A stretch of DNA of 64,000 bases. Source: Roseibium aggregatum. Lineage in GTDB: Bacteria > Pseudomonadota > Alphaproteobacteria > Rhizobiales > Stappiaceae. Below the pieces are notes generated by a model, which saw only the letters and a list, made by a program, of their open reading frames with translations, did not search any database and was not told where the DNA came from. This document shows positions 1 to 64,000 of this stretch, one piece after another. The stretch covers positions 62,001 through 126,000 of the forward strand of contig NZ_JABFCZ010000014.1 of assembly GCF_014692675.1 (NCBI RefSeq). The letters are read 5' to 3'. Position 1 is the stretch's first letter, and each line of letters opens with the position of its first letter. The translations under genes were made by a program, and so were the position numbers.

Positions 1-387
1 TCCGACCGCGGCGGATCGCAACAACTTTACGTGATGAATGCGGACGGAACGAACGCCCAGCGGATCTCCTTCGGCCCGGGCCGGTATTCGACGCCGGTGT
101 GGTCGCCGCGCGGCGACCTGATCGCCTTCACCAAGCAGCATCAGGGCCGGTTCATGATCGGTGTGATGAGCCCTGACGGCAAGGGAGAACGCATTTTGAC
201 CGAGGGCTATCACAATGAAGGCCCGGCTTGGTCACCAAATGGCCGTGTTCTCGTGTTCTTCCGCGATACGCCGGGCGCGAATGGCGGGCCTCAGATATGG
301 ACGGTCGATCTGACCGGCTATAACGAGCAGCGTGTTACCACGCCGTCCTTCGCATCGGATCCGTCCTGGTCGCCGCTGATCGACTAG
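1..387 (+). CDS. tolB: Tol-Pal system protein TolB, C-terminal part (5' end outside window)
   Basis: The reading frame is open from base 1 and ends at a TAG, so only the last 128 codons are here. It shows WD40-like/PD40 beta-propeller repeats typical of Tol[41 protein letters not shown] and DPSWSPL. TolB is a periplasmic propeller that binds Pal and the TolA/TolQR complex and helps constrict the outer membrane during division. The next gene, pal, follows on the same strand after 139 bp, the usual order for this operon. The signal peptide and N-terminal domain are upstream of the window. Confidence 0.93.
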
Positions 388-526
388 GAGGGATACGGGA
401 CGACCGGCAGGATTGAACACACGGATCGATTAGGTAACTGTTTACCAGTTTTGCCAAGACGGTCTTAACCACCTTTGGCTAGAAACTGTTCACCCTGTCG
501 GGGCCGGTGGGGATAGGAGAACGAGA

Positions 527-1012
527 ATGTTTGAATTGGGGAAGTTGGCGCGGGGCGCTAAATTCATGGCCGTCATCGGTGCCATGCTGTTCGTCGCCGC
601 CTGCGCCCAGACACAGCCGGATGGTCTTCAGGGCAATGTGAAGCCCGGCACAGGCCAGGATTTCGTCGTCAATGTCGGCGATCGCGTGTTCTTTGAAGAG
701 GACCAGTCGACGCTGAGCGCGCAGGCGAAGGCGACGCTGGACAAGCAGGCACAGTGGCTGAGCAGCTATTCGAAATACACCATCACCGTCGAGGGACACG
801 CGGACGAACGCGGTACCCGGCAGTATAACCTTGCACTCGGCGCGCGCCGCGCCAATGCGACCCGGGACTATCTGGTCTCGCGCGGCGTTTCGGCCTCGCG
901 GATCAAGACGATTTCCTACGGCAAGGAACGGCCCGTGGCGGTGTGTAACGACAACAGCTGCTGGTCGCAGAACCGGCGCGCCGTGACGGTCCTGAACAAC
1001 GCTTCGAGCTAG
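527..1012 (+). CDS. pal: Peptidoglycan-associated lipoprotein Pal
   Basis: The 161-residue protein starts with a short basic segment, a hydrophobic core and a lipobox ending at Cys26 (LFVAAC), so it should be a lipidated outer-membrane lipoprotein. Residues ~50-160 form an OmpA-like peptidoglycan-binding domain. The signature TVEGHADERGTRQYN and the following ALGARRANATRDYL contain the conserved Asp and Arg that contact diaminopimelate. An AGGAGA ribosome-binding site lies before the ATG. Pal tethers the outer membrane to peptidoglycan and partners TolB, encoded just upstream. A strong terminator follows, so cpoB downstream probably also has its own promoter. Confidence 0.95.
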   Translation: MFELGKLARGAKFMAVIGAMLFVAACAQTQPDGLQGNVKPGTGQDFVVNVGDRVFFEEDQSTLSAQAKATLDKQAQWLSSYSKYTITVEGHADERGTRQYNLALGARRANATRDYLVSRGVSASRIKTISYGKERPVAVCNDNSCWSQNRRAVTVLNNASS

Positions 1013-1035
1013 CAGACGCGTCTGTGTCAGTTATG

Positions 1036-1069
1036 GAGGCCGGGCTGTTTGCCCGGCCTCTTTCTTTTT
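1036..1069 (+). terminator. Rho-independent terminator after pal
   Basis: A perfect 10-bp GC-rich stem (1036-1045 with 1051-1060) with a five-base TGTTT loop is followed at once by TTTCTTTTT. It lies 23 bp after the pal stop codon. Confidence 0.9.
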
Positions 1070-1197
1070 GTCCGCAGGCCCGGGTGCCGCGCGCGAAAAA
1101 TTTCGGCGTTTATGCCAAATTTTGGCCGAACTCCGCGTGCCCTGTGGTATCCAGCCGTTGAGTAGGACGGTGGTCCTGCACAAGACGGAGGATTGGA

Positions 1198-2190
1198 ATG
1201 GGGAAATTGAAAGCACTGTCGGCAATCCTGGCCGCGCTGGCTTTGTTCACGCTTGCCAGCCCGTCACAGGCGCAGCTGTTCGGCCGTAAGGACAATTCGA
1301 ATGTCCGGGTCGACGAATTGGAAGAGCGGATGCGCGTCCTGACCGGCCATATCGAGCAGCTGTCCTACCAGGTGCGGGAACTGCAGGATCAGATCCGGCG
1401 CATGCAGGAAGACAATGAATACCGCTTCCAGCAGCTGGAAGGCGGCGGAAAACCGGGCAAACGCTCCGATGCCGGACAGCCGGAACCGCCCGCAGGCAAG
1501 CTTGCCGACAGCGTCCAGACGCTCGGCACACTGCCGGCCGGCGGATCGGGTGACGGCGAATGGGGAGCATCCGGCGGCTACCAGAACAATGGTTCCAACG
1601 ACGGTTCTGCCGACGGTTCTTCCGGCGGCCTTCCCGGAAACGGGCCGATCGATCTGTCGGCTCTGGCCGGCGGCCTTTCCGCCGGGCTGGATAATGGCGG
1701 ACAAAACAACGGCGGCCAGACCAGCAACGGACTGCCGCCCATCGGTCAGGGGGATAACGGCACCGAAGCGGCCGGCAACACCATGGCAGGCCTTGCGCCG
1801 AGTGGCGATCCCCGCGCCGACTACGACCGCGCCTACAGCTATGCGGTCAACGGCCAATACAAGGCGGCGGAAGAGGGCTTCCGCGCCTTTATCGATACCT
1901 ACCCGGATGATCGGCTTGCCGCCAATGCCCAGTACTGGCTCGGCGAGAGCCTGCTGGCCCAGCGGAACTACCGGGAGGCGGCGGATGCCTTCCTGAAGAC
2001 CTACACAGATCATCCGGGCAGCGAAAAGAGCCCCGACAGCCTGTTGAAGCTCGGTCTGTCGCTGAACGGTCTCGGCGAGAACGACGCGGCCTGCGCAACC
2101 TTTTCGGAACTCCTGAACAAATATCCGAACGCGGCGCCGGCGGTCCTCGATCAGGCGCGTGACGAGCAACGTCGTGGCAAGTGCTCCTGA
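1198..2190 (+). CDS. cpoB: Cell division coordinator CpoB / YbgF-like
   Basis: The 330-residue protein has a signal peptide (about residues 1-26, ending SPSQAQ), then a coiled-coil segment at about 38-80 (LEERMRVLTGHIEQLSYQVR) that would trimerise. A long Gly/Asn/Ser-rich low-complexity linker follows, then C-terminal tetratricopeptide repeats from about residue 200 (YDRAYSYAVNGQYKAAEEGF, YWLGESLLAQRNYREAADAF). This is the CpoB/YbgF layout. The protein works in the periplasm to couple Tol-Pal constriction with septal peptidoglycan synthesis. The linker is long and glycine-rich. The 3' end overlaps the proposed tilS start by 32 bp. Confidence 0.9.
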   Translation: MGKLKALSAILAALALFTLASPSQAQLFGRKDNSNVRVDELEERMRVLTGHIEQLSYQVRELQDQIRRMQEDNEYRFQQLEGGGKPGKRSDAGQPEPPAGKLADSVQTLGTLPAGGSGDGEWGASGGYQNNGSNDGSADGSSGGLPGNGPIDLSALAGGLSAGLDNGGQNNGGQTSNGLPPIGQGDNGTEAAGNTMAGLAPSGDPRADYDRAYSYAVNGQYKAAEEGFRAFIDTYPDDRLAANAQYWLGESLLAQRNYREAADAFLKTYTDHPGSEKSPDSLLKLGLSLNGLGENDAACATFSELLNKYPNAAPAVLDQARDEQRRGKCS

Positions 2191-3577
2191 CCGGCCCGAC
2201 AACGTTTCTGTTTTGACGCAAGACGAGGTCACTCAGCTCTTCGAACCGCTGACCGGGTTGGACGCCGTTGCCCTGGGCGTTTCAGGTGGCCCGGATTCTC
2301 TTGCGCTTCTTTATCTTTTCAATGACTGGCGACTGCGGACGAACTGGACCGGCCGTGTCCTGGTGCTGACCGTCGATCACCGGCTTCGGGCCGAGAGCGC
2401 CCTGGAGGCCGATGCGGTTTCGCGCCACTGCGACCAGCTGGGCCTTGCGCATCGGACACTGGTCTGGGACGGCGAAAAGCCTGCCTCCAATGTCCAGGCG
2501 GCCGCCCGCGATGCCCGCTACCGGCTCATGGCGCAGGAAATGCGCGCCGGCGGTATCGCCTGTCTCCTTCTTGCCCATCACCGGGACGATCAGGTCGAGA
2601 CGTTCCTGGACCGCCTGACCCGCGGCAGCGGCGTCTATGGCCTGGGCGCCATGGCTCCCGATCAGCCGAACGGTCCGCATGGACTTCGCTTGCTGCGCCC
2701 CTTGCTGGCGCTTCCAAAGGCACGGCTCGTTGAAGAACTCGCCGCGCGACAGATTTCCTGGGCCGAGGACCCGTCCAACCGCAATCCCGACTACAAGCGC
2801 GTCCGGCTGCGGATCATGGCGGGCCTTCTGGCGGAAGAAGGGCTGGAACCGGACCGTCTCGCCGAAACCGCACGTCGCCTGCGCCGGACCGCTGAAGCCA
2901 TCGACACCTGGGTGGCAAGGGTCTGGCAGGAGGCGGTTAGCGAGCATCCGGCCGGACCCTTGCGCCTGGATTTCGCCGAGATGGCCGGCCTGCCGCAGGA
3001 AGTGCGGCTGCGGCTACTGGCGCGGATGATCCGGCGGGTGACGGGCCGCGACACGCCGCTGCGCCTGTCGAAGCTGGAACACCTTGAAGACCGTCTTCTG
3101 GCCGGGGACGGACAACAGACGCTGTCAGGCGCGATCGTGCTGCGAAAGGGCGGAGATCTCTTCGTCTGGAAGGAGGCAGGCCGGGACCTGCCGGCGAGCA
3201 TCTGCCTTGCAGAGGGCGCCAGCGGCGTCTGGGACGACCGCTACAGCTATGACCGGACAGACGGCGCGGCTGAAGGAGCACCCAAGACACTCGTGCTCGG
3301 CGCCCTGGGCGGGCCGGTGGAGGCATCGGCTCTTGTCGACTGGCCCGCAGGCTGGCCGAAGGCGTCTTTTGCCTGTGCTCCCGCCCTGCGGTACGATGAC
3401 GACCTGGTGTTCGTGCCGGGACTTTTTGTCAAGGCGGGCGACAGGTTCCTGTCGGAAATCAAGCTTTGCCGGCTACCGGACCGGGCCGCGCCCATGCCGG
3501 GTCCGGACGAGAATGGCAGGGACCAGACGATTGCATTTATTAACAATCTTGCATCCGGCAGGCCGATGACGAAGTAA
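2159..3577 (+). CDS. tilS: tRNA(Ile)-lysidine synthase TilS
   Basis: The 472-residue protein contains the PP-loop ATP-pyrophosphatase signature SGGPDS at residues 42-47 and downstream TilS motifs ([44 protein letters not shown]). TilS attaches lysine to C34 of tRNA-Ile(CAU), changing its codon from AUG to AUA, and is essential in most bacteria. The start is uncertain: a GTG at 2159 inside the end of cpoB is used here, but in-frame GTG and TTG codons a little downstream are possible because the N-terminal 20 residues are not conserved. The position between cpoB and ftsH is the usual one in Rhizobiales. Confidence 0.92.
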
Positions 3578-3625
3578 GTTCCTTAAGGAAAAAGTCAGAG
3601 GCAATGCGCAAGAATGGCGCACCTC

Positions 3626-3657
3626 CTTGGCAGATGGGTTTGCGCGACCTATCTTGG
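3626..3657 (+). promoter_or_regulatory. RpoH (sigma-32)-type heat-shock promoter of ftsH
   Basis: CTTG at 3626-3629, an 18-base spacer and CCTATCTTGG at 3648-3657 match the alphaproteobacterial heat-shock consensus as I recall it (CTTG-N17/18-CYTAT-T--G) at every specified position. Transcription would begin near 3663, about 50 bases before the ftsH ATG at 3712. That also argues against any ftsH start upstream of the promoter. Confidence 0.7.
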
Positions 3658-3711
3658 CAGGTGAGTACTAACGCCGCGCAGGTTTTTGCGTGCGGCGGTA
3701 AAGGGATCGAA

Positions 3712-5634
<1,923 letters not shown>

Positions 5635-5654
5635 TCGGACAGTAGAATGTGAAA

Positions 5655-5680
5655 ATGCCCGGCCTTTGCCGGGCATTTTT
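5655..5680 (+). terminator. Rho-independent terminator after ftsH
   Basis: A 9-bp stem (ATGCCCGGC at 5655-5663 with GCCGGGCAT at 5668-5676), a CTTT loop and a T tract, placed 21 bp after the ftsH stop. Confidence 0.9.
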
Positions 5681-5783
5681 GTGTGTGGAGCGTAATACTT
5701 GCTCATAATTTTTGAACCGTTTTTTGCCATAATTCGCGCTAAAAGAAGCAAAACCAAAATTCTCAAGCAGGCGACAAACACAT

Positions 5784-7127
5784 ATGCGCAAGTTCTTCGG
5801 CACGGACGGCATTCGCGGGCAGGCAAACACATTTCCCATTACCGCTGAAATGGCGCTCAAGGTCGGAATGGCAGCCGGGATTGCTTTCAAGAACGGCGGC
5901 CACCGGCACCGGGTCGTGATCGGCAAGGACACGCGGCTTTCCGGCTACATGATCGAGAATGCGCTGGTCGCCGGATTTACCTCCGTCGGCATGGATGCGT
6001 TTCTCTTAGGCCCCATGCCGACCCCTTCCGTCGCCATGCTGACCCACTCGCTTCGGGCCGATCTCGGCGTCATGATTTCCGCTTCGCATAATCCCTTCCA
6101 GGACAACGGCATCAAGTTCTTCGGTCCCGACGGGTTCAAGCTGAGCGATGCCATCGAACTGGAAATCGAGCGGATCGCGGAAAGCGACATGAGCGCGCTT
6201 CTTCCCGGTCCGGGCGACCTGGGGCGCGCGAAGCGGATCGAGGGCGCGCAGCAGCGCTACATCGAATTCGCAAAGCGCACGCTGCCGCGTGACATGAGCC
6301 TTGAGGGTCTCAGGGTCGCGATCGATTGCGCAAACGGAGCAGCCTACAAGGTCGCGCCGGAGGCCCTTTGGGAGCTGGGCGCGGAGGTGATCGCCCTCGG
6401 TGTCGCGCCGGACGGGTTCAACATCAACAAGGATTGCGGCTCGACCTCCACCGATGCCCTGATCAGGAAGGTGCATGAGGTCCGTGCCGATATCGGTATC
6501 GCCCTCGACGGTGACGCGGATCGCGTCATCATCGTCGACGAGAACGGCCAGGTGATCGACGGCGATCAGCTCATGGCGGTCGTCGCGCAATCCTGGCAGG
6601 CGCATAACCGGCTCTCCGCGCCGGGGATCGTGGCCACGGTCATGTCCAACCTCGGGCTGGAACGTTATCTGGAGAGCCTCGATCTCGGCCTTGTCAGGAC
6701 CAAGGTGGGCGACCGCTATGTGGTCGAACGCATGCGCGCGGACGGATACAACGTCGGCGGCGAGCAGTCCGGGCATATCGTCCTGTCCGATTTCGCCACC
6801 ACCGGCGACGGCCTGATCGCGGCCCTGCAGATCATGGCCTGCGTCAAGGATCAGAACCGGCCGGTCTCCGAAGTCTGCCGGCGTTTCGAGCCGGTGCCGC
6901 AGATCCTGAAGAACGTCCGCTATCAGGGCGGCAAGCCCCTGGAACAGGAAGACGTCAAGACCGCGATCCGGGACGGCGAGGGCCGTCTCGGCAAGAACGG
7001 CCGCCTGGTCATCCGGGCTTCGGGCACGGAACCGGTCATCCGCGTCATGGCGGAAGGCGACGATGCCGATCTCGTCAGCCAGGTGGTCAACGATATCGCG
7101 GATTCCGTGGCCAGGTCGGCTGCCTGA
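5784..7127 (+). CDS. glmM: Phosphoglucosamine mutase GlmM
   Basis: This 447-residue enzyme converts glucosamine-6-phosphate to glucosamine-1-phosphate for UDP-GlcNAc, peptidoglycan and LPS synthesis. It starts with the family signature [10 protein letters not shown]. The phosphoserine loop is [12 protein letters not shown] with the catalytic serine at residue 101. The metal-binding loop ALDGDADR lies near residue 243, the sugar-binding loop GGEQSGH near 330, and the C-terminal phosphate-binding loop [12 protein letters not shown] is present. It follows ftsH across a terminator, so it probably has its own promoter in the AT-rich 5690-5780 stretch. Linkage to ftsH is common in alphaproteobacteria. 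Confidence 0.96.
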
Positions 7128-7157
7128 CCAACATCAAGACTTAGTTTCGATCGGACA

Positions 7158-7192
7158 GGCGTTGCCTTGCGGAAGGCGGCGCCTTTTTCTTT
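7158..7192 (+). terminator. Rho-independent terminator after glmM
   Basis: An 11-bp stem (7158-7168 with 7173-7183, including two G-T pairs), a GCGG loop and a TTTTTCTTT tract. Confidence 0.85.
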
Positions 7193-7354
7193 ATGAAAAG
7201 TAAACAAAAGCGATTCCGTTAAGTATTTCTTAAGGTAAAAAAACTCGGTTAATGAGTACGGTTAAGTCACCTTTAATGAATTCCGGCCATTGTTGACATG
7301 TTCAAGCGCGAACCGCAACCGAACGTGCGGACGGCTGAAGAAGAGGACTAGGAC

Positions 7355-8164
7355 ATGGTCATGTATTTTAAGCGATTGTCTTTGGCCGGCATCGCGGTTG
7401 TTATGTCGACTGCGGCCTTCGCTGCCGACCTTCCGGCACCGGTCATCGAACACATTCCGCAAGTGCCGGCTGTCGGCGGCTGGTACCTGCGCGGCGATAT
7501 CGGCTACAAGCTCTACGGCGATCCGAACGGCAGCTTCAACGATTCCGTTGTCGGCGATCTGCGCTACGAGCGCGAAAGCATGGACAACGCGTGGATGATC
7601 GGCGTCGGTGTCGGTTACAAGTTCACAGACCACCTCCGCAGTGACCTGACGCTCGATTACGAAACGCCGGCGAAGGCCAAGGGCTACGCGGTCTGCGGCG
7701 GCTGTGTCGGCGGCTTCTCCACGGAATCCACCGACATCGATGTCTGGACCCTGATGCTGAACGGTTACTATGACATCGGCACCTGGAACAACATTACGCC
7801 TTATGTCGGCGCCGGCGTCGGTGCGGCTTATGTGCGCACGGACAGCACGTTGTCGCAGAACCCGGGTGGAACGACGACCGCCTATGACGGCGCCCACGCC
7901 GAGTGGAACTTCGCCTGGGCCCTGATGGCGGGTGCATCCTATGCCGTCACGCCGAACTGGAGCATCGACGCGGGCTACCGGTACAAGAACCTGGGCACGG
8001 CCAAGACGGTGAAATACTACAACACCGGTTCCGGTCAGACCCGGTCGGAATTCGCCGATCTGAGTGCGCATGAATTCCGGCTCGGTGTCCGCTACCAGTT
8101 CGCGAACCAGGTGGCCGCGGTGCCCACCTATTTCCCGCCGCAGCCGATCACCAGCAACTACTGA
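7355..8164 (+). CDS. Outer-membrane beta-barrel protein (Omp25/RopB-like OMP_b-brl family)
   Basis: The 269-residue protein has a clear signal peptide (cleavage near AAFA-ADLPAP) followed by alternating aromatic/hydrophobic strands of a small porin-like barrel: GGWYLRGDIGYK, MIGVGVGYKFTDHLRSDLTL, ITPYVGAGVGAAYV, SIDAGYRYKNLG and HEFRLGVRYQF. The short acidic/Pro N terminus after cleavage resembles Rhizobiales surface proteins such as Omp25, Omp31 and RopB. A Cys pair (CGGC) in an outer loop could form a disulphide. It is monocistronic, framed by the glmM terminator and its own terminator. Function beyond a structural or immunogenic surface barrel cannot be told. A second in-frame ATG at 7361 is an alternative start. 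Confidence 0.82.
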   Translation: MVMYFKRLSLAGIAVVMSTAAFAADLPAPVIEHIPQVPAVGGWYLRGDIGYKLYGDPNGSFNDSVVGDLRYERESMDNAWMIGVGVGYKFTDHLRSDLTLDYETPAKAKGYAVCGGCVGGFSTESTDIDVWTLMLNGYYDIGTWNNITPYVGAGVGAAYVRTDSTLSQNPGGTTTAYDGAHAEWNFAWALMAGASYAVTPNWSIDAGYRYKNLGTAKTVKYYNTGSGQTRSEFADLSAHEFRLGVRYQFANQVAAVPTYFPPQPITSNY

Positions 8165-8184
8165 GCTGGACGCAAACCAGTTGA

Positions 8185-8219
8185 AAAGGCCGGCGCCATC
8201 GCCGGCCTTTTTCGTTTTT
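8185..8219 (+). terminator. Rho-independent terminator after the outer-membrane barrel gene
   Basis: An 11-bp stem (AAAGGCCGGCG at 8185-8195 with CGCCGGCCTTT at 8200-8210), a CCAT loop and a TTTCGTTTTT tail. Confidence 0.92.
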
Positions 8220-8282
8220 GGAAAAATATTTTCTCCAAATTCATTTGACGCTTCGGTTGATCGGGCCTATCCCAATCAGTGG

Positions 8283-8328
8283 GCCACCCCTCCCCAACGA
8301 GGGGCTCCTATCTGAAAGGGTAGATTAC
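8283..8328 (+). promoter_or_regulatory. Candidate serC-motif leader RNA just upstream of serC
   Basis: A hairpin with a CCCCT/AGGGG stem (8287-8291 with 8300-8304) and a C-rich loop sits directly before the serC start, and the G-rich GAAAGGG ribosome-binding site follows it at about 8314-8320. A conserved element called the serC motif is known in alphaproteobacteria at this position and is thought to act at translation initiation. Placement and shape fit, but I could not compare it with the covariance model. No U tract follows, so it is not a terminator. Confidence 0.5.
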
Positions 8329-9507
8329 ATGACTGCACTGAATTCCAAGCCGGACGTCCGTCCGGCCAATCCCAATTTTTCGTCCGGACCCTGTTCCAAA
8401 CGTCCCGGCTGGTCTCTTGAGAGCCTGTCCGACGCCGTGCTCGGCCGTTCCCACCGCGCGAAAATCGGCAAGGCCAGGCTGGCCGAGGCCATCGATCTCA
8501 CCCGTGAGGTTCTCAAGGTGCCGGCGGATTACCGCATCGGCATCGTGCCGGCGTCCGACACGGGCGCCGTCGAGATGGCGCTGTGGTCGCTGCTCGGCGC
8601 GCGGCCGGTCGACATGCTGGCCTGGGAAAGCTTCGGCTCCGGCTGGGTCACGGACGTGATGAAACAGCTGAAGCTTGAAAACGCGCGCAAGATCGAGGCG
8701 CCCTACGGCGAACTTCCCGATCTTTCGACCGTCGACTTCAGCCATGACGTGGTCTTCACCTGGAACGGCACCACTTCCGGCGTGCGGGTTCCCAACGGCG
8801 ACTGGATCCCGGCAGACCGGGAAGGCCTGACCATCTGCGATGCGACTTCGGCCGCCTTCGCCCAGGATCTCGCCTTCGACAAACTCGATGTGGTGACCTT
8901 CTCCTGGCAGAAGGTGCTCGGCGGCGAGGCGGCCCACGGCATGCTCATCCTGAGCCCGCGGGCGGTCGAACGGCTGGAGAGCTACACGCCTTCATGGCCG
9001 CTGCCGAAGATCTTCCGCCTGACCAAGGGCGGCAAGCTGATCGAGGGCGTGTTCAAGGGCGAGACCATCAACACCCCGTCCATGCTCTGCGTCGAGGATT
9101 ATATCGATGCGCTCAAGTGGGCCCGGTCCGTCGGCGGACTTTCCGGCCTGATCGGCCGCGCGGACGCCAATTTGAAAGTGCTCACCGATTGGGTGGAAAA
9201 GACCGACTGGGTCGATTTCCTCGCCGTCGATCCGGCCACGCGGTCCAACACCTCGGTCTGTCTGAAGGTCGTCGATCCGCAAGTCAGCGCGCTTGCCGCC
9301 GACGAGCAGGCCGCCTTCGCCAAGGCGATGGTGTCCGCTCTTGACGCGGAAGGGGTCGCCTATGACATCGGCGCCTACCGCGATGCACCGTCGGGCTTGC
9401 GGATCTGGGCCGGCGCGACCATCGAGTCCTCCGATCTCGTTGCGTTGACCGCCTGGCTGGACTGGGCCTTCGCCGCCCGGAAGGCAGAGCTCGCCAAGGC
9501 GGCGTGA
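8329..9507 (+). CDS. serC: Phosphoserine aminotransferase SerC
   Basis: Using the ATG at 8329 the protein is 392 residues and begins in the usual rhizobial way ([21 protein letters not shown]). It is a fold-type I PLP enzyme that converts 3-phosphohydroxypyruvate and glutamate to phosphoserine, and it also serves pyridoxal phosphate synthesis. The PLP lysine is Lys195 in [10 protein letters not shown]. Other landmarks are [19 protein letters not shown] and the [10 protein letters not shown] strand with its cofactor-binding Asp. The frame extends upstream to 8218, but that stretch covers a terminator and a leader hairpin. A small unknown gene and serA follow closely, forming a serine-synthesis operon. 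Confidence 0.95.
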
Positions 9508-9510
9508 GCG

Positions 9511-9990
9511 ATGCTCACCGACCCGCTGAGTGACAGGCTCGCACGGTTCGTCGAAAGTGTGGGTATTCCGGTGCGAACCGTTTCGCTGCCGGAGCCGACC
9601 TTTTTGCCGGGTCTTGATATCCGGTACGGGGAACTCCTGATCGACGAGGAGCGTCTGCTTTATCCGGGCGATATCTTGCACGAAGCGGGTCATATCGCGG
9701 TGAGCGATACCGACGAACGGCGGAAAGAGAAACTCGATCCAAGCCCCGGTGACGAGATGGCGACAATTGCGTGGTCCTGGGCCGCGCTTTGCCATCTCGG
9801 CCTATCGCCGGAAGTCGTCTTTCACCCAGAGGGTTACAAGGGTGATGCGGCGGCGCTGATCGAAAACTTTTCGACCGGCCACTATATCGGCGTCCCTCTG
9901 CTTCAGCTCTACGGACTGAGCTATGAGCCCAGGCCTGCTGCCGAGGAAGGTGTTGCTCCCTATCCCCATATGTTGCGCTGGTTGCGCTGA
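9511..9990 (+). CDS. Unknown protein with an HEAGH zinc-protease-like motif, between serC and serA
   Basis: This 159-residue protein starts 3 bp after the serC stop and ends 14 bp before serA, so it is almost certainly cotranscribed. No signal peptide or membrane segment is visible. Residues 57-61 read HEAGH inside ILHEAGHIAV, a hydrophobic context like gluzincin metallopeptidase helices. A conserved-looking acidic motif GDEMATIAWSW follows about 20 residues later and could supply a third metal ligand. The C terminus is rich in aromatic residues (PHMLRWLR). I do not recognise the family. Whether it is a protease, a metal-binding protein or something else is unknown; its position suggests a link to serine metabolism. 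Confidence 0.75.
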   Translation: MLTDPLSDRLARFVESVGIPVRTVSLPEPTFLPGLDIRYGELLIDEERLLYPGDILHEAGHIAVSDTDERRKEKLDPSPGDEMATIAWSWAALCHLGLSPEVVFHPEGYKGDAAALIENFSTGHYIGVPLLQLYGLSYEPRPAAEEGVAPYPHMLRWLR

Positions 9991-10004
9991 ATTCAGGTAA
10001 AACA

Positions 10005-11591
10005 ATGGCTCCCAAGGTTCTCATTTCGGACAAGCTGTCCGACGCTGCAGTCCAGATTTTCAAGGACCGCGGCATCGATGTCGATTTCCTGCCCGATGTC
10101 GGCAAGGACAAGGAAAAGCTGCTGGAGATCATCGGTCAGTACGATGGTCTGGCCATCCGCTCCGCCACCAAGGTGACGGAAAAGATTATTGCGGCCGCAG
10201 ACAATCTCAAGGTGATCGGCCGGGCGGGGATCGGCGTCGACAATGTCGATATTCCCAAGGCCACCGCGCGCGGTATCATCGTGATGAATACGCCCTTCGG
10301 CAATGCGATCACCACCGCCGAGCATGCGATCGCCATGATGTTTGCCGCCGCCCGGCAGATCCCGGCAGCCGACGCCTCGACCCAGGCCGGCAAGTGGGAG
10401 AAGTCCCGCTTCATGGGGAAGGAAATCACCGCCAAGACCTTAGGATTGATCGGCTGCGGCAATATCGGTTCAATCGTGGCCGACCGGGCGATCGGCCTTA
10501 AGATGAAGGTGGTTGCCTACGATCCGTTCCTGACGCCGGAACGGGCGGCTTCGCTCGGCGTCGACAAGGTGGATCTGGACGAGCTCCTGAAGCGTGCCGA
10601 CTTCATCACGCTGCATACGCCGCTCACCGACAAGACGCGCAACATCATCGATGCGGCGGCGATCGCGAAGATGAAAAACGGCGCTTATGTCATCAACTGT
10701 GCCCGCGGCGGTCTCGTCGACGAGAAAGCGGTGCGCGAGGCGCTCGATGCCGGCAAGCTCAGCGGGGCGGCCTTTGACGTGTTCGTGGAAGAACCGGCGA
10801 AGGAGAATGTCCTGTTCGGCGCGCCGAACTTCGTGTCCACGCCGCATCTCGGAGCCTCCACCAGCGAGGCCCAGGAAAACGTCGCGCTGCAGGTGGCCGA
10901 GCAGATGTGCGACTACCTGCTCGACGGGGCGGTGACCAATGCTCTCAACATGCCGTCGATCTCGGCGGAAGAAGCGCCGAAGCTTGCGCCGTTCGTCCGT
11001 CTTGCCGAACAGCTCGGCTCCTTCGCCGGCCAGTTGACGGAATCGGGCATCGAAGCGATCCGGCTGGAATATGCCGGTGCGGTTGCCGAACTGAACACCA
11101 AGGCGCTCACGTCCGCGGCCCTCAGCGGGTTGCTGACGCCGCTTCTGCAGACCGTGAACATGGTCTCTGCCCCGATCGTCGCCAGGGATCGCGGCATCCA
11201 GGTGGAGGAAGTGCGCCGGGAGCAGAAAGGCGCCTATGAAACCTATATCCGGCTGACGGTGGTGACAGAACGCCAGGAGCGGTCCGTTGCGGGCACCGTC
11301 TTTGCCGACGGCAAGCCGCGGATCATCCAGGTGAAGGGCATCAACATGGAGGCCGAACTCGGGCCACACATGCTCTACATCACCAACGAGGACAAGCCCG
11401 GTTTCATCGGTCATCTCGGCATGGAGCTTGGCAACAGCAGCGTCAACATCGCGACCTTCAACCTGGGCCGGACCGCGCCCGGGCAGGATGCGATCTGCCT
11501 GGTCGAAGTGGACGGGGAGGTGCCGCAGGGCGTCATGGACCGCCTGGCCGCGGTCTCCCACGTCAAGCAGGTGAAGTCGCTCCGGTTCTGA
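10005..11591 (+). CDS. serA: D-3-phosphoglycerate dehydrogenase SerA
   Basis: The 528-residue protein is a long-form (type 1) SerA. It has a substrate/NAD-binding dehydrogenase core with the Rossmann motif GLIGCGNIGSIVADRA near residue 150, the NAD-contact segment NCARGGLVDE and the catalytic-histidine region STPHLGASTSEAQENVA. An intervening ASB domain (about 320-450) and a C-terminal ACT domain (HMLYITNEDKPGFIGHLG) follow. It oxidises 3-phosphoglycerate, the first committed step of serine synthesis. The ACT domain often mediates serine feedback, but that is not shown here. It is the last gene of the serC operon and is followed by a UUCG-capped terminator. Confidence 0.96.
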   Translation: MAPKVLISDKLSDAAVQIFKDRGIDVDFLPDVGKDKEKLLEIIGQYDGLAIRSATKVTEKIIAAADNLKVIGRAGIGVDNVDIPKATARGIIVMNTPFGNAITTAEHAIAMMFAAARQIPAADASTQAGKWEKSRFMGKEITAKTLGLIGCGNIGSIVADRAIGLKMKVVAYDPFLTPERAASLGVDKVDLDELLKRADFITLHTPLTDKTRNIIDAAAIAKMKNGAYVINCARGGLVDEKAVREALDAGKLSGAAFDVFVEEPAKENVLFGAPNFVSTPHLGASTSEAQENVALQVAEQMCDYLLDGAVTNALNMPSISAEEAPKLAPFVRLAEQLGSFAGQLTESGIEAIRLEYAGAVAELNTKALTSAALSGLLTPLLQTVNMVSAPIVARDRGIQVEEVRREQKGAYETYIRLTVVTERQERSVAGTVFADGKPRIIQVKGINMEAELGPHMLYITNEDKPGFIGHLGMELGNSSVNIATFNLGRTAPGQDAICLVEVDGEVPQGVMDRLAAVSHVKQVKSLRF

Positions 11592-11623
11592 CGAGGCGGT
11601 TGCAGACAGTTTTGAACAATTGA

Positions 11624-11650
11624 ACGGGCGGCCTTCGGGCCGCCCGTTTT
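11624..11650 (+). terminator. Rho-independent terminator after serA
   Basis: A 10-bp GC-rich stem (11624-11633 with 11638-11647) closed by a stable C(TTCG)G tetraloop and followed by TTTT. It touches the stop codon of the convergent exporter gene and may work for both strands. Confidence 0.9.
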
Positions 11651-12543
11651 CATGCGGGCCGGCGGCGTTTCGGCAGGATGCGTCCGTCCAGGACCAGAAG
11701 GCCGGTCAGCAGAAGTCCAAGGCCGGCGAATTGGTAGGCGTCTAGCCGTTCGCCAAGCAGCAGAAAGCCTAACAGGATCGCGCTTGCCGGCACGATGAAG
11801 GTGACCAGCGAAGCATTCGTGGCGCCCGCTTCGGCCAGAAGCCGGAAGTAGATCAGATAGGCAAGCGCGGTTGCGCCGATGCCAAGCGCCAGAACGTTCA
11901 GCCAGACAATGGCGGAGGTCGCAAACGGCGACCAGTTCCCGGCCGCGAGCAGGGCGACCGGCAACATGATCAGGCTGGAGCCGGAAAGCTGGCCGGTCGC
12001 CGATACCAGCGGCGGGATGTTTCTGAACGTGCGGGCGAACGTGGCGGCAATCGCATAGGACAGGGCCGCGCCCAGGCAGGCGAGTTGCGCCCACAGCGGA
12101 TCGTCGCCCAGCCCGGTGACGCTCGGAGAAACCATGACGAGCACGCCGGCAAAGCCGATCAGAACCCCGGCGATCCGGTGCGCGCGCACCGGTTCCTGGC
12201 GCACCAGAAGGGCGGCCACGATGAAGGTGAAAATCGGGGTCGTCGCATTCAGGATCGAGGCGAGCCCGGCCGAGATTTCGGTCTGTCCCCAGAACAGCAG
12301 CGAAAACGGGACCGCATTGTTGAGGAAGCCCATGACCAGGAACGCGCCGAGCAGCCGCGGCTGCAGGGGAAAGCGATGCGGTGTGAAACGCAGGACCAGG
12401 TGCAGCGCCGCGCAGGCGATGGCCACACGGCAGAACACCAGAACCAGCGGCGGGATCTCGGCCACGGCGACCTTGGCGAAAAGAAAGGATCCGCCCCATA
12501 TGGCTCCGAGGAGAAGCAGAAGGATCCAGTTTCTGAGCGACAT
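11650..12543 (-). CDS. DMT-superfamily (EamA) transporter
   Basis: The 297-residue protein has about ten hydrophobic helices arranged as two EamA repeats. The first begins ILLLLLGAIWGGSFLFAKVA and the second AQLACLGAALSYAIAATFAR, typical of the drug/metabolite exporter family. A basic tail (PKRRRPA) ends it in the cytoplasm. Members export amino acids, amines or other small metabolites; the substrate cannot be read from sequence. It is monocistronic and convergent with serA, with its stop codon next to the serA terminator. Nothing suggests recent transfer. Confidence 0.88.
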   Translation of the reverse strand: MSLRNWILLLLLGAIWGGSFLFAKVAVAEIPPLVLVFCRVAIACAALHLVLRFTPHRFPLQPRLLGAFLVMGFLNNAVPFSLLFWGQTEISAGLASILNATTPIFTFIVAALLVRQEPVRAHRIAGVLIGFAGVLVMVSPSVTGLGDDPLWAQLACLGAALSYAIAATFARTFRNIPPLVSATGQLSGSSLIMLPVALLAAGNWSPFATSAIVWLNVLALGIGATALAYLIYFRLLAEAGATNASLVTFIVPASAILLGFLLLGERLDAYQFAGLGLLLTGLLVLDGRILPKRRRPA

Positions 12544-12966
12544 GCGACAAATCCATGCAGGGCTTGAGAGGGTGCTTTCAGCAGGGGGATCCGCCCCGAT
12601 AGCATGCCGGATCCTTGCTCAAAACCCGATTTGCGAGCGTGGCAAATATTTGTTCTCTGAATTGAGGTCTGAGATTATCCGTTTTCTTTCAGCATGTTGA
12701 GTTGAACCTCCTATGGCTTCCCACTGGCCCTGATGCCGGCAGGAAACAAGCGCCGGCGCAAGGCGGAAGGCCCGCAAGAACCGGCCTTTTGACCGCATGA
12801 TACCATTCCTGAGGACCGGTCTTATTCCGGCCGACAGAAGTGTTTCCATTTCAGCCGGAACCGCTCTATAGTCCGCCGCGTTTGCCCCGGGCGGCGCGTC
12901 CGGGGCTTGTCGTGTTTGCGCCGGTCATCCGGCGCCGGAATTGCCGCTTCAGGAGGGCGTGTCTTA
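12544..12966. other. Intergenic region upstream of purA (423 bp)
   Basis: The gap between the divergent exporter and purA should hold both promoters. A possible purA -10 (CTATAG near 12867) is visible but its -35 is poor. A GC-rich inverted repeat (CCCCGGGCGGCGCGTCCGGGG, centred near 12897) lies in the presumed purA leader. A 76-codon minus-strand frame at 12619-12849 shows no recognisable protein pattern. I see no other gene. Confidence 0.5.
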
Positions 12967-14259
12967 ATGGCCAATGTGGTTGTCGTCGGATCGCAATGGG
13001 GTGACGAAGGCAAGGGCAAGATTGTCGACTGGCTGTCGGAACAGGCCGATGTCATCGTCCGTTTCCAGGGCGGTCACAACGCCGGCCATACGCTGGTCAT
13101 CGACGGCGTGAGCTACAAGCTTTCGCTGCTTCCCTCCGGTGTCGCCCGCGAAGGCAAGCTTTCCGTCATCGGCAACGGCGTTGTTCTGGACCCGCATGCC
13201 CTGGTGGACGAAGTCGCACGCCTGTCCGCACAAGGGGTCGTGGTCACGCCGGAGAGCCTTCGGGTTGCGGAAAATGTCACCCTGATCCTGTCCCTGCACC
13301 GGGAGCTGGACGCGCTTCGGGAAAACTCCAATACGGGAACCCGGATCGGCACCACCAAGCGCGGGATCGGCCCGGCCTATGAAGACAAGGTCGGACGGCG
13401 GGCGATCCGCCTGATGGATCTGAACAATCTGTCGACCCTGCCGGCGAAGATCGACCGCATGCTCGTGCATCACAACGCCCTGCGCCGCGGTCTCGGCCAG
13501 GACGAGATTTCGGCGCAGGCCATCTACGACGAACTGGCAAGCGTTGCGGACAAGGTCCTGCCTTACATGGATTCGGTGTGGAACCTGCTCGACCGGTTGC
13601 GCAAGGAAGGCAAGCGCATCCTGTTCGAAGGCGCGCAGGGCGCCCTGCTCGACATCGACCACGGCACCTATCCGTTCGTGACCTCTTCCAACACGGTCGC
13701 CGGTCAGGCCGCCACCGGCTGCGGCCTCGGGCCGGGCAGCGTCGGCTATGTCCTCGGCATCACCAAGGCCTATACGACCCGTGTCGGCGAGGGTCCGTTC
13801 CCGACGGAACAGAAGAACGAGGTCGGCGAGTTTCTCGGCACACGGGGCCATGAATTCGGCACGGTCACCGGCCGCCGCCGCCGGTGCGGCTGGTTCGATG
13901 CGGTGCTGGTGCGCCAGACGGTCTGCACGTCGGGCATCAACGGCATCGCATTGACCAAGCTCGATGTTCTCGACGGCCTCGAGGAGATCAAGATCTGCAT
14001 CGGCTATGAACTCGACGGTGAGCGAATCGATTATCTTCCGGCTTCGCAAGGGGCGCAGGAACGGGTGGTTCCCATCTACGAAACATTGCCGGGCTGGAAA
14101 GAATCCACAGAAGGTGCACGTTCGTGGGCCGATCTTCCCGCGCAGGCGGTCAAGTATGTTCGCCATGTCGAGGAACTGATCGGCGCGCCCGTCGCCTTGT
14201 TGTCCACGAGCCCGGAACGGGACGATACCATCCTGGTCCAAAACCCGTTCCAGGGATGA
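12967..14259 (+). CDS. purA: Adenylosuccinate synthetase PurA
   Basis: With the ATG at 12967 the protein is 430 residues and begins [18 protein letters not shown], the family GTP-binding P-loop (GDEGKGK at residues 12-18). The upstream AGGAGGG ribosome-binding site supports this start over the in-frame codon at 12907. Other motifs present are [46 protein letters not shown] cut in two here as [12 protein letters not shown] and [10 protein letters not shown], and [13 protein letters not shown]. The enzyme joins IMP and aspartate using GTP, the first step from IMP to AMP. Confidence 0.97.
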
Positions 14260-14531
14260 CGCGGGACGGAATCGCCTTAAAAAACGCCAAAAACACCGGC
14301 TATCTGGAAATAATGATTTCCGTTGAAAAACGGATGACGGATGGCCGGGTCCGGCTTTGGAAATGGTCGCTCCCTTTCGGAGCACCGGGTATTGACAAGG
14401 CCGCAGCGTCATTTGCCGCCTGCAGGTGAGTTGCCGACCCCGTGAACAGGGGGTTCGCGCTCGGCGGAACTTGGTATAAGCCTGTTTAAAGGGACTGATT
14501 TTGGATCGGCAAATTGCCGACAGGCAACAAG

Positions 14532-16307
14532 ATGGCTGACTACTATTCGATTCTGAAAAAAACGATCGGCTCTCTTCCGGAAAACAACGGTGCGGCACGC
14601 CGCAGTGTTTACAGCCGGGCACGGAACGCGATCGTCAATCAGTTGAAGGCTTACGAGCCGCCCCTGACGCCATCCGAAATCACCGCCGAACAGCTCAGCC
14701 TGGAAGAAGCGATCCGCAAGGTCGAGGCCGAAGCCGCCCGCGAGAGCCTCGGTCTCAACCCCCTGAGCAAGCCGCCGGCCGCGGCCGGCACGTCGGGAAC
14801 GGCGACCCTGACCGCCCGGCAGGAGCCGGCACCGCCTCCCGCGCCGCAGGAAGCTCCCGAGGTTCCGCCTTCGGAGCCCGCTCCGGAAGCGACCGCCTCA
14901 CCGCTCAAGCAGGCGGTCGAGGAGGCAGAGAAGCTCGGTGCGGCCTCGCACATGGCGGTTCAATCCACGAAGGAAGCGATTTCGCCTCATGGCGAAACCG
15001 GCGTGGGATCTTCCCAGGAACCGGTCATGGCGCCCCACGGCATGGGAGCCGCGGCCGATGCCTACCCGCAAGAGCCTGAGCCCGACCATGGGCCGAATGG
15101 CTACGAGGTCCGCCATCACGCCTACTCCGGGGAAACAGAGGGCGAGGCGGATGCTGCGGCCGGAACCGGCCGGGGCCGTCAACGTCTGTCGGATGCCGTC
15201 AGACGGCAGGGCAGCGGCCTTTCGCTTGTCCCGCTGGCGCTGATCGGGGTGCTGATCCTGATTGTCCTGGGCATCGCCGGTGTCATCTATTCCCAAAGAG
15301 ACCTGATTGCGGAGTTGGTGGCCGGCAGTCCGCAGAAGTCGGAACAGAAGATGGCGGATGACAAGACGTCCGCACCGGCTGCGCCCGAAGCTCCCGCTGC
15401 CGAGGACACGGCTGAGGCCGACAAGGTTTCGGGAAAGAACACCGACCGTCTCCTTGATGACAACGGCCAGCCGGCCGCCGCCCCCGATGCGCGCACGGTG
15501 ACGACAACCACCATCACGCCCGATCAGTCGTCCACGCAGGCGGCCGCACCGGCGGCACCGCCCGCCGAAACGGTTCCGCCGGTGGCGTCTGCCCCACAGA
15601 CCGAGACACCGGCGCCCGCAGAGACGCCTGCACCGGCGCCTGAACCCGCCGCGCCGCAAGCCGCCGCACCGGTCACCACCCCGGAAGTTCCCCAGATCGT
15701 GGCCTCGGCCGAGGAAGGCGAAAAGCAGGGTACGTCCCCCGCACCGGAGGGAACCGCGGCCGTGGCGCAGCGCTCGATCCTCTATGAGGAGGGTGCCGGC
15801 GAGAACGGTGCGGGAACCGCCTCTCAGGGCGAAGTGGTCTGGGGCGTGAAGGAAGAAACCGATCTGGACGGCAAGACGCAGGAGGTCCTGACGGCCGAGG
15901 TCAAGATCCCGGAACGGAACGTCTCGGTCGACATCCGGCTGAAGCCCAATGAGGACACCTCCCTCCCGGCGAGCCACCTGGTGGAGATCAAGTACAATTT
16001 CCCGAAGGATTTTCCGCCCGGTGACGTGCAGAATGTGCCGGGACTTGTCATGAAGCCGACCGAGCAGGCGCGCGGCGATGCGTTGATCGGCGCCTCAGTC
16101 AAGGTTTCGGAAGGCTATTTCTGGATTGCGCTCTCCAATATCTCCAGCGAGCGGGAGCGCAACATCGGATTGTTGCGCGAGCGGGGATGGATCGACATTC
16201 CCATGCTCTACGACAACGGCAAGCGCGGCATCCTGACCCTGGAAAAGGGACCGACCGGCACCAAGGCGGTCGAGGACGCCGTGCAGGCATGGCAGCAGGC
16301 GGGCTGA
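14532..16307 (+). CDS. Pro/Ala-rich single-pass membrane protein of unknown function
   Basis: The 591-residue protein (ATG at 14532) has a basic helical N-terminal segment (YSILKKTIGSLPENN, RRSVYSRARNAIVNQLKAYE), then a long disordered Pro/Ala/Glu-rich region. One transmembrane helix lies at about residues 234-254 (LALIGVLILIVLGIAGVIYS). After the helix comes a second Pro/Ala/Thr-rich stretch (about 275-400) and a folded C-terminal domain of about 180 residues (VVWGVKEETDLDGKTQEV through GIDIPMLYDNGKRGILTLEK-like sequence). With no signal peptide, the N terminus is probably cytoplasmic and the C-terminal domain periplasmic. Similar proteins follow purA in other Rhizobiales as far as I recall. 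A candidate -10 (TATAAG, about 14473) precedes it. Function unknown. Confidence 0.82.
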   Translation: MADYYSILKKTIGSLPENNGAARRSVYSRARNAIVNQLKAYEPPLTPSEITAEQLSLEEAIRKVEAEAARESLGLNPLSKPPAAAGTSGTATLTARQEPAPPPAPQEAPEVPPSEPAPEATASPLKQAVEEAEKLGAASHMAVQSTKEAISPHGETGVGSSQEPVMAPHGMGAAADAYPQEPEPDHGPNGYEVRHHAYSGETEGEADAAAGTGRGRQRLSDAVRRQGSGLSLVPLALIGVLILIVLGIAGVIYSQRDLIAELVAGSPQKSEQKMADDKTSAPAAPEAPAAEDTAEADKVSGKNTDRLLDDNGQPAAAPDARTVTTTTITPDQSSTQAAAPAAPPAETVPPVASAPQTETPAPAETPAPAPEPAAPQAAAPVTTPEVPQIVASAEEGEKQGTSPAPEGTAAVAQRSILYEEGAGENGAGTASQGEVVWGVKEETDLDGKTQEVLTAEVKIPERNVSVDIRLKPNEDTSLPASHLVEIKYNFPKDFPPGDVQNVPGLVMKPTEQARGDALIGASVKVSEGYFWIALSNISSERERNIGLLRERGWIDIPMLYDNGKRGILTLEKGPTGTKAVEDAVQAWQQAG

Positions 16308-16390
16308 AGGCCGGCCTGCCCATTCAGCGCCGATTTAAACTTAGCCGGATCAGGGTTGCGTTTTGCCGCGCGCCGGTGCATGGTCGCGGT

Positions 16391-16486
16391 CGGTCCGAGG
16401 GGTGTTCCATAGCGGAACTGAGATGGCATTGCCGAACCCTTAGAACCTGATCCGGGTCATGCCGGCGAAGGGACGGAAGCCTTTAG
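16391..16486 (+). promoter_or_regulatory. TPP riboswitch (THI element)
   Basis: The conserved thiamine-pyrophosphate aptamer core is readable: GAGGGGTG near 16397, CTGAGA at 16418-16423, then AACCCTTAGAACCTGATCC and GGGTCATGCCGGCGAAGGGA. The P1 stem pairs GTCC (16393-16396) with GGAC (16481-16484). It lies about 150 bases before the permease gene and should shut off the thiamine-precursor uptake genes when TPP is plentiful. Confidence 0.95.
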
Positions 16487-16496
16487 CCATATCCCG

Positions 16497-16538
16497 GATC
16501 TCCAGTGTCGGTTTCGGTTTATCCGAAGACGGGAGATC
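16497..16538 (+). promoter_or_regulatory. Hairpin downstream of the TPP aptamer (possible expression platform)
   Basis: GATCTCC (16497-16503) pairs with GGAGATC (16532-16538), enclosing an inner TTCGG/CCGAA stem at 16514-16518 and 16524-16528. No long U tract follows. It may be part of the riboswitch switching region, or simply leader structure. Confidence 0.4.
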
Positions 16539-16635
16539 CTGTTGTGTCGAGATTTGCACGCGCCGTTCGGCGCACTCTTTCCTGTTCGGCGGCGAGGCTG
16601 CCGCTTTTATCCGGTCCGCGCCGTGAGGTTCCGCG

Positions 16636-17391
16636 ATGCGGAAGCTGATGGGAACGGCGACGCGTGTGCTGATCGGCCTGGTCGTGGCTGTGATCGGCTG
16701 GGCCGCCCTGGTCCGGGTATTCGATATCCAGCCCTTCATGCTGCCGGGTCCGGAGCGGGTCGCGCTCGCCTTTCACGAACGGGGGGGCTTCCTGCTGCAT
16801 CATGCGGCGATAACCGCCTATGAAACGCTTCTCGGCTTTGCCGCGGGTGTCGTTGCCGGCGCCACTCTCGCCGTCCTTATGTGGCTTTCCCCGCTCGCCC
16901 GGCGGGCCATGCTGCCGACTATTCTGGTGACCCAGGCCTTGCCGGTGTTCGCCATTGCGCCGATCCTCGTTCTCTGGCTCGGCTTCGGCTTGTCCTCGAA
17001 GATCGTGATGGCGGTGCTTGTCATCTTCTTTGCCGTGACGTCGACCTTCTTCGACGGACTGCGGCGGGCCGATGAAGGCCTCATCGATCTGGCCCGGCTC
17101 TACCGTGTTTCCCGGCTGAAGGAACTTGTCTACTTCCGCATTCCCGCCGGATTGCCGGCGCTCGCCTCCGGTATTCGCATTGCCGCGGTTTTCGCCCCGA
17201 TCGGCGCCATCGTCGGCGAATGGGTCGGGGCAAAGGGCGGCCTCGCCTTCATCATGCTCCAGAGCAACGCCCGCATGCAGACCGACGTGATGTTCGCGGC
17301 CCTGCTTCTGCTGGCGCTGATGGTGCTGATTTTACGTTTTTCCGTCGATCGCCTCACCCGCCGCCTGGTTCCCTGGCAGGTCGAGGACTGA
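16636..17391 (+). CDS. thiX: ABC transporter permease for thiamine precursor uptake (ThiX-like)
   Basis: The 251-residue integral membrane protein has about six helices and a cytoplasmic EAA-type loop (DEGLIDLARLYRVSRLKELV, then FRIPAGLPALASGIRIA), as in SsuC/TauC/ThiX permeases. The TPP riboswitch upstream and the ThiY-like protein downstream assign it to uptake of the thiamine pyrimidine moiety (HMP or formylaminopyrimidine). The ATG at 16636 gives the best N terminus. No cognate ATPase gene follows, so the transporter must borrow one encoded elsewhere. Confidence 0.85.
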   Translation: MRKLMGTATRVLIGLVVAVIGWAALVRVFDIQPFMLPGPERVALAFHERGGFLLHHAAITAYETLLGFAAGVVAGATLAVLMWLSPLARRAMLPTILVTQALPVFAIAPILVLWLGFGLSSKIVMAVLVIFFAVTSTFFDGLRRADEGLIDLARLYRVSRLKELVYFRIPAGLPALASGIRIAAVFAPIGAIVGEWVGAKGGLAFIMLQSNARMQTDVMFAALLLLALMVLILRFSVDRLTRRLVPWQVED

Positions 17392-17431
17392 TCCCGACCA
17401 ATTCGCTCTCACACTCTCCAAGGAGGACTGA

Positions 17432-18370
17432 ATGAAGAAAATAGCGCTCTGGTCGATTGCGGCCATGCTGATGACCGCGATGCCGGCTCACGCCAATGAC
17501 AAGCTGACCGTGCTGCTCGACTGGTTCGTCAATCCGGACCATGCGCCGGTGATCACGGCGAAGACCATGGGCTTCTTTGAAAGGGAAGGGCTCGATGTGG
17601 AGCTGGTCGAACCGGCGGACCCGGCCATGCCGCCGAAGCTCGTTGCCGCCGGCCAGGGGGATATCGCCGTCTCCTATCAGCAGACCCTGCATGCCCAGAT
17701 CGATGAAGGCCTGCCGCTGAAACGGATCGGCACCCTGGTCGAAACGCCGCTCAACTCGCTGATCGTCCTGAAGGACGGCCCGATCAAGACGCTGGAGGAC
17801 CTGAAGGGCAAAAAGATCGGCTTTTCCGTGTCCGGTTTCGAGGACGCCATGCTCGGCCAGATGCTGAAATCGGTGGGCCTGACCGTGTCCGATGTGGAGC
17901 TGATCAACGTCAACTTTTCGCTGTCGCCGGCGCTCCTGTCCGGCCAGGTCGACGCCGTTATCGGCGGCTACCGGAACTTCGAACTGACCCAGATCGAACT
18001 CGAGGGCAAGCAAGCCAAGGCCTTCTATCCGGAAGAGCATGGCGTGCCGGTGTTCGACGAGCTGATCTACGTGGTGCACAAGGACAAAACGGACGATCCG
18101 CGCTACGCCCGCTTTCTGGCGGCCGTGGAAGAGGCGACCATCTATCTGACCAACCATCCGGACGAGGCCTGGAAAGCCTTCATCAAGGCCTATCCGAACC
18201 TGGATGACGAGCTGAACAGGCGGGCCTGGGCCGATACCCTGCCGCGGTTCGCCAAGCGTCCGGCGGCGCTCGATGCCGGCCGGTACCGGCGGTTCGCGGA
18301 GTTCATGTACGACAACAAGCTGATCAGGAAGGTCGTGCCGGTCGACACCTACGCGGTGGAAATCCGCTGA
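17432..18370 (+). CDS. thiY: ABC transporter substrate-binding protein, ThiY/THI5-like
   Basis: The 312-residue protein has a signal peptide (about residues 1-22, ending MPAHA-ND) and an NMT1/THI5-like periplasmic-binding fold: LTVLLDWFVNPDHAPVITAK, KTMGFFEREGLDVELVEP, AGQGDIAVSYQQ, LKGKKIGFSVSG. The LDWFVNPDH motif is characteristic of proteins that bind formylaminopyrimidine or HMP for thiamine salvage. It lies 40 bp after the permease with a strong AAGGAGGA ribosome-binding site and shares the TPP-riboswitch transcript. The fold is also used for other aromatic ligands, but the riboswitch makes the thiamine assignment solid. Confidence 0.9.
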   Translation: MKKIALWSIAAMLMTAMPAHANDKLTVLLDWFVNPDHAPVITAKTMGFFEREGLDVELVEPADPAMPPKLVAAGQGDIAVSYQQTLHAQIDEGLPLKRIGTLVETPLNSLIVLKDGPIKTLEDLKGKKIGFSVSGFEDAMLGQMLKSVGLTVSDVELINVNFSLSPALLSGQVDAVIGGYRNFELTQIELEGKQAKAFYPEEHGVPVFDELIYVVHKDKTDDPRYARFLAAVEEATIYLTNHPDEAWKAFIKAYPNLDDELNRRAWADTLPRFAKRPAALDAGRYRRFAEFMYDNKLIRKVVPVDTYAVEIR

Positions 18371-18383
18371 CCGACAGATACCT

Positions 18384-18419
18384 GGCCGGCGGTGCCGCTA
18401 CTGCGCGGCATCGCCGGCC
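18384..18419. terminator. Long hairpin between convergent thiY and cyclase genes
   Basis: A 14-bp stem (18384-18397 with 18406-18419, one G-T pair) lies just after thiY and overlaps the last codons of the opposing cyclase gene. It has no T tract on either side, so it may act as a weak bidirectional barrier or protect 3' ends rather than terminate intrinsically. Confidence 0.45.
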
Positions 18420-20632
18420 GCTACCTTTGCGGCTTCCAGTGCCGCGATGCGCTCCCCAAAGCGGTCGTAGAAGTGCTGCAGGTGGTCGGGGGCCGCGCTC
18501 CGGCAGTCGATGAGCAGCCGTTCGGCTTTCTTCGGCTCTCCGTCGCGCAGGGCCTCCATGAGATCGGCATGCAGCCGGCTGAGTTTGCGGAACCCTTCCG
18601 ATGTGCGCAGCTTTTCGCTGCCCACGAGGGCAAACAGCCTGACGGCTTCCGACTTGCCCTTCAGCGGGATTTCGCCGGCTTCCAGATAGGCGAATTCCGG
18701 CGCCTCGTTCCGGGTCTCGTCGGAGACCAGCAGTTCTGCGCCGACTGCCTTGCAGCTGGATTCGATCCGCGACGCCACGTTCACCGCATCGCCGATCACC
18801 GAATAGTTGAAGCGTTTGTCGGAGCCCATGTTGCCGACGCAGGCCTCGCCGCTGTTCAGGCCGATGCCGATCTTTACCGTCTGGGTTTTCAGCTTGCGGG
18901 CCTTGAAGCCGAAGGCGTCTTCCTCGTTCAGCCGGTCGACGGTGGCAAGCATGTCCAGCGCGGCCCGGCAGGCGTGACTGGCATGGGCCTCGATCATCAG
19001 CGGCGCGTTCCAGAAGGCCATGATGCTGTCGCCGATGTATTTGTCGATGGTGCCCTGTTCGGCCTGGATGGCGTCCGAAAGCGGCGACAGCAGCGTGTTC
19101 AGGAAGCTGACCAGTTCGGTCGGCGTCAATTGCTCGGAAATCGGCGTGAAGCCGCGGATGTCCATGAACAGGATCGTCATCGGCCGCATTTCCCCGCCGA
19201 GCACCAGCTGTTCCGGCGAATTCTCCAGCTGGGTAACGAGGTCGGGCGAAAGATACTGGCTGAAGGCGTGACGGACGAACCGCTTTTCCCGCTCGGTGAG
19301 GAAATAGAGCAGGGCCGTAGTGACCGCAAACACCATGAAGGTGGCAAAGCTCGGATAGATCGGATCGATCAGCAGGCCGTCCTTCAGGAAGAAATAATAG
19401 GATCCTCCGATCATGGCCGCGGCGGCGCCGGCTCCGAGAAGGCCGGTGCCGATGGCGCCGATCATCGGCAGCGCCAGGATCACGACAATGCCGACCAGAA
19501 AGGTCGCAAGCGTTTCGGCGCCGTTGGCCCAGTCGGGGCGGGTCAGGTAGTTGCCGTTGATGATCTGTTCGGTTGCCTGGGCGTGGATCGTCACGCCGGG
19601 AACCAGTTCTCCGAGAGGCGTGGCCCTGATATCGCGCAGGCCGGCTGCGGAGGTGCCGACGAAGACGATCTGCCCCTCCACCAGCGGCGTGACTTCCGCC
19701 CGCTTTTCAGGGTCCAGGATATCCTTCACCGAAACATACCGTTCGGGGCGTTCATGGTCGAAATAGACCCACATTTCCCCGTCCGCCGTGGTGGGCACGG
19801 TAAATGCGCCGATCTTCACATCGGTAATGGCCGGGTTGCCGGTATCGGTCTGGCCGCTGGCGCCCGTGGTCTTGACCAGAAGCCCCTTCGCGCCCTGCGC
19901 GACCCGCAGGGCCTCGACGGCGAGGCCCGGATAAAGCTGCTTGCCGTCGGAAAAGAGCAAAGGCGCGCGCCGGACGACGCCGCTCTGGTCCTTTGCCGAC
20001 AGCGAGATGCCGCCGATGCCGCTGGCCTCGTTTTCAAGAATTGCCAGACTGGGAAGGGCGGAGGGAAACGCCGGCAGGATCTTTACCGGGTCGGTGCCGC
20101 CATAAGCGAAACCGCTCTTGCTGGCAGGCGCGCGGCCTTGCGTATCCCGCCGGGCGGCAAAGCCCAGGACCGACGGGGACTGCGCCAGGGCTGCAGCGAA
20201 GCTTTCATCGTTGTCGGGCAGCCGGTCCAGCAGGGCTTTCAGGGCTTGCGGATCCCCGGCGTCGTCCAGGGAGAGCGATTCCGTGATCCGGGTCGGGGAG
20301 GTGCGGTCCGGCTCGCTGAAAACGATATCGAAGGCGATGACGGCGGCGCCCATGTCGGTCAGCGTGGTGACCAGTTCCGCCAGCCGCGTGCGCGGCCAGG
20401 GCCATTGTCCGTACTTGGCGATGGAGGCTTCGTCGATATCCGCCACGCGGACCGGCGCGGCGGCATAGGGGCGGGGGCTGAAGCGCTGGTAATAGTCGAA
20501 AGTCAGCTCACGGACGGCCGTCACGAAATCGGGATTGATGGCGCGCAATCCGGTCGCAGCGGTCAGTCCGAGAATTGCTGCAACGGTGACCAGTGCCCGT
20601 TTCCCGGTCAGTCGTCTGACGATCCCGCGCAT
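18398..20632 (-). CDS. CHASE2-domain adenylate cyclase
   Basis: The 744-residue protein begins with a signal-anchor helix, followed by a large periplasmic CHASE2 sensor domain (about 40-330; RVADIDEASIAKYGQWPWPR, GAAVIAFDIVFSEPDRTS, IVFVGTSAAGLRDIRATPLG). Three transmembrane helices follow (about 365-440), then a class III nucleotide cyclase domain (about 480-660). Catalytic motifs are intact: ILFMDIRGFTPIS with metal-binding Asp, TIDKYIGDSIMAFW with the adenine-selecting Lys and second Asp, and FNYSVIGDAVNVASRIE. Lys and Asp at the purine-contact positions predict ATP as substrate. It is a stand-alone gene convergent with thiY. Its cAMP could serve CRP-type proteins, including the cNMP-fold protein at 29-31 kb, but that link is only inference. 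Confidence 0.9.
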   Translation of the reverse strand: MRGIVRRLTGKRALVTVAAILGLTAATGLRAINPDFVTAVRELTFDYYQRFSPRPYAAAPVRVADIDEASIAKYGQWPWPRTRLAELVTTLTDMGAAVIAFDIVFSEPDRTSPTRITESLSLDDAGDPQALKALLDRLPDNDESFAAALAQSPSVLGFAARRDTQGRAPASKSGFAYGGTDPVKILPAFPSALPSLAILENEASGIGGISLSAKDQSGVVRRAPLLFSDGKQLYPGLAVEALRVAQGAKGLLVKTTGASGQTDTGNPAITDVKIGAFTVPTTADGEMWVYFDHERPERYVSVKDILDPEKRAEVTPLVEGQIVFVGTSAAGLRDIRATPLGELVPGVTIHAQATEQIINGNYLTRPDWANGAETLATFLVGIVVILALPMIGAIGTGLLGAGAAAAMIGGSYYFFLKDGLLIDPIYPSFATFMVFAVTTALLYFLTEREKRFVRHAFSQYLSPDLVTQLENSPEQLVLGGEMRPMTILFMDIRGFTPISEQLTPTELVSFLNTLLSPLSDAIQAEQGTIDKYIGDSIMAFWNAPLMIEAHASHACRAALDMLATVDRLNEEDAFGFKARKLKTQTVKIGIGLNSGEACVGNMGSDKRFNYSVIGDAVNVASRIESSCKAVGAELLVSDETRNEAPEFAYLEAGEIPLKGKSEAVRLFALVGSEKLRTSEGFRKLSRLHADLMEALRDGEPKKAERLLIDCRSAAPDHLQHFYDRFGERIAALEAAKVAAGDAAQ

Positions 20633-20720
20633 GAATCGGCCTCCAAGTGTCGCTGCGACGCAAGCCTAGTGGCGGCAGCAGGGGGCTGCAAGTACGGGCG
20701 TCCGGGGGAGGGGCATACGC

Positions 20721-20757
20721 ATAAGAAAAAGGCGCCGGGACGGAGTGTCCCGGCGCC
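20721..20757 (-). terminator. Rho-independent terminator after rpoH
   Basis: An 11-bp perfect GC stem (20731-20741 with 20747-20757) with a GGAGT loop. On the minus strand it is followed by TTTTTCTTAT, about 50 bp after the rpoH stop. Confidence 0.92.
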
Positions 20758-20805
20758 TTGCCTGAGTCGACTGGGAGGTTAACTTAGTCAGGCTGCTTTT
20801 ACTTG

Positions 20806-21690
20806 TCAGGCTGCGGGCCGTTCCATCGCCTTGGCGCTGGTCTGGACGGCCTTTTGCACCTTCTCGAAGGCACGGACCTCGATCTGGCGGACGCGCTCGC
20901 GGCTGACGCCGAATTCGCCCGACAGGTCTTCAAGGGTCATCGGATCGTCGGAAAGCCGGCGGGCTTCGAAGATCCGGCGTTCGCGGTCGTTCAGGACGCC
21001 CATGGCATCGCTCAGGAGCTTGCGGCGCATGTCCAGCTCTTCCTGATTGGCGAGCATGGTTTCCTGGCTTTCGCTTTCATCGACGAGCCAGTCCTGCCAT
21101 TCACCGGCGTCGGCCTCGGCGCGCACGGGCGCGTTCAGGCTGGCGTCGCCGCTGAGGCGCCGGTTCATGGAGACCACTTCTTCCTCGCTCACGCCGAGCG
21201 TGGTTGCGATCTGTTCCACCTGATCCGGCTTCAGATCGCCCTCGTCCAGGGCCTGGATCTTGCCTTTCAGGCGGCGCAGGTTGAAGAACAGCCGCTTCTG
21301 GTTGGCGGTCGTGCCCATCTTGACGAGCGACCATGAGCGCAGGATGTATTCCTGGATCGCGGCCTTGATCCACCACATGGCGTAGGTGGCAAGACGGAAG
21401 CCCTTGTCGGGCTCGAACCGCTTGACGGCCTGCATCAGGCCGACGTTGCCTTCGGAGACGACTTCACCGATGGGCAGGCCGTAGCCGCGATAGCCCATGG
21501 CGATTTTCGCTACAAGACGAAGGTGGGAATTGACCAGCCGCTCGGCGGCTTCAGGGTCATCGTGCTCCTTGTACCGCTTGGCGAGCATGTACTCTTCCTG
21601 AGGCTGGAGCATCGGAAACTTGCGGATTTCGTCGAGGTAGCGGCTCAGCCCGCCTTCCCCGGCAGTAAGCATCGGTACATTCTGGGCCAT
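20806..21690 (-). CDS. rpoH: RNA polymerase sigma factor RpoH (sigma-32)
   Basis: The 294-residue protein is a heat-shock sigma factor. It has sigma region 1.2 (GLSRYLDEIRKFPMLQPQEE), region 2 with core- and -10-binding motifs (NLRLVAKIAMGYRG-like NSHLRLVAKIAMGYRGYGLP, YAMWWIKAAIQEYILRSWSL), the RpoH box (TTANQKRLFFNLRRLKGKI) and region 4 helix-turn-helix (SGEFGVSRERVRQIEVRAFE). It directs transcription of chaperone and protease genes and is normally controlled by DnaK and FtsH; ftsH in this window has a matching promoter. The order rluD-rpoH is usual in Rhizobiales. Many of these organisms have a second rpoH elsewhere. Confidence 0.96.
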   Translation of the reverse strand: MAQNVPMLTAGEGGLSRYLDEIRKFPMLQPQEEYMLAKRYKEHDDPEAAERLVNSHLRLVAKIAMGYRGYGLPIGEVVSEGNVGLMQAVKRFEPDKGFRLATYAMWWIKAAIQEYILRSWSLVKMGTTANQKRLFFNLRRLKGKIQALDEGDLKPDQVEQIATTLGVSEEEVVSMNRRLSGDASLNAPVRAEADAGEWQDWLVDESESQETMLANQEELDMRRKLLSDAMGVLNDRERRIFEARRLSDDPMTLEDLSGEFGVSRERVRQIEVRAFEKVQKAVQTSAKAMERPAA

Positions 21691-21879
21691 TAAATGCGCC
21701 CCCTTTCTCCCGTCGCTGCGTTCCCTTGCGCATCAGGAGGCAAACAGCCCCCCTGTCTTGCCAGGTTCCTGATTTTTAAAGGCGAACGCCTAGTATTGGA
21801 CGCCCGTATTCCGGCGCGCCCGTATCCTTAATATAAGTAGGATTACGCCATTTACATGGCCTGAGGGAGCAACAGGATT

Positions 21880-22905
21880 CTAAAATTTTCGTAATGCGGA
21901 TAAAAGTTCATTGAAATCAGCAGGATAGATGCTCTCAAATCGCATGGTTTCACCGGTGACCGGATGGGCGAAAGCCAGCAGTCCGGCATGCAGGGCCTGC
22001 CGGTGGAAACCGGCGACCACGCTTTTCAACGGTTCCGGCAGCCGGTTGATTTTCGTTTTGAAGCCCGCCCCATAGTCATCGTCGCCGATCAGCGGATGGC
22101 CGATATGGGCCATGTGGACGCGGATCTGGTGGGTGCGGCCGGTTTCCAGCCGGCATTCGATCAGGGAAGCGACCGCCGGTTCCCCCTCCGGGCCGAACCG
22201 TTCCTTCACCTGCCAGTGAGTGATGGCATGGCGGCCGGCCGTCTTCACGACCGCGATCTTCTGCCGGTTGGCCTGGGAGCGGGCGAGGTTCGCATCGACC
22301 GTCCCCTTCAGGCTCGAGGGCGCGCCCCAGACCAAGGCCGAATAGGCCCGTTCCAGCGGGCCGGTCCTGCCGTGGTCGGCAAATTGCGCGGACAGGCCCT
22401 GATGGGCCTGGTCGGTCTTGGCCACGACAAGCAGGCCGCTGGTGTCCTTGTCGATCCGGTGCACGATGCCGGGACGCTTCACGCCGCCGACGCCGGACAG
22501 GCTGTCGCCGCAATGATGGATCAGCGCGTTGACTAGCGTTCCCGTCCAGTTGCCGGGGCCGGGATGGACTACGAGGCCTGCCGGCTTGTCGATGACGATC
22601 AGGTGTTCGTCCTCATAAACGATGGTGAGCGGAATGTCCTCGCCTTGCGGCTCCGGCTCCTCCGGCTCCGGCAGGACGAGGGTCAGCACCTCGCCCTCGT
22701 TGACCCGGTATTTCGGCTCCACTATCTTGCGCCCGCCTGCGGTGACGTCGCCGGACCTGATCAATGCCTGGATCCGGTTCCGGCTCAAGGTGTCCAGTCG
22801 GCTTGCCAAGACGGCATCGAGGCGTTTACCCGCGTCATCGGCTTCAACCTGATATGTGAAATCCGAACCGAATTCGGTCGGATTGTCCGGAGTACCATCA
22901 TTCAT
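21880..22905 (-). CDS. rluD: 23S rRNA pseudouridine synthase RluD-type
   Basis: The 341-residue protein has an N-terminal S4 RNA-binding domain (about 25-85; GKRLDAVLASRLDTLSRNRI, LIRSGDVTAGGR) and a RluA-family catalytic domain with the active-site Asp in GIVHRIDKDTSGLLVVAK. KPAGLVVHPGPGN, ECRLETGRTHQIRVHMAHIG and LIGDDDYG are further family motifs. It isomerises uridines of helix 69 in 23S rRNA. It lies 189 bp upstream of rpoH on the same strand. Its ATG overlaps the ATG of the divergent small membrane-protein gene in a shared CATG. The exact target uridines (RluD rather than RluC) are inferred from the S4 layout and neighbourhood. Confidence 0.92.
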   Translation of the reverse strand: MNDGTPDNPTEFGSDFTYQVEADDAGKRLDAVLASRLDTLSRNRIQALIRSGDVTAGGRKIVEPKYRVNEGEVLTLVLPEPEEPEPQGEDIPLTIVYEDEHLIVIDKPAGLVVHPGPGNWTGTLVNALIHHCGDSLSGVGGVKRPGIVHRIDKDTSGLLVVAKTDQAHQGLSAQFADHGRTGPLERAYSALVWGAPSSLKGTVDANLARSQANRQKIAVVKTAGRHAITHWQVKERFGPEGEPAVASLIECRLETGRTHQIRVHMAHIGHPLIGDDDYGAGFKTKINRLPEPLKSVVAGFHRQALHAGLLAFAHPVTGETMRFESIYPADFNELLSALRKF

Positions 22906-23260
22906 GACTCAACCTGAGTTCAACGACCAAGGCAACGAGGAAAAGCCGCTCGATCCGGCCGTGGAGCGCGTGCAGAAAAAACTGAGGCGCCTTCTTGCGG
23001 GATCGTCCCTGATCATGCTTGCGGGATTTATCGCTGTCTTCGCAGCAATTTTCTACAAGATCAACACCTCCGGCCGGCAAGTCGACGCGGCATCGATCGC
23101 CAGGACCATCGCGATCGGCGCAAATGCCACGGTCGAGACGGTCGATTGGGTCGACGGACGGATGATGGTTCTTATTCGCGAAAACGGCACCACAGCCCTG
23201 TTGCAGGTCGATCCGTCCACGGGACGGGTGCTCGGCCGCACGGATTTCGTGGCGCAATAA
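22904..23260 (+). CDS. Small single-pass membrane protein (possibly DUF6476)
   Basis: From the ATG at 22904 the protein is 118 residues. A charged N terminus (VERVQKKLRRLL) is followed by one transmembrane helix at about 33-53 (SSLIMLAGFIAVFAAIFYKI) and a small C-terminal domain (VDGRMMVLIRENGTTALLQV, STGRVLG) that should lie in the periplasm. I recall comparable proteins next to rluD in alphaproteobacteria, perhaps the family named DUF6476; I am not certain of the name. The start is unusual because it shares CATG with the rluD start on the other strand. An upstream in-frame ATG at 22856 is an alternative and would place the N terminus inside rluD. Function unknown. Confidence 0.75.
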   Translation: MTQPEFNDQGNEEKPLDPAVERVQKKLRRLLAGSSLIMLAGFIAVFAAIFYKINTSGRQVDAASIARTIAIGANATVETVDWVDGRMMVLIRENGTTALLQVDPSTGRVLGRTDFVAQ

Positions 23261-23315
23261 GCCAGGTTCGTGGCCTGGATTTCTGAGAATAAAAACAGGC
23301 AGGTAAAAAAGGGGC

Positions 23316-23344
23316 TTGCCCTCATTTCAAAGGCCCCTTATATG
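23316..23344 (+). promoter_or_regulatory. Sigma-70-type promoter of tRNA-Glu
   Basis: TTGCCC (23316-23321), a 17-base spacer and TATATG (23339-23344) form a good housekeeping promoter. The tRNA begins about 40 bases after the -10. Confidence 0.7.
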
Positions 23345-23384
23345 CTCGCTTCTCGGTTCGAGGCGCCTGTTCGCCCGAACCCGG

Positions 23385-23460
23385 GCGCCCATCGTCTAGC
23401 GGTCTAGGACGCCGCCCTTTCACGGCGGAAACACGGGTTCGAGTCCCGTTGGGCGTGCCA
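23385..23460 (+). tRNA. tRNA-Glu (anticodon TTC)
   Basis: The 76-base sequence folds as a cloverleaf. A 7-bp acceptor stem (GCGCCCA with TGGGCGT, including a terminal G-T) ends in encoded GCCA. The anticodon stem CCGCC/GGCGG encloses loop CTTTCAC with anticodon TTC, and the T arm has the GGTTCGAGTCCC pattern. It should read GAA and GAG. No repeat of its 3' end was noticed nearby that would mark an integrated element. Confidence 0.96.
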
Positions 23461-23693
23461 TTTCTTTCTATCGGCCTTTAGCCTGCTTGAGCGCGTGGTC
23501 TCGCGCTGCCGGCTTTTGCCCTGCATGAGCGCGGTTTTCCCTCAAATAGCTGAATTCATCCATTTTTCTTGGAGCGCTCTTCTTCCACTTGCAATGAACA
23601 GTCAAGGCATCTTGCTCCGTGATGGTGCTAGCTCCCTTAGGTTGCTAAAGATATGCCGAAAATATTCGATCTGTTCGGCATGGGGGAGGAGCA

Positions 23694-24107
23694 ATGACCC
23701 GATCCGAAATGTTTGTTGTGCTCATGGCAGCGATGTATATCGCCTCCATAACAAACGCATATTCGCAATCTTTCTCGTGCACTTTCGGCGAACCGGCTTG
23801 TCTGGACTATGGAGCGAAAGTCTGTAGTAGCTCCGCCAAGTGCGTTGATCAAAACGCCATTTGTTTTGATTCGTTTACTTGTGATTACAAAGGCTTCGTC
23901 TGCAAGTCTGATTATGATGAGGCGGTGGACGAAATCGATGACAAGGTAAGGCGCTACAACGCGCTTGTTAATGACTTCAACAGCCTGAAGGCCAAATATT
24001 TAGAGTCGGAAAGCGAACGAGAAAATATAAGCGCAAAGCTTTCGAACCTAATCGATTGTTTGGAATATGCGAGTTCATTGGAGGAAGCGCAGGACTGCCA
24101 GCCGTAA
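23694..24107 (+). CDS. Small Cys-rich exported protein of unknown function
   Basis: The 137-residue protein has a very good ribosome-binding site (GGGGGAGGAG), a signal peptide (about residues 1-25, ending NAYS-QS) and a Cys-rich N-terminal domain. Seven cysteines lie within residues 29-70 (SCTFGEPACLDYG, CSSSAKCVDQNAICFD, TCDYKGFVCKSDYD). An acidic coiled-coil segment (about 75-115) and two more cysteines near the end follow. It should be periplasmic or secreted with several disulphides. Base composition is visibly more AT-rich than its neighbours, and it sits just downstream of a tRNA gene, so horizontal acquisition is possible. I recall similar hypothetical proteins in other proteobacteria but no function. 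Confidence 0.7.
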   Translation: MTRSEMFVVLMAAMYIASITNAYSQSFSCTFGEPACLDYGAKVCSSSAKCVDQNAICFDSFTCDYKGFVCKSDYDEAVDEIDDKVRRYNALVNDFNSLKAKYLESESERENISAKLSNLIDCLEYASSLEEAQDCQP

Positions 24108-24220
24108 ATTCGGAATCGACCTCCCTCAGCGCTTTCCCTACCGATTGACCATCGCCACGCCTCTTTCTAGAATTCACGCCATTGGATTGACGTCATTTCA
24201 TTCAAAGAGGTTGCCCGCAA

Positions 24221-25561
24221 TTGACCCGGTTTTTGCGATATCTGCCGGTTGCCATCGGGTTTTTATCGGCCGCTGCGCTGCCGGGCGAGGCGGGCGCGAT
24301 GGGGCTTGGGCGACCGGAGCCGATCATGGGGCCGCATGCGGCGGATCCGGGTCGCTCAAGAGAGATCATCGAGCTGGGCTCGGAGCAGATCATTCCGCCG
24401 CAAACCCCAGAGCAGGCGGCCTTCATCGCCAAGGTCTGCACGAAGATCGAGGCCGCGGCCGAGGCCTATGCATTGCCGCCGGCCTTTCTGGCGCGGCTGA
24501 TCTGGACCGAGAGCCGGTTCGATCCGGATGCGATCAGCCCGATGGGGGCGGAAGGCATCGCCCAGTTCATGCCGGCAACGGCGAAGGTCTGGGGCCTGGA
24601 AAATTCCTTTGAGCCGATGACCGCGATCGCGGCGTCCGCCAATCTGCTTGGGCACCTGTGGAAGGGATACGGCAATGCCGGTCTGGCCGCAGCCGCCTAT
24701 AACGCCGGGGAGAAGCGCGTCGATGCCTGGTTGAGGGGCCGTTCGGGGCTGCCGGGCGAAACCCGGGGCTACGTCTACGCCATCACCGGCCACAGCGCCA
24801 ATGACTGGAAAAAGAAGAACCCGCCGGACGTCCGTTTCGTCCTGGACGAGGCCCGGGACTTCCAGGAAGCCTGCAACGACTATCCCCAGATCAAGGCGCC
24901 GGCGCAGCGCCGCTTCGCCAATCGGTATTTCAATCTCGGCCTCGCCCTGACGGCCAAGAAGGACTACGAGGCGGCCATCCTCCGCTACACGGTCGCCATC
25001 CGCCTGAAACCCAACTTTCCGGACGCCTACAACAATCGCGGCATCATCTACCGCAAGACCGGAGACTACGAGGCGGCGATCCTGAACTACGATGCCGCGA
25101 TCCGGCTCAAGCCGACCTATGCGGCCGCCTACAACAACCGGGGCTATGCGAAACGCAAGCTCGGCCGGTTTGAGGAGGCGATTGCCGATTACGACCAGGC
25201 GATCAAGCTCAAGCCGAACTATACGGCCGCGTTTTTCAACCGTGGCTTTGCTCACGCGAAACTCGGGAATTTCAGCCAGGCGATCGCCGACTATTCCCGT
25301 GCGATCAAGGCGCAGCCCGGAAACGCGCTTGCCCTTTACAATCGCGCCCTTGCCTATCAGGAAACCGGGCAGCATGGGAAAGCCCTGAACGATCTGGACA
25401 AGGTCATTGCCGCCAATGACGGCTTTGCGCGGGCCTATTTCCAGCGCGCGACGCTTTTGAAGCGGCTCGGCAAGGCCGAGCGGGCCCGGGCGGATTACCG
25501 GGAGGCTGTCGCCCTCAACGCCGGCTTTGCCGAAGAGCGGTTCCGCAAGCTGTTCGACTGA
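24221..25561 (+). CDS. Lytic transglycosylase (SLT domain) fused to tetratricopeptide repeats
   Basis: The 446-residue protein starts at a TTG (24221). That start gives a complete signal peptide (RFLRYLPVAIGFLSAAALP) behind a GAGG ribosome-binding site; the next ATG, 24300, would remove it. Residues ~75-185 are a family 1 lytic transglycosylase: catalytic Glu in LIWTESRFDPDAISPMGAEG, then GIAQFMPATAKVWGL and AAAYNAGEKRV. Residues ~220-440 hold about six TPR units (YFNLGLALTAKKDYEAAILR, AYNNRGIIYRKTGDYEAAIL, AFFNRGFAHAKLGNFSQAIA). It should cleave peptidoglycan in the periplasm while the TPRs bind partners. The fusion is less common than either domain alone. It ends 26 bp from the convergent cytochrome gene. 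Confidence 0.87.
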   Translation: MTRFLRYLPVAIGFLSAAALPGEAGAMGLGRPEPIMGPHAADPGRSREIIELGSEQIIPPQTPEQAAFIAKVCTKIEAAAEAYALPPAFLARLIWTESRFDPDAISPMGAEGIAQFMPATAKVWGLENSFEPMTAIAASANLLGHLWKGYGNAGLAAAAYNAGEKRVDAWLRGRSGLPGETRGYVYAITGHSANDWKKKNPPDVRFVLDEARDFQEACNDYPQIKAPAQRRFANRYFNLGLALTAKKDYEAAILRYTVAIRLKPNFPDAYNNRGIIYRKTGDYEAAILNYDAAIRLKPTYAAAYNNRGYAKRKLGRFEEAIADYDQAIKLKPNYTAAFFNRGFAHAKLGNFSQAIADYSRAIKAQPGNALALYNRALAYQETGQHGKALNDLDKVIAANDGFARAYFQRATLLKRLGKAERARADYREAVALNAGFAEERFRKLFD

Positions 25562-25587
25562 CCTTTATCGGATATGTCCCACCGCGC

Positions 25588-28254
25588 TCACGGCAATTTG
25601 GTCTGGACCAGCGGCTTGCCGAATTCGGTCGCGTGGTAATTGTGGCAGAGCGTGCAGGTCTCGCCGGCGGCTTCATCCGTATGGCAATCGGTGCACATGT
25701 TCTTTTCGATCGGGCTGAACGTCGGCGAGAAGACGGCCGGATTGTCGCCTTCGTAGGTCTTCAGATAGGTATCGGGAGCGGGGTCCAGTTCGTGGCAGGT
25801 CCGGCATCCCTTTTCGCCCACGGCGTCGATATGGGGTTCGTGGGAGAACTTGGTGAAGCGGTCCTTCACCCGTCCGGAGTTGAACGGCTTCCATTTGACG
25901 TGCTGTGTCCCGCTTTCGTCGTCGACGCTGTGGCACTTGGTGCAGCGCCCAACGGCATCGGGCGAGGAAAGCTGGTTGAAGACCGGCGCCAGCATGCCCT
26001 GCCGCTCTGTGCCAAAGGCGGTCCCGGTATAGTCGAGCCAGCTGCGCAGGAAGCGGTCGGCGTGGCCCATCGGGCGGTAGCGGATCGTGAAATCCTGCCG
26101 GTACCAGCCGCCGAGCTCCGCCCAGGTTTCCGGATTGAAATGTGCCTGTTCATGTTCGGCTGAAGGCTGGTCGGTATCCGAAGCCGGTACTTCCAGTCCG
26201 CCGCCGCCGGTGTCGCCGGACAGAATATCGCCGTTCGAACTGTCCGGGGCTCCTGCGTCCTCGCCGGCCCCGGCAGGCTCGCTGAGAAGACCGGCTCCGA
26301 TCTCGTCGGCCCCTGCCGGCTGGCTGAGAAGGCCGGCTCCGTCCTCGTCTGCGCCCGCCGGCTGGCTGAGCAGGCCGCCACCGTCCTCGTCGGCCCCTGC
26401 CGGCTGGCTGAGGAGACCGGCCCCGGCCTCGTCTGCGCCTGCCGGCTGGCTGAGGAGACCGGCACCGGCCTCATCGGCCCCTGCCGGCTGGGTGAGCAGA
26501 CTGCCACCGGCCTCGTCCGCCCCGGCAGGCTGGCCAAGCAGATCCGCGCCGCTGTCGCCGGACCCGGAAAGATCGTCGGAAGAGCCCAGGATGTCTCCGT
26601 CCGAAGAGGACTCATCGCCTCCCAGGATCGACCCGCCATCGTCACCCTGTCCGGTGGAAGATGCGGATGCGTGTTCTGCTGCCTCCGCTGCTGCCTTCGC
26701 CTTTTCGGCTTCTTCCTGGGCTTTCGTTTCGGCTTCTTTCTGCTGGGCTTCGAATTCGACGGTCGGCAGGCCTTTGTCGTGTTTTTCCAGATCGTCCTGC
26801 AGATTGGGGAACCAGTCGCGGTTGGCAGAGGCGATCACGTCATGGGAAATCAGGCCGGTCAGGTAGGACATGTCCAGCCGGTCCATATCCGTGCCTTTGT
26901 CATCGGACGGCATGTGCATCGCCTTCATGATGCCCTGGTTCTCGAACCGGGCGAACAGGCCTTTGACCGACCACGCAAATTTCGCGACATTGGCCAGATC
27001 CTCGTCGCTCGCGTCGGTCAGGTCGAGCAGGTCGAGTTTGGCGATCGGGTCGGCCACGCTTTTTCCGGATTTGTCCTTCGCCAGCAGGGCCTTCATGAAG
27101 GCGGTCAGCCGGGCTTCCGAATACTCGGGCCAACTGCCGATATCGATATGGCGTTCCTCCAGGGTCGCAACATCGAGACCCGGAACGGCGAGGAAATTGA
27201 TGCCTTTGGGACCGCTGACGCGCGTCGTGCCGAGGATATCGCCCTCGTGACAGCTGGAGCACATGGTGTCGAAGGACCGGACTTCCATGTATTTCTGGTC
27301 CGCGCCCGGCTGGTGACAGTCCATGCAGGTGCCCGGTACCGAGGCGGGCGCCGTTTCCGCTGCCTTCGGGAAATGGGTGCCGAAGTGGGACTTGTGGTCG
27401 AAAATGATCCGGGTTCGCCGGTTGAACGGGTAATTCGTGAATTGCGGATGCGTGTTCACGAATTCCCCGAATTTCGAGACATGGCAGGTCTGGCAGCGGA
27501 GATTGGAGACCGTGGTGAGACTGTGGACGCCGCGCTCGTGTTCCTGGTGGCAGGTGGCGCAATAGATCTCGGTTTTCCCGGAAGCCTGTTTCGGCGGAGC
27601 GAAGGATATCCGGTGGACCCAGCTGTCGTTCTGGATCGTCTTGCCGTCCGGGCCGTCATTATACGCGGCGGTCAGTTTCTCAAGCCGTTCGACCGGGTTG
27701 GTATGCGGCGAAAAAGGCGCATTGCCGACGTTATGGCAGGCGACACACAGGTTGGCGTTTTCCTTCGCGCTGGTGCTTGCGGCGAAGCTGTGCAGCCATC
27801 CGAGCTTGTCGGCCTTGACGCCGGCGTGGCAGGCGTCGCAATTCGTCAGGCTGGCATGGGATGAGGAGAGTGGCCCCGGCATCAGGAGCCGGCCCGCCTG
27901 ACTGCTCGCGACGATCAGCACCACCAGGCCCACGGCAAGCGCGGCTGCCCAGCGGGCCATGCGGCCCCGTCTGGTCCGCAGGCTCGGCTGGGGAACGCAA
28001 GGTTCCTGCTGCTGGCAGCAGCGTCCGTCCGGAAGCGGACCGCTTTCGCAAGGCCCGCCTTTCAGCTGCGAACGGGTGCAGCGCCAGCGTCCGTCGACCA
28101 GATGCGGTTTGCAGGCCGCCGCCGCGCCGCATTTGCCGTGCATGTCCGGGCCGAGCGGGCAGGGCTTTCCCTCCGCCAGGTGTCCGCAAACCCACTTGTC
28201 CTGCGGGCGCTGGTAGGGGCTGTCTCGAAAGCCGAATTTCTGCAGGACGGTCAC
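25588..28254 (-). CDS. Decahaem c-type cytochrome with cytoplasmic Cys-rich N-terminal domain and 14-residue repeats
   Basis: The 888-residue protein has ten CXXCH motifs: six in the N-terminal half (CDACH, CVACH, CATCH, CQTCH, CMDCH, CSSCH) and four near the C terminus (CTKCH, CRTCH, CTDCH, CTLCH). A single transmembrane helix at about 102-118 separates them from a 100-residue N-terminal domain with nine cysteines (23, 32, 42, 48, 59, 69, 79, 80, 86) that would sit in the cytoplasm. Between the two haem blocks lies a coiled/charged stretch and a low-complexity Gly/Asp/Ser/Leu region with seven 14-residue repeats. It is the last gene of the cluster, one base after the b-type membrane protein. 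It is probably a membrane-anchored periplasmic electron carrier; partner and acceptor are unknown. I know of no characterised homologue. Confidence 0.88.
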   Translation of the reverse strand: MTVLQKFGFRDSPYQRPQDKWVCGHLAEGKPCPLGPDMHGKCGAAAACKPHLVDGRWRCTRSQLKGGPCESGPLPDGRCCQQQEPCVPQPSLRTRRGRMARWAAALAVGLVVLIVASSQAGRLLMPGPLSSSHASLTNCDACHAGVKADKLGWLHSFAASTSAKENANLCVACHNVGNAPFSPHTNPVERLEKLTAAYNDGPDGKTIQNDSWVHRISFAPPKQASGKTEIYCATCHQEHERGVHSLTTVSNLRCQTCHVSKFGEFVNTHPQFTNYPFNRRTRIIFDHKSHFGTHFPKAAETAPASVPGTCMDCHQPGADQKYMEVRSFDTMCSSCHEGDILGTTRVSGPKGINFLAVPGLDVATLEERHIDIGSWPEYSEARLTAFMKALLAKDKSGKSVADPIAKLDLLDLTDASDEDLANVAKFAWSVKGLFARFENQGIMKAMHMPSDDKGTDMDRLDMSYLTGLISHDVIASANRDWFPNLQDDLEKHDKGLPTVEFEAQQKEAETKAQEEAEKAKAAAEAAEHASASSTGQGDDGGSILGGDESSSDGDILGSSDDLSGSGDSGADLLGQPAGADEAGGSLLTQPAGADEAGAGLLSQPAGADEAGAGLLSQPAGADEDGGGLLSQPAGADEDGAGLLSQPAGADEIGAGLLSEPAGAGEDAGAPDSSNGDILSGDTGGGGLEVPASDTDQPSAEHEQAHFNPETWAELGGWYRQDFTIRYRPMGHADRFLRSWLDYTGTAFGTERQGMLAPVFNQLSSPDAVGRCTKCHSVDDESGTQHVKWKPFNSGRVKDRFTKFSHEPHIDAVGEKGCRTCHELDPAPDTYLKTYEGDNPAVFSPTFSPIEKNMCTDCHTDEAAGETCTLCHNYHATEFGKPLVQTKLP
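26248..26541 (-). repeat. Seven tandem 42-bp repeats inside the decahaem cytochrome gene
   Basis: The repeats encode seven near-identical 14-residue units of the form LLSQPAGADEAGAG, with changes mostly at positions 3-4 and 11-14. They are in frame and lie between the two haem blocks. Tandem units this similar in DNA should vary in number between strains. Confidence 0.93.
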
Positions 28255-28255
28255 G

Positions 28256-29092
28256 TCAGGCTATCCCGGTCGAAAAGGCGTAGGCGACGATGACGTGAAT
28301 GACGATCACCACCACCAGCGCGTAGGTTGGGGGGATATGCAGAAACAGCCAGAGCTTCAGCAAGCCGGCGTTGGCATAATGAAAGTCGAGACCGTTTTTC
28401 GCTTCGACCAGTTCCCGCAACCGCTCCAGCCGGGCCTTGCCGTCCTTGTCGAGGTAGCGCTCGATTGAATCGAGTTCTCCCTGAAGCCGGGTCAGCGGCA
28501 GCCTGGAGGCGCGCAGATGGGCAAGGATATTGCGCGGGCGGGCGAAAAACGGACCGAGCAGGTCGTTATAGAGCTTGGCGATGCTTTGGGTGTTGCCGTC
28601 CTCCACGGACTCAAGCGCCACGGCCTCGGCTTCGGCGGCGAGCTGTGCCCGGAAGACGGGAATGCGTTCGAATATCAATCGTTCGCCATAGGATTCCAGC
28701 CGCGTCGGTAAGGTCTTGCTCATCCAGGTTCCCACCAGCCCGCTGACTGCGACGAGGATGAACAGGCCCCACAACAGCCATTCCAGCGGTGTGTCGGGAA
28801 GCTGGTAGCGGGTGTGGGCGAGGAAAATGCCCAGGACCACGAACCCGAGATAGATGTGCACCAGAAGCCAGAACCGGACACGTCCGAACGGCAGGATCAC
28901 GACGCGCTTGCGCAAGGTGAGCAGCATCATTACCGCCATGCAGCCCAGAAGAAGCCAGCCGTTGAAGTACTGGACATCGCGAAGCGATACGTCGTAGCCG
29001 AGATTGCCCACCAGAAACAGCGCGTAGGCCACGGCCGCGAACAGGAGGTTGAGGAGCACACGCTTGTCGAAGAACCAGTTCAGCCAAGCCAT
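28256..29092 (-). CDS. Integral membrane protein, probable di-haem cytochrome b-like subunit
   Basis: The 278-residue protein has about five hydrophobic helices (about 12-30, 44-60, 72-94, 105-124, 246-272) and a soluble helical insert (about 130-235). Histidines 79 and 93 (LLVHIYLG, LAHTRYQ) and 252 and 266 (FLHIPPTY, VIHVIVAY) form two pairs each 14 residues apart, the spacing seen for haem b ligands in cytochrome b561 and ferric-reductase folds. This is suggestive, not proof. The gene overlaps the upstream Fe-S gene by 13 bp and is one base from the decahaem gene, so translation is coupled. It may pass electrons across the inner membrane between the ferredoxin-like protein and the cytochromes. 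Confidence 0.75.
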   Translation of the reverse strand: MAWLNWFFDKRVLLNLLFAAVAYALFLVGNLGYDVSLRDVQYFNGWLLLGCMAVMMLLTLRKRVVILPFGRVRFWLLVHIYLGFVVLGIFLAHTRYQLPDTPLEWLLWGLFILVAVSGLVGTWMSKTLPTRLESYGERLIFERIPVFRAQLAAEAEAVALESVEDGNTQSIAKLYNDLLGPFFARPRNILAHLRASRLPLTRLQGELDSIERYLDKDGKARLERLRELVEAKNGLDFHYANAGLLKLWLFLHIPPTYALVVVIVIHVIVAYAFSTGIA

Positions 29093-30786
29093 TTGAGCAA
29101 CTTCTCGGTATCGCGGATGTTGGTTCGGGTCAGCGCATCATGCGGACAGGCCTGGACACAGGCCGGGCCGGTGAGCTGATCGGAGCAGAAATCGCATTTG
29201 GTCGCCCGGCTGATCACTTGTCCGTCGTTGTCGCGGACGAGCGCGCCGGTCTCGTCGCGAATGTCGACCATGCGGATGTTGTTGTAGGGGCAGGAATTGG
29301 CGCAGGTCGCGCAGCCGATGCAGATCGAATCGTCGATGACCACCACGCCGGTGTTTTCGGTCCGGTGAATGGCCCCTGTCGGACAGCCGATCAGGCAGAC
29401 CGGGTCGGTGCAATGCATGCAGGCGTTGGCGATCATGGCGTTTTCGAAGGAATAGCCGTGCCGCACGAACCGGGGATTGTAGTCATGGGCGGTTGCGCAG
29501 GCGCGCACGCAGTCGTCGCAGCCGACACAGCGGTCCAGATTGATCACCATGGCGTTTTCGCCGTTGATGAAGCGGTGATCGACGACGAAATCCATCATTC
29601 CCTGGCGCATTTCCTCCTGACGGCCTTCCGCTTCGGAGGAAAGGCCCTTGTTCAGGAATTTTGCGGGAAGACCGGGGAGCACATGGCTTCGGATCAGGTG
29701 CGTCGGTATCCGGATCACATCGACATAGCCGATGGCGCGCAGGCTCACATTGAGCGTCATGCCGCCGGCGCCGTTTTTTTCCGAGGCCGCGATTTCGTCG
29801 AGCCCGAACGTGTCGTTGCGCGACAGGTGGCTGACCGTTCTCTCGCCGTGATCGATTCGTTCGCTGACCCGGGCGAAACCGCTGTTGATCAACAGCAGCC
29901 CGTCGAGATGGTTCCCCTCTTCGCAGATCAGGGGCTCGTGCTCGATGACGTGCCCGGTTCCGGCCTGCCGGGCGATTTCGCGTTTGAACCGGTGCGTCCA
30001 GTCGAAGTTGCCGTAGGTCTCGAACAGGGACTGGCGGGCGATTTCATGGAGCTTGTCGCGGCTGACATGGTCGAAGACCGGGCATTCCTGCAGCCGGGTC
30101 AGCAGTCCGCGTTCGTGATAGAGCGTGTCGATCCGCTGCCGGAAATGTTCCGACCAGTTGCGGATGTCGCGCAAACCCTGCCAGCGCAGTTCGAACAGCA
30201 CCGTATCGTCCTGGAAAGCGAAGACGCTTGCGCTGCGCAGGCTGCGCGTCAGGGCGGCCAGTTCGCCGAACATTTCCGGCGCTTGAAGGGTGAATGCCGA
30301 ATCCTGGCCTTCCAGCGTTTCGATATCGACCTTGCCCAGTTCGCCGAGGTCGCTTGCTTGCGGTGCGCGGGCTTTCCACCTGCTTCCGGCTTTCCGGCGG
30401 GTCTTGCGGTATTCCGCAGGCTTGCGCCGCGCCAGCAATTGTCGGAGCGAGCGGGACCAGGATTTCCGGCTCCGGGATCCGGGCTTCGTATAGCCGGCCC
30501 CGGCAGCCGGAGACGACAGGCCGATCACCTTGCCTTCCAGGATCGCGAACAGGGAATTGCCGTAGTCGCCTTTCCGGATGATCACTTCGCCACGATTGAA
30601 ACGCCGGATGCGGCCGTCGTTTGCGATGATCTGGTCGAGCGGCAGCCAGTCCGGGAAGTCGCCCGCGTTGACGCCGGCGAATGCCGGCAGGGCGAGGATG
30701 CGCGCAATGGCTTCCTCGTCCAGCGGCTCCTCGCCGAAGGGTTCATCCCAGCGCTGGTTGCGCTCGTCGCGGAGTTCCGGATCCAA
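29080..30786 (-). CDS. Tandem cyclic-nucleotide-binding fold protein fused to a four-[4Fe-4S] ferredoxin domain
   Basis: The 568-residue soluble protein has two cNMP-type beta-barrels (about 50-205 and 235-370) and a C-terminal polyferredoxin. In the first barrel, GNSLFAILEGKVIGL and the phosphate cassette FGELAALTRSLRSAS keep the Glu and Arg expected to hold cyclic nucleotide, but a basic 70-80-residue insert (about 91-168) splits it. The second barrel has lost these residues. There is no DNA-binding helix-turn-helix. Sixteen cysteines (420-430, 456-468, 489-499, 531-547) make four clusters like those of DmsB/HybA-type subunits. It may gate or relay electrons in response to a nucleotide signal. 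Proteins with this architecture exist but I know no function for them. Confidence 0.85.
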   Translation of the reverse strand: MDPELRDERNQRWDEPFGEEPLDEEAIARILALPAFAGVNAGDFPDWLPLDQIIANDGRIRRFNRGEVIIRKGDYGNSLFAILEGKVIGLSSPAAGAGYTKPGSRSRKSWSRSLRQLLARRKPAEYRKTRRKAGSRWKARAPQASDLGELGKVDIETLEGQDSAFTLQAPEMFGELAALTRSLRSASVFAFQDDTVLFELRWQGLRDIRNWSEHFRQRIDTLYHERGLLTRLQECPVFDHVSRDKLHEIARQSLFETYGNFDWTHRFKREIARQAGTGHVIEHEPLICEEGNHLDGLLLINSGFARVSERIDHGERTVSHLSRNDTFGLDEIAASEKNGAGGMTLNVSLRAIGYVDVIRIPTHLIRSHVLPGLPAKFLNKGLSSEAEGRQEEMRQGMMDFVVDHRFINGENAMVINLDRCVGCDDCVRACATAHDYNPRFVRHGYSFENAMIANACMHCTDPVCLIGCPTGAIHRTENTGVVVIDDSICIGCATCANSCPYNNIRMVDIRDETGALVRDNDGQVISRATKCDFCSDQLTGPACVQACPHDALTRTNIRDTEKLLKWLG

Positions 30787-30797
30787 ACCGACTGCCC

Positions 30798-31817
30798 TCA
30801 GTTCGATACCGGTCCCTTGTACTTGTCCGGACCGGGTATGTATTTGTCGATGGCGCCGAAGGTCGTGCCGTCATAGGTGTCGGAAAATTTCAGCCCCAGA
30901 ACCGAAACCTTGCCGGCCGCCTCGGTCAGCTCGGCTTCATTGTTGAGTTTCAGCTTTGCCTCATTGGCGGCCTTGTAGATTTCGACCAGTTCGGGCGCGT
31001 CCGGCAGCAGCTTGGCGAGGCTGGCAATCACCTTGCGGGCGTTGTCGGCGCGTTTCGCCATCTTCAGCGCATAATCCGCCTTCTCGGTCGCCTTGCTGAC
31101 GCCGATCAGGGCGGTTTCCAGTTCAACGATGCGGCCAACGACGAACAGCATACGCTTGCGTTCGATGGAATCTTCCCGGTTGCTCGCACCCTTGTTGTAC
31201 CAGTTGTTGTGGCGCACTTCGCCCTGCGACCAGCTCACCAGTTCGAACGGACTTCCGGCGGCATGACCGCCGACATTGACCAGCTTCTCGTTCGGCACGA
31301 GGTGGCAGCTGAAGCAGTTCTTGGCCAGCGTATAGGTCATTTTCGGCCGGATCATCCCGGCCGCTTCAGCCTTGGCCCAGCGGGCGGCGACTTCCTCGGG
31401 CGTCTCCTGGCCTTCCTTCTTGCCGCTGAAGCCGGAATGCACCTTGTACCAGTTCTTGCCGGCCGAGTGGCAGGACTCACAGGAAATGCCGGCGATGACA
31501 TCGGGCTTTGAATTGACCGTCTGGGTGGTGAAATGGCAATTCAGGCAAAGGCTGTCCGCCTTGAGCCGTTTGACGCCCATTTTTTCCGCGATTTCCTTGG
31601 CTTCCTTGCTCTGAGGCAAGCTCCGGTAGGTGGCGAAATGGTGGGTCTTCTGCCAGACCGCAGCCTCAGCCTTGTGACACTCGGCGCATTCGTTCGGACC
31701 GACGACGAGATCCGGGTCGATAGCCATGGCCGGCGCCATGAATGCGGAGAAGAACAGCGGGACGGCTATTACAGCCAGCCAACGCCACCGTGCTGGAATC
31801 AAACGTTTCATACTCAT
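30798..31817 (-). CDS. Tetrahaem cytochrome c, cytochrome c554-like
   Basis: With the ATG at 31817 (AGGACGG ribosome-binding site) the protein is 339 residues with a signal peptide ending near FMAPAMA-ID. Frame upstream of this point runs through the reductase gene and is a shadow. Four CXXCH motifs are present (CAECH, CLNCH, CESCH, CFSCH), with histidines nearby for bis-His ligation (KTHHFATYRSL, KVHSGF, GGHAAG). The spacing resembles cytochrome c554-type proteins of nitrifiers. The C-terminal third is a haem-free helical domain rich in Ala and Lys. It should be a soluble periplasmic carrier linking the other cluster members. It lies 11 bp before the Fe-S gene. Confidence 0.88.
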   Translation of the reverse strand: MSMKRLIPARWRWLAVIAVPLFFSAFMAPAMAIDPDLVVGPNECAECHKAEAAVWQKTHHFATYRSLPQSKEAKEIAEKMGVKRLKADSLCLNCHFTTQTVNSKPDVIAGISCESCHSAGKNWYKVHSGFSGKKEGQETPEEVAARWAKAEAAGMIRPKMTYTLAKNCFSCHLVPNEKLVNVGGHAAGSPFELVSWSQGEVRHNNWYNKGASNREDSIERKRMLFVVGRIVELETALIGVSKATEKADYALKMAKRADNARKVIASLAKLLPDAPELVEIYKAANEAKLKLNNEAELTEAAGKVSVLGLKFSDTYDGTTFGAIDKYIPGPDKYKGPVSN

Positions 31818-31870
31818 TTTACCGTCCTGTTTCTCAAATGAATTACGAAATCTGAAAATCGTCGCCAGGC

Positions 31871-33154
31871 TCAGGCATCGAGGACAATGTCCCCGTCCGG
31901 GCAGGCGATACACACGAGAGCCGTTCCCTTGGCGGGCTGGCTCGTCGGAGGTGTAACGTAGGTGACCTTGCCTTCCTTGACGGCTGTCGCGCAGGTGCCG
32001 CAGTTGCCGGCACGGCAGCCCGATGCAATCTGAACGCCGCATTCTTCTGCGAGGTCCAATAACGTTTCCGCAGCTTCGCTCCAGGGAACCGACTTGTTGG
32101 AACGGGCGAAGCTGACGGTCGGCGCTTCGCCGCCGCTCGCGCTGCTTTCCGCCGCAGCGGCCGGGGCCGCCTTCTTGACGGACGCGGGCCCGAAGGCTTC
32201 GAAACGGATATCTTCCTCCGGAACGCCCCATTCCTTCAAGCTGGTGGTCACGGCGTTCATCATGGGCGGGGGGCCGCAGATGTAGAACTCGAAGTTCGAC
32301 GTCTTGAGGTAATCCTTCATCACGTCGATGGAGAGATATCCGGCGCAATCGCAGTTCTTTGCTGCAACGTCGTCATCGGCCGGGTCGCTGTAGAGAACGA
32401 CCAGATGGAAATTGCTGTTGTTGCTGATGATTTCGCGGATTTCGTCGATGCAGGCGATGTCCTCGCCATTCCTGACGGCGTAGAAAAACCAGGCTTCCCG
32501 ATGGCTGTTCGTGTCGGCAAGCCACTTGAGCATGGACAGGACCGGCGTCAGGCCGACGCCGCCGCCGATCAGGGCAACCGGCCGGTCCGAATGAACGTCC
32601 AGGTGGAATTTGCCGTTCGGCGCCATGACGTCGATAACGTCGCCTTCCTTCACATTGTTATGGAAGAAATTCGACGACAGGCCCGGCGGAACGCCTGGTT
32701 CGGCCGAAGGGGGAGGGCCCAGGCGACGGACTGAAATCCGGTAAAAATCGCGATCCTCCGGGCTCCCGGAAAGCGAATAGCACCGCACGACAGGGCGAGG
32801 CTGATCGGGGATATTCAGTTCGAAGGTCAGAAACTGGCCCGGGAGGAACGGTGGAAGAGACCCGCCGTCGTGGGGCTCCAGGTAAAACGAGCAGATATCG
32901 CCAAGCTTGTTTTCAAGCTGGCGCCTGACGACACGGAATTTCCGTTTGCCGGACCAGGTCAAGACGTTGCGCTGCCGGTCGGTTTCAGCCCGCTTGATCA
33001 GGATGTCGGTCTGCTTCTTGAAAAATGCCAGCCGTTGCTGATCCATGTGGCGCTTGCGCAGAGCGCCGGCGAATTGCGTGATCATGCCGGCGCCGGCCTG
33101 AAGCAGCGCCGCGATCACGATGAATCCGCCACCGATCTGGAGCGCCAGTATCAT
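31871..33154 (-). CDS. Membrane-anchored FAD/NAD(P)H oxidoreductase with C-terminal [2Fe-2S] ferredoxin domain
   Basis: The 427-residue protein begins with one transmembrane helix (about 2-24) and a basic linker. The ferredoxin-reductase fold follows: FAD motif RCYSLSGSP, NAD(P) motif GGGVGLTPVLSML and the C-terminal CGPPPMMNAV. A short Ala/Ser linker joins a plant-type [2Fe-2S] domain (GCRAGNCGTC and a distal LVCIACP cysteine). The domain order is that of Hcr- or phthalate-reductase-type enzymes, whereas NqrF has the iron-sulphur domain first. It should take electrons from cytoplasmic NAD(P)H into the cluster. The gene sits between the barrel and the tetrahaem cytochrome and shares their strand. 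Confidence 0.88.
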   Translation of the reverse strand: MILALQIGGGFIVIAALLQAGAGMITQFAGALRKRHMDQQRLAFFKKQTDILIKRAETDRQRNVLTWSGKRKFRVVRRQLENKLGDICSFYLEPHDGGSLPPFLPGQFLTFELNIPDQPRPVVRCYSLSGSPEDRDFYRISVRRLGPPPSAEPGVPPGLSSNFFHNNVKEGDVIDVMAPNGKFHLDVHSDRPVALIGGGVGLTPVLSMLKWLADTNSHREAWFFYAVRNGEDIACIDEIREIISNNSNFHLVVLYSDPADDDVAAKNCDCAGYLSIDVMKDYLKTSNFEFYICGPPPMMNAVTTSLKEWGVPEEDIRFEAFGPASVKKAAPAAAAESSASGGEAPTVSFARSNKSVPWSEAAETLLDLAEECGVQIASGCRAGNCGTCATAVKEGKVTYVTPPTSQPAKGTALVCIACPDGDIVLDA

Positions 33155-33197
33155 CGTACGCTCCTCGTCTTACGCATGGCTTTTGGCTTTGCGAACA

Positions 33198-34667
33198 TTA
33201 GAACCGCGTCCTCAATTCCAATCGCAGCCCGGTTCCCGTGGTCTGGTTCTGGCCTTCGGAAACAAAGCCATCCAGCTGAATGCTGCTGCGATTGTTCAAA
33301 GCGTGCAGCAACTGCCCGCCGAACGCAATAGCGCCTGTATTCGAGCCGTCGGTATCCTTCCGTCCGCCCAGTTCCAAAGTTAACTGAGTCTTGTCCTCGT
33401 TGAAGAACATCTGGTAGCCAAGCGCGCCGCCGACCACATCATTTGCCTGGTTCGACAGCGCCGAGCCGGCCATGCCGACGAGCGGAGACGCAAAAAGAAT
33501 CCCGGCCTGGCCGAGCGGACCGCCGGTATTGGGCCCGCGGGCTGCAGAAGTATAGTTCTCGATGCCCCAGAAGGCGTTCGCATAAACGAGGTTTTCGGAC
33601 CCTGTCACGGTCCTCGAAACTTCGGAAAACAGCACAACGCCGCTATTGACCGCCGGGCCTTTGTTGTTGATTGCCAGGGAGCTGTTGATGCGGAACGAGG
33701 TGTTGAACTGGCCGATGCGCTGGGTAGCGGAGGCGCCGAGGAACAGTCCGTCACCACCCTGGGGGTTGGTGCTGATGACATAGGACCCATCCAGGTCGAC
33801 CGTGCTCCAGCGAAAATCGGTTTCCGTGAACAGACCCAGGAGATAGGCATCGGTGTCGCGGAGGTTGTCGGCGCGGTTGATGTTGCCCCAGCCGAACAGC
33901 GCCGTTGCGCGCATGTCAGGGCTCAGGCCGGGGATCACGATCGTATCGCGGGTAATCCCGATGGCATCGATCGTGTCGTTGATCATGATGCCTTCCTGGA
34001 AGAAGATCGGCTGGCGGCCGATGGCGAAGCCGAAATCGAGACCCTTGTTGTCGTTGGGATCGAGGTCGGGGAAGATTTCGCCGAATTCCCCTTCGAAAAA
34101 CAGCGTGTTGATATAGGGATTGAGGCCGTTGACGAAATTGGTCCCGGTTGAATTGGTGTGGAGGATACCGGTTTGCTGGTTGCCTTTCGTGAACGGCGTG
34201 ATTCCGAGCAGGATGCGTTCGGTCGGCGACAGCTTGAGATTGAAGAAAAGATCCAGCCGGGTGGCAATGTACTCCCGGCTTTCCGAGCGGCCGTTGTCAT
34301 AGTGGCCTGCCGCGTTGCGCCAGTTGCCGAAGACCCAGAGACCGGGTTGCCAGACGGCGCCGGTGGGCAGGGTATAGCCCGGTTCGATGTTTCCCTTTGC
34401 CAGGAACTTGTCGCCCCTTTCGACGATCGGCGGTGTCGGCTTGGGTTCGTTTGCTTCCGTGAAAAGCGGCTTCGATTTCGTCGGCAGCTTGCTGCTGTGA
34501 TGAGCCCCGGACCGTCCCTGCGCCTTGTGGACCTGTTCTTCGGTCAACATGGGACGGGGTTCTTCACTCAACGCGCTGCTGCTGGCGGCGAAGCTCTTGC
34601 CCCCCAGAGCTGTAAAAGACAGCGCGAAACAGAACAGGACCTTGCCGATGCGCACGTTGTTCATCAC
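33198..34667 (-). CDS. Outer-membrane beta-barrel protein of the cytochrome cluster
   Basis: The 489-residue protein has a signal peptide (ending near KSFA-AS) and, after a flexible basic/Pro-rich segment, many alternating amphipathic strands such as GLWVFGNWRNAAGHY, TRLDLFFNLKLSP, RATALFGWGN, NTSFRINSSLAI, TQLTLELGGRKD and SSIQLDGFVS. It ends in LELRTRF, the aromatic C terminus used for BAM-mediated insertion. No haem motif is present. In a cluster with three multihaem cytochromes it could play the role of the porin in porin-cytochrome conduits, although I see no MtrB sequence signature. It could also be a specific substrate channel. It lies 14 bp after the pentahaem gene. Confidence 0.78.
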   Translation of the reverse strand: MMNNVRIGKVLFCFALSFTALGGKSFAASSSALSEEPRPMLTEEQVHKAQGRSGAHHSSKLPTKSKPLFTEANEPKPTPPIVERGDKFLAKGNIEPGYTLPTGAVWQPGLWVFGNWRNAAGHYDNGRSESREYIATRLDLFFNLKLSPTERILLGITPFTKGNQQTGILHTNSTGTNFVNGLNPYINTLFFEGEFGEIFPDLDPNDNKGLDFGFAIGRQPIFFQEGIMINDTIDAIGITRDTIVIPGLSPDMRATALFGWGNINRADNLRDTDAYLLGLFTETDFRWSTVDLDGSYVISTNPQGGDGLFLGASATQRIGQFNTSFRINSSLAINNKGPAVNSGVVLFSEVSRTVTGSENLVYANAFWGIENYTSAARGPNTGGPLGQAGILFASPLVGMAGSALSNQANDVVGGALGYQMFFNEDKTQLTLELGGRKDTDGSNTGAIAFGGQLLHALNNRSSIQLDGFVSEGQNQTTGTGLRLELRTRF

Positions 34668-34681
34668 CCCCTCATAGCCCC

Positions 34682-36931
34682 CTAGTCGATCCGGACTTTT
34701 GACCGGCGCGTCCAGAGGACGGAACTTCCACGCACGATTTGCCGCGCAATCTGGGCAGGGCTCATGCCGTAGTCAAAGCCTGCCCCCTGAATGGCGGCGA
34801 TGAGATTGACCGGCACCATCTGGGAGATCAGGCTGACCGAAATCGAATAGGTCTCCCCGGGCTTCAGCCTGTCGGCCGGTATCTTGTAGGTGGCGGTGCG
34901 GCTGGAGTTCGGATCGATCGTCTGCTTGTGCTTGCGTGCGCCGCGCGGGCGCCCGTAGATCGTCGTCGCGCGCGGCTCGGGACGGACGAAGGGCAGCACA
35001 TCGGTCGAGGTGTTGATCGCAAGCACCTGTTCGCGTTCGCCCCCGCGCAGCATGCGGACCAGGAATTTGGACTGCAGGCTGAACAGATCCTTGTCGAGCG
35101 GCAGCTCGCCGTTGTGGACGTAAAGAGAGTGGGAATCGCGGACATCGCCGTTCGGATCCCGGTCGCCGGAGACGTAGATGATCTTTCCGTGCCGGTCCTT
35201 GACCGTCACCTTCAGGAAGATCAGCCGTTCGGCATCGAAACCGGTCGGCACCGAATGGCCGTCGGTGCCGTTGCGCACATCCACCGAGAATTTCAGGCCG
35301 TTCCGGTCGCTCTGGAGGATGCTGATGTCGCTCAGCTTGAAGCCGTTGCGCAGGACCTGTTCGCGCAGCGTCCGCATTTTCGCCAGACGTTCGAACTGGA
35401 CCTTGAGAATTGCGCGGGCATCGTAGCGGTCGTCGATGGACTGCCAGGCTTTCGGGAACTTGTAGCTGTCGGAAACCTTGTCCTCGAACTTGTCCGTTCC
35501 CCAGCCTTCCCAGTACCTGAACTGCAGCCATTCGCGCAGTGTCTTGAACTCGGCCGCCTCGACATTGTGCGGGAAAATGCCCGGGTGAATGATGGAGTAA
35601 TCCGGCCCGGCGAAGGAATGGTTGGTGAGCTTGCGGTTCTTTGTGGGCACATCGCCGACGACGGCCGCGGGACCATAATCGTAGCCGGATGCGACGCCCT
35701 GGATCCTGCCCATGTGGCAGTCCTGACAGGTTTCGCCGCGCTTGGCCGCCGGCGTCTGCTTGAATTCGGCAAACGCTTCCTCGAGGCGGAAACCGTTCAA
35801 GAGGGTCACGTCATGACAGGTTCCGCAGAAGCTCGGTTTTGTCAGAGTGAAGAACTTCTTGGCCTGGGTATGGATGCTGCGGCCGGGATCGTCTCTCGAC
35901 GTGGAGACCCGGTATTCTTCCGGATGGTTCAGGACCCGGGAGAGTTCCTTGTTGCCCGTCGGACCGTAGACCGGGGAGAAAATATCGCCCTGCTGCAGGG
36001 CAAATCGGCCGCTGATCTTGCCGTAGTTCTTGTTGACCCGGTGACAGGCCACGCAGGTGATCCCCTCGCGCGACGTGGGCGTCCGGTCCAGGTTGGTCAC
36101 GTAGAGGGATTCGCCCAGGTTCATGCCGACCGGATTGTGGCAGCGGATGCAGAAATCGCCGTTGGTCGCGCTGGTCTTGATGTTGATGGCGGTCTGCATG
36201 GCCATATAGACCGGGCTCAGCTGAGCGTAGGCATGCTGGGAACCCGACCATTGTTCGTACTGGCGCGGATGGCAGGTGGCGCAGGTGTTGGCCGAAGGAT
36301 ACTTGCTTTCCAGAAACAGCTTCTCGTGCGCGTCATTTGCGGCCTGCTGCGTGACCGCCGGCTCTTTCTTTTTGTTCTCTTCCGCCGTTTCCAGCCCGCC
36401 GCCGCCGGGCAGAAGGAGGTTGTCCTCGTCGCTCGGCTGGAGCAGGTCGTCGCCGCCTCCGCCGGCGTTCAGAAGATCGTCGCCGCTTCCACCGCCGCCC
36501 GAAAGCAGGTCATCGCCGCCGCCGTCACTGGAATTGAGGAGGTCGTCGCCGCTGTCGGCGGGCGCCGCCAGGAGATTGTCGCTGTCGCCGCCTGGAAGCA
36601 GATTGTCCGAATCCGGTTTTGCCGTGTCGTCCGGCGTGTTCAGGAGCGTGTCGTCCGATGACTTGTCCAGAAGACTGTCGTCCTTGGCAGCCGGATCCTC
36701 CAGAAGCGGATCCTGATTGCTCTGGGCCAGCACGATCGGGGCGTTCTTGCGGCGGTCGAGGCCGGAAACGTAATTTTCCAGCTGCGCCACGGCATCGGAG
36801 CGAAGGCCGTGATGGATGGGCAACGAGGCGGGTTCGGCTGCCGACGGATTTGGCAATACCGCGCTGAGGGCAAGCAGTCCGCCAACAGACAAGTGAATGC
36901 AGCGGAACCGGTATCCGAAAAAAGTGATCAT
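34682..36931 (-). CDS. Pentahaem c-type cytochrome with DxLL repeats
   Basis: The 749-residue protein has a signal peptide or anchor (about 1-32, ending NPSAA-EP), a DxLL-repeat region (residues 74-180), then a cytochrome c554-like domain with five CXXCH motifs (CATCH at 217-221, CIRCH, CVACH, CGTCH, CQDCH). A haem-free C-terminal domain of about 250 residues follows (LSDISILQSDRNGLKFSVDV, TGFDAERLIFLKVTVKD) that may be a beta-sandwich. It is the first gene of the cluster and should be exported to the periplasm, possibly attached to a membrane. Its role is probably electron transfer or reductive catalysis; some multihaem proteins of this type are oxidoreductases. I cannot name a substrate. 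Confidence 0.85.
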   Translation of the reverse strand: MITFFGYRFRCIHLSVGGLLALSAVLPNPSAAEPASLPIHHGLRSDAVAQLENYVSGLDRRKNAPIVLAQSNQDPLLEDPAAKDDSLLDKSSDDTLLNTPDDTAKPDSDNLLPGGDSDNLLAAPADSGDDLLNSSDGGGDDLLSGGGGSGDDLLNAGGGGDDLLQPSDEDNLLLPGGGGLETAEENKKKEPAVTQQAANDAHEKLFLESKYPSANTCATCHPRQYEQWSGSQHAYAQLSPVYMAMQTAINIKTSATNGDFCIRCHNPVGMNLGESLYVTNLDRTPTSREGITCVACHRVNKNYGKISGRFALQQGDIFSPVYGPTGNKELSRVLNHPEEYRVSTSRDDPGRSIHTQAKKFFTLTKPSFCGTCHDVTLLNGFRLEEAFAEFKQTPAAKRGETCQDCHMGRIQGVASGYDYGPAAVVGDVPTKNRKLTNHSFAGPDYSIIHPGIFPHNVEAAEFKTLREWLQFRYWEGWGTDKFEDKVSDSYKFPKAWQSIDDRYDARAILKVQFERLAKMRTLREQVLRNGFKLSDISILQSDRNGLKFSVDVRNGTDGHSVPTGFDAERLIFLKVTVKDRHGKIIYVSGDRDPNGDVRDSHSLYVHNGELPLDKDLFSLQSKFLVRMLRGGEREQVLAINTSTDVLPFVRPEPRATTIYGRPRGARKHKQTIDPNSSRTATYKIPADRLKPGETYSISVSLISQMVPVNLIAAIQGAGFDYGMSPAQIARQIVRGSSVLWTRRSKVRID
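36392..36712 (-). repeat. Ten DxLL repeats inside the pentahaem cytochrome gene
   Basis: Residues 74-180 contain ten acidic Leu-Leu units in a row (DPLL, DSLL, DTLL, DNLL twice, DDLL four times, DNLL) separated by 5-13 residues of Gly, Ser, Asp and Pro. Similar units (GSILGG, GDILGS, ADLLGQ) precede the 14-residue repeats of the decahaem cytochrome in the same cluster. Confidence 0.9.
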
Positions 36932-37048
36932 TGTATCCGCGTCTTTTGTGGCCCCTCATTGCCGACTTACGCGTTTTCCGATGCTGAAAATAACAACGAG
37001 CGTGAAACCGACAAAACGATAAAAGCAATAAACACGGTTCTTTGGAAC

Positions 37049-37092
37049 ATAATATTTCCGTCGGGGCAACATTGTGGCGCTACAGCCACAAT
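37049..37092 (-). promoter_or_regulatory. Candidate promoter and operator of the multihaem cytochrome cluster
   Basis: A perfect 8-bp inverted repeat (ATTGTGGC at 37071-37078, GCCACAAT at 37085-37092, 6-base gap) lies upstream of a minus-strand TATTAT (37054-37049). If TATTAT is the -10, the repeat is centred about 40 bases before the transcription start, a usual activator position. Half-site spacing is two bases wider than a CRP box, so the binding protein is unknown. Confidence 0.45.
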
Positions 37093-37125
37093 AAAAATGC
37101 CCGGCAGCGAACAGGTGCCGCAGGC
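37090..37125 (-). terminator. Possible terminator of the coiled-coil membrane protein gene
   Basis: On the minus strand an imperfect GC-rich hairpin (37125-37116 with 37106-37099) is followed by ATTTTTATT. It lies about 65 bp after the stop at 37189 and partly overlaps the operator-like repeat of the next transcription unit. Confidence 0.45.
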
Positions 37126-37188
37126 GCAGGCGGTCCGCCCGAAATACGGGCAGCTTCGTCCCGCGGAAGCCGTTAGAGGTTCCCAGGT

Positions 37189-38463
37189 CTATGCGACGTC
37201 CCGGTTCTTGTCTTTGGCACCGGCGTCGGATTCTTTCCCGGACCCGGCCGCGCTGCCCCGCTCCGGCTCACTTTCGGCATTCGCCTGGCTCGACTTGACG
37301 ATGCGTCCGATAAGGGCACTGACCGGCGTTTGCGCTTTCTGTTCGCCTTCGGCCCCTGTTTTCCGGGCTTTTCCTGGCCTGGGCGTCTGATCCGTTTCCG
37401 CTGCGGCCGGTTTCCGGCGGTCTGTTTTGGCCGGCGTCTTGCCCTCGCCGGCAGCCTGCTTTTTCGCTGTTTCGGATTTTCCCGGCGTTGTGCCGGTGCC
37501 GCGGTCGGCGATCCGCTTGCCGAGGTCCTTCAGCTCTTCGCGCAGGCCGGCAAGGGCCGGGGTTGCGTTCAGGTCCTGACGCAGGCGCATGATGTGGTTT
37601 TGCGCTCTGCGCAACGCCCGTTCGCGGTCCCGGGTCAGCGCGGTCAGGCGTGCCTTTTCGGTTTCGGCCCATTTCAGATCGCGCTCCAGCCGTTCCACGA
37701 TGTCATCGTGCGGCAGGTCTACTGTTTCGATCTGCACCGTGAGCCGGGCGACTTCCGCTTGCGCGGAAATATACTGGGTCTCCGCGTCGACCAACTTCGC
37801 TTCCAGGTCTTTCACGATGGTCTGGAGCTTTGCCGCGCCGGTCTCCAGATGCACGTCGGGGATAGGGATCTCGCCGCCTTCGTATTTCGCCAGGCGCGCC
37901 TTCAGCGTGGAAATCTGGGACTCAAGACCGGTGATCGTGGCGAGCGCCATCGTGTCTTCGGCCGGCAACCAGCCGCTGTCGTCGTTTGATTTCGCCTTGA
38001 GCACATCCGCTTCCGCATGGGCGGCGGCCAGGGCCTGTTCGGTTTCGTGCAGTTTCTGGCGGGCCGTTTCCAATTCGGCCTGCAGCTCCGCCTGCCTCTG
38101 CCTGTCCTTGGACTTTTTCCTGTCCTCGTTTTCGAATTCCTGCCGAAGGCTTTTGAGTTCGGCTTCGTGTTTCGACTTTTCCTTGACCAGCTCGGCGGCC
38201 AGCTTGCCGGCTTCCAGGCGGAACGTCACGGCATTTTCCCGCTCCTTGTCCAGGGCCCGTTCCACCTTCCTCACGGCCAGGGCATGCTGGGCACGTTCAT
38301 GGTCCTGCGCTCCGCGGACTTCCGCGTACGTGGACGGATTGACGGCTTTCATGGCTTCCTGGGTGAGCCGGACGGCACGCCTGTAGACGGCAGGCAGGAT
38401 TGCCAGGCCAAGGAGCGTGGCCATAAAAAATCCGAGTGCAACGAACATTGCCGCTTCGATCAC
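37189..38463 (-). CDS. Single-pass membrane protein with long coiled coil, unknown function
   Basis: The protein (424 residues from the GTG at 38463, which has a GGAG ribosome-binding site 6 bases upstream) opens with one transmembrane helix (about 5-28; MFVALGFFMATLLGLAILPA). An almost continuous charged coiled coil follows, about 60-330, rich in Glu, Lys, Arg, Ala and Leu heptads. It ends with a Lys/Pro/Ala-rich disordered tail. The N terminus is probably outside and the coiled coil in the cytoplasm. An in-frame TTG at 38475 is an alternative start. Comparable proteins occur in other Rhizobiales as far as I recall, without known function; an envelope or cell-shape role is only a guess. The gene is monocistronic. 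Confidence 0.8.
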   Translation of the reverse strand: MIEAAMFVALGFFMATLLGLAILPAVYRRAVRLTQEAMKAVNPSTYAEVRGAQDHERAQHALAVRKVERALDKERENAVTFRLEAGKLAAELVKEKSKHEAELKSLRQEFENEDRKKSKDRQRQAELQAELETARQKLHETEQALAAAHAEADVLKAKSNDDSGWLPAEDTMALATITGLESQISTLKARLAKYEGGEIPIPDVHLETGAAKLQTIVKDLEAKLVDAETQYISAQAEVARLTVQIETVDLPHDDIVERLERDLKWAETEKARLTALTRDRERALRRAQNHIMRLRQDLNATPALAGLREELKDLGKRIADRGTGTTPGKSETAKKQAAGEGKTPAKTDRRKPAAAETDQTPRPGKARKTGAEGEQKAQTPVSALIGRIVKSSQANAESEPERGSAAGSGKESDAGAKDKNRDVA

Positions 38464-38601
38464 GACCGGCTCCAAATCACATGCAGGACATCAAATCATC
38501 GGTCATCAATAAACGAGGCACTGTCGGAGAGCAACGATTTGCGCCGTTGCCTGCCGGGTCCCCTGCGTCATTTCCGGTTGAAACCGGCGTCATGCCTCCG
38601 T

Positions 38602-39219
38602 TCAGAACGGGTTCCATGTCGGCTTGTCGGTGAACTTCAGATACCCGATGTTCACACCCAGGCGGGCACCGATCCCGGATTTGATGGGAACCACGAAGAC
38701 CTCGTTGTTGGACAGCACGGTCATGCCGACCCCGCCCACAAGATAGGCGGACCCGTTGATGCCCACGTATCTCTTATACATGGCATCGACGGTCGGCAGA
38801 TTGTAGATCAGCATCATCACCCGGTCGCCGTTTCCGCCAAAATCCCATCCGACGGACGGCCCCTGCCAGAAAAGCTTGTGGGTGCCCGCGTTGCGGGTAT
38901 AGAGGTGCCCTTCGCCGTAGCGGGCCCCGGCAACGATCGCGCCGGCACCTTCCTCTCCAAGAATATAGCCGTTCGGTTCGCCGTATTTGGAAAAGGCATT
39001 TTCCACGACCGAGGCAAGGCCGCCTGAAACGGAGCCGAAAAACTTGTGCCCGGTGGCAACGATCTGGTCCTGGCCGTAGGTCTGTCCCTGCTCCGGCGGT
39101 TGCGCGTGCGCTTCACCGGTATCCATGGCTCCGGGAAGTCGCGGCAGTGCGATGACCGCACCTAAAACCATGAAGGCTGCCAGACTTTGCAGGATCTTGG
39201 CTTTGGGCATTGCTGACAT
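38602..39219 (-). CDS. eipA: DUF1134 family envelope-integrity protein (EipA-like)
   Basis: From the ATG at 39219 the protein is 205 residues. The upstream frame to 39237 contains the AGGAGA ribosome-binding site, so translation starts after it. A signal peptide (about 1-36, ending EAHA-QP) is followed by a compact beta-rich domain with motifs FFGSVSGGLASVVENAFSKY, GEPNGYILGEEGAGAIVAGA, QGPSVGWDFGGNGDRVMMLI and VPIKSGIGARLGVNIGYLKF. This is the DUF1134 family, called EipA in Brucella, where it supports envelope integrity and is regulated by CtrA. No clear CtrA box was seen in its upstream region here. It should be a small periplasmic barrel. Confidence 0.88.
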   Translation of the reverse strand: MSAMPKAKILQSLAAFMVLGAVIALPRLPGAMDTGEAHAQPPEQGQTYGQDQIVATGHKFFGSVSGGLASVVENAFSKYGEPNGYILGEEGAGAIVAGARYGEGHLYTRNAGTHKLFWQGPSVGWDFGGNGDRVMMLIYNLPTVDAMYKRYVGINGSAYLVGGVGMTVLSNNEVFVVPIKSGIGARLGVNIGYLKFTDKPTWNPF

Positions 39220-39361
39220 GGAAGGCGTTCTCCTCAATGGAACAGGGCAGGCTTTCCAGGATGCCCTGCGATAAACCGGGATCGTTCTTTGCCGGTGCTA
39301 TAGTGTCTGCGCTGTGCGACTGATTCGCCAGTACAGACAGCCAAACGCATAGTCCGGGTAA

Positions 39362-39865
39362 ATGCAAAACTGGAGTGGAAATAGGACGAGGTTAAGGCTC
39401 GCGCTCCTTTGTATGGCGGTTATCTTCTTTGGAGCCGGACTTTTTTCCGGAATGGAGCGGGGCATGGCTCGGCCGCCGCTTTTCGTTCCCGATCCCATCG
39501 GGGGATATGCCATCGGCGGTCACGATCCGGTTTCCTATTTCGTCGATCATCGTCCGCGCCAGGGAAACCGGAAATTCTCCTACAAGTGGGGAGGTGCGGA
39601 GTGGGTGTTCGTCAACCAGGGAAATCTGGCGGCCTTCAAGAAAAACCCTGAGATTTACGCTCCGCTGTTTGCCGCGTGCGGCGCCTATGCCCTGACCGAC
39701 GGTTTCGCAACGGCGGGAAATCCCTTCATCTTCGCCATCGTCGGCGGAAAGCTGCTTTTCTTCCATTCGGAGGTCAACCGTTTCCTTTTTCTCGTCAATG
39801 AACGGCAGTTGCTGGAGGAAGCGGAAGCAAATGCACAGAAAACTGGCTGTGTTCCCAACCTGTGA
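39362..39865 (+). CDS. YHS-domain protein, exported or membrane-anchored
   Basis: The 167-residue protein has an N-terminal signal-anchor helix (about 12-30; LRLALLCMAVIFFGAGLF) and a YHS-like domain at about 45-115 (YAIGGHDPVSYFVDHRP, GNRKFSYKWGGAEWVFVN, NLAAFKKNPEIYAPLFAACG). The C-terminal region is hydrophobic (NPFIFAIVGGKLLFFHSEVN). YHS domains often go with metal-related proteins but the function of these stand-alone forms is not known. It is divergent from the EipA-like gene and 101 bp upstream of chpT. An in-frame ATG at 39410 would remove much of the anchor, so the longer form is preferred. Confidence 0.82.
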   Translation: MQNWSGNRTRLRLALLCMAVIFFGAGLFSGMERGMARPPLFVPDPIGGYAIGGHDPVSYFVDHRPRQGNRKFSYKWGGAEWVFVNQGNLAAFKKNPEIYAPLFAACGAYALTDGFATAGNPFIFAIVGGKLLFFHSEVNRFLFLVNERQLLEEAEANAQKTGCVPNL

Positions 39866-39966
39866 ATTTGTCTGCGGCTTGGCATTGATGCCTGTCGTGT
39901 GTATCCCTTGAAAACACAGTTAACGAATCAGTTGGCATCAGTTCGCCGAAAGAGCCTTGGATAGCC

Positions 39967-40611
39967 ATGCCCGAACTTAAAGAACTTTCCGCGCTTGACC
40001 TGTCTGCCCTCGTTGCCAGCCGGGTGTGTCACGACATTATCAGCCCGGTCGGTGCCATCACCAACGGGCTGGAGGTTCTGGACGAGGAAGGGTCGGAGGA
40101 CATGCGCGAATTCGCCATGGACCTGATCCGCAAAAGCGCCCGCCAGGCTTCGGCGAAACTGCAGTTCGCCCGGCTTGCCTTCGGTGCGGCAGGCTCCGCC
40201 GGCGCGGAGATCGATCTGGGCGATGCGCAGGTGGTCGCGACCGGGTTCATGGAAAACGAGAAATCCGACCTCGTCTGGGAAGTGCAGCGGCACCTGATGC
40301 CGAAAAATTTCGTCAAACTTCTCTTGAATCTTATTCTGATCGCTAACCAGTGCGTTCCGCGCGGTGGTGAAATCAAGGTGGAGATGGAAGGCGAGCCGTC
40401 CGCTCCGTCATTCATCCTGACCGCCAAGGGTCTCAATCCGCGCATTCCGCTGGGCATGAAGGAAACACTGTCGGGGGAAGAGCCCGAACGTGTCGATGCC
40501 CATTCGGTGCAGCCGATTTATGCGCTTCTTCTCGCCCGGGAAAGCGGAATGAAGCTTGATATTGATAAAGATGAAGACCTTGTAAAAATTACCGCCTCCA
40601 TGGATACATAG
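39967..40611 (+). CDS. chpT: Histidine phosphotransferase ChpT
   Basis: The 214-residue protein has a DHp-like helical hairpin with the phosphorylatable histidine in SRVCHDIISPVGAITNGLEV (about residue 22) and a degenerate ATPase-like C-terminal domain (KNFVKLLLNLILIANQCVPR). It lacks the nucleotide-binding G boxes, as ChpT proteins do. ChpT passes phosphate from the hybrid kinase CckA to CtrA and CpdR, controlling the alphaproteobacterial cell cycle. ctrA itself is 6 kb downstream, with the chemotaxis operon between. cckA is not in the window. Confidence 0.92.
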   Translation: MPELKELSALDLSALVASRVCHDIISPVGAITNGLEVLDEEGSEDMREFAMDLIRKSARQASAKLQFARLAFGAAGSAGAEIDLGDAQVVATGFMENEKSDLVWEVQRHLMPKNFVKLLLNLILIANQCVPRGGEIKVEMEGEPSAPSFILTAKGLNPRIPLGMKETLSGEEPERVDAHSVQPIYALLLARESGMKLDIDKDEDLVKITASMDT

Positions 40612-40744
40612 AATATAGAAAGAAAAACTCTTTTTGCGCTTCAGCGTATCTTAACTGTTTCGCTTCACCCTTTCGACATGGACATGTCGGTCCAGCCGCC
40701 TCTTCGAGGCGCGGAACCAGTAAACAGTCGGGTGAGAGCAGGCC

Positions 40745-43498
40745 ATGGACGACCTCCTCAGGGAATTTATTACTGAGACCAATGAAAGTCTCGATGTTGT
40801 CGACGTTGAACTTGTAAAGTTCGAGCAGGAACCGAACAACGCGACAATCCTCGATAACATTTTCCGCCTCGTGCACACGATCAAGGGCACGTGCGGCTTC
40901 CTGGGGCTCCCTCGACTTGAAGGCATCGCACACGCTGCCGAGACGCTGATGGGCAAGTTCCGTGACGGAGCGCCCGTCACGCCGGAGGCCGTGTCGATCA
41001 TCCTGACGTCGATCGACCGGATCAAGGAGATCCTGGCCGACCTTGAAGCGGCGGAAGGCGAGGAACCGGAAGGCGACGACAGCGACCTGATTTCCGAAAT
41101 GGAACGCATGTCCACCAGCGCCGACACGGCGAAAGCCGGCGGAGCGGAGGAAGACGAGGCGGAAGCCGAAGCTGCCGCCCCGGAAGAGGAAGCCGCAGGC
41201 GATACGTTGCCCGAGCAGACCCTGGAACGCCCCCTGCGTCCCGGCGAGGTTTCTCTCGACGAACTTGAGCGCGCCTTCCAGGAAACGGAAGTCGAGGGAG
41301 ACGTCGCGGAGCCGATCGTTGAGGATGCCGTGGAAGAGGCTGCCCCGGTCAAGGAAAAGGCTGCCGCAAAGACTGCGGACAAGTCGAAGGCCGACGGCGA
41401 CAAGAAGTCCGGCGGCGGGTCATCCGTTTCCAACCAGTCCATTCGCGTGGCGGTCGATACCCTTGAGCATCTGATGACCATGGTGTCGGAACTGGTGCTG
41501 ACCCGGAACCAGCTTCTGGAAATCGTCCGCCGTCACGAAGACAGCGAATTCAAGGTTCCGCTGCAGCGGCTGTCGAATGTGACGGCCGAACTGCAGGAGG
41601 GCGTCATGGCGACGCGCATGCAGCCGATCGGCAATGCATGGCAGAAACTGCCGCGTATCGTTCGCGACCTTTCCCAGGAACTGGATAAGCCGATCGAACT
41701 CGAAATGATCGGCGCCGATACCGAACTCGACCGCCAGGTCCTTGAAATGATCAAGGATCCGCTGACCCACATGGTCCGCAATTCCGCCGACCACGGTCTG
41801 GAAATGCCGGCCGACCGCAGGGCCGCGGGCAAGCCGGACAAGGGAACCATTACCCTTGCCGCTTACCATGAAGGCGGTCACATCATCATCGAGGTCCGCG
41901 ACGACGGTAAGGGTCTCGACGTCGGCAAGATCAAGTCGAAGGTCCTTGAACGCGGCCTGGCGACCGAAGCCGAATTCGACAAGATGACGGACGCCCAGGT
42001 CCACAAGTTCATCTTTGCGGCCGGGTTCTCCACCGCCGCCGCAGTGACCAGCGTTTCCGGCCGCGGTGTCGGCATGGACGTTGTGCGCAACAACATCGAA
42101 CTGATTGGCGGTACCGTCGACCTGCGCTCGACGCCGGGCAAGGGCACGACCTTCACCATCAAGATCCCGCTGACGCTGGCCATCGTTTCGACCCTGATCG
42201 TCGAAGCCAGCGGCGACCGGTTCGCGATCCCGCAGCTTTCCGTGGTGGAGTTGGTCCGGGTCCAGACGAATTCCGAACACCGGATCGAACGGATCAAGGA
42301 TACCCCGGTTCTGCGCCTGCGGAACAAGCTGCTGCCGCTGGTTCATCTGTCCCAGCTGCTGGGCATCTACGAAGGCGAAAACGTCGAAAACGCCATCGAT
42401 GCGGACAACGGCTTCATCGTGGTCATGCAGGTGGGCAGCCAGACCTTCGGTGTCGTGGTGGACGGTGTCTTCCATACCGAGGAAATCGTGGTCAAGCCCA
42501 TGTCCACGATGCTGCGCAACCTGACCATGTTCTCCGGCAACACCATTCTCGGTGACGGTTCGGTGATCATGATCATCGATCCGAACGGAGTGGCGAGCGC
42601 CATGGCAAGCCATGCATCCAGCGCCGTGGCGGAGCAGTCCGAAGAGGAAGCGGAAGATCTCACGAAAAAGGCGCACACCAATCAGTCGTCGATTTCGCTG
42701 CTTCTGTTCCGTGCCGGCGCACCGGAGCCCAAGGCGGTTCCGCTCTCGCTGGTTACCCGCCTGGAAGAGTTCGAGGTCTCCAAGATCGAGCGCTCCAACG
42801 GCCGGGATCTGGTTCAGTACCGCGGTGCGCTCATGCCGCTCGTCTATGTCAACGACGGCGATCACCACAAGACCGAAGGCACACAGCCGATGCTGGTGTT
42901 CTCCGACAGCGGCCGTTCCATGGGCCTCGTCGTTGACGAGATCGTCGACATCGTCGAGGACCGCATGAACATCGAGGTCGGCTCCGAGCGCCCGGGTATC
43001 CTCGGATCCGCGGTGATCAAGGAGCGCGCGACGGAAATCATCGACCTCGGCTACTACCTGCCGCAGGCCTTTGAAGACTGGTTCATGCGCAAGGAAATGG
43101 ACATCGAGGCCCTGACCAAGAAGGTCCTGTTCGTCGACGACTCCGCCTTCTTCCGCAACATGCTGACGCCTGTGCTGAAGGCCGCCGGCTACGATGTCAC
43201 GACCTGCGACAGCGCAAGCCATGCCTTCGAGCTGCTTGAAAACGGCGCGAAGTTCAATGCGGTCGTCAGCGATATCGAGATGCCGGAAATCAACGGCTTC
43301 GAGTTCTGCGAAGCGCTCCGGCGCGATCCGCGGTTCCGGAACATTCCGGTCCTGGCCCTGTCCGCCATGGTCACGCCGGCCTCCATCGAGCGCGGCCGTC
43401 AGGCGGGCTTCGACGACTATGTCGCGAAATTCGACCGTCCGGGCCTGATCGCGGCCCTTAAAGATGTGTTTTCCGGTGAAATGGGAGTAGCAGCATGA
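40745..43498 (+). CDS. cheA: Hybrid chemotaxis histidine kinase CheA with C-terminal receiver domain
   Basis: The 917-residue protein has a P1 Hpt domain with the phosphorylated His44 (RLVHTIKGTCGFLGLPRLEG) and a long acidic Ala/Glu/Lys linker (about 110-225) where a P2 domain would be. Then come the P3 dimerisation helices (IRVAVDTLEHLMTMVSELVL), the HATPase (HMVRNSADHGLEMP, DDGKGLD, SGRGVGMDVVRNNIELIGG) and two successive CheW-like domains (about 480-620 and 640-780). The C-terminal receiver domain (about 793-917) has an acceptor Asp843. The two CheW-like modules and the receiver set it apart from the E. coli type. It starts the che operon and overlaps cheW by 4 bp. Confidence 0.93.
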   Translation: MDDLLREFITETNESLDVVDVELVKFEQEPNNATILDNIFRLVHTIKGTCGFLGLPRLEGIAHAAETLMGKFRDGAPVTPEAVSIILTSIDRIKEILADLEAAEGEEPEGDDSDLISEMERMSTSADTAKAGGAEEDEAEAEAAAPEEEAAGDTLPEQTLERPLRPGEVSLDELERAFQETEVEGDVAEPIVEDAVEEAAPVKEKAAAKTADKSKADGDKKSGGGSSVSNQSIRVAVDTLEHLMTMVSELVLTRNQLLEIVRRHEDSEFKVPLQRLSNVTAELQEGVMATRMQPIGNAWQKLPRIVRDLSQELDKPIELEMIGADTELDRQVLEMIKDPLTHMVRNSADHGLEMPADRRAAGKPDKGTITLAAYHEGGHIIIEVRDDGKGLDVGKIKSKVLERGLATEAEFDKMTDAQVHKFIFAAGFSTAAAVTSVSGRGVGMDVVRNNIELIGGTVDLRSTPGKGTTFTIKIPLTLAIVSTLIVEASGDRFAIPQLSVVELVRVQTNSEHRIERIKDTPVLRLRNKLLPLVHLSQLLGIYEGENVENAIDADNGFIVVMQVGSQTFGVVVDGVFHTEEIVVKPMSTMLRNLTMFSGNTILGDGSVIMIIDPNGVASAMASHASSAVAEQSEEEAEDLTKKAHTNQSSISLLLFRAGAPEPKAVPLSLVTRLEEFEVSKIERSNGRDLVQYRGALMPLVYVNDGDHHKTEGTQPMLVFSDSGRSMGLVVDEIVDIVEDRMNIEVGSERPGILGSAVIKERATEIIDLGYYLPQAFEDWFMRKEMDIEALTKKVLFVDDSAFFRNMLTPVLKAAGYDVTTCDSASHAFELLENGAKFNAVVSDIEMPEINGFEFCEALRRDPRFRNIPVLALSAMVTPASIERGRQAGFDDYVAKFDRPGLIAALKDVFSGEMGVAA

Positions 43499-43977
43499 CT
43501 GTGCTGGAAAAAAAAGTCACCACTGGCAGTGACATGATCCAGTATGTCACCGTGGTTATCGGCGGACAGCTGTTCGGCCTGCCGATTTCCCAGGTGCATG
43601 ACGTGTTCGTGCCCGAGAGCGTCACGCGCGTGCCGCTTTCGGCGCCCGAAGTGGCCGGCGTTCTCAATCTGCGCGGCCGGATCGTGACGGCCATCGACAT
43701 GCGCCGCCGGCTGCATCTGCCGCCCCTGGAAGAGGGCCAGATGATGGCCGTCGGTATCGAATACAAGCACGAAAGCTACGGCCTGATGATCGACTCGGTC
43801 GGCGAAGTCCTGACCCTGCCGGTTGCCTCGGCCGAGGCAAATCCATCCAATCTGGACAAGCGCTGGGCTGAAATCTCCGGTGGCGTGCATCGGCTTGAAG
43901 GCAAGCTCATGGTCATTCTGGATGTCGATCGGCTGCTCGGAGCGATGTTTACCGAACAGCCGATGGTTGCTGCATAA
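43495..43977 (+). CDS. cheW: Chemotaxis adaptor CheW
   Basis: The 160-residue protein is a single CheW/SH3-like domain: QYVTVVIGGQLFGLPISQVH, VPLSAPEVAGVLNLRGRIVT, IDMRRRLHLP and SYGLMIDSVGEVLTL. It couples receptors to CheA. Its ATG overlaps the cheA stop (ATGA), which implies translational coupling and near-equal amounts. It lies in the cytoplasm with the receptor arrays; no receptor gene is in the window. Confidence 0.95.
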   Translation: MTVLEKKVTTGSDMIQYVTVVIGGQLFGLPISQVHDVFVPESVTRVPLSAPEVAGVLNLRGRIVTAIDMRRRLHLPPLEEGQMMAVGIEYKHESYGLMIDSVGEVLTLPVASAEANPSNLDKRWAEISGGVHRLEGKLMVILDVDRLLGAMFTEQPMVAA

Positions 43978-44018
43978 CGCTGTGATCAGCTGGCTGGTCG
44001 AAACTGGAGTTACACCCG

Positions 44019-44384
44019 ATGAAACAGTGCCTTGTCGTTGACGATTCGAGCGTCATCCGGAAGGTCGCCCGCAGAATTCTGGAAGATCTGAATTTTCAGA
44101 TCACGGAAGCGGAAGATGGCCAGCAGGCGCTGGATGAATGCCGCAAAAGCATGCCGGACGCGATCCTGCTGGACTGGAACATGCCGGTCATGGACGGCCT
44201 GGAGTTCCTGACGAGCCTGCGTGGCGAGGAGGGCGGCGAGAAACCGATCGTCGTCTTCTGCACCACAGAAAACGATGTTGCGCATATCGCCCGGGCAATT
44301 CGGGCAGGCGCCAACGAGTACATCATGAAACCTTTTGACCGCGAGATCGTGGAAGCGAAGTTTCAGGAAGTTGGCCTCATCTAA
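44019..44384 (+). CDS. cheY: Chemotaxis response regulator CheY
   Basis: The 121-residue protein is a single receiver domain with acidic pocket VVDDSS (Asp8, Asp9), phospho-acceptor Asp52 (AILLDWNMPVMDG), the switch Thr in VVFCTTENDV and conserved Lys in YIMKPFD. No output domain is present, so the phosphorylated form should act on the flagellar motor or serve as a phosphate sink. It is third in the che operon. Confidence 0.94.
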   Translation: MKQCLVVDDSSVIRKVARRILEDLNFQITEAEDGQQALDECRKSMPDAILLDWNMPVMDGLEFLTSLRGEEGGEKPIVVFCTTENDVAHIARAIRAGANEYIMKPFDREIVEAKFQEVGLI

Positions 44385-44410
44385 CAGTATCGTGCGTTCG
44401 GGTTTAGTAG

Positions 44411-45619
44411 ATGGCATTTGCGCAGAAGACCTCCGTTACGGGGGCAAGTCAGGATAGCGATCCCATCCGGGTGATGGTGGTCGATGATGCGGTGGTCATC
44501 CGGGGGCTCTTGACCCGCTGGCTGGATGATGCTCCCGGCCTGACCGTGGTCAGTTCCCAGCGGAATGGCAAGCTGGCAGTGGACGACATCCTGAAAAGCA
44601 ATCCGGATGTGGTTGTTCTCGATATCGAAATGCCGGAAATGGACGGCATGACCGCCCTGCCGCTGATGCTGGCGAAGAAGCGCGATCTCGTCGTCATCAT
44701 GGCGTCGACGCTGACCCGCCGGAACGCAGAAATCAGCTTGAAGGCCTTGTCCCTGGGCGCTGCCGACTACGTGCCCAAACCGGAGTCGACGTCGGAAGTG
44801 ACGACGTCGGTCGATTTCCGTCGTGAACTCATCGACAAGGTCAAGGCGCTCGGACTTCGGGCAAGGCGCCTGCGCGGTCCTGCGCACAGGATGCGGGCCG
44901 AAACGACGGCCGGGCGCACTGCAGCACCGGTCCCGGCCAGCCGGCTTCCCGATACCCGTGAAGCTTTTCGCGGCGCGGCCAAACCGGCTGCGCCGGCTGC
45001 GGCTTCGTTCAAGCTGCGCCCCTATTCCGCGGTGAAGCCCCGCATTCTGGCGATCGGCTCCTCCACCGGCGGACCCCAGGCCCTGCAAGTGGTCATGAAA
45101 TCGATCGGAACGGCGATCCAGGATGTGCCGGTCGTGATTACCCAGCACATGCCGCCGACCTTTACCGCGATCCTCGCCGAACATGTCGGCAAGGCGGCCC
45201 TGCGTCCGGCAGCCGAGGGCAAGGATGGCGATGTCCTCAAGCCCGGACAAATTTACGTCGCTCCGGGTGGAAAGCACATGGTGCTGGAAAAGGACGCCGG
45301 AGCGGTCAAGATCCGTCTGAACGACAACCCGCCCGTCAATTTCTGCAAGCCGGCCGTCGATCCCCTGTTCGACAGCGTCGCAAAGATTTACGGCTCCGCG
45401 ACCCTGGCGCTTATCCTGACCGGCATGGGCCATGACGGTGCGGACGGGGTGCGGACGATTGCCGCCGGCGGCGGCAGCATCATCACCCAGGATGAAGCGT
45501 CCAGCGTTGTCTGGGGCATGCCCGGCGCCGCGGCTCACACCGGAATGTGCAGCGACGTCCTGCCGCTTTCGGAGATCGGACCGAAAGTCAGTCGAGTTCT
45601 CAAAGGGAATACCAGATGA
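44411..45619 (+). CDS. cheB: Chemotaxis methylesterase/glutamine deamidase CheB
   Basis: The 402-residue protein joins an N-terminal receiver (acceptor Asp71 in VVLDIEMPEMDGM) through a Pro/Ala-rich linker (about 150-210) to a CheB esterase domain. The esterase has its catalytic triad visible: Ser in IGSSTGGPQALQV, His in ITQHMPPTFTAIL and Asp in TGMGHDGADGV. It removes receptor methyl groups when phosphorylated by CheA, giving adaptation. Its stop overlaps the cheR start (ATGA). The linker is longer than in E. coli CheB, a common feature in alphaproteobacteria. Confidence 0.95.
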   Translation: MAFAQKTSVTGASQDSDPIRVMVVDDAVVIRGLLTRWLDDAPGLTVVSSQRNGKLAVDDILKSNPDVVVLDIEMPEMDGMTALPLMLAKKRDLVVIMASTLTRRNAEISLKALSLGAADYVPKPESTSEVTTSVDFRRELIDKVKALGLRARRLRGPAHRMRAETTAGRTAAPVPASRLPDTREAFRGAAKPAAPAAASFKLRPYSAVKPRILAIGSSTGGPQALQVVMKSIGTAIQDVPVVITQHMPPTFTAILAEHVGKAALRPAAEGKDGDVLKPGQIYVAPGGKHMVLEKDAGAVKIRLNDNPPVNFCKPAVDPLFDSVAKIYGSATLALILTGMGHDGADGVRTIAAGGGSIITQDEASSVVWGMPGAAAHTGMCSDVLPLSEIGPKVSRVLKGNTR

Positions 45620-46488
45620 CACCGGGTGAGTTCGAGTTCCTGAAAAAATTCCTGAAAGAACGCTCCGGTCTGGTTTTGTCGAATGACAAGCAATACCTGG
45701 TCGAAAGCCGTCTTCTGCCGATTGCCCGCAGTTCCAAACTGGAAACGCTGAGCGCCGTGATCGGTGTGTTGCAGAAGGGCACGAACAAGGCGCTTGAGAC
45801 GGACGTCGTGGAAGCGATGACGACCAATGAGTCCTTCTTCTTCCGGGACAAGACGCCGTTCGAGCACTTCAACGACACGATGCTGCCGGGCCTTCTGGAA
45901 CGGCGTGCCAAGACGCGTCTGATCAAGATCTGGTGCGCGGCCGCCTCGACTGGTCAGGAGCCTTATTCCCTGGCGATCTGTCTGAAGGAAGCACAGGCCA
46001 GGATCGCCGGCTGGCGGACGCGGATCCTTGGAACCGACCTGTCCAACGAGGTGCTGGACAAGGCCAAGGCCGGTCTTTACAGCCAGTTCGAAGTGCAGCG
46101 CGGCCTGCCGATCCAGATGCTGTTGAAATATTTCGACCAGAAGGGCGACTTGTGGCAGATCAATGCCGGCCTGCGCGCCATGGTCGAATGGAAGAAGCTC
46201 AACCTTCTGGACAGCTTCTCGCATCTGGGCGAGTTCGACATCGTCTTCTGCCGGAACGTTCTGATCTATTTCGACCAGCAGACGAAGACGGAAATCCTCG
46301 CCCGAGTGGCCAAAAGCCTTCCCGAAGACGGCTATCTCGTTCTCGGTGCCGCGGAAACGGTCGTCGGGCTGACGGATGCCTTCAAGCCGGTTCCCGGAAA
46401 ACGCGGATTGTTTCAGCGAAATGTTGCCGCCAAGACGACGGCCGGTCCTGCGCCCAGGACCTTTGCCACGGCCGGCCTTCAGCGCTGA
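45616..46488 (+). CDS. cheR: Chemotaxis receptor methyltransferase CheR
   Basis: From the ATG at 45616, which overlaps the cheB stop, the protein is 290 residues, the usual size. The frame open further upstream lies inside cheB. It has the helical N-terminal CheR domain (FLKKFLKERSGLVLSNDKQY) and a SAM-binding domain (IKIWCAAASTGQEPYSLAIC, ILGTDLSNEVLDKAKAGLY, DIVFCRNVLIYFDQQTK). It methylates receptor glutamates. It is the last gene of the che operon and is followed by a terminator. Confidence 0.95.
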   Translation: MTPGEFEFLKKFLKERSGLVLSNDKQYLVESRLLPIARSSKLETLSAVIGVLQKGTNKALETDVVEAMTTNESFFFRDKTPFEHFNDTMLPGLLERRAKTRLIKIWCAAASTGQEPYSLAICLKEAQARIAGWRTRILGTDLSNEVLDKAKAGLYSQFEVQRGLPIQMLLKYFDQKGDLWQINAGLRAMVEWKKLNLLDSFSHLGEFDIVFCRNVLIYFDQQTKTEILARVAKSLPEDGYLVLGAAETVVGLTDAFKPVPGKRGLFQRNVAAKTTAGPAPRTFATAGLQR

Positions 46489-46518
46489 TTGCCATCAAAT
46501 CGAGATAGACAAATACCA

Positions 46519-46546
46519 ATGGCGGCCCCAGGGCCGCCATTTTTGT
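46519..46546 (+). terminator. Rho-independent terminator after cheR
   Basis: A 9-bp stem (ATGGCGGCC at 46519-46527 with GGCCGCCAT at 46532-46540), a CCAG loop and a TTTTGTT tail close the che operon. Confidence 0.9.
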
Positions 46547-46579
46547 TGCCGTATCCGGGAGCGGTGCGGTCCGAACACG

Positions 46580-46603
46580 AAAAACCCCGCCAAAGGGCGG
46601 GGT
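46580..46603 (-). terminator. Rho-independent terminator after ctrA
   Basis: An 8-bp stem (ACCCCGCC at 46584-46591 with GGCGGGGT at 46596-46603). On the minus strand it is followed by TTTTTCG, about 30 bp after the ctrA stop. Confidence 0.9.
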
Positions 46604-46632
46604 CTTGAATTTCCTGGACGTGCAGGTGCCGA

Positions 46633-47325
46633 TCAGGCGGCCTGTTCGACTTCCGGTTCGCGCAGAACGTAGCCGCGGCCCCAGACGGTTTCGATGTAGT
46701 TCTTGCCGGAGGTGGCGGCTGCCAGCTTCTTGCGCAGCTTGCAGATGAACACGTCGATGATCTTCAGTTCCGGCTCGTCCATCCCGCCATAGAGATGGTT
46801 GAGGAACATTTCCTTGGTCAGCGTCGTTCCCTTGCGCAGGGAAAGCAGCTCCAGCATCTGGTATTCCTTGCCGGTCAGATGCACGCGCTGGCCACCGACC
46901 TCGACGGTCTTGGTGTCCAGGTTGACCTTGAGATCGCCCGTCACGATGACCGACTGGGCGTGACCCTTGGAGCGGCGCACGATGGCGTGGATCCGGGCGA
47001 CCAGTTCGTCCTTGTGGAACGGCTTGGTCATGTAGTCGTCGGCCCCGAAGCCGAGACCGCGAACCTTGTCCTCGATGCCTGCGTTGCCAGAAAGGATCAG
47101 GATCGGCGTCTTGACCTTCGAAACACGCAGTGTGCGCAGGACCTCGTATCCGGACATGTCCGGAAGATTCAGGTCCAGCATAATAATGTCGTAATCGTAC
47201 AGTTTGCCGAGGTCTATTCCTTCCTCGCCAAGATCTGTCGTGTAGACGTTGAAGTTCTCGGACTTGAGCATCAGCTCGATGCTCTGCGCAGTCGCGCTGT
47301 CATCCTCAATCAACAATACACGCAT
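46633..47325 (-). CDS. ctrA: Cell-cycle master response regulator CtrA
   Basis: From the ATG at 47325 the protein is 230 residues, matching CtrA of other alphaproteobacteria; the frame upstream to 47364 is not part of the conserved protein. It has a receiver domain with Asp51 ([19 protein letters not shown]) and an OmpR-type winged helix ([49 protein letters not shown]). CtrA binds TTAA-N7-TTAA sites and controls DNA replication, division, flagella and chemotaxis. It receives phosphate from CckA via ChpT, encoded nearby. The C terminus ends in EPEVEQAA, the Ala-Ala type of ClpXP degradation tag. Confidence 0.97.
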
Positions 47326-47696
47326 GCCAATCCCCTTTTGTTGCCTTTCCTGGGCAAGTCGCAACGGCTCTGTCGGTGCCTGCTACGAAGGACTGTGTTA
47401 ACCCCGACTCAAAGCTAGAGATCAATGGTTAACAAATTCTGATTCATAGCGGCAAGCTCTATAAAAACGAATCTGTGAAAAACACCCAAGATCTTGAATC
47501 CCCATAAAAAATCAGGATTCCCGATACTTAAAGTTTCACTTTAGGAAATCGGTGTACTCGACTCCATTCAGACTCATTTCCACAAAGCCCTTGAACTTCG
47601 AAATGGCGCTCGCCTCTCGGCGTTCCAAACGTTAACATTAAGCAGAGACGTAAACGATCCGTTACCAAACTCGTTAACTCCTGAAAGGAATTTGAA
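47326..47696. promoter_or_regulatory. Divergent ctrA-fliI regulatory region (371 bp) with TTAA half-sites
   Basis: The AT-rich gap must hold the ctrA promoter(s) and that of fliI. TTAA half-sites resembling CtrA boxes occur at 47398-47401, within ATGGTTAA at 47425-47432 (complement of TTAACCAT), at 47632-47635 and 47638-47641 near fliI, and at 47674-47677. None forms an exact TTAA-N7-TTAA pair by my reading. Autoregulation of ctrA and control of fliI are plausible. Confidence 0.5.
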
Positions 47697-49022
47697 TTGA
47701 AGTCGCTTTTTGCCGACATCGATTCGCTGATGCCGACCGAAATTTACGGGCGTGTGGTCGCCGTCCAGGGGCTGCTTGTGGAAATCGCGGGGCCGATTCA
47801 CGAGATGAGCGTGGGCTCCAGGCTTCTGATCGACAGCGGCGAGGATAACCCCAAGGTTCCGGCCGAAGTCGTCGGTTTCCGGGAGGGGCATGCCCTGTGC
47901 ATGCCGTTCTCCGGTCTGGAAGGCGTGCGCATGGGCTGCAAGGCGGTCATCAGTTCCAGGGACAGCGTGGCTCATCCGTCGAATGCCTGGCTCGGCCGGG
48001 TGGTGAACGCCATGGGCGAACCGATCGACGGCAAGGGCGAACTGGCCGGAGGCGAAACGCCTCGCAAATTGCGAAGTTCGCCGCCGCCAGCGTCCGAGCG
48101 GGCGAGGGTCGGGCCGCCTCTCGACCTCGGGGTCCGGGCGCTCAATACGTTCGTGACCTGCTGCGAAGGCCAGCGCATGGGTATTTTCGCCGGCTCCGGG
48201 GTCGGCAAATCGGTGCTCATGTCCATGCTGGCCCGCAATACGAAATGCGATGTTGCCGTCATCGGCCTGATCGGCGAGCGCGGACGCGAAGTGCAGGAAT
48301 TCATCGAGGATGACCTGGGCGAGGAAGGCCTCGCCCGCTCGGTGGTCATCGTCGCGACATCGGATGAAAGCGTGCTGATGCGCCGCCAGGCGGCCTATCT
48401 GACCATGACGGTTGCCGAACATTTCCGCGACGAAGGCGAAAACGTGCTGTGCATGATGGATTCCGTCACCCGTTTCGCCATGGCCCAGCGGGAGATCGGC
48501 CTGTCGATCGGCGAGCCGCCGACCTCCAAGGGCTATACGCCGACGGTCTTCACCGAATTGCCGCGCCTTCTGGAGCGGGCAGGGCCGGGACGGACCGGTT
48601 CCGGTTCGATCACCGGCCTTTTTACGGTTCTGGTGGAGGGCGACAACCACAATGAGCCGGTGGCGGATGCGGTGCGCGGAATTCTGGACGGACACGTCGT
48701 CATGGAGCGTGCGATTGCCGAACGCGGGCGCTATCCGGCGATCAATGTGTTAAAGTCGGTCTCGCGAACCATGCCGCGCTGCGTGCCGGACGAGCATCTG
48801 CCGGTTCTGCGCAAGGCGAAACAGCTTCTGTCCACCTATACGGACATGGAAGAACTCATTCGCCTGGGCGCGTATCGCAAGGGATCGGACCCGGGTGTCG
48901 ACGAGGCGATCCTGCGATTTGAACCGATGGAGACCTTTCTGAATCAGGGCAAGGACGAATCAACGTCTTTAGATGAAGGTTATTTTCAACTTGCCAACCT
49001 TTTGGAAATGACTCCGGATTAG
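47697..49022 (+). CDS. fliI: Flagellar export apparatus ATPase FliI
   Basis: The 441-residue protein starts at a TTG behind an AAAGGAA ribosome-binding site. It is an F1-beta-like ATPase with Walker [15 protein letters not shown], the signature [20 protein letters not shown], Walker [21 protein letters not shown] and [20 protein letters not shown]. It energises flagellar type III secretion with FliH and FliJ. fliJ follows after 28 bp. It sits divergent from ctrA, a regulator of flagellar genes, as in other Rhizobiales. Confidence 0.95.
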
Positions 49023-49050
49023 GATGCTCCTGTTAGGGGAGTATTGAGTA

Positions 49051-49458
49051 ATGAAAACCCGAGACAGTCTCATTCGCCTGAAGCGGTTTCAGGTTGATGA
49101 CAAACGGCGGCAACTGACCCAGATCGAGTCGATGATCGCCGAATTCAACAGAATGGCAGACGAGCTGGACGAACAGATCCGCGCGGAACAGGAACGCGTG
49201 GGTATCACCGATGTGACCCATTTCGCCTACCCGACGTTTGCGAAGGCTGCCGCCACCCGGCGCGACAACTTGCGAAATTCGGCCCATGAACTGGACGAAC
49301 AGCTGGAACGTGCGCGCGAAGAGCTGGCGGAAGCGATCGAAGAGCTGAAGAAATTCGAACAGCTTGAAGAACGCGACCAGCAACGCGAACGGTCCGCCCA
49401 GGAAATGGCGGAACAGGAAGAACTCGACGAAATCGCAGGCCGGGTCCGCGCACGTTGA
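49051..49458 (+). CDS. fliJ: Flagellar export chaperone FliJ
   Basis: The 135-residue protein is almost wholly charged coiled coil (RLKRFQVDDKRRQLTQIESM, EQIRAEQERVG, QLERARE, EELKKFEQLEERDQQRERSA), like FliJ, which inserts into the FliI hexamer and recycles export chaperones. Sequence conservation in this family is low; the assignment rests on length, coiled-coil content and position directly after fliI. Confidence 0.88.
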   Translation: MKTRDSLIRLKRFQVDDKRRQLTQIESMIAEFNRMADELDEQIRAEQERVGITDVTHFAYPTFAKAAATRRDNLRNSAHELDEQLERAREELAEAIEELKKFEQLEERDQQRERSAQEMAEQEELDEIAGRVRAR

Positions 49459-49703
49459 TCCGGTCTCCGAAACGGGATACTGACGCTTGATCGGGTGCCG
49501 TCTCAAACGGTACCTGGCGGGCGCAGAACAGGCAGGTGCAGCCTGTTGACGTCCTCTGGTACGTAAAAACGCACTATATTTTCCATATATCACAAAATTC
49601 TGATGTTTTTTCCCGGGCCGCCTATGGCCTTATACGTATGACCTATTCTACGATGATCGGGTCAATACTTGCGCACGCCAACGTGCTTCGGGAGGAAACG
49701 AAT

Positions 49704-50144
49704 ATGAAGTTTTTGACAGGTCTCTTTCTGATTCTGTCGGCAATGCTCTTGCCGAATGCGGCATTTGCGGAAGCTGCCGCCCACAAGGTCGCGATCCATG
49801 TGGACCAAAACGATCCGCAGGTCATGAACATGGCGCTGAACAACGCCAAGAATGTTGCATCCTACTACGCCGAGAAGGGCGAAACCGTGGAAATCGAGCT
49901 CGTTGCCTATGGTCCCGGCCTGATGATGCTTCGTGAAGACAAAAGCCCGGTCAAGGACCGGATCTCGTCCATGGCGCTTGAAATGCCGAACATCACCTTC
50001 TCGGCCTGCAACAACACCATCAAGGGCATGACCAAGAAGGAAGGGCATGAGATCAAGATCCTCAGCGAGGCAGGTGTCGTGCCGTCCGGGGTGGTGCGCC
50101 TGATGGAACTGCAGGAACAGGGGTTCACCTACGTCCGTCCGTAA
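49704..50144 (+). CDS. Exported DsrE/DsrF-like protein
   Basis: Starting at the ATG at 49704 (GGGAGGAA ribosome-binding site) the protein is 146 residues with a signal peptide (about 1-22, ending AAFA-EA). The mature part resembles the DsrE/DsrF-like fold: KVAIHVDQNDPQVMNMALNN, VEIELVAYGPGLMMLREDKS and FSACNNTIKGM with a single conserved-looking Cys. Related exported proteins are found near sulphur-oxidation and redox genes, but no such neighbour is present here. The frame upstream to 49536 runs through AT-rich promoter-like sequence. Function unknown; a thiol or sulphur role is only inference. Confidence 0.8.
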   Translation: MKFLTGLFLILSAMLLPNAAFAEAAAHKVAIHVDQNDPQVMNMALNNAKNVASYYAEKGETVEIELVAYGPGLMMLREDKSPVKDRISSMALEMPNITFSACNNTIKGMTKKEGHEIKILSEAGVVPSGVVRLMELQEQGFTYVRP

Positions 50145-50200
50145 AGGGCCGGGTCGGCGGATGCCTGACCGGCTCCTGATTTGAAATATACTTCTTTTGG

Positions 50201-50240
50201 GACGGGGCGGCCGCCGGAGCGGTCGCCCCGTCTGTCTTTT
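50201..50240 (+). terminator. Rho-independent terminator after the DsrE-like gene
   Basis: A 14-bp stem (50201-50214 with 50219-50232, one G-T pair), a CGGA loop and a TGTCTTTT tail. Confidence 0.9.
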
Positions 50241-50313
50241 GCGGGTTGTTCTTGTATGAATGCCGTTCAGGAGCATATGTATCCTCTCAAGCGCTCATCA
50301 GAATAAGGGTCCC

Positions 50314-50745
50314 ATGCGCCTGATCATCGCCTTCCTGCTGCCGGTTTCCACCTTCTCCTTTGCGTTGGGGCTCACGCTTCCCCTGATGCGGTTCGAGCGG
50401 CTCTATTTCCTGGAAGACAAGCCGTCCCTGATCGAGATCGTGCAGACCTTGTGGCGGGACGGGGATCCGTTCCTCGCTTCCCTGATCGGCGCGTTTTCGA
50501 TCGGTTTTCCGGCCATTAAGATCCTGCTGACTCATACCGCGGCGCTGAGGGGCGGCAAGGGACGGTCGCTGGCGCTGCTGTCGGCGGTCAGCAAGTGGTC
50601 GATGCTCGATGTGATGCTGGTTGCGCTGGTGATGTTTGCCGCGAAGACGAGCAGTCTGGCGGATGCCGCGGTGCTGCCGGGGCTCTGGTTTTATGCCGCC
50701 GCAACACTCTCGACCGCCCTGGCGGCCTTCCTCTGCAATCGCTGA
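50314..50745 (+). CDS. PqiA-like integral membrane protein
   Basis: From the ATG at 50314 the protein is 143 residues with four hydrophobic segments. It contains the PqiA-family stretch ALLSAVSKWSMLDVMLVALV, normally found in each half of paraquat-inducible protein A. Only one PqiA-type unit is present, so it is a half-length form. PqiA proteins work with MCE proteins in envelope lipid traffic in enterobacteria; no MCE gene is next to it. It converges with the DUF2336 gene 6 bp away. Confidence 0.8.
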   Translation: MRLIIAFLLPVSTFSFALGLTLPLMRFERLYFLEDKPSLIEIVQTLWRDGDPFLASLIGAFSIGFPAIKILLTHTAALRGGKGRSLALLSAVSKWSMLDVMLVALVMFAAKTSSLADAAVLPGLWFYAAATLSTALAAFLCNR

Positions 50746-50751
50746 TACGCT

Positions 50752-51879
50752 CTAGATAATCGCAAGCCGCCTGGATTTCTTTGCAGCGGATTTGTCGCGC
50801 CCGGCCGGGGCCTTGCCGCGCCGCTTGGCGGCAAATCCGGCGCGCGGTTCGTCCGGGTAGCCCCTGAGGCCGAGCAAGGCTTCGGAATAGACCGTGATCC
50901 AGTCATCGGCCTGGGAATCGGGAATGCGCAGGTGCCTGCAGCGGGTATGGGCGAGCAGCGCGAACGTGTCCGGGCGCAGCTTCAGGCGAAGGGCGGTTTC
51001 GATAACCGTGTCGGAAATGCCCTTGTAAACGGCATTGCGCAGGTCCGCCGGCGATTGCTTGGTCAGAATGGCCAGCAATTCGGTGACGTGGGACAGCCGG
51101 TTATCCTGCAGGAGCAGGATCACGAGATCATTGAGGTCGATGTGCGCTTTTTCGGCCATCTGCCAGAGTTTGCGCATGTCGGACGTATCGAGTGCCGGAC
51201 CGAAATCCCTGCGGATCTGCTTGAAACGGGCAATCTGGGTCAGCGTGTCGTCGGACAGGGCGCCGTTGATGATGTCGCGCAGCCTGTTCTGGGTTGCTTC
51301 ATTCACGTAGGGAAGCATCTGCTCGCGCAGGCGGTGGGTCAGATCCTTGCGCAGGACAAGGTCTTCGCGCAGAACGACATCGTCGATCGATTTCCGGACC
51401 AGGGTCTGCAGGGCCAGGCGCGACAGGCGGATATCCCGGTTGCTCGCGAGGATCCGCCGGATCGGTTTCGTGCTTCGCTTGATCAGCGCGTCGGAGACCT
51501 CGTAGCCGATGTCGCACCGTCTTGCGATGAATTCCAGATGTTTTTCGCTGACCCGGCGGGCGAGCTCAAGCAGGTGCTCCTGGGTGAAGCAGCCGCCGTG
51601 AAGCAGCATCGGACGGGCAACTTCGAGCTCGTCTTCCGCCAGTTTCATGGCCAGTTTCACCGGGGCGCGGGCGTGGGACGCCAGGCGCTTCGACAAGCGG
51701 GCGCGCCCCTGTACCGGCACGGTGGCATAGAGCAAAAGGGCGATCTCCGCGAACAGCCGCAGTTCATCGTCTGTGCGAGCATCAATATTCTTGAAAATAG
51801 CATCCGCTATGCCGAGTACGAGTTCGGCATGCGCTTCAGGCGTATTCTGTTTCGCCAGTTTTAAAAGCGACTCGGACAT
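50752..51879 (-). CDS. DUF2336 family protein
   Basis: From the ATG at 51879 the protein is 375 residues; the longer frame to 51912 adds unconserved residues. It is mainly helical and soluble, with repeated short helices (FAEIALLLYATVPVQGRARL, ARRVSEKHLEFIARRCDIGY, VSDALIKRSTKPIRRILASN) as in DUF2336, an alphaproteobacterial family of HEAT-like character. It ends in a Lys/Arg-rich tail (KRRGKAPAGRDKSAAKKSRR). No function is established to my knowledge. It is transcribed alone, convergent with the PqiA-like gene. Confidence 0.85.
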   Translation of the reverse strand: MSESLLKLAKQNTPEAHAELVLGIADAIFKNIDARTDDELRLFAEIALLLYATVPVQGRARLSKRLASHARAPVKLAMKLAEDELEVARPMLLHGGCFTQEHLLELARRVSEKHLEFIARRCDIGYEVSDALIKRSTKPIRRILASNRDIRLSRLALQTLVRKSIDDVVLREDLVLRKDLTHRLREQMLPYVNEATQNRLRDIINGALSDDTLTQIARFKQIRRDFGPALDTSDMRKLWQMAEKAHIDLNDLVILLLQDNRLSHVTELLAILTKQSPADLRNAVYKGISDTVIETALRLKLRPDTFALLAHTRCRHLRIPDSQADDWITVYSEALLGLRGYPDEPRAGFAAKRRGKAPAGRDKSAAKKSRRLAII

Positions 51880-52162
51880 ATTTCCCCCAAAATCGGGGAC
51901 AGGATGCACCAAACACTATTATGTCCGGGTTACGAAACATGTTGAATAAACAATTAAGTTTTGTCCGTTCGGCTTTGTCCGCCACACCTCAATTGGACCG
52001 GTTGGGACCGCGACGTCTTGAAAGGGCGGTCCCATCTTGCGACCCTGCGCATCCCGCCGGGCGATTTGGGGTCCTGTCACGCTTCAAATCCTGTTAAGCA
52101 GCAGATCCCGCTTCGGTGTACGGCGTAGAGCGGACCGAAATGAAAACAGTCGACCGGAAGAC

Positions 52163-54595
52163 ATGATGACCGTCTTGATGCGCTGCCTGGCAGTATCGCT
52201 TGTTTGTCTCGTTGCAACGATCGGTCAGGCGCAGGAAACCACACCTTCAAATGCGACGGCTCCCGCAACTCCTGCGACGACGACGGCTCCTGTCGCTGCG
52301 GCGCCTCCCGCGTCCGTCGGCGCAGCGGTCGATGCGATCGCCAAATTGCTGGAAGACCCGAAGGGGCGGGACGCGCTGATCGAGGCGCTTCGTCAGAAGA
52401 GCCGGACGGACCAGCCGGCGCCGGGGAACCAGGCCGCCGGCCAGGACCAGACTTCGAGCCAGGGCCAGGCAACAGGCGCGTCCGGTTCGACAAGTGATGC
52501 GGCAGCGCAGCCGGCGGCCGGCGGGACGGACACAGGAGCGCAATCGCCGCAGGATGCGGCGGCAACGGCGCCTGACAATTTCGCGGTTCAGCTCGGCCAA
52601 TACACAAAAGTGATCGCCGATGACGTCAGTTCGCTTGTCCTGCGCGTGGCCCATTCCTTCCGGGGCGTAACGCTGCTTTTGAACGGCGACATTCAGGTGC
52701 GATGGGACAAGGCCCGGATTGCCGCTCTTGAAGTCGTCATGGTGCTGAGCGCGGCGGTACTGCTGTTCTGGCTCGGGCAAAAGCTCCTGACCTATCTTTT
52801 CCACCGTTGGGCGCTGAGGGCCCGATACGGCAGCTGGACCCAGCGGGCGGGTATCCTGCTGGCGACGACCGTCGCCGATGTTGTGACGGTCGTTGTCGGA
52901 TGGGGCGCCGGTTACGCGGCCGCGCTCATCGACTACGGCATGCTGGACCATGGCGTGTCGCTGCTTGAGAGCCTGGCGCTGAACGCCTTTCTCATCACCG
53001 GCCTGACCAAGGTCGGCTTGAGGTTCTTCTTTGCGCCTGAACGCCGGGAACTCAGGCTTTTCCCGTTCAGTGACCGGTTGGCGTCCTACTGGTGCCGGCA
53101 ACTCGGGTTCGTCGTCGCCCTGATGGGGTACGGCATCATGCTCGGCGTCCCGGTGGCGAATCTGGCGGTTTCCTTCGTGATCGGCAACGCGGTCCGGGCC
53201 CTGGTCGTGATCCTGTCGGCTCTCATCCTGTTCACGCTGATCCATCGCAACCGGCGCGAGGTGGCGCACGGTCTTTCGGCCCATGCCGATCAGATGCCGG
53301 GCGCCTTCGGCAAACGCGCCATGAAGGTCTTTGCCCGGATCTGGCACATCTGCGCGAATTTCTATGTGCTGCTGGTTTTCGGCCTGTGGCTGACCAGCCC
53401 GTTCCAGGCGGTGGCCATCGCCATCCGGGCGACGGGGCTGTCGGTGCTGACGATCATGGCCGGCACGGCTGTCACGCTGATCATGACCCGGGCGATCACC
53501 GGAGGTATCCGGCTGCCCGAGGAGCTGAAAAAGAGCCTTCCCGCCCTTCAGGGCAGGATAAATGCCTTCGTGCCGCGTCTCCTGAAGCTGTTGCGGATTT
53601 TCGTGTTCCTGGTGACGCTTGTGCTGCTCCTGGAAATCTGGGGCTTCATCGACATCGTGGGCTGGCTGCACAGCGCGCAGGGGATCACCATCATCGGCCG
53701 TTTCAGTTCGGCGTTCCTGGTCGTGGTGATCGCCTTTGTGGTCTGGCTCGGCGTCATGTCCTGGATCGATCTCAGATTGCGCGAACAGACCGGTTATGTC
53801 GTCACCGCCCGGGTGCGGACGCTGTTCCAGCTTTTCCGCAATGCCTTCACGGTTCTGGTTATCGTCATGGCGGCCCTGCTCGGCCTGTCCGAACTCGGCG
53901 TGGATATCGGACCGCTGATCGCCGGTGCCGGTGTCGTCGGCCTGGCCATATCCTTCGGGGCGCAGACCCTGGTGAAGGACATCATCACCGGCGCCTTCAT
54001 CCAGATCGAAAATGCCATCAACGAGGGCGACGTGGTGACGGTCGGGGGTGTGACCGGCGTCGTGGAACGGCTGACCGTCCGCTCCGTCCGGCTGCGCGAT
54101 CTCGACGGGACGACCCATATCGTGCCGTTTTCCGCGGTCGACACGGTTTCCAACTTCATGCGCGACTTCTCCTACCATGTCGCGGTCATCGGGGTTGCCT
54201 ACGACACCGATGTGAGGAAGGCGAAGGCCGCCCTGGAAGAGGCGTTTCAGCGTTTGAAAAAGACGGACTACGGCAACAAGATCATCGGCGATCTGGAAAT
54301 GCACGGGGTCACCAATTTCGGCGACAGCGCCATCGACATCCGTGCCAGGATCATGACGACGCCGGGGGACCAATGGAGCGTTGGCCGGGCCTACAACGAA
54401 TTCGTCAAGGATGTCTTCGACGAGTGGGGCATCGAGATTCCGTTCCCGCAGGTGACCTATCATGCCGCGGGCGCCGCGACGCCGACAGCTGCCTCCAGCA
54501 AGCCGCTGGCAAGGGGCCACAATGAGGAGGACGCCGAGGGCGATGGGGCGGGCGAAGGCGCGGCCGGATATTCAACGTCCTCATCGGACGAATAA
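52163..54595 (+). CDS. Large MscS-family mechanosensitive ion channel
   Basis: The protein (810 residues from the ATG at 52163) has a signal peptide (ending TIGQAQ), a Pro/Ala/Gln-rich periplasmic stretch, about eight to ten hydrophobic helices and an MscS core. The core has pore helix and beta domain signatures VVGLAISFGAQTLVKDIITG, FIQIENAINEGDVVTVGGVT and LRDLDGTTHIVPFSAV. The alternating Gly/Ala pattern of the pore helix is present. A long N-terminal membrane part resembles the bigger MscS relatives (MscM type). It opens on osmotic downshock to release solutes. The frame upstream to 52037 lacks a ribosome-binding site. The C terminus is acidic and Ser/Gly-rich. Confidence 0.92.
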   Translation: MMTVLMRCLAVSLVCLVATIGQAQETTPSNATAPATPATTTAPVAAAPPASVGAAVDAIAKLLEDPKGRDALIEALRQKSRTDQPAPGNQAAGQDQTSSQGQATGASGSTSDAAAQPAAGGTDTGAQSPQDAAATAPDNFAVQLGQYTKVIADDVSSLVLRVAHSFRGVTLLLNGDIQVRWDKARIAALEVVMVLSAAVLLFWLGQKLLTYLFHRWALRARYGSWTQRAGILLATTVADVVTVVVGWGAGYAAALIDYGMLDHGVSLLESLALNAFLITGLTKVGLRFFFAPERRELRLFPFSDRLASYWCRQLGFVVALMGYGIMLGVPVANLAVSFVIGNAVRALVVILSALILFTLIHRNRREVAHGLSAHADQMPGAFGKRAMKVFARIWHICANFYVLLVFGLWLTSPFQAVAIAIRATGLSVLTIMAGTAVTLIMTRAITGGIRLPEELKKSLPALQGRINAFVPRLLKLLRIFVFLVTLVLLLEIWGFIDIVGWLHSAQGITIIGRFSSAFLVVVIAFVVWLGVMSWIDLRLREQTGYVVTARVRTLFQLFRNAFTVLVIVMAALLGLSELGVDIGPLIAGAGVVGLAISFGAQTLVKDIITGAFIQIENAINEGDVVTVGGVTGVVERLTVRSVRLRDLDGTTHIVPFSAVDTVSNFMRDFSYHVAVIGVAYDTDVRKAKAALEEAFQRLKKTDYGNKIIGDLEMHGVTNFGDSAIDIRARIMTTPGDQWSVGRAYNEFVKDVFDEWGIEIPFPQVTYHAAGAATPTAASSKPLARGHNEEDAEGDGAGEGAAGYSTSSSDE

Positions 54596-54655
54596 GACAC
54601 TGACGGCAATCTGCCGGCAGGTCTGACGGGCAGACAGGTCTAAAGGGCAGGCGGG

Positions 54656-54844
54656 AGCAACACCGCGCTCGGAGCCGCCTGGCCTGCCGGATTGAAGGCG
54701 GGAGCCTGGCCCGGCCAGAAGGAATTTGCCGCGCGCTGGCAATTGGACAAAAGATTTTCCCCGACCATGCCGTCCGAACAGCGGGGAAAATTGCTCGCCG
54801 GATGGCGCGGTGCGGTGCGCCGGACACGGTCGCAGCCAAATTGA
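54656..54844 (+). pseudogene. Relic of glycerol kinase (FGGY family), C-terminal end only
   Basis: The gap after the MscS gene contains a plus-strand open frame (54644-54844, ending TGA) with no start codon at a sensible place. Its translation reads like the C terminus of glycerol kinase: [53 protein letters not shown]. Intact enzymes have ETTALGAA, then a W-x-LDRRFEP-x-M segment and an AGW-x-x-AVRRT ending, in this order and spacing. About 60 codons remain of roughly 500; the rest, including the ATPase core, is missing. It is most likely the tail left by a deletion. The match is from memory, not a search. Confidence 0.65.
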
Positions 54845-55146
54845 TCGACCGTTACGTCACTTTTGTCAGGCGAGCAGGTTGTAATGTTTTCAATGAGTTA
54901 CTCGAGTTGAAGGGGGTGGGGCTACCTTAGGGAATGTCCTTCCGTGTTTGGCAAGTTAGGTGGTTTTTAAACTACGTCAGCATGTCTTACCCAGTAAGAA
55001 TTTTTCTCATTTATGGCAAAATAAGAAATGTTTTGCCGGTTGATTTCATTTGAAAATCGGGCCTTATTTTGCGCTTCGGCGGGCCGACAGTTTCGCACGA
55101 TCCCAACGATGCGTGGTCCGCCTCTTCATTTAGGGGAGAACAGTTT
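54845..55146. other. AT-rich leader region upstream of dppA
   Basis: No gene is visible. The stretch 54950-55060 is AT-rich and should hold the dppA promoter; TTGATT near 55041 with CTTATT 17 bases later is one weak candidate. A long leader and a GGGGAGA ribosome-binding site precede the dppA ATG. Confidence 0.4.
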
Positions 55147-56751
55147 ATGAAAATGCGTAAAACCCTGAAGGCCGCTCTTTTGGGTGCAAGCCTTGCCGTG
55201 GTGGCGGCAACCGGCGCATCCGCAAAGACGCTGGTCTATTGCTCGGAGGGGTCTCCGGAAGGTTTTGACCCGGCGCTGTACACGGCCGGAACCACGTTCG
55301 ATGCGTCCTCCAAGCCGATCTACAACCGGCTCGTGGAATTCAAGCGCGGCACGACGGAAGTTCAGCCGGGCCTGGCCGAAAGCTGGGACGTTTCCGACGA
55401 CGGTCTTGAATACACCTTCCATCTGCGCAAGGGCGTGAAGTTCCATACCACGAGCTTCTTCACCCCGACCCGCGACTTCAACGCCGACGACGTGATCTTC
55501 TCCTTCGAGCGCCAGCTCAAGAAGGACAGCCCCTGGTACGAATACACTCCCGGTGCTGCATGGGAATATTTCAACGGCATGTCCATGCCGGACCTGATCA
55601 AGGACATCGTCAAGGAAGACGATTACACGGTGAAGTTCGTTCTGAACCGTCCGGAAGCACCGATGATCGCGAACCTGGCCATGGACTTCGCGTCGATCTT
55701 CTCCAAGGAATATGCCGACCAGCTCGAGAAGGCCGGCAAGAAGGACATGCTGAACCAGGAGCCGATCGGCACCGGTCCGTTCTCCTTCGTCGGTTACCAG
55801 AAAGATGCGGTCATCCGCTATCAGGCATTCGCCGACTACTGGGGCGGCAAGCAGCCGATCGACAACCTGATCTTCGCCATCACGACGGATGCCTCGGTAC
55901 GCCTGCAGAAGCTGAAGGCCGGGGAATGCCAGGTCATGCCGTATCCGGCTCCGGCGGATATTGCCGACATCAAGGCCGACAGCAACCTGACCATGATGGA
56001 ACAGCAGGGCCTGAACGTGGGCTATCTCGCCTACAACACCCAGCAGGCTCCGTTCGACAAGGTTGAAGTGCGCAAGGCGCTGAACCACGCGATCAACAAG
56101 CAGGCCATTCTCGACGCCGTCTTCCAGGGCTCGGGTGTTGCTGCCAAGAACCCGATCCCGCCGACGATGTGGTCCTATAACGACGCCATCAAGGACGACG
56201 CCTACGATCCGGAACTGGCCAAGAAGATGCTCGCCGATGCGGGCGTGACCGACCTTTCCATGAAGATCTGGGCAATGCCGGTGCAGCGTCCGTACAACCC
56301 GAACGCACGGCGCATGGCCGAAGTGATCCAGGCGGACTTCGCCAAGATCGGCGTGAAGGTCGAGATCGTGTCCTACGAGTGGGGCGAGTACCTGTCGCGG
56401 TCGAAGGACGTCAAGCGCGACGGCGCGGTTCTGCTGGGCTGGACCGGTGACAACGGTGACCCGGACAACTTCCTCGCCGTTCTTCTTGGTTGCGACGGCG
56501 TCGGCGGCTCCAACCGCGCGCAGTGGTGCAACAAGGATTTCGAGGACCTGATCCAGAAGGCCAAGGTCGTCTCCGACAAGGCGGAGCGCACCAAGCTCTA
56601 CGAACAGGCCCAGGTCGTGTTCAAGGAGCAGGCGCCCTGGGCAACCATTGCCCATTCGACCGTGTTCATGCCGATGTCGACCAAGGTCAAGGGGTACATC
56701 ATGGACCCCCTCGGCGGTCACTGGTTTGACGGCGTCGACCTCGCCGAATAA
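55147..56751 (+). CDS. dppA: Dipeptide ABC transporter substrate-binding protein DppA
   Basis: From the ATG at 55147 the protein is 534 residues with a signal peptide (about 1-25, ending GASA-KT). It is a family 5 extracellular binding protein: [80 protein letters not shown] and [20 protein letters not shown]. These match DppA closely. It binds dipeptides, and in some bacteria haem or 5-aminolevulinate, in the periplasm. The frame upstream to 55069 has no ribosome-binding site. dppBCDF follow on the same strand after a stable hairpin. Confidence 0.94.
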
Positions 56752-56768
56752 GGACCTTAATCAACACA

Positions 56769-56795
56769 GGACGCCGGCGGTTTCCGCCGGCGTCC
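56769..56795 (+). terminator. Hairpin between dppA and dppB (attenuator or mRNA stabiliser)
   Basis: A perfect 12-bp GC stem (56769-56780 with 56784-56795) and a TTT loop are followed only by TT. Such hairpins after binding-protein genes usually let more dppA message accumulate than the membrane-component message. Confidence 0.7.
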
Positions 56796-56876
56796 TTCCA
56801 TGTTCAGGCCGGTGATGTTTCAGGCTAGGATAATTGCCTGGATTTCCGTCGGTTGGATAAACCTGGACCAAAAAAA

Positions 56877-57884
56877 ATGTTTCGCTTTCTTCTGGGCCGC
56901 CTCGGCCTTCTCATCCCGACCTTCTTCGGCGTGACGCTGGTCGCTTTCAGCTTCATCCGCCTGCTGCCGGGCGATCCGGTCGACCTTCTGGCCGGGGAAC
57001 GGGGTGTCAGCCCTGAACGCAAGGCCGAGATCATGGCGCAGCTCGGCTTCGACAAGCCGCTCTGGCAGCAGTATTTCGACTATGTCATCAATATCTTCCA
57101 CGGTGATCTCGGGATTTCGTTCGTCTCCAAGAAGCCGGTGCTGGTCGAGTTCTTCACCCTGTTTCCGGCAACCGCCGAACTGTCCCTGTGCGCGATCATC
57201 ATCGCCATTGCGCTCGGTATCCCGGCCGGGATCTTCGCCGCTGTGAAGCGTGGGTCTGTCGCCGATCAGGCGATCATGGGAACGGCGCTGGTCGGCTATT
57301 CCATGCCGATCTTCTGGTGGGGGCTGCTCCTGATCATCCTGTTTTCCGGCATCCTGCAATGGACGCCGGTGTCGGGCCGGATCTCGCTGATGTTCTTCTT
57401 TCCCCAGGTGACCGGCTTCATGCTGATCGACAGCCTGCTGTCCGGCCAGAAAGGCGCCTTCGCCTCTGCCGTCAGCCACCTGATCCTGCCGTCGATCGTG
57501 CTTGCCACCATTCCGCTTGCCGTGATCGCGCGCCAGACGCGTTCCGCCATGCTGGAGGTGCTCGGCGAAGACTTCGTGCGTACCGCGCGGGCCAAGGGGC
57601 TGCCGCCGCGCCGGGTGATCGGCCTTCATGCCCTGCGCAACGCGCTGATCCCGGTCGTGACGACCATCGGCCTGCAGGTCGGCGTGCTTCTGGCCGGCGC
57701 CATCCTGACGGAAACCATCTTTTCCTGGCCGGGTATCGGCAAGTGGCTGGTCGACAGTATTTCGCGCCGGGACTATTTCGTGGTTCAGGGCGGACTGCTG
57801 CTGATCGCGGGGATCGTCATGGTGGTGAACCTGATCGTCGATGTGCTCTACGGGCTCATCAATCCGCGCATCCGCCATAACTGA
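56877..57884 (+). CDS. dppB: Dipeptide ABC transporter permease DppB
   Basis: The protein (335 residues from the ATG at 56877, giving the standard MFRFLLGRLGLLIPTFFGVT start) has six transmembrane helices and the EAA loop LEVLGEDFVRTARAKGLPPR. LLPGDPVDLLAGERGVSPE is the typical periplasmic loop of DppB/OppB. It forms the inner-membrane channel with DppC. An in-frame TTG at 56853 is a possible longer start but adds only a non-conserved, charged stretch. Confidence 0.93.
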   Translation: MFRFLLGRLGLLIPTFFGVTLVAFSFIRLLPGDPVDLLAGERGVSPERKAEIMAQLGFDKPLWQQYFDYVINIFHGDLGISFVSKKPVLVEFFTLFPATAELSLCAIIIAIALGIPAGIFAAVKRGSVADQAIMGTALVGYSMPIFWWGLLLIILFSGILQWTPVSGRISLMFFFPQVTGFMLIDSLLSGQKGAFASAVSHLILPSIVLATIPLAVIARQTRSAMLEVLGEDFVRTARAKGLPPRRVIGLHALRNALIPVVTTIGLQVGVLLAGAILTETIFSWPGIGKWLVDSISRRDYFVVQGGLLLIAGIVMVVNLIVDVLYGLINPRIRHN

Positions 57885-57901
57885 GCCAAGGGAGACAGAA
57901 A

Positions 57902-58831
57902 ATGACAAAGACCTCCCCTGTGGATACGGCCGCCGTCGAAACGCTCAAGAGCGAAAGCCGTAACGCGACCCGGGCGATGCTCGCCGAGTTCTGGTATTAC
58001 TTCTCGCAGAACAAGGGCGCGGTGATCGGCCTGGTGATCTTCGTTCTCCTGGTGCTGATGGCGGTCTTCGCGCCGCTGATCGCGCCGCACGATCCGGATT
58101 TCCAGTATCGCGACAGTTTCCTTGCGCCGCCGTTCTGGGAAGAGGGCGGCAAGGCGGCCTTCCTGCTCGGGACCGATGCGGTCGGCCGCGATATCCTTTC
58201 CCGGCTTATCTTCGGTGCACGGTTTTCGCTGTTCATCGGTTTGGTCGTGGTCACGATCGCGCTGACCGGCGGCATCGTCATCGGCCTGGTCGCAGGGTAC
58301 ATGCGCGGTGCGGTCGATACGCTGATCATGCGGGTGATGGACATCATCCTGTCCTTCCCGTCGCTGCTGCTCGCACTGGTTCTGGTGGCGATCCTCGGGC
58401 CCGGCCTGACGAACGCGATGATCGCAATCGCCATCGTGTTGCAGCCGCATTTCGTCCGCCTGACCCGTGCGGCGGTTCTGTCCGAGCGCAACCGCGACTA
58501 TGTGGTCGCCGCCCGGGTCGCCGGTGCCGGACATCTCAGGCTGATGTTCAAGACCATCCTGCCGAACTGCCTTGCGCCGCTGATCGTGCAGGCAACCTTG
58601 TCCTTCTCCAACGCGATCCTGGATGCGGCCGCCCTTGGTTTCCTCGGCATGGGCGCGCAGCCGCCGACGCCGGAATGGGGCACGATGCTGGCCGAGGCGC
58701 GCGAATTCATCCTGCGTGCCTGGTGGGTGGTGACCTTCCCGGGCCTTGCGATCCTGATCACGGTGCTTGCCATCAACCTGGTCGGCGACGGCCTGCGCGA
58801 TGCGCTCGATCCGAAGCTGAAGAGGAGCTGA
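57902..58831 (+). CDS. dppC: Dipeptide ABC transporter permease DppC
   Basis: The 309-residue protein has an N-terminal OppC_N segment (FWYYFSQNKGAVIGLVIFVL), about six helices, LLGTDAVGRDILSRLIFGAR and the EAA-type loop ERNRDYVVAARVAGAGHLRL. It partners DppB. It starts 17 bp after dppB with an AGGGAGA ribosome-binding site and ends 4 bp before dppD. Confidence 0.94.
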   Translation: MTKTSPVDTAAVETLKSESRNATRAMLAEFWYYFSQNKGAVIGLVIFVLLVLMAVFAPLIAPHDPDFQYRDSFLAPPFWEEGGKAAFLLGTDAVGRDILSRLIFGARFSLFIGLVVVTIALTGGIVIGLVAGYMRGAVDTLIMRVMDIILSFPSLLLALVLVAILGPGLTNAMIAIAIVLQPHFVRLTRAAVLSERNRDYVVAARVAGAGHLRLMFKTILPNCLAPLIVQATLSFSNAILDAAALGFLGMGAQPPTPEWGTMLAEAREFILRAWWVVTFPGLAILITVLAINLVGDGLRDALDPKLKRS

Positions 58832-58835
58832 GCCG

Positions 58836-59671
58836 ATGCCGCTTCTTGAAATCCGCAACCTGAAGGTCGAGTTCGACACCGCCAAAGGACCGTTCAAAGC
58901 GCTCGACGGCATCGACTACACGGTCGATGCGGGAGAGGTGCTTGCCATCGTCGGCGAATCCGGCTCCGGCAAGTCGGTTGCCATGCTGGCGACCATGGGA
59001 CTGCTGCCGGACAGCGCGACGATCACCGCCGACAAGATGGAGTTCGAGGGCCGGGACTTGAGAACCCTGTCGGCGAAGGAACGGCGCAAGGTGATCGGCA
59101 AGGACATCTCCATGATCTTCCAGGAACCGATCGCCAGCCTCAATCCGTGTTTCACGGTCGGCTTCCAGCTCGGCGAAACGCTGAAGGTCCATACCGACCT
59201 GAACGGCAGGCAGCGCAAGGAACGGGTGCTCGAGCTGTTGCGCGCGGTCGGCATTCCCGATCCGGAAGGGCGCCTTGGCGCCTTCCCGCACCAGATGTCC
59301 GGCGGTCAGTGCCAGCGCGTCATGATCGCCATGGCGATCGCCTGTCAGCCCAAGCTTCTGATCGCCGACGAGCCGACAACGGCACTCGACGTGACCATCC
59401 AGAAGCAGATCCTCGATCTCCTGGTGAAGCTGCAGCAGGACAGCGGCATGGGGCTGATCATGATCACCCACGACATGGGGGTCGTGGCGGAGACGGCGGA
59501 CCGGGTGATCGTCCAGTACAAGGGGCGCAAGATGGAAGAGGCGGACGTGCTGAGCCTGTTCGAAAATCCGCAGCATTCCTACACACGCGCGCTTCTGTCG
59601 GCGCTGCCGGAAAATGCGACCGGCGACCGTCTGCCGACGGTGAGTGACTATGCAGAGGCAGGAGGCTTCCA

Positions 59672-59675
<4 letters not shown>
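58836..59675 (+). CDS. dppD: Dipeptide ABC transporter ATPase DppD
   Basis: The 279-residue ATPase has Walker [10 protein letters not shown]-loop [18 protein letters not shown] signature [18 protein letters not shown], Walker [13 protein letters not shown] and switch His in IMITHDMG. It powers the transporter as a pair with DppF. It ends soon after the ABC core ([14 protein letters not shown]), so it lacks the Cys-containing C-terminal extension of E. coli DppD/OppD (about 50 residues, four Cys). The stop overlaps the dppF start. Confidence 0.93.
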
Positions 59676-60499
<824 letters not shown>

Positions 60500-60516
60500 G
60501 CTCTTCGAACGTTCCG

Positions 60517-60546
60517 TTCACCCCGCTTCGTGCGGGGTGAATTTTT
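60517..60546 (+). terminator. Rho-independent terminator of the dpp operon
   Basis: A 10-bp stem (TTCACCCCGC at 60517-60526 with GCGGGGTGAA at 60532-60541), a TTCGT loop and TTTTT. Confidence 0.93.
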
Positions 60547-60561
60547 CCCGGCAATCCGTTC

Positions 60562-61311
60562 TCAAGGTCGGCCGAGTTGCAGGAGCGCGACCAGAATGAA
60601 TGCCGCTCCGGTTAATCCTAGCGATGCTCGGGCGGCGAACTCCAGGGTGCGCCCGTTCCTCATTATGACACTCGCCAGGCCCAGGCGCGCCAGGGCCGCA
60701 ACAACTGCAACGACCGCCAGCACGAATGCGACGCCGATCAGGATCATCGCGGCAAAGGTCACTCCGGCCGAAGGCACGCCATGGGCACTTGCGTAGCTCA
60801 TCACGAAAACGGTGAGCGGGCAGGGGATCAGGCCAGCGAAGACGCCGAAGAGCGGGCCCTCCCGATGCCGGCGATCGCTTCGAGGCCGGATCGCCGAAAC
60901 AAGCAGCCAGATGCCGATCAGCCCGATCATTCCCCGGCTGAGATCCTCCAGAACCCGTGCGCGTCCGGCATCGCCGAACGCAATCGACAGAACCGGCAGC
61001 GCCAGGAGAACGATCAGAACGGACATCCCGATATGGGTCGCGGCCAGGATCATGGCCGTCCTGAGTGCAGACCGCAGTCTGGCGCCGCTGCCGGCAACGA
61101 ACGCGGCAAGCAGCGTTTTGGAGTGGCCGGGCGTCAGCGCATGGGCGGCGCCGAAAACAATGCCCAGCGGCAGGAAGGCCAAAAGCGCGTGCCAGTCCCC
61201 TCCCTCGGCATAAACCCTGAGCATCAACGTCATTTCGGCCGATATGTGGCGCTGGACCTCGACGAGCGAACGCCAGACGCTCATCAGGAGAGCGGTCGCT
61301 TCAGTCAGCAT
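60562..61311 (-). CDS. NicO/RcnA-type nickel-cobalt transporter
   Basis: The 249-residue protein has about six helices and the NicO family motifs GIVFGAAHALTPGHSKTLLA and LIPCPLTVFVMSYA. The histidine in AHALTPGHSK is the metal-handling signature of RcnA-like efflux proteins and their relatives. There is no long His-rich cytoplasmic loop as in E. coli RcnA, only HREG. Given the neighbouring NreB-like exporter and the RcnR/CsoR-type repressor, efflux of nickel or cobalt is likely, but uptake members exist in the same superfamily. It converges with the dpp operon. Confidence 0.82.
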   Translation of the reverse strand: MLTEATALLMSVWRSLVEVQRHISAEMTLMLRVYAEGGDWHALLAFLPLGIVFGAAHALTPGHSKTLLAAFVAGSGARLRSALRTAMILAATHIGMSVLIVLLALPVLSIAFGDAGRARVLEDLSRGMIGLIGIWLLVSAIRPRSDRRHREGPLFGVFAGLIPCPLTVFVMSYASAHGVPSAGVTFAAMILIGVAFVLAVVAVVAALARLGLASVIMRNGRTLEFAARASLGLTGAAFILVALLQLGRP

Positions 61312-61462
61312 GATTTTTCATGGCTTTGAGCGCTCCAGCCGGAGAAAAAGCACCGGTACGATCTTATGCGCCTGGTAAGGTGATGTTGCTGCGATTTGAT
61401 CAATCTCATAGCACCTAAGCCTGATTTGAGAAATTCTGAGCACAGTAATCCGGGAGTCCGGC

Positions 61463-62104
61463 ATGCCCTTTACGGCGGAAGAATTCTTTGGCGTCTTCGC
61501 GGCATACAATGGCGCGATCTGGCCATTTCAGATCGTCACCTACGGGGCCGGCCTGATCGTCGTCTTGCTGATATGGCGGCCATCGCGGGGATCCGACCTC
61601 GCCATACTCCTGATGCTTGCGGCCATGTGGGCCGTCAACGGTATCGGCTATCAGTATCTCTTTTTCTCGCCGGTCAATCCGGTTGCCAAGGGCTTCGCGG
61701 CCGTCTTTGTCGTCGAGGCTCTGCTGCTGGCCGCCTTGCCTCTGCTTCTGCGCGAGTGGCCAAACCTCACCCTGAAACAGGGGCGTGTCGGCTGGATCGC
61801 GTTGGTCCTGATCCTTTATGCGCTGATCGGCTATCCGGTTCTTGGATATCTCGCCGGTCACCGCTATCCGGCCGTGCCGATGTTCGGCGTTGCGCCCTGT
61901 CCCACCGCGATCTTCACCATTGGCGTCCTCCTGCTTGGCGAGTGGAAAGTCTGCCGCTGGCTGTTGATCCTTCCAGTGGTCTGGGCGGCCATCGGCGGGT
62001 CTGCTGCGGTCCTGCTGTCCGTCCCCCAGGATTACGGCCTGCTCGTTGCCGGGTTAATCGTCGTGGCCCTCGCATTGACCAGGCGCCGTCTTCGAAACGG
62101 GTGA
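61463..62104 (+). CDS. Integral membrane protein of the DUF6064 type
   Basis: The 213-residue protein has six or seven transmembrane helices and opens with PFTAEEFFGVFAAYNGAIWP, which I associate with the family DUF6064. YQYLFFSPVNPVAKGFAAVF and GVAPCPTAIFTIGVLLL are further marked segments. No catalytic or metal motif is obvious apart from the APCPT Cys. It sits between a NicO-type transporter and an NreB-like exporter, both on the other strand, and converges with the latter with 2 bp between stop codons. Function unknown; involvement in metal handling is only suggested by location. Confidence 0.78.
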   Translation: MPFTAEEFFGVFAAYNGAIWPFQIVTYGAGLIVVLLIWRPSRGSDLAILLMLAAMWAVNGIGYQYLFFSPVNPVAKGFAAVFVVEALLLAALPLLLREWPNLTLKQGRVGWIALVLILYALIGYPVLGYLAGHRYPAVPMFGVAPCPTAIFTIGVLLLGEWKVCRWLLILPVVWAAIGGSAAVLLSVPQDYGLLVAGLIVVALALTRRRLRNG

Positions 62105-62106
62105 TT

Positions 62107-63429
62107 TCAGCGCAGGTGAGACCGGCCTTCGGGCCAGTGCCCGTGGAGATCGTCGATCACCACAGGGTGCACATGGTCTTTGGCGCCGTGTTCTTTCAGA
62201 TGCGGATGATCCGGCGGCAGATCCGGATGCGTGTGCGGCAACGCTGCCGGCTCCTTCGAGGGCCAGAACCACAAGGCACCCGCGACGCCGAGTGTGGCCA
62301 GTCCTCCCATCAGGAGAAAGGTGGTGTTAAAACCCATGGCGGCTCCGAAACGGCCCGCCAGCGGATAGGCGATCAACCAGCAGGCATGGCTGAGCGCGAA
62401 TTGGGCGGCAAAGAGAGCAGGGCGGTCCTCCGGATGCGCGGACCTGCGAAGCAGTCGTCCGGATGGGGTCTGCGTCAGGCTGTAGCCGAAGCCGAGGACC
62501 AGCCACAAAGCCATCAATTCCGCAAAAGAGGTAACGAATGGTCCGGTGAATGTTCCGGCAGCGAGAAGCGCCGCGCCTGCGATCATCGGAGGCCGGTCTG
62601 GAATACGGTCGAGCAACCGGGGCAGAAGCAGAGCCGCGGCCATGGAACCGCCCCCGAAGGCAGCCAAGGCGAGCGCGACCTGGGTTTCCCCGAGACCAAG
62701 ATTTGCCTGGACAATAACGACTGTATTGACGATCACCATGGCGCCTGCCGCGGAGACCGAGAGGTTCAAGGCGAGCAAACCCCTCAGGCGCGGGGTGGCA
62801 AGATAGATGCGGATGCCGCGCGTCGTCCGGTCCCAGATGCCGCGTGGAACGGACGGCTTCGGCGATGGCAGGGTTACGGAGACGACCAGTGCCGCCGAGG
62901 CCAGGAAACCGATCACGGTCCCACCGAACAGCACAGGAAAGCTGACCACGGTCAGCAAGGCCGCCGCGAGCATGGGCGAGAGCAGGTTTTCCAGGTCATA
63001 GGCCAGCCGGGAGAGCGACAAGGCGCGGGTGTAGTCGGCCTCGTCGGGCAGCACGTCCGGAATGGTCGCCTGGAATGTGGGCGTGAAACCTGCCGAAGCC
63101 GCCTGCAAAAGGAAGATCAGGAGGTAGATTTGCCAAACCTCCGTGATGAACGGCAGCGCAACTGCGATGGTCGCGCGGATCAGGTCAAGAGTGACCAGCA
63201 TCGCCCGACGGGGCACCCGGTCGGCAAAGGCGGAGGCGATCGGCGCGAGCGTGACATAGGCAATCATCTTGATCGCCAGTGCCGTTCCCAGCACCAGCCC
63301 GGCCTTGTCGCCTGCGATCTTCCAGGCGAGCAGGCCAAGCGCGACGGTCGCAAGGCCGGTGCCGATCAGCGCAATCACCTGTGCCGCGAATAGGTGCCTG
63401 TAGGTGCGATGGGCAAGGACGGCCAGCAT
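62107..63429 (-). CDS. MFS metal exporter, NreB-like, with His-rich C terminus
   Basis: The protein (440 residues from the ATG at 63429) has about twelve transmembrane helices of the major facilitator type (MLAVLAHRTYRHLFAAQVIA, AFADRVPRRAMLVTLDLIRA). Its cytoplasmic tail is rich in His and Asp: HTHPDLPPDHPHLKEHG, HVHPVVIDDLHGHW. A His-rich tail on an MFS exporter is the hallmark of NreB-type nickel resistance proteins. It begins 7 bp after the repressor gene, so the two form an operon. The longer frame to 63489 overlaps that gene and is not used. Confidence 0.87.
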   Translation of the reverse strand: MLAVLAHRTYRHLFAAQVIALIGTGLATVALGLLAWKIAGDKAGLVLGTALAIKMIAYVTLAPIASAFADRVPRRAMLVTLDLIRATIAVALPFITEVWQIYLLIFLLQAASAGFTPTFQATIPDVLPDEADYTRALSLSRLAYDLENLLSPMLAAALLTVVSFPVLFGGTVIGFLASAALVVSVTLPSPKPSVPRGIWDRTTRGIRIYLATPRLRGLLALNLSVSAAGAMVIVNTVVIVQANLGLGETQVALALAAFGGGSMAAALLLPRLLDRIPDRPPMIAGAALLAAGTFTGPFVTSFAELMALWLVLGFGYSLTQTPSGRLLRRSAHPEDRPALFAAQFALSHACWLIAYPLAGRFGAAMGFNTTFLLMGGLATLGVAGALWFWPSKEPAALPHTHPDLPPDHPHLKEHGAKDHVHPVVIDDLHGHWPEGRSHLR

Positions 63430-63436
63430 GAAAACC

Positions 63437-63694
63437 TCAAAGAAGTTTCGCGAGCGCCCGCATTTCGGCGAGGTCCTGCTCGCCGCCATGACCGAGACAA
63501 TGATCGATGTGGTCGTGGATCAGCGTCCGTTTTGCTGCCGTGAGGGCCTTTTCGACCGCCTGGAGCTGGATGGCGATGTCGCCGCACGGCTTGCCTTCCT
63601 CGATCATCTCGATGACATGACGCAGGTGTCCGTCGGCGCGTTTCAGGCGCTTGATCAGGCCCGGGTGACTTGCATGTTGGTGAACTTCTGTCAT
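63437..63694 (-). CDS. RcnR/CsoR-family metal-sensing repressor
   Basis: The 85-residue all-helical protein matches the CsoR/RcnR family: LIKRLKRADGHLRHVIEMIE, Cys37 in EEGKPCGDI and a HDHIDHCL motif (His60, His62, His65, Cys66) in helix 2. An N-terminal His-rich start (TEVHQHASH) recalls RcnR and DmeR sensors of nickel and cobalt. Without metal it should bind G/C-tract palindromes; two such sites lie 12 and 37 bp upstream of its start. It probably represses itself, the MFS exporter and the divergent gene at 63779. Confidence 0.9.
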   Translation of the reverse strand: MTEVHQHASHPGLIKRLKRADGHLRHVIEMIEEGKPCGDIAIQLQAVEKALTAAKRTLIHDHIDHCLGHGGEQDLAEMRALAKLL

Positions 63695-63705
63695 AGAAGG
63701 TTTGT

Positions 63706-63722
63706 ATCCCCCCTAGGGGGAT
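63706..63722. promoter_or_regulatory. G/C-tract palindrome 1, probable RcnR/CsoR-type operator
   Basis: ATCCCCCCTAGGGGGAT: AT-flanked C5-6/G5 tracts, as in binding sites of RcnR and DmeR. It is nearest the repressor gene. Confidence 0.75.
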
Positions 63723-63730
63723 AGTGCAAG

Positions 63731-63747
63731 ATCCCCCCTAGGGGGAT
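63731..63747. promoter_or_regulatory. G/C-tract palindrome 2, probable RcnR/CsoR-type operator
   Basis: An exact second copy of the 17-bp palindrome, 25 bp from the first (centre to centre) and nearer the divergent gene at 63779. Confidence 0.75.
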
Positions 63748-63778
63748 AGATCATGATCGTTGGTTCACGGCCACCGGC

Positions 63779-64000
63779 ATGTCCGGAAAGAAAAAGATGA
63801 CTGGCAGTATTCTGTTGCAAAGAGCATGGAGTATCCGGCCCGCGGTCGTTCTGACCGTGGTCCTGGCGCTCGCGCTGTCGCAGGTCATTGTCAGTCTGAC
63901 ACATGCCCCCTCGGCCTCGAACGACCTCGTTTCGATCGCCCAGCAAGGGCACTCCCACGGCGACGGCCTTACCGAGACAATCTCCGGACACGATGCCGCC
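63779..64000 (+). CDS. Membrane-anchored or exported protein, N-terminal part (runs off window)
   Basis: An open frame begins at ATG 63779 and runs without stop to the end of the window (74 codons). It starts with a basic segment (SGKKKMTG), has one hydrophobic helix at about 22-38 (PAVVLTVVLALALSQVIVSL), then a polar stretch with histidines (QGHSHGDG, GHDAA). It is divergent from the repressor gene with both palindromes in between, so it should be metal-regulated. It may be a periplasmic metal-binding or accessory protein of the efflux locus. The family is not recognised from this fragment. Another in-frame ATG at 63797 is possible. Confidence 0.6.
   Translation, partial: MSGKKKMTGSILLQRAWSIRPAVVLTVVLALALSQVIVSLTHAPSASNDLVSIAQQGHSHGDGLTETISGHDAA

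Follow-up and report, generated by a model that had tools for sequence, protein, structure and literature searches.

Seven genes on the minus strand, in the order G7-G6-G5-G4-G3-G2-G1, occupy positions 25588..36931 of the window, by which we mean the whole 64,000-nucleotide stretch of Roseibium aggregatum contig NZ_JABFCZ010000014.1 that was analysed. A motif count confirms the content reported in a first-pass annotation of this DNA, namely seven genes with 19 CXXCH motifs distributed over three cytochromes (10 in G1, 4 in G4, and 5 in G7). The genes, their main features, and two neighbours are listed in Table 1.

Table 1. Features of the cluster and its neighbourhood (positions in the window).
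Feature	Position	Strand	Basis or remark
CHASE2 + class III nucleotide cyclase	18398..20632	-	Pfam CHASE2, Guanylate_cyc
SLT transglycosylase + TPR protein	24221..25561	+	Pfam; convergent with G1
G1, 888-aa decahaem cytochrome	25588..28254	-	10 CXXCH
Tandem repeat in G1 linker	26256..26542	-	Tandem Repeats Finder, 42-bp unit, 6.8 copies
G1 residues 1-100, Cys-rich head	27955..28254	-	8 Cys before TM-like segment
G2, 278-aa inner-membrane protein, PCC4 'IMP'	28256..29092	-	haem-ligand motifs
G3, 568-aa, two cNMP-binding-type domains + four [4Fe-4S]	29080..30786	-	Pfam cNMP_binding, Fer4 families
G3 residues 420-547, 16-Cys region, four [4Fe-4S]	29146..29529	-	HycB3-like
G3 residues 173-190, first-domain phosphate-binding cassette	30217..30270	-	residue conservation
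G4, 339-aa tetrahaem cytochrome, c554-like	30798..31817	-	4 CXXCH; PF13435
G5, 427-aa reductase	31871..33154	-	Pfam FAD_binding_6, NAD_binding_1, Fer2
G6, 489-aa outer-membrane beta-barrel	33198..34667	-	predicted structure
G7, 749-aa pentahaem c-type cytochrome	34682..36931	-	5 CXXCH
G7 residues 59-184, low-confidence stretch with D-x-L-L repeats	36380..36757	-	pLDDT < 50

The cluster had been described as having no recognised counterpart, a view that we correct here: its layout matches Subgroup II of PCC4, proposed from genomes in 2017 as a putative porin-cytochrome conduit (He et al., PMC5566968). PCC4 combines a porin with multihaem cytochromes of three sizes (4, 5, and 10 haems) and with an inner-membrane protein of five TM helices that carries one SGXXG motif and WX3HX13H twice. 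In Subgroup II, the gene for this protein has a pfam13247 Fe-S gene upstream and the tetrahaem gene has redox genes upstream; the holders named include marine Alphaproteobacteria and Planctomycetes (PMC5566968). Every feature compared agrees. The cluster has a porin gene, cytochromes with 4, 5, and 10 haems, and both motif types in G2, and it places the PF13247 gene (G3) immediately upstream of G2, overlapping it by 13 bp, and the redox gene G5 53 bp upstream of the tetrahaem gene G4. Judged by layout, motifs, and haem counts as described in PMC5566968, the cluster is PCC4 Subgroup II, a putative trans-envelope conduit. PCC4 is itself a prediction, so this match does not amount to one with a characterised system of known substrate, and literature searches found no experimental test of it. 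A word search of the main text of PMC5566968 returned no term that begins with cNMP, cAMP, cyclase, or nucleotide-binding. The cNMP domain, class III cyclase and glutamate dehydrogenase neighbours, ~18-strand barrel, acidic-LL repeats, and eight-Cys head described below go beyond that main text.

We rejected the idea that the cluster is unique to one genome, as relatives are widespread. The locus set keeps 80 of 440 relatives, and 83 related loci entered the co-occurrence count. Two further loci, L097 and L098, duplicate L018 and L037; they are excluded from the co-occurrence, cassette, acidic-LL, and distal-His counts and included in the Cys conservation alignments of G3 and G5 and the charge count of G4. 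L019 and L072 are two loci of one genome. All seven genes occur together in 44 of the 83 loci (in the exact order in 21), and in 27 of the 38 loci whose flanks are long at both ends, so the genes do travel together, a point that the first-pass annotation had left to be checked. The loci spread over at least six phyla, and named carrier isolates include Tistlia consotensis, Ferruginivarius sediminum, and a Roseibium strain. Among complete ORFs, the expected haem motifs are present in 67/76 matches to G1 (10 motifs), 65/69 matches to G4 (4 motifs), and 39/43 matches to G7 (5 motifs). A second set comprises 27 Planctomycetota loci (35 genomes with a match, minus 3 in the first set and 5 with C-terminal matches only), and shows 5/4/10 haems in every uncut gene listed. 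G5 was not found beside seven of these Planctomycetota clusters, six of which retain the other six genes. The distribution across many phyla and the closely kept 5/4/10 haem numbers suggest a common, strongly constrained way to wire metabolism to the outside.

G1 consists of an 8-Cys head, one TM-like segment, six haems, an acidic linker, and four haems. All eight Cys of the head, which is presumed to be cytoplasmic, are found in 62/66 sequences, and the TM-like segment follows the head in 66/66. Ten candidate distal His are present in all 66 G1 sequences, and four conserved ones in all 65 G4 sequences; a candidate distal ligand for every haem of both proteins suits a role as an electron wire. 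The haem region of G1 shows a weak profile match (E 7.3e-5) to 6r2q_A, which we take to be an MtrABC entry, the label shown with the match being a different one. G4 matches cytochrome c554 (1bvb, E 2e-13), and is a small protein, mostly basic by charge count. G2, which looks by eye like a protein of five TM helices, contains W75-x3-H79-x13-H93, S-G118-x2-G121 (SGLVG 117-121), and W248-x3-H252-x13-H266; the Trp, His, and Gly of these motifs are invariant in 23 aligned sequences, and the Ser is not. These motifs make G2 a probable di-haem b protein. A PDB profile search with G2 found no relative, with one match at E 0.06. G5 has a hydrophobic N-terminus by eye and a C-terminal [2Fe-2S] site with conserved C380, C385, C388, and C415.

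At the other end of the cluster, G7 consists of a signal-like N-terminus, a disordered acidic-LL stretch, a pentahaem core, and a C-terminal beta domain. Its nearest solved structure is the penta-haem cytochrome c552 of Thermochromatium tepidum (5ze8; profile E 2e-16, Foldseek E 7.2e-12), and the core matches in both profile and fold, in a model with a mean pLDDT of 68 and middling confidence for the pentahaem part. The pentahaem (PHC) family, with structural homology to c552, groups ExtKL, Gsu2801, and cable-bacteria pentahaems, and its relation to archaeal cytochrome nanowires has been cited (PMC11976967). Geobacter ExtHIJKL resembles the cluster in pairing a barrel gene with an adjacent pentahaem gene. 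G7 was rejected as an ExtKL (NF040886) equivalog at 39.4 bits against a cut-off of 250, and it differs from ExtKL in its long acidic disordered stretch, C-terminal beta domain, and six other partners. Membership of the DmsE-type, OmcA/MtrC-type, NrfH, and octahaem families was likewise rejected on NCBIfam scores below cut-off.

The model of G6 has about 18 long strands by our own count on the DSSP string, and its fold places it, as a prediction, in the OprD/AlgE substrate-channel class. MtrB, in comparison, forms a barrel of 26 strands. The logic of a decahaem cytochrome with an outer-membrane barrel is common to the cluster and MtrAB/MtoAB/PioAB, whereas G1 has a TM-like anchor, a Cys-rich head, and a 6+4 haem arrangement, and the modelled G6 lacks the ~26-strand sheath of the MtrAB type and may not be wide enough to enclose a cytochrome. 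G6 found no relative in a PDB profile search, and MtrB is absent among the fold matches shown, which is uninformative by itself. The inner-membrane protein of PCC3 also resembles that of PCC4 in its pair of HX13H motifs and its five TM helices (PMC5566968).

Disordered acidic-LL repeats are common to G7 and G1; in the G1 linker, the tandem repeat encodes LLSQPAGADE-type repeats. The motifs show an excess over shuffled sequences and covary between G7 and G1, and their counts depend on the chosen pattern. With the narrow pattern [DE].LL, G7 exceeds its shuffles (2.83 against 0.39) and the G1 linker does not (0.89 against 0.74), whereas a wider pattern gives 4.39 for G1 against 0.94.

G3 combines cNMP-binding-type and ferredoxin-type parts. 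The 16-Cys region matches HycB3 (7qv7_A, E 8.5e-24) with its 16 cluster Cys conserved, and the cNMP_binding family is found in 28/28 members of the G3 alignment A1. A Gly-Glu pair and an Arg are the hallmark of the phosphate-binding cassette. In the first cNMP domain, G174 is kept in 110/110, E175 in 109/110, and R184 in 105/110 sequences from many phyla, R184 being absent in 5. The second cNMP domain is less conserved. Binding of a cyclic nucleotide to G3 would probably gate or tune electron flow.

Class III nucleotide cyclases recur beside or inside the cluster. In the window, the nearest one, one of 15 cyclase matches in the genome, lies 4.9 kb beyond G1 with other genes between and is at most a possible partner of the cluster. 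Across the 82 loci with counted genomes, nine have a cyclase neighbour against 3.69 expected (Poisson 0.013), a modest excess; three weaker matches bring the count to 12 in 82. The excess is confined to 36 loci in genomes with six or fewer cyclase matches (7 against 0.42 expected, P 3e-7), and no excess is seen in the 46 loci from cyclase-rich genomes (2 against 3.27, where two genomes with at least 60 scored cyclases make the expectation a lower bound). The nine exclude a cyclase in L097 that lies just past the end of L018. A 43-locus subset gives 9 against 2.21 (low-copy 7/21 against 0.29), though it was picked with cyclase status known and includes all nine positives. The cyclase and glutamate dehydrogenase families were chosen after recurrent neighbours had been noticed, which makes these P values post hoc. 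The Planctomycetota set is the only predicted test and is not free of kinship: 8 of its 27 loci have a cyclase against 0.40 expected, six of them between G7 and G4, and seven of the eight have one common layout and may represent one lineage. No clear cyclase was found in 73/82 and 19/27 loci of the two sets, many of which are cut by contig ends. The cyclases found have differing input domains (CHASE2, 7TMR-DISM, FHA) and lie at different cluster positions. Glutamate dehydrogenase genes are likewise enriched among the neighbours, in 8/82 loci against 0.35 expected.

Taken with the anatomy, these observations lead us to favour, with moderate confidence, a PCC4 Subgroup II conduit that spans the envelope, carries electrons outward from NAD(P)H, and is probably tuned by a cyclic nucleotide. 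The order of electron transfer, its outward direction, its gating, and the acceptor are inferred, as are the functions given to the acidic-LL repeats and the Cys head. NAD(P)H would reduce the FAD/[2Fe-2S] reductase G5, and from G5 the electrons would enter the polyferredoxin hub, G3, on the inner side of the inner membrane. The probable di-haem b protein, G2, would carry them across to G1, the decahaem anchored in that membrane, and G4 could serve as a ferry to the pentahaem G7, which together with the barrel G6 would deliver them at the outer membrane to an external acceptor. A cyclic nucleotide on G3 would gate or tune this flow. The first-pass annotation had likewise imagined a conduit fed by NAD(P)H and running from the inner membrane to the surface; anatomy and conservation agree with this picture, short of proof. 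NAD(P)H- and ferredoxin-type modules work at low potential, and a membrane that is negative inside favours outward electron flow, so the outward direction is preferred. A more specific version is tentative: a cyclic nucleotide, made in some lineages by a cluster-side or inside cyclase, would bind the first cNMP domain and directly open or close outward flow, and the matching acidic-LL repeats of G7 and G1 would catch the basic G4 between the membranes. If G3 were switched in this way, electron flow across the envelope would be under direct, non-transcriptional control. The restriction of the cyclase signal to low-copy genomes and the modest overall excess lower the odds for gating. As to the gating part only, there is a serious prospect, falling somewhat short of even, that the cNMP domains bind no ligand and survive as structural relics, the cyclases lying nearby for other reasons. 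The lower conservation of the second domain, the many loci without a neighbouring cyclase, and the lack of excess in cyclase-rich genomes would fit such relics. Against them stand the Gly, Glu, and Arg of the cassette, retained in 105-110 of the 110 sequences, and the varied input domains and positions of the cyclases.

Flow in the opposite direction, from an extracellular donor to quinone, is what He et al. proposed for PCC4 (PMC5566968). For this cluster, we consider it unlikely that electrons from a cathode, or from Fe(II) or Mn(II) outside the cell, flow inward to reach quinone and possibly NAD(P)+ as well. In favour of inward flow, PCC4 was found in genomes of Fe(II) oxidisers (PMC5566968), and an electricity-consuming biocathode is the reported source of a Labrenzia strain (PMC4866846). 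The genome of the window has a strong RuBisCO match (465 bits), and within the genus matches of at least 400 bits occur in 3/4 carriers against 7/33 non-carriers (one-sided Fisher P 0.052, kinship ignored). Among 74 carrier genomes searched, however, only 6 reach 400 bits and 51 lack any RuBisCO match, and on this ground a strict Calvin-cycle link was rejected. Moreover, no part of the cluster resembles a pump that would drive electrons uphill to NAD(P)+. Still less probable, in our estimate, is a reductase for soluble acceptors, roughly along the lines discussed for Geobacter ExtI/ExtKL with selenite and tellurite. G6 would then be a substrate channel, G7 would act in the periplasm to reduce a nitrogen oxide or small oxyanion, and the neighbouring glutamate dehydrogenase would assimilate the ammonium. 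The fold class of G6, the match of G7 to pentahaem c552 and its 39 bits to ExtKL, and the lowered selenite and tellurite reduction on loss of ExtI (PMC5877670) are consistent with this reading, as is the enrichment of glutamate dehydrogenase neighbours. The ExtKL score is nevertheless far under its cut-off, and G7 conserves His at six positions outside its haem motifs, against five haems, so that an open catalytic haem is not evident.

In the portions of the Thioclava electrotropha report covered (PMC9226611), no counterpart of the cluster appears. The second multihaem locus of the Roseibium genome (contig C119, L093) encodes an 848-aa c554/HEAT/TPR protein, whose four scanned neighbours are no conduit parts. 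The SLT/TPR gene beside G1 is probably not part of the cluster; its family also adjoins G1 in L015, L094, L095, and L096.

The seven genes lie in a single tight run on the minus strand and hold 19 CXXCH codings, compared with about 3 expected over the whole 64-kb window, which bears out the gene and multihaem content described in the first-pass annotation. The same annotation found no recognised counterpart for the cluster, and this did not stand. A porin-cytochrome conduit, PCC4, has been proposed to contain a porin, cytochromes with 4, 5, and 10 haems, and an inner-membrane protein carrying SGXXG and two WX3HX13H motifs; Subgroup II also has a pfam13247 Fe-S gene upstream of the gene for that protein (He et al. 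2017, PMC5566968). All PCC4 features open to checking are present in the window cluster, which is like Subgroup II in every one of them. The name occurs once in the text of a 2026 metagenome paper (PMC13264449), and our literature search found no published test of PCC4. Among the NCBIfam matches listed (the best 25 for G3 and G5), none reached the cut-off.

Positions of the cluster, with its genes in their order along the minus strand, and of associated features in the window
Feature	Position	Strand	Basis or content
G7 pentahaem, G6 barrel, G5 reductase, G4 tetrahaem, G3 cNMP/Fe-S, G2 di-haem b, G1 decahaem	36931 to 25588	minus	gene calls and CXXCH counts
G7 disordered stretch	36380-36757		repeated acidic-Leu-Leu type motifs
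G1 disordered stretch	26256-26542		repeated acidic-Leu-Leu type motifs
SLT transglycosylase with TPR repeats	24221-25561	convergent with G1	

The seven genes also keep company in other genomes. An alignment search found 440 G3 relatives in genome contigs, and the best 80 of the 440 plus three genus relatives gave 83 scored loci. All seven genes are present in 44 of the 83 (27 of 38 among those with long flanks), and 21 of the 83 have the window's exact order. The collinear loci, for the most part MAGs, include ones labelled Tistlia, Ferruginivarius, Nitrospinota, SAR324, Planctomycetota, Latescibacterota, Zixibacteriota, and Gammaproteobacteria. In other orders, G4-G3-G2-G1 is usually intact and G7-G6 and G5 are shifted, inverted, or not seen; these loci show that the cluster consists of movable modules. 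Within the genus, G3 is carried by 4 of 37 genomes, the window genome counted, and the cluster is therefore an accessory system. A separate Planctomycetota sample contained G3 in 35 of 392 genomes at E <= 1e-80. In three Planctomycetota loci (L109, L113, and L114), two pentahaem genes stand in tandem ahead of the barrel gene. The cluster is a real and widespread putative conduit, already named PCC4.

The haem motifs are well maintained among complete ORFs, with 10 motifs in 67 of 76 G1 matches, 4 in 65 of 69 G4 matches, and 5 in 39 of 43 G7 matches. Conserved histidines outside the motifs number ten in G1 (66/66 sequences), four in G4 (65/65), and six in G7 (each in 40 to 42 of 42), sufficient to give each haem of the three proteins bis-His ligation, as we infer from their sequences. 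We favour the haem proteins being a wire more than a catalyst. G4 has c554 as its nearest structure, and G7 has penta-haem c552. A second multihaem protein is encoded on another contig of the same genome (L093, 7592-10138; 848 aa, c554 domain with HEAT/TPR).

All eight cysteines of the N-terminal head of G1 are found in 62 of 66 sequences and are followed by a TM-like segment in 66 of 66; arginines precede this segment and suggest a cytoplasmic location for the head. G3 joins a part with four [4Fe-4S] clusters, most similar to HycB3 of hydrogen-dependent CO2 reductase, to cNMP domains; among solved structures, the best relatives of these domains are cGMP- and cAMP-dependent kinases. The cNMP_binding domain occurs in all 28 members of the G3 alignment A1. 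Among 110 sequences, the first-domain cassette retains G174 in 110, E175 in 109, R181 in 110, and R184 in 105; the corresponding position of the second domain (350) is Arg in 73.

Outward electron flow is favoured on general bioenergetic grounds: the modules on the cytoplasmic side belong to low-potential types, and the cluster contains nothing that would drive electrons uphill. The published idea for PCC4 is inward flow, in which the conduit takes up electrons from a donor outside the cell, for example Fe(II) (PMC5566968). RuBisCO matches of at least 400 bits lend this some support within the genus (3/4 carriers vs 7/33 non-carriers, P 0.052), but only 6 of 74 carriers have such a match and 51 of 74 have no match, which argues against an obligatory link with RuBisCO-based CO2 fixation. 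Glutamate dehydrogenase genes (>=150 bits, or E <= 1e-40) adjoin 8 of 82 clusters, compared with 0.35 expected (L015, L017, L018, L019, L022, L053, L058, and L078). This neighbourhood would suit a connection with NAD(P)H or with ammonium and is compatible with either direction of flow. Their positions vary, and in five of the eight genomes this is the only such match; none was found beside the cluster in the Roseibium loci.

When recurrent neighbours were sought without a prior target family, class III cyclase, a thiamine-pyrophosphate enzyme, and an ABC ATPase tied at ten loci each, and the cyclase was nearest (median 239 bp). The acetolactate-synthase-like thiamine-pyrophosphate enzyme occurs in L027, L036, L042, L046, L050, L058, L065, L078, L081, and L087, mostly Alphaproteobacteria MAGs. 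Clear cyclases lie near 9 of 82 clusters (12 loci with three weaker matches), compared with 3.69 expected from per-genome cyclase counts (P 0.013). Genomes with no more than six cyclases account for this excess (7/36 loci vs 0.42 expected, P 3e-7); cyclase-rich genomes show no excess (2/46 vs 3.27). The input domains of the cyclases vary, with CHASE2 in L020, L033, L084, and L092, 7TMR-DISM in L023, and FHA in L105.

From the separate Planctomycetota sample, a second set of 27 stretches was fetched to test this neighbourhood, and its gene layout was mapped. Cyclases were found in 8 of the 27, compared with 0.40 expected, in six of the eight between G7 and G4 with G5 absent. Seven of the eight have the same layout and could represent a single lineage. 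In L105, L106, L107, L108, L110, L111, and L112 (Planctomycetota), the cyclase is divergent from G4, and G5 was not found; L105, the only one of these scanned, has the FHA-type cyclase. The window has a CHASE2 cyclase 4.9 kb past G1, separated from it by a sigma-70-type factor and other genes, and the genome has 15 cyclase matches. Among the genus relatives, a cyclase occupies the corresponding place in G018 and is found ~8 kb from G3 in G003, and there is none near the cluster in G017. These observations point only weakly to a cyclase link for the window cluster itself. The main text of the 2017 paper mentions neither an input by cyclic nucleotides nor a connection to glutamate and NAD(P)H; there is evidence here for both.

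Acidic-Leu-Leu counts in G7 average 5.75 vs 0.99 in shuffles (n=32; above their own shuffle mean in 20) and in G1 4.39 vs 0.94 (n=51; above in 31), and the two covary (Spearman 0.65, 23 loci with both). We regard this as a lead, because the pattern was picked after the sequences were seen, G1 does not pass with a narrower pattern, and the loci are related to one another. Net charge is positive in 56 of 67 G4 sequences (median +10), which makes electrostatic capture of a G4 shuttle by these repeats possible. The SLT transglycosylase gene beside G1 is placed likewise in three other genus carriers, and its product might make room in the peptidoglycan for a complex that spans the envelope.
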